This document shows, piece after piece, positions 1 to 23,247 of a stretch of DNA of 23,247 nt. Source of the stretch: a virus; IMG/VR virus record IMGVR_UViG_3300025930_000038, positions 1 to 23,247 of that record; one strand, 5' to 3'. The notes beneath the pieces were generated by a model that did no database searches, was not told the DNA's origin, and saw nothing but the letters and a program-made list of their open reading frames with translations. Each line of letters opens with the position of its first letter. Positions within the stretch are counted from its first letter, which is position 1. A program made the translations under genes and the position numbers.

Positions 1-175
1 GGGGGGGGGGGAGCAAGGTTTAAAGTCCCATGCCGGGATACCGCCCCGGCCCCACGCGCAACATTTCGCGGAATTCGGGTGGGGGGTGTCCCCGGGGTGC
101 CCCGGTGCTCACCCGGTAGTTGCCGGGTCGTCCCTCCTCGCGCCCTTGGTCGTCCGCCTACGGTGGAGGCGATGA
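1..175. other. Non-coding left edge, possible post-HNH/cos region
   Basis: No credible gene is visible. The first 11 bases are all G. A perfect 6-bp stem (32-37 with 45-50, 7-base loop) follows, then a GC-rich block with runs of G and C at 80-120. In many HK97-type phages a G-rich tract follows the HNH endonuclease gene and the cohesive-end site lies near it. Since this window's right edge ends inside an HNH gene, this stretch may be the continuation of that locus. A cos site is inferred, not shown. Frame 1 is open from base 1, so the end of the HNH gene could still lie here. Confidence 0.4.
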
Positions 176-379
176 GTGCCCGCCCTGCGGTCCCTGCTCC
201 GGCGTCTCGAATTCTGGCTCCTCGGCAATCCCCACGATCCCGCGTGGAAGGCGCAGACACCCGACCAGCGGTTCCGGGGATACGACCCACAACTCGCCCG
301 CCGCGCCGACGCGCGCGCGGCAGCGAAGTGGCGGCGGGCGCGGACGAAGTGGCCGGTGGCCAGGCGGCGCGGGCCATAG
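176..379 (+). CDS. Small unknown phage protein, 67 aa
   Basis: GTG start preceded by GGAGG at 163-167, about 8 bases away, a good ribosome binding site. A stop codon in the same frame lies immediately before the start (173-175). About 85% of codons end in G or C, typical of this genome, whereas the overlapping frame 1 reads with many A/T third positions here. The protein is basic, with a short hydrophobic start and a central stretch FWLLGNPHDPAWKAQTPD. I do not recognise a family. It lies between the presumed cos/HNH region and the ParB-like gene and may be translated together with the latter. Confidence 0.6.
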   Translation: MPALRSLLRRLEFWLLGNPHDPAWKAQTPDQRFRGYDPQLARRADARAAAKWRRARTKWPVARRRGP

Positions 380-1140
380 TCCCCCCCGCCGCCACGTCCG
401 CGTCCGCCCGTCGAGGATCCTCGGCGTTGATCGCGGACCTCGTGGCCGACCCGGAAAACCGACGCACGCACAACGCGCGCAACCTCGACATGGTCGCCGC
501 CTCGCTCCGGCACGTCGGCGCCGCCCGCTCCATCGTGATCGACGAAGGCGACGTCGTCCTCGCGGGCAACGGCGTCACGGCGGCAGCGGCGCAGGCGGGC
601 ATCACGCGCGTCCGGGTGATCGAGGCGGACGGCGATGAGCTGATCGCGGTGCGGCGGCGCGGGCTGACCGCCGAGCAGAAACGCGCGCTGGCGATTTACG
701 ACAACCGCACGGCGGAACTCGCGGAGTGGAACGCGGCGCAGCTCGGGACGGACCTCGCCGCGGGCCTCGATCTGGAGCCGTGGTTCTCGCCCGAGGAACT
801 CGCGGCGCTCGGCGTCGGGTCCGCCGAGGCGCCCGCGGGCGCCGGTGCCGCGACCTTGGCCGAGCGGTTCGGCGTCCCGCCGTTCTCGGTGCTCGACGCG
901 CGCCAGGGCTATTGGCAGGACCGGAAGCGCGCGTGGTTGTCGCTCGGGATCGAATCGGAACTCGGGCGCGGCGCCGGGATTTGGACCGACGACACGCACG
1001 GCAACACGCCCGCCGACCGGCAGGCGAAATATAAAACCGCGGCGCCCGGCGGCAGTCCACGCCCCGCGGCGAAAACGAAGCACGGCAAAACCCAACGGGG
1101 AGATGGACGTGGTCGCACCCTTGCCCGCCCCGCGCGTTGA
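349..1140 (+). CDS. ParB-like nuclease-domain protein
   Basis: The conserved part starts near base 421 with a ParB/sulfiredoxin-like domain: LIADLVADPENRRTHNARNL, then a GNGVTAAAAQAGITRVRV segment matching the GNxRxxAA..AG motif of ParB N-terminal domains. The C-terminal part carries FGVPPFSVLDARQGYWQDRK, a segment I associate with phage ParB-like proteins that accompany DNA methyltransferases. No ParA is present, so a DNA-modification or nuclease role is likelier than plasmid partition. The start is uncertain: GTG 349 (used, overlaps the previous gene) or TTG 427, which has GAGG 9-10 bases upstream. The frame stays open further upstream, but codon use there is wrong. The last 38 bases overlap the next gene. 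Domain call is good; biochemical role is inferred. Confidence 0.8.
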   Translation: MAGGQAARAIVPPAATSASARRGSSALIADLVADPENRRTHNARNLDMVAASLRHVGAARSIVIDEGDVVLAGNGVTAAAAQAGITRVRVIEADGDELIAVRRRGLTAEQKRALAIYDNRTAELAEWNAAQLGTDLAAGLDLEPWFSPEELAALGVGSAEAPAGAGAATLAERFGVPPFSVLDARQGYWQDRKRAWLSLGIESELGRGAGIWTDDTHGNTPADRQAKYKTAAPGGSPRPAAKTKHGKTQRGDGRGRTLARPAR

Positions 1141-1804
1141 GCGCGTCGGCCAGCTGCTCGTGGTCCGCGACGATTTGATCGCGGGCGGCACGAAGGTCCG
1201 CGTGATCCCGCAACTGCTCGTCGGGGCGCGCGAGTTCGTCTACGCATCCCCCGCGGCGGGTTATGCGCAGATCTCGCTGGCGCTGGCGTGCGCCCGCCTC
1301 GGGTTGCGCGCGACGATCTTCTGCGCCGCTCGTCGGGCGTGGCACCCGAGCACCCGCGCAGCGGCGCAGGCGGGCGCCACCATCATCGAAGTGCCCAACG
1401 GGTATATGACCGTCGTTCGCGCGCGTGCACGCGCCTATTGCGCCGTCAGCGGGGCGTGCCTGCTCCCGTTCGGATTCGACTGCCCGCCGTTCGTGGCGGG
1501 CCTCGCGGCGGTCGCGCGCGCGCTCGACCTGGGCGACCCACCGGAGGTGTGGTCCGTGGCGGGCAGCGGGGTGCTCACCCGCGCGTTACAGGCGGCGTGG
1601 CCGCGCTCGGCGTTCGTGGCGGTGCGGATCGGCGCGGTGCCGAAGGTCGGGCGCGCCATCGTCCTGACGGCGCCGGAGCGGTTCGAGCAGGTCGCGAGGT
1701 GCCCGCCGCCGTTTCCGTCCAGCGCGCACTACGACGCGAAGGCGTGGCGCTTCGTCTCGACGCAGGCGCGCCCCGGGGCGGTGTTCTGGAATGTGGGAGG
1801 CTAG
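1103..1804 (+). CDS. Phage PLP-dependent-enzyme-like (fold type II) protein, 233 aa
   Basis: RDDLIAGGTKVRVI (residues 22-35) resembles the GGNKxR motif of ACC deaminase/D-cysteine desulfhydrase-type fold II PLP enzymes, in which the lysine (here K31) binds the cofactor. YASPAAGYAQISLALACARLGL (start and end of this motif at residues 48 and 69) resembles the substrate-binding SN...A..AAxxLG segment, and SVAGSGVL (151-158) could be the phosphate-binding glycine loop. At 233 residues it is shorter than the usual ~320-340, so it may be catalytically reduced. The ATG sits directly behind CGGGGAG, so GTG 1109 is an alternative start. It lies between the ParB-like and methyltransferase genes and overlaps the former. 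Fold assignment is by eye; enzyme activity and substrate are unknown. Confidence 0.6.
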   Translation: MDVVAPLPAPRVERVGQLLVVRDDLIAGGTKVRVIPQLLVGAREFVYASPAAGYAQISLALACARLGLRATIFCAARRAWHPSTRAAAQAGATIIEVPNGYMTVVRARARAYCAVSGACLLPFGFDCPPFVAGLAAVARALDLGDPPEVWSVAGSGVLTRALQAAWPRSAFVAVRIGAVPKVGRAIVLTAPERFEQVARCPPPFPSSAHYDAKAWRFVSTQARPGAVFWNVGG

Positions 1805-2031
1805 ACGCGATACTTCGCGCGCACGGCGGCGATGCCGTCCGCGACGAGACGGTGCGGGTCGTGCCCGATCTGCCGGTAGAACTCGGGGTTCATGTGCGCC
1901 GCCCACCCGCGGGTGATCGTGGCGGTCTCCTCGCCCAGGCGCGGGAACCGGGCGGCAATGCGCAGGGCTTCGACGTGGTCCCCGGCAGCGACCGCCGCCT
2001 TAAGGCGCGAGATTTTCGTGATCGGACCCAT
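1801..2031 (-). CDS. Conserved small phage protein, reverse strand, 76 aa
   Basis: Compact and mainly helical: an N-terminal RLKAAVAAGDHVEALRIAAR segment, then FPRLGEETATITRGW, then FYRQIGHDPHRLVADGIAAV. The pattern matches a small protein I recall next to terminase genes in related temperate phages, annotated only as hypothetical. It lies opposite to its neighbours and is convergent with the PLP-like gene, the two stop codons overlapping by 4 bases. The ATG has no strong ribosome binding site. Function unknown. Confidence 0.7.
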   Translation of the reverse strand: MGPITKISRLKAAVAAGDHVEALRIAARFPRLGEETATITRGWAAHMNPEFYRQIGHDPHRLVADGIAAVRAKYRV

Positions 2032-2114
2032 GACCCGACGAGCTTAGCGTGAGGCCGCATCGAAGGGGACCGGCGCGGGTCTTTGGGCAAGACCTCATGC
2101 GGGGAGAACACATC

Positions 2115-3011
2115 GTGGGCGGAAAACGGCTGACGTGGGTCACCGGCGCCGGAACGGACGAGCGCAGCCAAGCGATTCTCGCGGCAGGACCGGCGCCCCG
2201 CATGGCCCGCCCGCCGCATGGTCCGAACGTGCGGCGCGCCGCCGACGGCACGCTCGACTACCAGCCGACCAACGCGCCGGACGGCGCCGCGTCGGGCACG
2301 TCGGTCTTCGACCCGGTCCTCTGTGAGCTGGCGTATCGGTGGTGGTGCCCGCCCGCGGGGTTGATCGTCGATCCCTTCGCAGGCGGCAGCGTGCGCGGGA
2401 TCGTCGCCAGCAAACTCGGGCGCCGGTATCTCGGCGTCGACCTGCGACCGGAACAAATCGCCGCCAACGAAACCCAGGCCGCGCGCATCTGCGACGACCC
2501 GCGCCCACGGTGGATCGTGGGCGACAGTCGCGCCCTCGGCACGTTCGTCGGCGGCGCCGAGGCGGACTTCGTGTTTAGCTGCCCGCCCTACGGCGATCTG
2601 GAGGTCTACAGCGACGATCCCGCGGATCTCAGCACGCTGGACTATCCCGCGTTCCTCACCGCCTATCGGCAGATCGTCGCCGCGTCGGTCGCGGCGTTGA
2701 AAGCGGATCGGTTCGCGTGCTTCGTCGTCGGGGACCTGCGCGATCGCCAGGGGTTTTATCGGGGCTTCGTGCGCGATACCGAACTCGCGTTCGAAGACGC
2801 CGGTGCGCGGTTTTACAACGAGGCGATCTTGGTGACGTGCCTCGGGTCGCTGCCGATCCGCGTCGGGCGGCAGTTCGACGGCGCGCGGAAACTCGGGAAG
2901 ACGCACCAGAACGTGCTCGTGTTCTGCAAGGGCGACCCGAAGGCCGCGACCGCCGCCGTAGGCGCGGTGGAGCACGGCGACATCGACGGAGCGGCCGCCG
3001 ACCCGCTATAG
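2115..3011 (+). CDS. Orphan SAM-dependent DNA methyltransferase
   Basis: With the GTG start the protein has 298 residues. DPFAGG (86-91) is the SAM-binding motif I of DNA methylases, followed by LGRRYLGVDL (101-110), the acidic motif II region. SCPPYGDLE (155-163) is the catalytic motif IV, a variant of the (D/N/S)PP(Y/F) signature of amino-methyltransferases (N6-adenine or N4-cytosine). Motif I preceding motif IV excludes the beta order. No cognate restriction gene is adjacent, so it probably protects or marks phage DNA. GTG 2115 has GGGGAG 8 bases upstream; ATG 2097 and GTG 2049 are in-frame alternatives without clear sites. It ends 3 bases before the small terminase gene, so both are probably on one transcript. 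Confidence 0.88.
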   Translation: MGGKRLTWVTGAGTDERSQAILAAGPAPRMARPPHGPNVRRAADGTLDYQPTNAPDGAASGTSVFDPVLCELAYRWWCPPAGLIVDPFAGGSVRGIVASKLGRRYLGVDLRPEQIAANETQAARICDDPRPRWIVGDSRALGTFVGGAEADFVFSCPPYGDLEVYSDDPADLSTLDYPAFLTAYRQIVAASVAALKADRFACFVVGDLRDRQGFYRGFVRDTELAFEDAGARFYNEAILVTCLGSLPIRVGRQFDGARKLGKTHQNVLVFCKGDPKAATAAVGAVEHGDIDGAAADPL

Positions 3012-3014
3012 GTC

Positions 3015-3482
3015 ATGCGAGGCCGCAAACCGCAACCAACCGCGCTGAAATTGCTCCGGGGCAATCCCGGGAAGCGTCCGGTGAACTTGCGCGAACCGCA
3101 GCACGGAGCACTCGACGCGGCGGTGCCGCCCGACCTTGTGGACCCGGAGGCGCAGGACGAGTGGCGGCGCCTGGCCGCGGTGCTGATCACGCGCGGGCAG
3201 GTGACGACGGTGGATCGGGCGGTGCTGACGGGTTACTGCGTGAAGTATGCGCAGTGGATCGCGCTGGAACGCGAGGCCGCGAAGCACCCGTGGGTGGTGA
3301 AGACGCCGAGTGGGTATCCGATCCCGAACCCCGCGCTCGGGATGGCGAACAAGGCGTTCGGGTTGATGCTGCAGGCGGCGACCGAACTCGGGATCACGCC
3401 GAGTGCCCGGTCGCGCGTGAGTGCGAACCTCGAACCGTGGGTGCCGACGCCCGACAGCAAGTGGGCGGGCGTGCTGAAATAG
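3015..3482 (+). CDS. terS: Terminase small subunit, P27 family
   Basis: The 155-residue protein begins MRGRKPQPTALKLLRGNPGK, the hallmark N-terminus of P27/phi-105-type small terminases. It continues with a helical domain and ends in the family's typical segment around GITPSARSRVS. The small subunit recognises the packaging site on phage DNA and loads the large subunit. The gene sits 7 bases upstream of the large terminase gene, as expected. Length and order agree with the family. Confidence 0.93.
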   Translation: MRGRKPQPTALKLLRGNPGKRPVNLREPQHGALDAAVPPDLVDPEAQDEWRRLAAVLITRGQVTTVDRAVLTGYCVKYAQWIALEREAAKHPWVVKTPSGYPIPNPALGMANKAFGLMLQAATELGITPSARSRVSANLEPWVPTPDSKWAGVLK

Positions 3483-3489
3483 AGGCCCG

Positions 3490-5031
3490 ATGGCCCGCGC
3501 GTCGAACCCCGCCACGCTGAAACTTCGGCTCATCAACCAGCTGACGCACACCAAGGGTCCATTTGCTGGACAAACGTTCCGCCTGCGGCGCTGGCAGGAA
3601 AAAATCTTGCGCGCACTGTTCGCGGTCGATCCCGCGACCGGTCGCCGGCGGATTCGGCAATGCCTGTTGATGCTGCCGCGGAAGAACGGCAAGTCGGAAC
3701 TCGCGGCGGCGCTGGCGATTGACGGGTTGTTGTTCGACGGCGAGATCGGCGGCGAGGTGTATTCCGCCGCCGCCGACAAGGAACAGGCGGCGCTGGTGTT
3801 CAACGTCGCCGCGCAGATGTTGCGCAACGATCCCGAGCTCCTCGCCGCCTGCGAAATCGTCGACAGCCAGAAGCGGATCGTGCACCGGGCGACCGGCTCG
3901 TTCTACCGCGCGATCAGCGCGGAGGCCTATTCGAAGCACGGCTTCAACGCTTCGCGCGTCATCTACGACGAACTCCACGCGGCACCGTCCCGGGAACTGT
4001 GGGACGTGCTGACATCGAGCACCGGCGCCCGGGCGCAACCGCTCGTGATCGCCATCTCGACCGCAGGCTATGACCGGCACTCGATTCTGTGGGAACTGTA
4101 TTCGCACGCGAAACGGGTCCGCGACAACCCCACGCTCGACCCGTCGTTTCTGCCGGTGCTCTATGAGGCGGCGCCCGACGCCGACTGGACCGACGAGGCC
4201 GTGTGGCGCGCCTGCAACCCGGCGCTCGGGGACTTCCGCAGTCTCGACGAACTGCGCACCGCCTGCGCCCGGGCGAAGGAGATCCCGGCGCAGGAGAACA
4301 CGTTCCGCCGCCTGTATCTGAACCAGTGGACCGAGCAGGCCTCGCGCTGGATCACGATGCCCGCCTGGGACGCGTGCCTTGGACCGATTGACCGCGCCGC
4401 CCTCGCCGGGCGCCGGTGCTTCGTCGGCCTCGACCTCTCGACAACGACGGACCTCACCGCCGCGGTCGCGGTGTTTCCGATGGGCGAGTATTTCGCTGTG
4501 CTCCCGCAGTTCTTCGTGCCCGCCGAGCGCATCCTGCAGCGGGTGACGCGCGACCGGGTGCCCTACGACCAGTGGCAGCGGGACGGGTTTCTCACCGCCA
4601 CGCCGGGTCCCACCGTGAATTACGAATACGTGCGCGCGGTGATCAACGCCTGGGATCAGGAGTTCGACCTGAAGATCGTCGCCTACGACCCGTGGAACGC
4701 GACCGATCTGATCAGCCGTCTCGAACAGGTCGACGGGTTGACGTGTGTCAAAATGCGACAAGGATTCGGGTCGCTGTCGGCGCCGACCAAGTCCCTCGAA
4801 ACCGCGATTCTCTCGAAACGCCTCCGGCACGACGGGCACCCGGTCCTGCGGTGGAATCTGTCCAACGCGGCGGTCGAGTCCGACGCAGCGGGGAACGTGA
4901 AACTGTCGAAGGCCTTGTCGACGGAAAAGATCGACGGCGCGGTCGCGCTGGTGATGGCGCTCGATGCCATGGAACGCCACGACCACACGCCCGCGACCGC
5001 CTATCAGATGTTGATTCTCGGAGGCGCGTGA
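3490..5031 (+). CDS. terL: Terminase large subunit (packaging ATPase-nuclease)
   Basis: 513 residues, the usual size for HK97-type large terminases. The ATPase domain has an atypical Walker A, MLPRKNGKSE (61-70, K68), and Walker B VIYDELH (157-163, D160 and E161). The C-terminal RNase H-like nuclease domain offers three acidic metal ligands: D315 in FVGLDLSTTTDL, D400 in IVAYDPWNATDL and D482 in EKIDGAVAL. It pumps DNA into the prohead through the portal and cuts concatemers. The ATG start fits the conserved N-terminus LTHTKGPFAGQTFRLRRWQ. The stop overlaps the next start (TGATG), suggesting translational coupling. Confidence 0.96.
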   Translation: MARASNPATLKLRLINQLTHTKGPFAGQTFRLRRWQEKILRALFAVDPATGRRRIRQCLLMLPRKNGKSELAAALAIDGLLFDGEIGGEVYSAAADKEQAALVFNVAAQMLRNDPELLAACEIVDSQKRIVHRATGSFYRAISAEAYSKHGFNASRVIYDELHAAPSRELWDVLTSSTGARAQPLVIAISTAGYDRHSILWELYSHAKRVRDNPTLDPSFLPVLYEAAPDADWTDEAVWRACNPALGDFRSLDELRTACARAKEIPAQENTFRRLYLNQWTEQASRWITMPAWDACLGPIDRAALAGRRCFVGLDLSTTTDLTAAVAVFPMGEYFAVLPQFFVPAERILQRVTRDRVPYDQWQRDGFLTATPGPTVNYEYVRAVINAWDQEFDLKIVAYDPWNATDLISRLEQVDGLTCVKMRQGFGSLSAPTKSLETAILSKRLRHDGHPVLRWNLSNAAVESDAAGNVKLSKALSTEKIDGAVALVMALDAMERHDHTPATAYQMLILGGA

Positions 5032-5219
5032 TGGCGAACAATCCCGGACGGCCTCGGATTGACCCGACCGACTGCTCGGTGGTCGTCTCGCTGACGATCC
5101 CCGGACGGACCTTTGACGCGATCTATCGGCGCGCCCAGGCCGCGCGCGTGTCGGTGCCCGAACTCATCCGGCGCGCCCTCGATAAAAAAACAGAAACTCA
5201 CGACCCGCCGACCCGCTGA
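5031..5219 (+). CDS. Small ribbon-helix-helix-like protein, 62 aa
   Basis: The ATG overlaps the terL stop (TGATG). After a polar start, residues 17-51 read as a short beta strand (SVVVSLTIPG) followed by two helices (TFDAIYRRAQAAR and VSVPELIRRALDKK). This is the layout of CopG/Arc ribbon-helix-helix DNA-binding proteins. It could be a small regulator or packaging accessory. The fold is judged from the pattern only. The gene lies 17 bases before the protease-capsid gene. Confidence 0.65.
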   Translation: MANNPGRPRIDPTDCSVVVSLTIPGRTFDAIYRRAQAARVSVPELIRRALDKKTETHDPPTR

Positions 5220-5236
5220 CCCATACTGCGCGCGCG

Positions 5237-7123
5237 GTGATCCAGCACGCGCACGCCCTCCTCGAGCTCAAGGACGCAGGCGGCGCGCCCTCGGCGCGGT
5301 TGCGGTTTTCCGGCACGGCGACCACGCCCGCGCCCGACCGCGCAGGCGACATTCTCGAACCGTTCGGCGCGACCTTCACGAATCCGATCCCGCTGCTCTG
5401 GCACCACGACCGCGAACGCCCGATTGGGTTCGCCACGCTGCATCCCGCGACCGTCGCGGGGATCACGTTTGACGCGACGATTCCGGACATCGAGGATCCT
5501 GGGCCGTTGCGGGATCGGGTGCTGGAGGCGGTGCAGAGCGTCCGCGCCGGGTTCATTCGTGCTGTCTCGGTGGGCTATCGAGTCCTCGACGGCGGGCTGA
5601 CGCGCCTCAAATCCGGCGCCGCCCACATCCGCCAATACGAAATCTGCGAACTGTCCCTCGTGACCGTGCCCGCGAACATGCACGCCACGATTCAGGCGAT
5701 CAAAAGTCTCGACGCCCAATATCTGGCCGCGCCTGGCCGTCTGCCCTCCGGCGCCACGGAGATTCCCGCGACACCCGCGCGCATAAAGGGCGCGCACTCC
5801 ATGACCGTTCACGAACAAATCACCCAATTTGAAAACACGCGCGCCGCGAAGGTGGCGCGCATGGGATCGATCATGGCGACCGCGCAGGACGCCACGCTCG
5901 ACAACACGCAGCGCGAGGAATACGACGGACTGAGCCTCGACGTGAAGACCATCGACGCCGACCTCGTCCGCTTCCGCGATCTCGAAAAGCTGCAAACCGC
6001 GAACGCGACGCGGGTCGACGGCGCGCCGCCGCCCCGGACCGAGGCGCCGTTCTCGGTGTCGGTGAAGTCGAACGTCCCGCCGGGGATCACGTGGGTCCGG
6101 TCGGTCAAGGCGCTCTTGCAGGCGAACGGCGACAGCTATCGCGCGATGGAATACGCGAAGCAATACCGGGATGGGAACGTCGATTTGCTGATCAAGGCCG
6201 CGGTTGCGCCGGGGTCCACAACCGATCCCGCCTGGGCGGGCGCGCTCGTGACGGTGACGAACTTGACGAACGAGTTCATCGCCCTGTCGCGCGCGGCGAC
6301 CATCATCGGCAAGGTGCCGTTCAAGAAGGTGCCGTTCAACGTCTCGATTCCGGCACAGACCGCGGGCGGGACCTACAAGTGGGTCGGCCAGGGCAAGCCA
6401 AAGCCGGTCACCAAGATGCAGCTGGGATCGGTCCAACTCGGAATGGCGAAGGCCTCGGGGATCATCGTGCTCACGGAGGAACTCGTGCGCAGCTCCTCGC
6501 CCGATGCCGAAACCATCGTGCGCGATGAGATGGTCAAGGGCATCGCCGCGTTCCTCGACCAGCAACTGACCGATCCCACGGTCGCGGAAGTGGCGAACGT
6601 CTCACCGGCCTCAATCACGAACGGCGCGTCGACCGCCGCCTCGACGAATGATCCCGCGCAGGACCTCGCCGCGATTGTCGGTTACTTCTCGGGCAACCAA
6701 GTCGGGTTGACGAATCTGACGATCCTGATGTCGGAGGTCAACGCGTTCAACATGGGCTTTGGCACCAACGCGCTCGGCGTGCGGATGTTCCCGGGCATCG
6801 GTCCCGCGGGCGGCAGCACGAACGGCGTGACCATCGTCGCCAGCAACACGGTCGGGGACAAGATCATCGGCATCGCGCCCGAGTATGTGCTGTTCGCGGA
6901 CGACGGCGGCGTCAGTATCGACGTCTCCCGCGAGGCCTCGATCCAGATGAACGACGCGCCGGTGTCACCCGCTGATCCCGCGACGACGGTGTGGTCCTCG
7001 TTGTGGCAGGACAACCTCGTCGGCCTCCGCGCCGAGCGGTTTATCAACTGGAAGAAGTCACGCCCGACCGCCGTTTACTACCTGACCGGCGCCGTCTACA
7101 GTCCCGGCGTCGTCACGCCCTAG
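5237..7123 (+). CDS. Prohead protease-major capsid protein fusion (HK97-like)
   Basis: A single 628-residue reading frame. Residues ~1-165 are an HK97-type prohead protease: LLWHHDRERPIG (53-64; H56 or H57), IRAVSVGYRV (107-116; S111) and YEICELSLVTVPAN (134-147) fit the catalytic His/Ser region and the conserved strand after it. Residues ~189-260 form a helical, charged delta/scaffold region, and ~265-628 an HK97-fold major capsid domain. Fusion would let the protease cut itself and the scaffold off the capsid subunit. ATG 5801 (residue 189) could instead serve as an internal start for capsid alone, though its upstream AAGGG is far (about 12 bases). The GTG start has no clear ribosome binding site. 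Confidence 0.92.
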   Translation: MIQHAHALLELKDAGGAPSARLRFSGTATTPAPDRAGDILEPFGATFTNPIPLLWHHDRERPIGFATLHPATVAGITFDATIPDIEDPGPLRDRVLEAVQSVRAGFIRAVSVGYRVLDGGLTRLKSGAAHIRQYEICELSLVTVPANMHATIQAIKSLDAQYLAAPGRLPSGATEIPATPARIKGAHSMTVHEQITQFENTRAAKVARMGSIMATAQDATLDNTQREEYDGLSLDVKTIDADLVRFRDLEKLQTANATRVDGAPPPRTEAPFSVSVKSNVPPGITWVRSVKALLQANGDSYRAMEYAKQYRDGNVDLLIKAAVAPGSTTDPAWAGALVTVTNLTNEFIALSRAATIIGKVPFKKVPFNVSIPAQTAGGTYKWVGQGKPKPVTKMQLGSVQLGMAKASGIIVLTEELVRSSSPDAETIVRDEMVKGIAAFLDQQLTDPTVAEVANVSPASITNGASTAASTNDPAQDLAAIVGYFSGNQVGLTNLTILMSEVNAFNMGFGTNALGVRMFPGIGPAGGSTNGVTIVASNTVGDKIIGIAPEYVLFADDGGVSIDVSREASIQMNDAPVSPADPATTVWSSLWQDNLVGLRAERFINWKKSRPTAVYYLTGAVYSPGVVTP

Positions 7124-7130
7124 TCCCCGT

Positions 7131-7171
7131 CGCCGCGGGCGCGTCGTGCCTCGGCACGGCGCCCCGCGGCG
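7131..7171 (+). promoter_or_regulatory. Strong hairpin between capsid and portal genes
   Basis: The arms CGCCGCGGGCGCGTCGTGC (from 7131) and GCACGGCGCCCCGCGGCG (to 7171) pair almost perfectly. I count about 18-19 pairs, including one G-T pair, with one bulged base and a CTCG loop. The hairpin starts 7 bases after the capsid stop and ends 12 bases before the portal start. There is no T-run, so it is not a standard terminator. It may stabilise the capsid mRNA 3' end or lower portal translation. Confidence 0.65.
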
Positions 7172-7183
7172 CGTGGGTGCCCC

Positions 7184-8584
7184 ATGCAACTCCGGGTGTT
7201 CGGTTACGACCTCATCGCGCAGAAGGCGGCGGGACTGCGCCCGGTCAGCGGGCGCGTCGGGCGCGGTGGGTGGTATCCGATCATCCGGGAGCCGTTCCAG
7301 GGTGCGTGGCAACAGAACGCCGAGATCCCCGGGCAGACCGCGCTCAGCAACACGGCGGTGTTCTCCTGCGTGACCCTGATCGCGCGCGACGTGGCCAAGC
7401 TCCGGTTGCGCCTGGTCCAACAGGACGACGAAGGGATCTGGTCGGAGGCGACGAACTCGGCGTGGTCGCCCGTGCTGCGCAAGCCGAACCGCTACCAGAC
7501 GATCCTCACGTTCATCGAGCAGTGGATGACCTCGAAGCTCGTCCACGGCAACACCTACGCACTCAAGGAACGCGACGGCGCAGGCCTCGTCCGCGCGATG
7601 TATGTGCTCGACCCGACGCGCGTCACCCCGTTGATCTCCCCGGACGGCGGCGTCTATTACGAGCTCCGTCGCGATGATCTGGTGGGCCTCGGCGCCCTCG
7701 GGGACGGGCGCGTCGTGGTGCCCGCGTCCGAGATCTTCCACGACAAGTGCGTCCCGCTCTTTCATCCCCTGATCGGCACGAGTCCGCTGTATGCGTGCGG
7801 GCTGTCGGCGTTGCAGGGGTTGACGATGCAACAGACCAGCAACAAGTTTTTCGCGGGCGGCGCCAATCCCGGTGGCGTGCTGACCGCGCCCGGCGCGATT
7901 GCGGACGACACCGCGAAACGCCTCAAGGAGTATTGGGATCAGAACTTCACCGGCGACAACGTCGGCAAGGTGGCGGTCCTGGGCGACGGGCTGCACTACG
8001 AGCCGATGACCGTCACCGCGGCGGACTCGAAGCTGATCGAACAACTGAATTGGACCGCGGAGACGATCTGCTCCTGCTTCCACGTCCCCGCGTTCATGAT
8101 CGGCGTCGGCCCGCCGCCGCCGTTCGCCAATGTCGAACCGATGTTGCAGCAATACCACGCGCAGTGCATCCAATCGCACCTCACGTCCGCGGAGCAGGTG
8201 CTCGACGACGGCCTCGGGTTGGACGGCACGAAATACGGCACCGAGTTCGACGTCGATGACCTGATCTGGATGGACACCGCGACGAAGACGAAGGCGGCGG
8301 CGGACGCCATCGGATCGGGCGCGATGGCGCCGAACGAAGCGCGCAAGAAGTATTTCGGCCTCGGCAGCGTGAAGGGCGGCGACACGCCTTACATGCAACA
8401 ACAGAACTACTCGCTGTCGGCGCTCGATGAACGCGATCAGGATCAGCCGTTCTCGAAACCGACCGCCGCGCCCGCCGCCGCCGCGCCGGAGGCGGCGCCG
8501 CCCGAGCTCGTCGCTGGGGCGCGCCTCGAATCGGTCGCCCTCGCGTTGCTGCAGAAGGACTGGAGTGCCGTCGCCAATGGCTGA
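7184..8584 (+). CDS. Portal protein, HK97 type
   Basis: 466 residues. Residues ~45-75 contain ALSNTAVFSCVTLIARDVAK, typical of the HK97/SPP1-like portal entry motif (A..AVxACVxxIAxxVA). HGNTYALKERD (~124-134) matches the family's conserved G.A segment, and residues ~280-320 contain the clip/stem helix region. The C-terminus is Ala/Pro-rich. The portal forms the dodecameric DNA channel at one capsid vertex and docks terminase, then connector proteins. Here it lies downstream of the capsid gene. The ATG has only a weak site and a hairpin just upstream. The last 8 bases overlap the next gene. Confidence 0.93.
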   Translation: MQLRVFGYDLIAQKAAGLRPVSGRVGRGGWYPIIREPFQGAWQQNAEIPGQTALSNTAVFSCVTLIARDVAKLRLRLVQQDDEGIWSEATNSAWSPVLRKPNRYQTILTFIEQWMTSKLVHGNTYALKERDGAGLVRAMYVLDPTRVTPLISPDGGVYYELRRDDLVGLGALGDGRVVVPASEIFHDKCVPLFHPLIGTSPLYACGLSALQGLTMQQTSNKFFAGGANPGGVLTAPGAIADDTAKRLKEYWDQNFTGDNVGKVAVLGDGLHYEPMTVTAADSKLIEQLNWTAETICSCFHVPAFMIGVGPPPPFANVEPMLQQYHAQCIQSHLTSAEQVLDDGLGLDGTKYGTEFDVDDLIWMDTATKTKAAADAIGSGAMAPNEARKKYFGLGSVKGGDTPYMQQQNYSLSALDERDQDQPFSKPTAAPAAAAPEAAPPELVAGARLESVALALLQKDWSAVANG

Positions 8585-9059
8585 CCCGGACGCCCAAGCC
8601 CAGGCCGTGGCCGATGTGATCGAGGCCGTCGTGCGCGCCGCCCTCGCGCCGGTCCTGGCGCGCCTGCGCGCGCTCGAACCGCTCGTGGCCGATGTGCAGG
8701 GCACCCGGGAACGGGTCGCCAGCCTGGACGCCCGGGCGCCGGTCCCAGGCCCGCCTGGTCCCGCTGGGGCGGACGGTCTCGGGTTCGACGACTACGAGGT
8801 CCGCTATGACGGCGACCGCACGCTCACGCATCGGTGGGCGCGCGGGGAGCGCAGCGGGGAGCAGGTGATCAAGATCCCGACGCCGATCTATCGGGGCGTG
8901 TTTGTGCCGGGGCATCTCTACGAGCGCGGCGATCTGGTGACGGTCGACGGGTCAATGTGGCACGCGAACAGCGACACGACCGCGCGCCCGGGCGAGGCGG
9001 CGACGGCGGCGGACTGGACCCTGGCGGTCAAGCGCGGTCGGGATCGGTGGGTCAAATGA
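8577..9059 (+). CDS. Collagen-like / carbohydrate-binding-like virion protein, 160 aa
   Basis: Three parts are visible: an N-terminal amphipathic helix (residues ~1-50, Ala/Leu/Val-rich, probably coiled coil), a short Gly-X-Y stretch PGPPGPAGADG (~57-67), and a C-terminal domain with YRGVFVPGHLYERGDLVTVD and GSMWHANSDTTARPGEA. The last resembles the aromatic CBM5/12-type modules common on phage virions (G.xY..GD.V...GxxW). A trimeric surface-exposed virion protein is a reasonable inference, perhaps a head decoration that sticks to glycans. The gene overlaps the portal by 8 bases, and its own TGA overlaps the next ATG. Confidence 0.7.
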   Translation: MADPDAQAQAVADVIEAVVRAALAPVLARLRALEPLVADVQGTRERVASLDARAPVPGPPGPAGADGLGFDDYEVRYDGDRTLTHRWARGERSGEQVIKIPTPIYRGVFVPGHLYERGDLVTVDGSMWHANSDTTARPGEAATAADWTLAVKRGRDRWVK

Positions 9060-9742
9060 TGTCCTGGCCGTTCACGTTTTCGCCGGCGCTCGACGAACGC
9101 GTCGTCAGCGGGGAGATTGCGCTCGACGCGCCGCCGCCCTACACGACCGCGACCCGGGTGTGGATCGCGAATCTCACCGCCGACGGCCTCGATGCGAGTC
9201 GCCCGATCCTCGCGTATCCCGCGGGCACCGGGATCGTGCTGCAGGCGCGCGCGAACGCGGCGATCTATGTGTCCCTCGTCATGACCGCCCGCGCCACGGC
9301 GCGGAAGGGCTATGTCGAGATCCCGGTCGCCCGGCTGGAGGCGAGTGCCTCGCCACTCCCGGTTGGCGCCGCGGAAGCGTTCTTCCTCCCCGCGGGCGCG
9401 GTGGCGGTCGCCGCACTCACGGCGTCGACCGATCCGGTGCTCGTGACGCTGGATGCTGCGAAACGGCACCTCCGCGTGACCGACCCGGCTTACGACGTGG
9501 AGATCACCGACACCCTGGCGCGCGCGAGTGCGACGATCCGCGATTACCTCAAGGAACGGAACGACCCGACGTGGACGCCCTCGACGGTCCCGCTGTGGCT
9601 CCAGGCGGCGGTGCTGCTCCTCCTTGCGCATTTCTACGAGCACCGCGGCGACGAATTCGGCGCCGACAGCGACAACGATGATCGCGTGTGGTCCGCGATT
9701 GCGAATCTCTGTCGGCGGTCGCGGGACCCGGCGTTGGCGTGA
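9056..9742 (+). CDS. Head-tail connector, gp6-like, with N-terminal extension
   Basis: 228 residues. The C-terminal half (from about VTLDAAKRHLRV) is the gp6-like connector: helices in TLDAAKRHLRVTDPAYD, a long ATIRDYLK helix, and LQAAVLLLLAHFYEHRGDEF. This matches the DNA-packaging/connector family that forms a ring under the portal. The first ~120 residues are beta-rich with no clear family. Two ATG codons (9056 and 9059) follow the previous stop; either can start. It lies between the portal-proximal protein and the head closure gene, the normal position. Confidence 0.82.
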   Translation: MMSWPFTFSPALDERVVSGEIALDAPPPYTTATRVWIANLTADGLDASRPILAYPAGTGIVLQARANAAIYVSLVMTARATARKGYVEIPVARLEASASPLPVGAAEAFFLPAGAVAVAALTASTDPVLVTLDAAKRHLRVTDPAYDVEITDTLARASATIRDYLKERNDPTWTPSTVPLWLQAAVLLLLAHFYEHRGDEFGADSDNDDRVWSAIANLCRRSRDPALA

Positions 9743-10032
9743 TGACAGCCATCGGCGCCTACCGGCATCTCGTGACGTTGGAGTCCCCGGAGGGTCCGCT
9801 CGACCCGCCGACGTGGGCGTGCGCGATTCAGTCGGCCAGCGGATCGGTCGTCGACGGGGTCACCGCGCATGTGCTCCGCGGGCGCTATCACCCGGGGATC
9901 AACCTCGAAACGCGGGTGCGGTTCGAAGGGCGCGCGCTGCAGGTGCAAAGCCTGAACGACGTCGATCAGCGGCACGTGGAGCTCGTGCTCCTGTGCGCAG
10001 AAGTGGTGGGGCGACATGGCAGTGAAGTTTGA
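9742..10032 (+). CDS. Head-tail adaptor / head closure protein
   Basis: 96 residues starting at an ATG that overlaps the previous TGA. GAYRHLVTLESPEG at the start, HVLRGRYHPGI in the middle and VRFEGRALQVQSLNDVD near the end follow the SPP1 gp16-like head-tail joining protein pattern (R.RhxhxP, R..y..R.xxhxxhxD). It closes the connector after packaging and gives the tail a docking surface. Its 3' end overlaps the next gene by 17 bases. Confidence 0.82.
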   Translation: MTAIGAYRHLVTLESPEGPLDPPTWACAIQSASGSVVDGVTAHVLRGRYHPGINLETRVRFEGRALQVQSLNDVDQRHVELVLLCAEVVGRHGSEV

Positions 10033-10417
10033 CGGCCTCGACGAACTCCGTGCGGCACTCAAGCAGTTGCCCGCGCAGCTGGTCAGCGAGGCGACGCCGA
10101 TTGTGCACGCCCATGCGTCGGCAGCGGCGGCGCAGATCACCGCCGCTTATCCGTATCGCACCGGCGCCCTGCAAGGCGGCGTCTCGGTCACGCTGCGCAA
10201 CGATGCCGTCAGCGCGTCGGCGCGCGTCGTCAGCCGCGCGAAGCACGCGAACATTTTCGAGAAGGGCACTGGCCCGCGCCGGTGGCGGAACGGCAAGAAC
10301 ACCGGACGAATGCCCGCGGGCAATGTGTTTATTCCCCGCGCGATTGACAACCGCCGCGCGATGAACGACGACCTGATCGCGTTCGTCGAGCGACTCGGGT
10401 TCGACGTCACACCCTGA
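10016..10417 (+). CDS. HK97 gp10-like tail completion protein
   Basis: 133 residues beginning MAVKFDGLDELRAALKQLP, the typical opening of HK97 gp10-like proteins (short basic strand then helix). YPYRTGALQGGVSV matches the family's P..TG.L..s segment, and HANIFEKGTGPRR matches the a..vE.GT...P..f segment. It helps join the tail to the head. It overlaps the closure gene, and a 33-base gap follows before the tail tube gene. Confidence 0.87.
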   Translation: MAVKFDGLDELRAALKQLPAQLVSEATPIVHAHASAAAAQITAAYPYRTGALQGGVSVTLRNDAVSASARVVSRAKHANIFEKGTGPRRWRNGKNTGRMPAGNVFIPRAIDNRRAMNDDLIAFVERLGFDVTP

Positions 10418-10450
10418 GTATTTCCAACCGATTCACAAGGAGACACGTCC

Positions 10451-11077
10451 ATGCCTGCACCTGCACCGCCTGTCAACAATCCCGGGACTCACGGCAAGGA
10501 AGGGATTGTCGCAATGAAAATGCTCCCCGCAGATCCGTGGGTTGCCATCGGCAACATCTCGGATTGGACGCTAAACATGGCGACCGACAAGGTCGAGACG
10601 ACCGCCCTCGGGGACGCCAACAAGCGATACGTGGTGGGTTTGAAGGACCTGTCCGGGTCCTTCACCGCGTTCTGGGATCGGTTGACCGATGCGATCTTCG
10701 ACGCGTCGGACTCGCTCGTCGGCTGCTACCTCGCGTTCTGGCCGAGCGCGACCTCGGCGCAGGGCTGGGAAGGCCCGGCGTGGTTGGATGCGTCGATCAA
10801 GGGCGGCGTGACGAGCGCGGTCACCATCGACGCGACCTTCGTCGCCAACGGCGCGTGGGCGCGCACGTCGCAGGTCGCCGCGACCGGCGCCAACGGCGTC
10901 GCGTCCCCGGGCAAGTTCACGCCCGCGGGCGCGATGGCACCCGCGAACCTCGCCGCGATGACGGGCATCACCGCGAGTCCCGCGACCGCCTGGACCACCG
11001 GGCAGTATGTCGTCCTGGGCGATGGCAGCGCGGCGCACTGGGACGGCACGGCGTGGGTGGCAGGCGTGGCGCCGTAG
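10451..11077 (+). CDS. Major tail (tube) protein
   Basis: 208 residues with a good ribosome binding site, AAGGAG about 8 bases before ATG. The core contains WVAIGNISDWTLNMATDKVE, TTALGDANKRYVVGLKDLSG and SFTAFWDRLTDAIFDAS, the layout of siphophage major tail proteins (beta sandwich with one helix). A C-terminal extension contains APANLAAMTGITASPATAWT, then GQYVVLGDGSAAHWDGTAW. I recognise it as a small added domain like those on other phage tail tubes. The subunit polymerises into the tube around the tape measure. Confidence 0.82.
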   Translation: MPAPAPPVNNPGTHGKEGIVAMKMLPADPWVAIGNISDWTLNMATDKVETTALGDANKRYVVGLKDLSGSFTAFWDRLTDAIFDASDSLVGCYLAFWPSATSAQGWEGPAWLDASIKGGVTSAVTIDATFVANGAWARTSQVAATGANGVASPGKFTPAGAMAPANLAAMTGITASPATAWTTGQYVVLGDGSAAHWDGTAWVAGVAP

Positions 11078-11087
11078 GGTCGCAATC

Positions 11088-11372
11088 GTGGCGGTGACCG
11101 GGTCGCTGCATCGGATCGTGATCGAGGGCGTGGAGGCGACGGTGCGCCTGGGCTATCAGCGCGCCGCCGAGCTGGGCGCCTGGCGCGTCGAGGGCGACTG
11201 GTTCACCGCGCGCGTGCGGACGGTCGACATGTTCCGCATCACGCAAACGCCGTTGACGCTGGAGATCCCGAACAAGGACGGCATCCCGACGCGCCGCCCG
11301 CTCGGGGACGTGACCGTCTATCAGGGTCAGCTTTCCGCCCGCCTGCTTCCAAAACGCACAGGAGGTTCGTGA
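11088..11372 (+). CDS. Small tail-module protein, 94 aa, unknown
   Basis: A GTG start with GGG 8-9 bases upstream; GTG 11094 is an alternative. Residues read as alternating strands: LHRIVIEGVEATVRLGYQRA, then DWFTARVRTVDMFRITQ, then TPLTLEIPNKDGIPTRRPLG. It sits between the major tail protein and the chaperone gene and overlaps the next gene if that starts at GTG 11369 (GTGA). Function is unknown; a tail-assembly role is suggested only by position. Confidence 0.65.
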   Translation: MAVTGSLHRIVIEGVEATVRLGYQRAAELGAWRVEGDWFTARVRTVDMFRITQTPLTLEIPNKDGIPTRRPLGDVTVYQGQLSARLLPKRTGGS

Positions 11373-11374
11373 CT

Positions 11375-11800
11375 ATGGGATCGAGGTATCGCAAACCCGA
11401 GGAAACGCGGCTGGAGCTCTCCGAGGGCGATTGGCTGCTCGTGCGGAAACATCTCACCGCGGGCGAGGAGCGGGACGCCCAGGCGCGGGTGATCAAATCG
11501 GGCACGTATCGGGCGGGCGAGAATCCCGAACTCGATACCGAGCACATCGGGATCGCGATGATCGTGAGCTATCTAATCGACTGGTCGATCACCGACGCCG
11601 ATGATCGCCCGGTGCTGGTGCGGGACCAGCCGTATCCCGTCGTCGCCGCCGCCCTGCGCAACCAGACGTCCGAAAGCCTCAAGGAGATCCTGCAGGCGGT
11701 GCAGGCGCACGACGCGGCGATGGCTGCGGAGCGAGAGCACCAAAAAAAAGACCGGGGTGGCGCGAACGCACCGTCTCCGACCTCCACATCTGCCGCGTGA
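11375..11800 (+). CDS. Tail assembly chaperone G (pre-frameshift product)
   Basis: 141 residues. GGAGG at 11361-11365 lies 9 bases before ATG 11375; GTG 11369, only 3 bases from it, is less likely. The protein is a small alpha/beta chaperone-type domain: TRLELSEGDWLLVRKHLTAG at the start, a middle helix HIGIAMIVSYLIDWSITD, and NQTSESLKEILQAVQAH before a polar tail. It occupies the usual place between tail tube and tape measure genes. Its frame contains an A8 run at 11742-11749, the slip site for the longer GT product; without slipping it ends at 11798-11800. Confidence 0.8.
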   Translation: MGSRYRKPEETRLELSEGDWLLVRKHLTAGEERDAQARVIKSGTYRAGENPELDTEHIGIAMIVSYLIDWSITDADDRPVLVRDQPYPVVAAALRNQTSESLKEILQAVQAHDAAMAAEREHQKKDRGGANAPSPTSTSAA

Positions 11801-11898
11801 TGGGCTGGTCCTATGACGAGCTCCTCGATCTGCCGGTCGACGTCTACACCGTCCTCGTGGACACGTTGAATCAGGAGGCGGCAGCGCGCCGCAAATAA
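11375..11898 (+). CDS. Tail assembly chaperone GT, -1 frameshift product, 174 aa
   Basis: At the A8 run 11742-11749 (codons CAA AAA AAA in frame 2) a -1 slip moves translation to frame 1. That frame stays open for 49 more codons to TAA at 11896-11898. The added tail reads RPGWRERTVSDLHICRVMG and SYDELLDLPVDVYTVLVDTL, the helical T domain (WSYxELLxLPxDVYxxLV) that binds the tape measure. Coding quality in the new frame is good from the slip onward, so the protein fragment is not a chance frame. ATG 11800 could restart T alone, but it would lose the conserved residues before it. Assignment rests on position and pattern; the G/GT pair is standard in siphophages. Confidence 0.8.
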
Positions 11899-11904
11899 CC
11901 GCCC

Positions 11905-14900
11905 GTGCCCAACGCTACTTTCACCGCCAACTTTGCGAGCTTCCAGGCCGCGGTCGCGAAGGCGGAACTGACCCTCAAGGATTTTGGCGAGGGCGCCGAC
12001 AAGGTCGGCGGGCGCCTCGACACGCTCGGGAATCAGTTCTCGGGTCGCAAGATCGTGCAGGAAGCCACGCTCATGGCGAAGGCCGTCGAGGACATCGGCG
12101 GCGTCTCGGTCCTCACCGAAAAGGAACTCAAGCGCCTCGGCGCCACGACCAACGAGGCGGTCGAGAAGATGAAGAAGCTCGGCATGGAAGTGCCGAAAAA
12201 CCTCCAAGACATCGCCGACGAAACGAAGAACGCGAACAAGGCGTCGGTCGACTGGCTCGGCACGATGTCAAAGATGGCGGGCGCGGTCGGCATCGCGTTC
12301 TCCGTCGACAAGATCACCGCGTTCGTCGGGAGCGTGTTCGACGCGGCGAGTGCTATCGCGGATCAATCCGCCGCCGTGGGAATGGGCGCGGAGGCCTTCC
12401 AACGCATCAAATACGCGGTCGAGCAGGGCGGCGGGTCCATCGACGATTTCACCACGGCGGCAAACAAGCTCAACGACAACCTCGCCACGGGCAGTAAATC
12501 GACCGTCGGCGCGCTGAAGGCGGCGGGCCTCGGGTTCCAAGAGATCCGCGGGATGAAACCGGACGAGGCCTTCCTCGCGGTCAGCGACGCGGTCGGCCAG
12601 ATCGAAGACCCGATGGAACGCGCGCGCGTGGCGCAGGAACTGTTCGGGAAGGGCGCCCTCGCGTTGCTGCCCGGGATGGTCGGGGGTTACCGCGATGTCG
12701 CCGCGGGCGCGAAGGTGATGTCCGACGAGACGGTCAAACGCCTCGCGGACGCGCAGGATGCGTGGGCGGCGCTCGGCAACAAAATCACCATCGTGACCGG
12801 GGAAGTCATCGGTCGCGCGATGAAGCAGTTCGAGAAGGACCTCGCCTTCCAGAAGGAATTGTGGGGCGGCGTCGGCGCGTTTCTCAAGGGCGGCATCAAG
12901 GGATATGAGGACTTCGGCGCCGCCGTGGAACGCACGAAGCAGGCGACCGCCGCCGCGCAGGAGGCCGATAAGAAGGCGGCAGAGGAAAAAGAACGCCTCG
13001 CGAAACAAACGAACCTCCTCACCTTCCGCACGCAGGAGCAAGCCGAGGCCGACAAAAAGGCGGCGGACAAAGCCGAGGAACACCGGAAAAAAATCCAAGA
13101 ACTGAGCGACAGCATTAGCGGCGCGGGCCTCGCTAAGCAGGTGAAGGACCTCGCGGAGGTCTACGCGAAGCTCACTCCGTCGCAACTCCAAAACCTCGAC
13201 ACGATGCTGCGCCTGGCAGAGAAGGCCCGCGCGCTGAAGGAGCAGGGCGCCGCGCTCACCGCGCAACTCTCGAACCTCGTCGATCAGTCGCAAAAGCTCG
13301 ACGAGGTTCTCCATAGCGAGGAGGAGACGGTCTTCCTCCTGTATCAAACGGAAGTCGCGCGCGAGTTCATCCTCGGAAAAACCACGGTCGGCCTCTCAGC
13401 CCTCACCGCGAAGCAGATCGAGCACAACAAAGCCCTCGCCGCCGCGGTGCTGCAACAGGGCGCGCAGATTCAGACCAGCGCGGACTATGTCGACGTCCTG
13501 CGGGACATGGCGTATCGCACCTCGGTGGCGAACGCGGAGCAGGACAACGCGGCGGACAAGGCCGCGAAAACGAAGGCCGCGCACGACGAACTCGCCAAGT
13601 CGATCCACGACATCGCGGGCGCGTTTGCGCAGCTGGCGCAGATCAGCGGCGGGTCGTTCGGCGGCGTGGCGCGGGATGTTGGCACCGCGGTCGGCGCGAT
13701 GGATGCGGCGGCGGTGTCCGCGGAGGCCTTCAAGGGCGGGCTGAAAAATATCAAGGCGGGCAACCTCACCGCGGGGATCGGGCAAACGGCGGCGGCGACG
13801 GCGGCGATGGCGGGGACGTTTCTCGAAGCCACCAAGGGCGCCGGAAAACTGTCGAGCACGATGACCGGCGCCGCGATGGGGTTCTCTGTCGCAGGACCGT
13901 GGGGCGCGGCGGTCGGCGCGGGGATCGGGCTCCTGCGCGGGTTCTTCAACGCGGCGAAGGAACGCAAGGAAGTGATCGGCCTCCGCGACGACATGGTCGC
14001 CGCCGCGGGTGGCATGGAGGCGTTCCGACAGAAGGCCGAGCGCGCCGGGATGAGTCTCAAGGACTTCTACGACGCGCACAAAAAGACCGACCTCGAGGAA
14101 CAGGTCAGGAAGATGAACGAGGCCTTGGCGTATCAGGCGCAGGCGTTGGACCTCGTCACCGAAACCGCGCAGCGTTACGGGTTCACGCTCGAAGAACTCG
14201 GTCCCGCGATGCAGCGGCAGGAACTCGACAAACAGGCGCAACAGTTGTTCAAGGACTGGGGCGTCCTGAACGCGGCGGGCATCGACACCATCGCGATCAC
14301 GGAAAAAATGTCGCAGTCGGTCAGCGACTACGTGAACGAGGCGTTAGCGATGGGCACCGACGTGCCCGACGCGATGCGCGGGATGTTGGAGACGATGGCG
14401 AAGAACGGCCAGCTAATCGACAAGAACGGCGAGAAGATCACCGACCTCAAGGGCGCCGGGATCGACTTCACGCTCTCGATGTCCGATGGGTTCCGCGCGC
14501 TGATCGACGAGGTCCACAAACTAACGGAGGCGATCTCGCGCGGGTTGACGAGTGCGATTGCCAACGTCCCCGAGCTCGTAGTCCCGGTGCGCGCGGTCCC
14601 GGTCGAGGAAAACCCGGTCAAGGGCGGGAAGAACACTTATCGCCCCGCGCAGGAACGCCTAGAGAGTTACCAGCGGGGCACGGAGGGCTTCCGCGACTTT
14701 GGACAGGGCACGCCGGTGATGCTGCACGGCCTCGAAGCGGTCGTGCCCTATGACGAGTCGCGGCAGGCGGGTGCGTTTGCGACCGTCGCGGGAGGCCTCG
14801 CTGCGCCCGCGGCGATGGGCGGGACGTCGATTGTCATCAACGCGCAGGGCGCGTTCTTCGACACGCCCGGGGACCTGCAACGCCTCGCGGATCGGGTGAA

Positions 14901-14952
14901 CGACGCGCTGACGGCGAAATTTGCCCTCCGCACCATCGCGCGGGCGGGCTGA
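11905..14952 (+). CDS. Tape measure protein
   Basis: 1015 residues, the longest gene. It begins MPNATFTANFASFQAAVAKA, a typical tape measure opening. A long Ala/Lys/Glu coiled-coil stretch (about 345-420) is followed by helical segments. A Gly/Ala-rich hydrophobic region, roughly residues 630-690, could insert in membranes during DNA entry. The C-terminal FFDTPGDLQRLADRVNDAL is common to tape measures. It sets tail length: at about 0.15 nm per residue (family rule) a tail near 150 nm would be expected. Starts with GTG 7 bases after the GT stop. No lysozyme or peptidase domain was noticed. Confidence 0.92.
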   Translation: MPNATFTANFASFQAAVAKAELTLKDFGEGADKVGGRLDTLGNQFSGRKIVQEATLMAKAVEDIGGVSVLTEKELKRLGATTNEAVEKMKKLGMEVPKNLQDIADETKNANKASVDWLGTMSKMAGAVGIAFSVDKITAFVGSVFDAASAIADQSAAVGMGAEAFQRIKYAVEQGGGSIDDFTTAANKLNDNLATGSKSTVGALKAAGLGFQEIRGMKPDEAFLAVSDAVGQIEDPMERARVAQELFGKGALALLPGMVGGYRDVAAGAKVMSDETVKRLADAQDAWAALGNKITIVTGEVIGRAMKQFEKDLAFQKELWGGVGAFLKGGIKGYEDFGAAVERTKQATAAAQEADKKAAEEKERLAKQTNLLTFRTQEQAEADKKAADKAEEHRKKIQELSDSISGAGLAKQVKDLAEVYAKLTPSQLQNLDTMLRLAEKARALKEQGAALTAQLSNLVDQSQKLDEVLHSEEETVFLLYQTEVAREFILGKTTVGLSALTAKQIEHNKALAAAVLQQGAQIQTSADYVDVLRDMAYRTSVANAEQDNAADKAAKTKAAHDELAKSIHDIAGAFAQLAQISGGSFGGVARDVGTAVGAMDAAAVSAEAFKGGLKNIKAGNLTAGIGQTAAATAAMAGTFLEATKGAGKLSSTMTGAAMGFSVAGPWGAAVGAGIGLLRGFFNAAKERKEVIGLRDDMVAAAGGMEAFRQKAERAGMSLKDFYDAHKKTDLEEQVRKMNEALAYQAQALDLVTETAQRYGFTLEELGPAMQRQELDKQAQQLFKDWGVLNAAGIDTIAITEKMSQSVSDYVNEALAMGTDVPDAMRGMLETMAKNGQLIDKNGEKITDLKGAGIDFTLSMSDGFRALIDEVHKLTEAISRGLTSAIANVPELVVPVRAVPVEENPVKGGKNTYRPAQERLESYQRGTEGFRDFGQGTPVMLHGLEAVVPYDESRQAGAFATVAGGLAAPAAMGGTSIVINAQGAFFDTPGDLQRLADRVNDALTAKFALRTIARAG

Positions 14953-14953
14953 G

Positions 14954-16618
14954 ATGGCGATCTCGGGCGCGCAGGTTGCGTATACGTTCGCCCGCGCAGG
15001 CCTCGCCCGCTCGGGCGCGACCCGCTCCAACTTCATCGCGCCGTGGGCGACGGTGGATCTCATCGTGCGCGACAGCGCGGGCGCCATCGTCTCGCGCACC
15101 GACATTACCGACTACATTCGCGTCGGGTCGCTCCAAGTGAGCCAGGCGCTCAACGACGAGGCCGATACCTGCAGCTTTCAGATCGTGCCCACGGCGCCGG
15201 CGACCGCGGTCCCGACGGTCGGCCAGGAAATCGCCGTGGCCTGGTCGCCCGGGGACGTCGTGTTTCAGGGTTACGCACTCGTCGTGCAGTTCGACCGGCG
15301 CGAGATGAATCGGTCGCCGTGGGTCTCGGTGCAATGCCAGGACTCGATGTGGCGCTTCGATGCGCGGATCGTGACCTATCGGTTTCCGACGCAATCGGTG
15401 ACGGACTCGATTGCGTTTCTGGTCCGCTACTTCTGCAACCTCGATGCCCAGGCGCCCGGGCCGTTGGACTTTCGCGTGGCGACGGTGCAACCCGGGATGC
15501 CGTCGGTGCCCGGGTTTGATGTGGTCAACGAACGGCCATCGACCGTGATGCGGAAACTGACGGCGGGCGTGGGCGGCGGGTTCTATATCGCGGGGTTGGA
15601 CGTGCACGCCTGGGCGGGGTCGCTGAGCGAACCCGGGCAGGCCAACCCGCAGCCGCTGACCAATACCCTCTCGACGTTGAAGGCCTTCCGCCTCACGCGG
15701 GACGCGACGCAGGTGCGGCGCGGCGTGATCGTGGAAGGGCGGCGGACCTCCACGCTGATCCCGATTCCGGCGTTCGACACCTCGGTCTACAGTCCGATTG
15801 GCATCCCGCTGACGGATGCGTCGTTCATGGACGCCTCGCTCGGCGTGGACTATCAGCACCTCGTGCGGCTCGGCACGCAGTGGTTGGTCCTGCAATCGCC
15901 CGTCAGCATGCACGGTGGCGCGAACCCCCCGCAGACGCGAATTATTCAGGCCTTCACGCCGGGCGATGCGGGCCTCATCTGCGAACCGATGTCGCCACTC
16001 CCGCCCTCGCAAGGGTGGATTCGGATCGGCAACCAGTTTGCTGCCTACGCGTCGATTGAAAGTCCTGGCGGCGCCGTGCTGATCTTGAATCTCGCGCTCG
16101 CGATCCACGCCTACGGCCATCTCACCGTCCCGATGGCGATAGGTGAGACGGTCGAGTGGGTCGATTGCGCGATGGAGGACTATCCGCTCGGCCTCCAGTG
16201 GCAGCACGCGTCGGTGACCGATGGAATCATTCACGCCCAACCCACCGACACGCCCGCGGTGCTCTTCGCGCGCGCGCAGATTGGGCTCGATGGGTGGCCG
16301 CCCCTCGAAGGATTTGTGCAGGATGGCCGGTATAGCTATACCGGGGCGCAGGCGCGCGCGGATGCGGATCTCGCGGCGTTTCGGGACCCCGTTGAAACCG
16401 TCGAGTGGGAGACGGAGGACCTGCACGCACAACCGGGCCGCGCGCAAGTGATCAACCTGACGGGGTCCTCCGTGATAGATCCGCTCTCACTCACGGTGAC
16501 GATCACGCGGGTCGACGTCACGTTTCCGCTCCGCACGCTGCCGCCGCGCCGACGGTGCTCGGGCGGCGCGCTGAAGCCGACGACGTTTCTCGACCTTGTC
16601 GTGACGGACCAATCGTAA
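14954..16618 (+). CDS. Tail hub/tip-like protein, 554 aa
   Basis: Starts with ATG 2 bases after the tape measure stop. An N-terminal VDLIVRDSAGAIVSRTD and YIRVGSLQVSQALNDEADTC look like the first domain of baseplate hub proteins (gp27/gpD-like: short strands, then a domain that describes frames with ND.ADTC.F.i). Residues ~75-200 contain the usual VVFQGYALVVQFD and WVSVQCQDSMWRFDARIVTY segments. It would form the tail tip where the tube ends, hosting the channel for DNA exit. The position directly after the tape measure supports this; a specific subfamily was not identified. Confidence 0.72.
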   Translation: MAISGAQVAYTFARAGLARSGATRSNFIAPWATVDLIVRDSAGAIVSRTDITDYIRVGSLQVSQALNDEADTCSFQIVPTAPATAVPTVGQEIAVAWSPGDVVFQGYALVVQFDRREMNRSPWVSVQCQDSMWRFDARIVTYRFPTQSVTDSIAFLVRYFCNLDAQAPGPLDFRVATVQPGMPSVPGFDVVNERPSTVMRKLTAGVGGGFYIAGLDVHAWAGSLSEPGQANPQPLTNTLSTLKAFRLTRDATQVRRGVIVEGRRTSTLIPIPAFDTSVYSPIGIPLTDASFMDASLGVDYQHLVRLGTQWLVLQSPVSMHGGANPPQTRIIQAFTPGDAGLICEPMSPLPPSQGWIRIGNQFAAYASIESPGGAVLILNLALAIHAYGHLTVPMAIGETVEWVDCAMEDYPLGLQWQHASVTDGIIHAQPTDTPAVLFARAQIGLDGWPPLEGFVQDGRYSYTGAQARADADLAAFRDPVETVEWETEDLHAQPGRAQVINLTGSSVIDPLSLTVTITRVDVTFPLRTLPPRRRCSGGALKPTTFLDLVVTDQS

Positions 16619-16635
16619 AAGGGAGGACGCGCACC

Positions 16636-17148
16636 ATGGCGATTTCACGGACCCCGATGGTCGATGACGACGGATCGGGCACCACGGGGACGATCATCAA
16701 TAACGCGTGGAAGGTCGAACTTTACGATCAGATCGACGGCGAGATTGGGCAGTGGGCCGACGTGCCGTTCTTTGCGACGAACTTCATCGGGCACAACGGC
16801 GGGACGTGGACGGTGGGCGCCGCGTCGGTGATCATGAATCGGCAGTGCACGGTCGGCAACGTGACGTTCTGGCAGTTCTACATCTCGTGGTTTTCCGGAG
16901 CGAACGTGATCGGCGGCGCGCCCACGAGTGTGCGGATGGCGTTGACCGGGCCGAAGACGATCAACCCGTATGCGATGTTCACGAATCTCTACGCGCAGAA
17001 TGGCGGGCAGCGTATCGCGGTCGACGCGGTGGCCGCGCAGGACCCCACGTTCATCTGGCTGGATTTTTCCCGACCCGATGGGGCGCCCCTGGCCGCGGGG
17101 CCGTTTGGCGTCCGCGGGATCGTGACCCTGGAGACGATCCCTGGTTAG
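16636..17148 (+). CDS. Tail-end structural protein, 170 aa, unknown
   Basis: GGGAGGA at 16621-16627 is an excellent ribosome binding site 8-9 bases before ATG. The protein is rich in Thr, Gly, Trp and Phe, mainly beta (for example FIGHNGGTWTVGAASVIMN and WQFYISWFSGANVIGG), with few charged residues. This is typical of phage tail-tip or receptor-binding beta sandwiches. As the last rightward gene of the tail module it is a reasonable candidate for receptor binding, but this is inferred from position and composition. Its stop overlaps the end of the convergent gene by 4 bases. Confidence 0.68.
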   Translation: MAISRTPMVDDDGSGTTGTIINNAWKVELYDQIDGEIGQWADVPFFATNFIGHNGGTWTVGAASVIMNRQCTVGNVTFWQFYISWFSGANVIGGAPTSVRMALTGPKTINPYAMFTNLYAQNGGQRIAVDAVAAQDPTFIWLDFSRPDGAPLAAGPFGVRGIVTLETIPG

Positions 17149-17336
17149 GTCTTGTGGATCTCGGCACCATATTGCGCGCGCAGGCGGTCGCGGAGCTCGG
17201 GCGACATCGGCGCCGCCTCGATGATCGGCCACGGCGTGATCGAGGCCTGGTCCGGCGCAGCGGCGCGCGCGTCTTCAAGGGTCGCGTAGATGGCGAGAAT
17301 CGCACCGTCCGTATCCTGCACGACAAACACGGTCAT
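17145..17336 (-). CDS. Small unknown protein, reverse strand, 63 aa
   Basis: The ATG is preceded by GGGAGGGACCT, a strong ribosome binding site. The sequence starts MTVFVVQDTDGAILAIYATL followed by EDARAAAPDQASITPWPIIE, a short beta-beta-alpha pattern. It is convergent with the preceding tail gene (stops overlap by 4 bases), and its start overlaps the stop of the small membrane-peptide gene on the same strand (ATGA), so both are translationally coupled. I do not recognise a family. Confidence 0.68.
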   Translation of the reverse strand: MTVFVVQDTDGAILAIYATLEDARAAAPDQASITPWPIIEAAPMSPELRDRLRAQYGAEIHKT

Positions 17337-17425
17337 AGGTCCCTCCCGGGCGCAGCACCGATCACGATCAATCCGCAGGCGACCCCGACGAGGAGCACCG
17401 CGACTCCACTGAGGATCCACATCAT
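17333..17425 (-). CDS. Small membrane peptide, reverse strand, 30 aa
   Basis: MMWILSGVAVLLVGVACGL is one continuous hydrophobic helix followed by a short polar tail, so a single-span membrane peptide is predicted. The stop codon overlaps the ATG of the 63-residue gene (ATGA). Upstream there is no strong ribosome binding site, but a GC-rich inverted repeat sits directly before the start. Possible roles include holin-like, spanin-like or regulatory peptide; none is proven. Confidence 0.5.
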   Translation of the reverse strand: MMWILSGVAVLLVGVACGLIVIGAAPGRDL

Positions 17426-17445
17426 GCGGGGCACTATAACCCCGC
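17426..17445. repeat. Inverted repeat between divergent small genes
   Basis: GCGGGG (17426-17431) and CCCCGC (17440-17445) are a perfect 6-base inverted repeat with an 8-base spacer containing TATAA. It occupies half of the 39-base gap between the reverse-strand membrane peptide and the rightward membrane protein. It could be an operator, a transcript hairpin or a coincidental GC palindrome. Confidence 0.4.
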
Positions 17446-17464
17446 CCCGAAAGGAACGCACCCC

Positions 17465-17644
17465 ATGATCGGGTTTCTGTTTCTCGTGATCGTGATCGGC
17501 GCGCTGCTCTACATCGTCGATCACTACCTGCCGCTCGACCCGCTGTTCCGCAACGTGATCCGCGTGCTCGGGATTCTGATCCTGTTGTGGATGGCGCTTC
17601 GACTGCTCGGCCTGGTGCCGCCGATCCCGCGCGCGTTTCCGTGA
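17465..17644 (+). CDS. Small two-span membrane protein, 59 aa
   Basis: Two hydrophobic stretches, MIGFLFLVIVIGALLYIVD and NVIRVLGILILLWMALRLLG, separated by a short DHYLPLDPLFR loop, predict two membrane helices. This pattern matches a family of small phage membrane proteins found near integration or lysis regions. AAGGAA about 9 bases before the ATG gives a fair ribosome binding site. It is the best visible candidate for a holin-like function, because no other holin or endolysin is seen, but the sequence does not prove this. Confidence 0.7.
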   Translation: MIGFLFLVIVIGALLYIVDHYLPLDPLFRNVIRVLGILILLWMALRLLGLVPPIPRAFP

Positions 17645-17654
17645 CGGGGCGGCA

Positions 17655-17666
17655 GTCCGGGAATTA
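17655..17666. repeat. Left copy of 12-bp att-flanking direct repeat
   Basis: GTCCGGGAATTA occurs here and again exactly at 17853-17864, on either side of the tRNA-derived core and in the same orientation, 198 bases apart. Possible recombination-protein or regulator binding site. Confidence 0.6.
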
Positions 17667-17684
17667 GCCCCGACGAGGGGCGTT

Positions 17685-17707
17685 GGGGCAACCCTGTGGG
17701 GCAACCC
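17685..17707. repeat. Left arm-type repeats (two GGGGCAACCC)
   Basis: GGGGCAACCC at 17685-17694 and 17698-17707, spaced 13 bases start to start. The same motif with the same 13-base spacing recurs on the other side of the core. They fit arm-type binding sites of a tyrosine integrase N-terminal domain. Confidence 0.6.
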
Positions 17708-17741
17708 CACCGAAATCGCTTGTGTTTATCGTGTCGGTTTC

Positions 17742-17800
17742 GATAGAGGCCCGCCCTCCTAAGGCGGGGGTCGTGGGTCCAAATCCCACCGGGCGCGCCA
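17742..17800 (+). other. attP: attP core: 3' part of tRNA-Arg(CCT)
   Basis: The segment reads as a tRNA from the end of the D arm to CCA: anticodon stem CCGCC, loop CTCCTAA (anticodon CCT, arginine), stem GGCGG, T stem GTGGG/CCCAC with loop TCCAAAT, acceptor strand CGGGCGC, discriminator G and CCA (17798-17800). The 5' acceptor strand and D arm are absent upstream, so this is not a working tRNA gene but the piece a phage carries to rebuild the host gene on integration. It lies beside the integrase, with phage genes on both sides, consistent with attP rather than attL/attR. The T-loop has C where T is normal (position 55). Confidence 0.85.
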
Positions 17801-17836
17801 TATTTTGCAAAGGGTTACGGGGATTCGCGGTTTCGG

Positions 17837-17846
17837 GGGTTGCCCC
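17837..17846. repeat. Inverted arm-type repeat, right of core
   Basis: GGGTTGCCCC is the reverse complement of the GGGGCAACCC repeats found twice on each side. It is the only copy in the opposite orientation and lies 37 bases beyond the CCA end of the core. Confidence 0.55.
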
Positions 17847-17852
17847 AGGCCC

Positions 17853-17864
17853 GTCCGGGAATTA
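17853..17864. repeat. Right copy of 12-bp att-flanking direct repeat
   Basis: Identical to GTCCGGGAATTA at 17655-17666. Followed by an AT-rich stretch to about 17900, unusual in this GC-rich genome and possibly a DNA-bending region. Confidence 0.6.
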
Positions 17865-17902
17865 TCCAAAATTGCTAGGAAATACTATTGGTGAGAAATC
17901 AT

Positions 17903-17925
17903 GGGGCAACCCCATGGGGCAACCC
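17903..17925. repeat. Right arm-type repeats (two GGGGCAACCC)
   Basis: GGGGCAACCC at 17903-17912 and 17916-17925, again 13 bases apart and in the same orientation as the left pair. Confidence 0.6.
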
Positions 17926-17929
17926 CAAC

Positions 17930-17979
17930 GGTAGAACTTTCCGGTAGAAAGTCCGGCGCCGGTAGAAATCCCGGTCGAA
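17930..17979. repeat. GGTAGAA direct-repeat array
   Basis: GGTAGAA occurs at 17930, 17943 and 17961, and a variant GGTCGAA at 17973; start-to-start distances are 13, 18 and 12. The array lies between the right arm repeats and the reverse-strand gene end. It may bind a second factor such as an excisionase. Confidence 0.55.
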
Positions 17980-17998
17980 CAATCCGGGGACGCAGTTT

Positions 17999-18316
17999 TC
18001 AGCGGGGCGCGTTGAGGGCGAGGGCGAGGGCTTCGCAGTGCTGATCGAGCGCGTCGGCGCGCGACGTCGCGCGCGTCTGGTATTGGTCGTGAGGCCCGCC
18101 GAAGATCATCGTTTCCCAGAGCACCGGCGCGCCGCGCCCGAAGAAATTGTGGTCGAGGCCGAGGAACACGGTCGACACCTGGACGCCATCGGGCAGGTCA
18201 TCGCGCGCGACAATCCGCGCCTCGGTGTTCGCAAACCACTCCGCCCACGTCTGCCAGTCGTCGCAGATTTCCGGGTCCCCGTGGGCGTCGAGCACGTAGT
18301 AAAGCCGGTGCATCAT
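17999..18316 (-). CDS. Conserved phage hypothetical protein, 105 aa
   Basis: The protein begins MMHRLYYVLDAHGDPEICDD and contains VSTVFLGLDHNFFGRGAPVL followed by WETMIFGG. The STVFLGLDHNF..G.P.L.ETMIFGG pattern is one I associate with a widespread small phage protein of unknown function. Its start overlaps the integrase stop codon (ATGATG over TGA), so it is co-translated with the integrase on one leftward transcript. It could be a small accessory to lysogeny, but no function is known. Confidence 0.78.
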   Translation of the reverse strand: MMHRLYYVLDAHGDPEICDDWQTWAEWFANTEARIVARDDLPDGVQVSTVFLGLDHNFFGRGAPVLWETMIFGGPHDQYQTRATSRADALDQHCEALALALNAPR

Positions 18317-19518
18317 CGCGCGCCGGATTTTACAAGGCGCAGCGGCGCGACGGTCGGCGCCGCGGGCAGCGACGGCACCGCCGCATAGACGACGGCGGCG
18401 GACGCGATGGCGGCGCGCACGCGCTCGGAGACGGCGCCCTTCGTGTAGCGGGCCGTGGTGTCGAGACCGGCGTGCTGCAGGAGTTCCTTGACGACGAGCG
18501 GGTCGCCCGTCAGTCGATACATCTCCGATCCGAACGAGTGGCGCAGGTCATAGGGTTTGCACCCGGGCGGCAGCGTCAACAAATCCTGCAACCACGAGTC
18601 GTCGCCCGTCCGCGCGTGGTGATCGGCGGCGGCGCGTTGCGCGCGCTCGATGCCGCGGAGCCACGTTTGCCGCATCGACGAGCGCGACCAGGTCTTCCCG
18701 AACAACCCCGCCGCCGCAAACGCGCGCAGCGCGTCGACCGCGGGTGGGATCACGTTGACCCAGGACCCCACGACGCCTTTGCCCTTCCGCCGCGCGGTGA
18801 GATACATGCGGCCGTGCGCGAGGTGCTTCAAGTGCTGGGGCGTCACCCGGCGCAGCGTGGCGCCACCCATCCCGGTCCAGGCCATGACCGCGAGGCGCAC
18901 TTTCGTGAGATTCACCTTCGGGCGTTTCTGCCCCTTGTCGGCGCGCCCGAGATCGGGCAGCGAGTCGACGATCAGTTTGACCGCGCGCGTGGGGATGTCG
19001 CGCGGTTCGACCTCGTCCTCCTTGCGACCCTTGATCCCATCGGTGGGGTTCGCGCCGGGATAGAGGCGCCGGTAGAGCAGGCGCAGGCGCACGAGGCGTT
19101 TGTTGCACGTATTGGTCGCGGCGCGGTCCTCCGTCCATCGCGCGATCTGCCCGATGATGTCGAGGTCCGTAATCTCGCGCGCGGACATCGCGCCGAGCGG
19201 GGAGCGGACCCACGCGCCGAGGATCGTCTTGCTGTCGTTGCGATAGCGACCCTCGGGCAGCGTGGCGAGGTAGGTCGGCACGTCGGCGGCGAGGGTGCCG
19301 CGCGCGGTCCCCGCGGCGGGGCGCGTTTTGAGGAACTTCGCCTTCGTGCTCAGGCGCCACGCAATCATCGTGTTCGTGGCGGTGCTGAGTGGGAACTCCT
19401 CGCGCACGCGCTCTTGGTTGCCGTCGCGGGAACTGCCGACGCGCACCTCCGCGATCTTGAGATTGCCGTCGCGCCAGATGCCCGGGGCGATGCGTTGTAT
19501 GCGACGTTGTCGAGCCAT
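18313..19518 (-). CDS. int: Tyrosine recombinase (phage integrase)
   Basis: 401 residues. Residues 1-65 form a short basic, beta-rich arm-binding-type domain. About 70-165 is a SAM-like core-binding domain, and 175-385 the catalytic domain. Visible catalytic residues: K245 or K247 in RRKGKG, R326 in KPYDLRHSF, H349 in LLQHAG and Y358 in TARYTKG. Two positions are unusual: the first catalytic Arg, normally in TG(L/M)R, is Gly (TGMGGATL, 215-222), and the His of HxLR is Tyr (Y323). It lies beside the tRNA-derived core and should catalyse integration into, and with an excisionase excision from, tRNA-Arg(CCT). Transcribed leftward from the AT-rich region. Confidence 0.92.
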   Translation of the reverse strand: MARQRRIQRIAPGIWRDGNLKIAEVRVGSSRDGNQERVREEFPLSTATNTMIAWRLSTKAKFLKTRPAAGTARGTLAADVPTYLATLPEGRYRNDSKTILGAWVRSPLGAMSAREITDLDIIGQIARWTEDRAATNTCNKRLVRLRLLYRRLYPGANPTDGIKGRKEDEVEPRDIPTRAVKLIVDSLPDLGRADKGQKRPKVNLTKVRLAVMAWTGMGGATLRRVTPQHLKHLAHGRMYLTARRKGKGVVGSWVNVIPPAVDALRAFAAAGLFGKTWSRSSMRQTWLRGIERAQRAAADHHARTGDDSWLQDLLTLPPGCKPYDLRHSFGSEMYRLTGDPLVVKELLQHAGLDTTARYTKGAVSERVRAAIASAAVVYAAVPSLPAAPTVAPLRLVKSGAR

Positions 19519-19584
19519 AGCCTGCGTCCTTGTCCTTTCGAGTCAGTGCGCCCGCGAATCGCCACGGGAATCGCGTGACAATTC

Positions 19585-19612
19585 TAGATAATTCTCGGGC
19601 AAAAATTGACAA
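19585..19612 (-). promoter_or_regulatory. Putative leftward promoter for integrase
   Basis: On the reverse strand TTGTCA (19607-19612) and TATCTA (19585-19590) are 16 bases apart and fit a sigma-70-like -35/-10 pair, with about 66 bases to the integrase ATG. The region 19573-19640 is distinctly AT-rich. Its -35 shares bases with the rightward -35. Confidence 0.5.
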
Positions 19613-19634
19613 CGGATCGCAATTTATATACAAA
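19606..19634 (+). promoter_or_regulatory. Putative rightward early promoter
   Basis: TTGACA (19606-19611), a perfect -35 consensus, is followed after 17 bases by TACAAA (19629-19634), or after 15 bases by TATACA (19627-19632). It would drive the excisionase-like and following genes. No other perfect TTGACA with a nearby AT-rich -10 was noticed in the intergenic regions. Confidence 0.55.
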
Positions 19635-19765
19635 CGCGGGCAGGCTGTCACCACCGAAACTCCCCCGTAGTTACGGCCTGATTTGATTATTTGAATGCTC
19701 ACAGCGCGCTCGGAACCGGGCGCGCGTTGTCGTCGTTGTCGGCAGATCGGAGTCGATTCGCGCCA

Positions 19766-20062
19766 ATGAAAACCCCACCCGCGATTACGAATCTCGACCA
19801 ACTTCCTGTGATCCTCACGCTCCGCGAAATCTGCGGGATCTATCGCATCTCTCCATCGACCGTGCGCAAGGGTTTGCAGCTCGGCACGTTCCGCCCGCGT
19901 CCGTTCGAGTGGTATCCGTATCGCTGGAAGCTCGCCCACGTCGTGGCCGACCTCGACCGCGAGCGCGACGAACGCACCGTGCGGAACCACGGCTTCCGCG
20001 CGCGCGCGTTGAAGGCGCCGTTGGTGAAAAAAACTAAGGCGCGGCGCACCGGCACGCGCTGA
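19766..20062 (+). CDS. Excisionase-like helix-turn-helix protein
   Basis: 98 residues from ATG 19766. Residues ~12-45 contain LTLREICGIYRISPSTVRKG, a MerR/excisionase-type helix-turn-helix (HTH_17-like: LT..E.A...g.s..TV.k). RWKLAHVVADLDRERDE continues the typical wing and final helix. The C-terminus is strongly basic. As first gene of the rightward early operon, divergent from int, it may be the recombination directionality factor or an early regulator. An earlier TTG start at 19691 is open but has poor codon use. Confidence 0.7.
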   Translation: MKTPPAITNLDQLPVILTLREICGIYRISPSTVRKGLQLGTFRPRPFEWYPYRWKLAHVVADLDRERDERTVRNHGFRARALKAPLVKKTKARRTGTR

Positions 20063-20081
20063 TCGGGCGAGGCCCTGCATC

Positions 20082-20456
20082 GTGAAGTGGTTCCAACTCG
20101 ACAGCGACATGCCCGAGGACCCGAAGATCCGCGCCGTCGCGCGGGCGTTCGGCGCCGAGGGGATCGGTGGCCTGGTCAACGTCTGGTGTCACGTCGCCAA
20201 GCACGGACGATTGCCAGGCCAGGGGATCGACTCGCGCGGCGCCCCGCTGCCGCTCGAGGACCTGCGCGAGGCCTCGCTGCTCACCGTGGAGAAGTTCGAG
20301 CAGCTCCTCGAGCTCTGCACCCGGACCGGGCACTTCCGCCGCGATGCGTGGGAACGCCACCACGGGATCTGGATTCCCGCGATGGAACGGCGCGCCGACC
20401 GCTACTCAAAAAAACTCGCACAGGGACAGCAACCGGGCTTCGATTGGCCGGAGTAG
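20082..20456 (+). CDS. Replication-like or unknown phage protein, 124 aa
   Basis: GTG start. MKWFQLDSDMPEDPKIRAVA and RAFGAEGIGGLVNVWCHVAK give the pattern of the Lin1244/Lin1753-like N-terminal winged-helix proteins (F..DSd...DPKI..l...yG..G...y..l), found at the front of phage replication initiators. The C-terminus IPAMERRADRYSKKLAQG is basic. At 124 residues it would be only the N-terminal domain. It is the only protein in the window with a hint of a replication role; no helicase, primase or polymerase is seen. Confidence 0.6.
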   Translation: MKWFQLDSDMPEDPKIRAVARAFGAEGIGGLVNVWCHVAKHGRLPGQGIDSRGAPLPLEDLREASLLTVEKFEQLLELCTRTGHFRRDAWERHHGIWIPAMERRADRYSKKLAQGQQPGFDWPE

Positions 20457-20465
20457 GAGGCAGGT

Positions 20466-20726
20466 ATGAACCGCACGTGGACGACCGAGTCCCGACGACA
20501 CGCCGAGCGCAGCGTCGAACTGCACAGCCGTCTCCGCTCGTTTCTGATTCAGGAGTTCGCGCAGGAATCGCCGACTGATATTTCCGGGGCGCTCATGTAT
20601 GAACTCGTCAGTCTCGTCGCCGCCGTGACGACGAGCGAGTTCGACGCCGACCGGTTGATCACGGCGCTTCTCGACCGCGCCGGTCGGCAGATCGAAACGT
20701 TCGGGGTGGGGCGCCCGCACCCCTGA
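20466..20726 (+). CDS. Unknown early protein, 86 aa
   Basis: GGAGG at 20456-20460 gives a good ribosome binding site for the ATG. The protein is charged and helical (HAERSVELHSRLRSFLIQEF and GALMYELVSLVAAVTTSEFD) with no recognisable domain. It follows the replication-like gene closely (9-base gap) and ends the first early operon; 178 bases without a gene follow. Confidence 0.65.
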   Translation: MNRTWTTESRRHAERSVELHSRLRSFLIQEFAQESPTDISGALMYELVSLVAAVTTSEFDADRLITALLDRAGRQIETFGVGRPHP

Positions 20727-20738
20727 GGACTGCACACA

Positions 20739-20769
20739 TTGTGCGCACAAGGTGCGCAGCGAGTGCGCC
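20739..20769. promoter_or_regulatory. GTGCGCA array with palindrome, possible operator
   Basis: TTGTGCGCACAA (20739-20750) is a perfect 12-base palindrome. GTGCGCA starts at 20741 and 20752, and GTGCGCC at 20763, exactly 11 bases apart, one helical turn. The site lies in the gap before the lipoprotein gene. Phasing of repeats on one face of DNA is typical for a cooperatively binding repressor or replication initiator. Confidence 0.55.
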
Positions 20770-20810
20770 TACATACCAAGACAAACAAACCAACACAAAA
20801 GACCGGAACC

Positions 20811-20826
20811 TGTGGAAATGTGGAAA
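20811..20826. repeat. Tandem TGTGGAAA repeat, DnaA-box-like
   Basis: TGTGGAAA occurs twice without spacer (20811-20818, 20819-20826). With the following base each is one mismatch from TGTGGAWAA, the complement of the DnaA-box consensus TTWTCCACA. It could mark a replication origin, but only one tandem pair is present. Confidence 0.4.
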
Positions 20827-20904
20827 TCCTGCGCTGATCGAACACCGACAACGGGTTACCCTGTGCAGAACCCCGACAACGACCGTCATCCGAAAGGCGC
20901 TTAT

Positions 20905-21321
20905 ATGACACTCCCGCGGCGCGCGTGGCTCTCGTCGATGTTCGCGGTGCTGCTCCTTGCCGCCTGCGACCGGACCACCAACTACATCTCGGCGCCGACG
21001 ACGCCGACGCCGATCCCGACCGGCACCGCCGACGATCTGGTCGAGTATCGGGTCCTGGGCGATTCCGAAACCCTGTCGGGCGTGCTCGTGCGCCTGAGCA
21101 ATTCGGTCGACGGGCTGTCGCAGCAACGGACGGTGCTGCCGTTCTTCCAGGCGCTCAACGTCAACCGCGACAGCGTGTTCTTGTCTCTCGACGCGCGCGG
21201 CGCGGGCACCGGGTTTCTCTACGTGGGGATCTTCGTGAACGGGGTGATGTTCCGGGAGGCCTCGTCCACGGTGACGAACCCGTTTGTGGCGGTCAGTGGC
21301 ACGTATCACCGGCAGCGATAG
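20905..21321 (+). CDS. Phage-encoded lipoprotein with MmpS-like domain
   Basis: ATG 20905 has AAAGG 7 bases upstream. The N-terminus MTLPRRAWLSSMFAVLLLAA C is a classical lipoprotein signal: basic start, hydrophobic core, LAAC lipobox (cleavage before C21). A Thr/Pro linker (APTTPTPIPT) follows, then a beta-sandwich-like domain with VEYRVLGDSETLSGVLVRLS, LPFFQALNVNRDSVFLSLDA and GFLYVGIFVNGVMFREASST. This resembles the domain of MmpS-like lipoproteins. Asp at position +2 (C-D) favours inner-membrane retention in E. coli-type sorting. Upstream in-frame sequence lacks coding character, so this start is chosen. A moron function such as superinfection exclusion or host-surface change is plausible, not shown. 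Confidence 0.8.
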   Translation: MTLPRRAWLSSMFAVLLLAACDRTTNYISAPTTPTPIPTGTADDLVEYRVLGDSETLSGVLVRLSNSVDGLSQQRTVLPFFQALNVNRDSVFLSLDARGAGTGFLYVGIFVNGVMFREASSTVTNPFVAVSGTYHRQR

Positions 21322-21355
21322 GCGCGCGTGGGAGGCCCACGTCACCGGCGCGCGG

Positions 21356-21712
21356 GTGACGCAGGTGACGAAGTTCCAGGCGGTCGCGACCGTCATCGAT
21401 GGCGTGCGGTTCGACTCGCGGAAGGAGGCGCGCCGGTTCCACGACCTGCAGATCATGGTCGCCGCGGGCGTGATCGCGGATCTCGAAGTGCACCCGCGGT
21501 TCCCGCTGGTGGTCGTCGAACTGTTCAGGGGAGGCCCGCCGTGGTCGACGAGATCGTGCGGCGTGTATACCGCGGACTTTCGGTATGTGGACACGGCGAC
21601 GGGCGAACTGCTCGTCGAGGATGTGAAAACCGACCCGACCCGCACGACCGCCTATCGCCTGCGGAAGCGACTGGTGGAAGCGATTCATGGGATCAGGATT
21701 TCGGAGGTCTGA
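21356..21712 (+). CDS. DUF1064-type endonuclease-like protein
   Basis: From GTG 21356 about 118 residues. GVRFDSRKEARRFHDLQIMV, ADLEVHPRFPLVVVELFRG, YTADFRYVDTATGELLVEDV and RKRLVEAIHGIRISEV match the phage DUF1064 family, which is a restriction-endonuclease-fold nuclease: E in KEARR, D in ADFRY and E-D-V-K in VEDVKT. Related phage proteins are described as Holliday-junction resolvase-like. The exact start is uncertain, with GTG 21365 as alternative; the frame is open upstream to the preceding gene's end. The next gene starts 3 bases after its stop. Confidence 0.82.
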   Translation: MTQVTKFQAVATVIDGVRFDSRKEARRFHDLQIMVAAGVIADLEVHPRFPLVVVELFRGGPPWSTRSCGVYTADFRYVDTATGELLVEDVKTDPTRTTAYRLRKRLVEAIHGIRISEV

Positions 21713-21715
21713 TCG

Positions 21716-22264
21716 GTGACACCGCTGAGCGACGATGAACGGCGCGGCATTCTCACGAGCGTCGACTCGGCGTTTCGCCGTCTCGGGAATCTCTATGTGG
21801 CCGTGCGTCCCGAGTATCAGCGGTTCGGGTTCCACCCGCCGTCGACCGGCGTGATGGCGCGCGACCTGAGCGAACAGATCGAGCAGGCGATTGTGCAGCA
21901 CTGCGCCACGTTCACGAAGGGCGTTGGCCACTGCGATCTCGCCCGCGGCACCGAGGCCTGGGAAGTCAAAATCTGTCGGTCTGGCCTCACGATCAACCAA
22001 TCGAAGGCGGTCGGTGGGGAGAACTACATCGTGACGAACTACCGACTCAGCGGCGCCCCGCTGCGTCCGCAGGTCGACCGGGTGTTTGTGCTCTGGCGCG
22101 CGACGGACGCGTGCTTCTCGCCGCGTCGGGCGAACAGCAACGCGCGCGGTCTGCATTTCGAACGTGCCCGCGATCAGATCGAGTGGTTGTATCCGTTCAC
22201 GAACAGCCAGCTGTCGTCGCGGGCGCACGAGGTGTTCACCCTCGACGGATTCACCCGCACCTGA
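21716..22264 (+). CDS. PD-(D/E)XK nuclease-like protein, 182 aa
   Basis: GTG start with GGAGG 9 bases before. KGVGHCDLARGTEAWEVKIC (residues ~69-88) contains D-X8-E-V-K, the D...ExK signature of PD-(D/E)XK nucleases. SGLTINQSKAVGGENYIVTN and VFVLWRATDACFSPRRANSN follow, and IEWLYP near the end. I have an impression of a small uncharacterised family with this GLTINQSK...NYIV..Y motif. Possible roles include DNA-end processing, a homing- or restriction-type nuclease or anti-host activity. Its pairing with the DUF1064-type gene suggests a recombination or DNA processing module. Confidence 0.6.
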   Translation: MTPLSDDERRGILTSVDSAFRRLGNLYVAVRPEYQRFGFHPPSTGVMARDLSEQIEQAIVQHCATFTKGVGHCDLARGTEAWEVKICRSGLTINQSKAVGGENYIVTNYRLSGAPLRPQVDRVFVLWRATDACFSPRRANSNARGLHFERARDQIEWLYPFTNSQLSSRAHEVFTLDGFTRT

Positions 22265-22287
22265 TCCGCTGCGAAGGAGGGCACTGT

Positions 22288-22521
22288 ATGAAAGCACGCG
22301 CACCCTGGTTGGACCGCCCCGCGCCCCGCCGTCCACGCCGTCCGCGCCCGACGACCATGTGGAAGAAAGTGCTCGTCGTCTGTTCGTGCGGCGCCGAGTG
22401 GCACGGGTGGCACGCCATCGGGAACCCGCTCGTCCGTGACCACTACAACCGCGGGCATTGGATCTCTGACCGCAGGACGTCGTTCGCGGTCGCGGATCGG
22501 GAGGAGGCCGACGCCACATGA
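22288..22521 (+). CDS. Small Cys/His protein, possibly zinc binding, 77 aa
   Basis: AAGGAGGG 8-9 bases before ATG is an excellent site. A basic, Pro/Arg-rich N-terminus is followed by KKVLVVCSCGAEWHGWHAIG and VRDHYNRGHWISD. The CSC...H..H...H..H spacing suggests metal binding (zinc-finger-like). Its stop overlaps the ATG of the next gene (ATGA). Function unknown; small zinc-binding phage proteins are often regulators or host-interaction factors. Confidence 0.7.
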   Translation: MKARAPWLDRPAPRRPRRPRPTTMWKKVLVVCSCGAEWHGWHAIGNPLVRDHYNRGHWISDRRTSFAVADREEADAT

Positions 22522-22718
22522 CGACCTTGGTGGCGCCGACCGAAATCCAACGCCGTCTCGCTGCCCGCGAATGTCTGCGGTGCGGCATCGCCGGATTGAC
22601 GGGCGACCCGGACACCGGATTCCCGGAGCACTACTGCGCCCACTGTCGGAAACAGATCGACGACGAGGCCCGCGCCGCTCGGAAGGCCGAGCGTCGTGCG
22701 CCGAATTATTGGAGGTGA
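22518..22718 (+). CDS. Zinc-ribbon protein, 66 aa
   Basis: CLRCG at 19-23 and CAHC at 40-43 form a CxxC-x17-CxxC zinc-ribbon-like arrangement, followed by a basic Ala/Arg-rich helix (KQIDDEARAARKAERR). The start overlaps the previous stop (ATGA), indicating coupled translation. Such small zinc-ribbons commonly bind nucleic acid. Exact role unknown. Confidence 0.72.
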   Translation: MTTLVAPTEIQRRLAARECLRCGIAGLTGDPDTGFPEHYCAHCRKQIDDEARAARKAERRAPNYWR

Positions 22719-22722
22719 TCGA

Positions 22723-22923
22723 ATGGATGAGACAACGAACCGACCCAACCGACCCGATGCCGATCTCCCGCGCCGCGAACGCACGCCCGTCGAGGTGCTG
22801 CGCGACTGGGAAACGGTCCAGCAAAACGACACGGACGAAACCCAACGGTTGAGGGTGGCACGTGGCTGGCTCTATCGCACGTTCGGCCCGGCAGGACTCG
22901 CGATGGTGTTCGTGCCCGAATAG
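22723..22923 (+). CDS. Small unknown protein, 66 aa
   Basis: GGAGG at 22711-22715 sits 7 bases before ATG 22723. The protein is acidic/basic mixed: ETTNRPNRPDADLPRRERTP, then VEVLRDWETVQQNDTDETQR, then a more hydrophobic end GWLYRTFGPAGLAMVFVPE. No known domain was recognised. It directly precedes the HNH gene. Confidence 0.65.
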   Translation: MDETTNRPNRPDADLPRRERTPVEVLRDWETVQQNDTDETQRLRVARGWLYRTFGPAGLAMVFVPE

Positions 22924-22924
22924 C

Positions 22925-23247
22925 ATGGCGGCGTTTTGTGCGGAGCCTGGGTGCGGCGTCGTGGTCGCGTCGGGACGCTGCCCGGTGCACGCCCGCACCC
23001 AGGACCTCGCGCGAGGATCCAGCCGCGCGCGAGGCTATGGGAGTCGGTGGGCGAGGCGCGCCGCCCTGTTCCGTGCCCGGTATCCCCTATGCGGGATGCG
23101 ACCCGGTGGCCGCGCGCCGGTGCTGTCGCGGTGCTTCGATGAGGGTCGGGTGACGTTGGCGTATCAGGTCGACCACGTCGTGCCCCACAAGGGTCGACCT
23201 GAGCTTTTCTGGGATGAACTCGGGAACTGGCAGTCATTGTGCGCCGC
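22925..23247 (+). CDS. HNH endonuclease, truncated by the window end
   Basis: ATG 22925 one base after the previous stop; 107 codons are present and the frame is still open at base 23247. Cysteines at C5, C10 and C19 with H22 (FCAEPGC...GRCPVH) and the later PLCG form the typical zinc-binding part. YQVDHVVPHKGRPELFWDEL followed by NWQSLC is the HNH core (D-H, P-H, W-D, N). The final H and K(T) of the family are missing only because the window ends. Phage HNH proteins of this type work with terminase at the cos site. Confidence 0.9.
   Translation, partial: MAAFCAEPGCGVVVASGRCPVHARTQDLARGSSRARGYGSRWARRAALFRARYPLCGMRPGGRAPVLSRCFDEGRVTLAYQVDHVVPHKGRPELFWDELGNWQSLCA

What the first reader, a model, noticed from the sequence alone, without database searches (positions are those of the whole stretch)
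17655..17979. attP with symmetric, 13-bp-phased arm repeats around a tRNA-Arg(CCT) core
The tRNA-derived core (17742-17800) has GGGGCAACCC pairs on both sides (17685/17698 and 17903/17916), each pair exactly 13 bases apart, plus one inverted copy (17837). A 12-bp repeat GTCCGGGAATTA also flanks it at 17655 and 17853. This ordered layout looks like a complete intasome template: core sites plus arm sites for the integrase N-terminal domain. Such arrays are well described for lambda Int, but this motif is not one I know.
Basis: partly seen in the sequence, partly recalled or inferred. Interest (0 to 1): 0.65.

Follow-up and report, generated by a model that had tools for sequence, protein, structure and literature searches.

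The report
Phage attP with paired arm sites
The repeats around the tRNA fragment are a phage's docking template for inserting itself into a bacterial tRNA gene, and about twenty related phages keep the same five-site layout almost to the base pair while rewriting the sequence of the sites, which shows how integrases can change what DNA they read.

Summary
GGGGCAACCC occurs five times in the 23,247-base phage record, all within 17684-17926: two pairs at 13-bp phase and one inverted copy around a tRNA-Arg(CCT) 3' half, next to a tyrosine integrase. 0.1 copies are expected by chance.

The interpretation, an attP with integrase arm sites, is strongly supported by comparison. A scan found 20 virus contigs encoding integrases 33-58% identical. 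All have a direct-repeat pair at 12-14 bp phase on each side of the att region, usually with one inverted copy between one pair and the core. The motif differs between genomes, but the copies within a genome agree (87% identity, against 48% between genomes; 0 of 2000 permutations). Site positions stay within 1-3 bp in most genomes.

Integrase rather than excisionase is the likely reader, inferred mainly from one natural experiment (L025). Nothing was tested biochemically.

Corrections: the layout is not symmetric, and the GTCCGGGAATTA repeat occurs only in this phage. Mycobacteriophages L5, Giles and CrimD have comparable arm pairs, so the principle is known. The family, its fixed geometry and its missing catalytic Arg I look new.

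The parts
17684..17695 (+). Arm-type site P2 (outer site of the tail-side P arm), TGGGGCAACCCT
   Evidence: equivalent site at +90 from the T arm in 15 of 16 mapped genomes (+91 in L036)
17697..17708 (+). Arm-type site P1 (inner site of the tail-side P arm), TGGGGCAACCCC
   Evidence: 13 bp from P2
17751..17800 (+). attP core: 3' half of tRNA-Arg(CCT). Anticodon loop CTCCTAA (17756-17762) is the probable 7-bp crossover region, flanked by the anticodon stem as inverted core-type sites
   Evidence: Read from sequence; homologous tRNA 3' ends at the same place in relatives. Crossover position is inferred from tRNA-targeting phages in general, not tested
17836..17847 (-). Single inverted arm-type site of the integrase-side P' arm
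   Evidence: inverted copy near -62 from the T arm in most relatives (degenerate in L024 and L043, doubtful in L034)
17902..17913 (+). Arm-type site P'2 (inner site of the P' pair)
   Evidence: -128 from the T arm
17915..17926 (+). Arm-type site P'1 (outer site of the P' pair)
   Evidence: -141 from the T arm, 13 bp from P'2 (12 bp in most relatives)
17655..17666 (+). 12-bp repeat GTCCGGGAATTA, first copy; role unknown, possibly an excisionase or bending-protein site
   Evidence: absent from relatives
17853..17864 (+). 12-bp repeat GTCCGGGAATTA, second copy; role unknown
18313..19518 (-). Tyrosine integrase, 401 aa: N-domain (about residues 7-65), core-binding and catalytic domains; transcribed towards attP
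19691..20062 (+). Excisionase-like HTH protein, divergent from int; conserved part begins near the ATG at 19766
   Evidence: PHROG excisionase hits E 0.002-0.003; homolog upstream of nearly every related integrase

Best explanation
This is the attP of a temperate phage. Divergently transcribed int and excisionase-like genes lie beside it. The integrase is a heterobivalent tyrosine recombinase. Its core-binding and catalytic domains act on the tRNA-Arg(CCT) core, probably exchanging strands in the anticodon loop, so that integration rebuilds the tRNA from the phage-borne 3' half. Its N-terminal domain holds the arms through five copies of TGGGGCAACCCC: a direct pair in each arm and one inverted copy in the P' arm. 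DNA bending between core and arms lets one integrase molecule bridge both kinds of site. Shown here: the sites, their conserved geometry, their concerted change across relatives, the linkage to this integrase family, and the predicted fold.
For: (1) The five copies are far above chance and confined to this locus. (2) An independent contig, 100% identical, joins the record's two ends across 50 bases, so phage DNA lies on both sides of the tRNA fragment: attP, not attL or attR. (3) All 20 fetched relatives with integrase identity of 33% or more have 12-14 bp-phased pairs on both sides of their att region. In the 20 regions counted, pairs peak at phases 12 and 13: 21 pairs each, in 15 and 17 regions; no other spacing from 10 to 40 exceeds 11 pairs. 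(4) Offsets from the T arm are about -140, -128, -62, +77, +90 within 1-3 bp in most genomes, although the motifs read GGGGTTGCCCCA, GGGGCCATCCCA, TCCCCGCCCCA, GTGTCACGCAG, GGGGCACGCAC, TGTCCCATGCAC, AGGGTACACAC or CTACCAAGTGA. (5) Copies agree within a genome (87%) and not between genomes (48%); 0 of 2000 permutations reach this. (6) The integrase model aligns with full-length lambda Int, model residues 2-374, Z 16.6. (7) L025 is the window's nearest relative in catalytic domain (62%) and excisionase (63%), but has another motif and a diverged N-domain (43%). Two sheet arginines, R26 and R37, kept by the seven other group members with that domain, are Cys in L025, while its excisionase recognition region is 90% identical to that of L043, whose motif lacks the change. 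(8) An exact IHF consensus lies in 9 of 13 attPs, 8 of them on the P' side near the same place; 0.1 expected.
Against: No binding or recombination data exist. Overall motif distance correlates with Int N-domain, Int catalytic domain and excisionase distances alike, and no partial test separates N-domain from excisionase. Within the group of eight the N-domain sheet is only suggestive (r 0.50, p 0.08). The isolated N-domain model has no convincing structural match (best Foldseek E 0.49; AP2 domains at Z 3.8-4.4 among unrelated folds). The window itself lacks an exact IHF consensus. No host genome or attB was found. The integrase lacks the canonical Arg I, so its activity is not assured.
Confidence: 0.86

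Rival explanations
1. The five copies are binding sites of the excisionase-like HTH protein, or are shared by excisionase and integrase, and serve to switch directionality.
For: The HTH homolog is as constant a companion as the integrase. L004 has a closely related HTH protein and one motif pair but an unrelated P4-type integrase. The distant integrases L044 and L045 lack the HTH homolog and have other repeats of 21-22 bp phase. MerR-like proteins can bind direct repeats cooperatively (PMC11963761).
Against: The sites lie in both arms; in lambda only Int has sites in both arms (site map in PMC4880445; that Xis sites are confined to the P arm is general knowledge). L004 and L005 look like relics: their pairs sit 54 and 55 bp from a CTTAGAAG tRNA-Arg(TCT) anticodon-loop block, the same distance as in live attPs (counted by eye). 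L025 against L043: almost the same HTH recognition region, different motif. L044 and L045 still have arm repeats on both sides of a tRNA core without any HTH homolog.
Confidence: 0.1
2. The repeats are tandem-duplicated G4-N3-C4 hairpins or terminators with no role in recombination.
For: The motif is nearly self-complementary and could form a short hairpin. Exact 13-bp tandem pairs also occur in 7 bacterial contigs where none of our integrase or excisionase queries match.
Against: Relatives replace it with sequences that cannot form such hairpins (CTACCAAGTGA, AGGGTACACAC, GTCCCATGCAC) at the same positions. Tandem slippage does not explain an inverted copy and a distant second pair.
Confidence: 0.02
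3. The repeats are operator sites with which the integrase or HTH protein represses int, the recombination role being secondary.
For: An integrase gene regulated through its att region is known (PMC2951348, seen as title and abstract only).
Against: int is transcribed towards attP with a 105-aa ORF in between, so its promoter should lie at its far end beside the HTH gene. In L042 the pairs are about 3 kb from int, and in L039 on its other side in reverse orientation.
Confidence: 0.02

Closest known systems
Mycobacteriophage attPs with paired arm-type sites: L5, Giles, CrimD/Anaya/Adephagia, Pixie (PMC3203893)
   Same: Pairs of short repeats flank a tRNA- or tmRNA-derived core. L5 and Giles pairs are in direct orientation. 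Pixie has a pair, a triplet and one inverted outlier. Related integrases differ in arm consensus, ascribed there to the N-domain.
   Different: Here the integrase family is another one (no hit at E 1e-5 in 50,697 phage records). One inverted copy sits inside the P' arm. Some ten motif versions share one geometry of 12-14 bp phase.
Lambda attP and Int (PMC4880445)
   Same: Five arm-type sites, N-terminal arm-binding domain plus core-binding and catalytic domains, IHF sites between core and arms, separate excisionase.
   Different: Motif, site order and phase differ; 12-14% sequence identity; Arg I and the first His of the catalytic pentad are replaced.
ICEMlSymR7A attP / IntS (PMC11963761)
   Same: Five arm sites in a 283-bp attP, all five reported as needed for efficient integration; winged-HTH directionality factor.
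   Different: Consensus TGKTGGTATC; element type. Layout was not compared site by site.
IntDes and IntCTnDOT subgroups of tyrosine recombinases (PMC8138268)
   Same: Arm-binding domain; first catalytic Arg shifted or absent; in IntDes the first His is Tyr, as here.
   Different: IntDes is reported only from Desulfovibrio. Whether the present family groups with it was not tested.

Membership tests
Lambda-type attP (heterobivalent integrase) | Repeated arm-type sites on both sides of a core, distinct from core sites | tested here: met
Lambda-type attP (heterobivalent integrase) | Core identical to a bacterial attB | tested here: inconclusive
   Core is a tRNA-Arg(CCT) 3' half, as in known tRNA-targeting phages, but no host or attB was identified
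Lambda-type attP (heterobivalent integrase) | Bending-protein sites between core and arms | tested here: inconclusive
   Exact IHF consensus in 9 of 13 attPs of the family, absent from the window
Lambda-type attP (heterobivalent integrase) | Arm sites bound by the integrase N-domain | not testable with these tools
   Only indirect: predicted sheet-plus-helix domain and the L025 natural experiment
Tyrosine recombinases | Fold and nucleophilic tyrosine | tested here: met
   Y358 invariant in the aligned family; PF00589 hits in all 21 members; Z 16-17 to Tn1549 Int and lambda Int
Canonical RKHRH tyrosine recombinases | Arg I in TGxR and His in HxxR | tested here: not met
   [TA]G[ILMW][PGAS] in all 21 members, aligned to TGLR of XerD; PYxxRH in place of HxxRH. 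IntDOT and IntDes are precedents (PMC8138268)
IntDes subgroup | Shifted Arg I together with His-to-Tyr | tested here: inconclusive
   Residue pattern agrees; no sequence or tree comparison with IntDes was made

The most novel reading that the evidence does not exclude
A previously undescribed phage integrase family without canonical Arg I keeps a five-site attP scaffold fixed almost to the base pair while its N-domain and all arm sites change specificity together, repeatedly. This yields about ten naturally distinct arm codes readable from sequence, and the scaffold can move to another core (L042).
Probability: 0.55. Interest if true: 0.62.

Novelty: new variant of a known kind. Interest (0 to 1): 0.5.

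Why it matters
Arm-site recognition decides whether related phages or vectors cross-react, yet the recognition rules of integrase N-domains are known for few examples. This family gives about ten motif versions on one scaffold, with matching integrase sequences, so a recognition code can be proposed and tested by domain or residue swaps: for example R26 and R37 against a G-C step in the site, suggested by L025. It also offers candidate orthogonal integration systems and a way to annotate attP in uncultured phages by geometry instead of by sequence.

Tried and rejected
Exact-motif scans: 3 viral and 7 bacterial contigs. In the bacterial ones no integrase or excisionase query matched, so the motif alone is not diagnostic. 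L006 was set aside: three copies, but an unrelated integrase several kb away. Single-sequence and two-sequence integrase queries missed nearly all relatives; the three-sequence alignment found them. No relatives in GenBank phages. Mantel tests could not separate integrase N-domain from excisionase. The N-domain-only fold search listed no integrase arm domain in its top rows, only weak AP2 hits among unrelated folds. GTCCGGGAATTA as a conserved element: rejected, though a few other genomes have their own second repeat beyond each pair (permutation p 0.006). Literature searches found no description of this family, but most subscription papers are not held.

Full report
Observation. The window is a whole IMG/VR virus record of 23,247 bases with terminase, portal, capsid and tape-measure genes. 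GGGGCAACCC occurs five times, only at 17685-17925 (0.1 expected). The unit is TGGGGCAACCCC. The tRNA-like block is the 3' half of tRNA-Arg(CCT), ending in CCA at 17800. A second contig, L003, 100% identical, bridges the record's two ends with 50 bases between them. The phage DNA is therefore circular or permuted, and the tRNA fragment has phage genes on both sides: this is attP, not attL or attR.

Neighbours. int (18313-19518, minus strand, 401 aa) reads towards the site. A small HTH protein (19691-20062, plus strand) with weak PHROG excisionase hits is divergent from it.

Relatives. Exact-motif scans gave few hits. L014, found through the HTH protein, has the same layout with another motif: TGTATGGGACGG/TGTATGGGACAA, tRNA-Arg(CCG) core, an inverted copy, then a second 13-bp-phased pair. 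An alignment of three integrases then retrieved 23 viral loci. In the 20 with 33-58% identity, a 12-14 bp-phased direct pair lies on both sides of the att region (L031, L039 and L042). Some loci are near-duplicates (L028/L029, L034/L035). L042 has a core that is apparently not a tRNA half, and in L039 attP lies on the other side of int. L040 is the same contig as L014.

Geometry. With the T arm as zero and int direct, sites start near -140, -128, -62 (inverted), +77 and +90. The +77 is partly a choice of register for divergent motifs; the other distances are not. Deviations: L026-L030 (tRNA-Val core) have the P' side shifted by 20 bp; L036 and L040 by about 10 bp. Phase is 12 or 13 in P', 13 in P, and 14 in L036. 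The inverted copy of L034 is doubtful. Spacer DNA in genomes of equal geometry is only about 42% identical (25-27% for shuffled columns), so the spacing is held while the sequence drifts. The relatives share some descent in these spacers, so they are not fully independent.

Concerted change. Copies within a genome are 87% identical, the same position between genomes 48%; 0 of 2000 permutations reach the former (13 non-redundant genomes). L043 has two motif versions, one per arm.

Which protein reads the sites? Integrase and HTH protein travel together, and distance correlations do not separate them. Three observations favour the integrase. First, sites occur in both arms. Second, L044 and L045 (28% identity) lack the HTH homolog, yet have their own arm repeats (GCAACTTT, 21-22 bp phase) around a tRNA core. 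Third, L025 is closest to the window in catalytic domain and HTH protein but has a different motif, and its N-domain has lost R26 and R37, which the seven other members of its group with a complete N-domain keep. In the model these residues should lie opposite each other in the beta-hairpin (strands 20-29 and 34-43; pairing inferred from strand limits). This is one genome and is not statistically secure.

Relics. The GGGGTTGCC pair of L005 (same contig as L044) and that of L004 each lie at the live-attP distance from a CTTAGAAG anticodon-loop block (counted by eye). They are read as P arms left behind after another integration module took over. This would explain why L004 carries the pair with an unrelated Arm-DNA-bind_3 integrase.

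Structure and catalysis. The model (pLDDT 86) has a sheet-plus-helix N-domain; the whole chain aligns with lambda Int residues 7-356 (Z 16.6). The N-domain alone gives only weak hits, AP2 domains among them, so its fold assignment rests on topology and on the full-length alignment. No member has Arg in the TGxR position, and the first His of the pentad is Tyr.

Accessory sites. WATCAANNNNTTR occurs in 9 of 13 attPs, 8 of them on the P' side at -32 or -42 from the T arm; 0.1 expected. The window has none exactly. GTCCGGGAATTA is private to the window.

Known comparison. Paired arm sites around a tRNA or tmRNA core are known from L5, Giles and CrimD, where related integrases also differ in arm consensus (PMC3203893). 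Five arm sites are known from lambda (PMC4880445) and ICEMlSymR7A (PMC11963761). Integrases without Arg I in its usual place are known from CTnDOT and IntDes (PMC8138268). The principle is therefore known. The family, its fixed geometry and the number of motif versions are not described in the papers that could be searched.

Noticed in passing
18313-19518 and members of alignment A5: The integrase family lacks catalytic Arg I ([TA]G[ILMW][PGAS] instead of TGxR) and has Tyr for the first His of RKHRH; R208 and R243 (window numbering) are invariant and could substitute.
   Followed up: partly
L004:3327-3811: A P4-type integrase and a window-type excisionase gene whose stop codon lies in CTTAGAAG, 54 bp before a motif pair: looks like a recombined relic of a window-type attP.
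   Followed up: partly
L044:6299-6510 (same contig as L005): attP with GCAACTTT arm repeats followed by a tRNA-Arg(TCT) fragment and a GGGGTTGCCCC pair at the canonical distance: a fossil P arm beside what looks like a working attP.
   Followed up: partly
L042:9270-9580: Same pair geometry about 3 kb from int, but the core is GCACGGC-TCAGAGG-GCCGTGC (reverse strand), apparently not a tRNA half.
   Followed up: no
L039:1-330: attP on the other side of int and in reverse orientation, motif CTTCCAAGCGG, tRNA-Arg(TCT) core.
   Followed up: partly
L024, L025, L031, L033, L043 attP outer flanks: An outer inverted repeat ACTTTCGC ... GCGAAAG(T) encloses the attP.
   Followed up: no
17929-17985: CCGGTAGAAA-like repeats (TTTCTACCGG on the other strand) lie directly outside the P' pair; role unknown.
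   Followed up: no
17864-17885 and relatives: A conserved AT-rich block (TATTTCCTAGCAATTTTG in the window, int-direct strand) lies between the P' pair and the inverted copy; it may be a bending-protein site.
   Followed up: no
17775-17786: The phage T loop reads GGTCCAAATCC where most relatives have GGTTC; it would place C at position 55 of the rebuilt tRNA.
   Followed up: no
window ends (1 and 23247): L003 joins base 23247 to base 1 with 50 bases between, so the genome is about 23.3 kb and essentially complete.
   Followed up: yes
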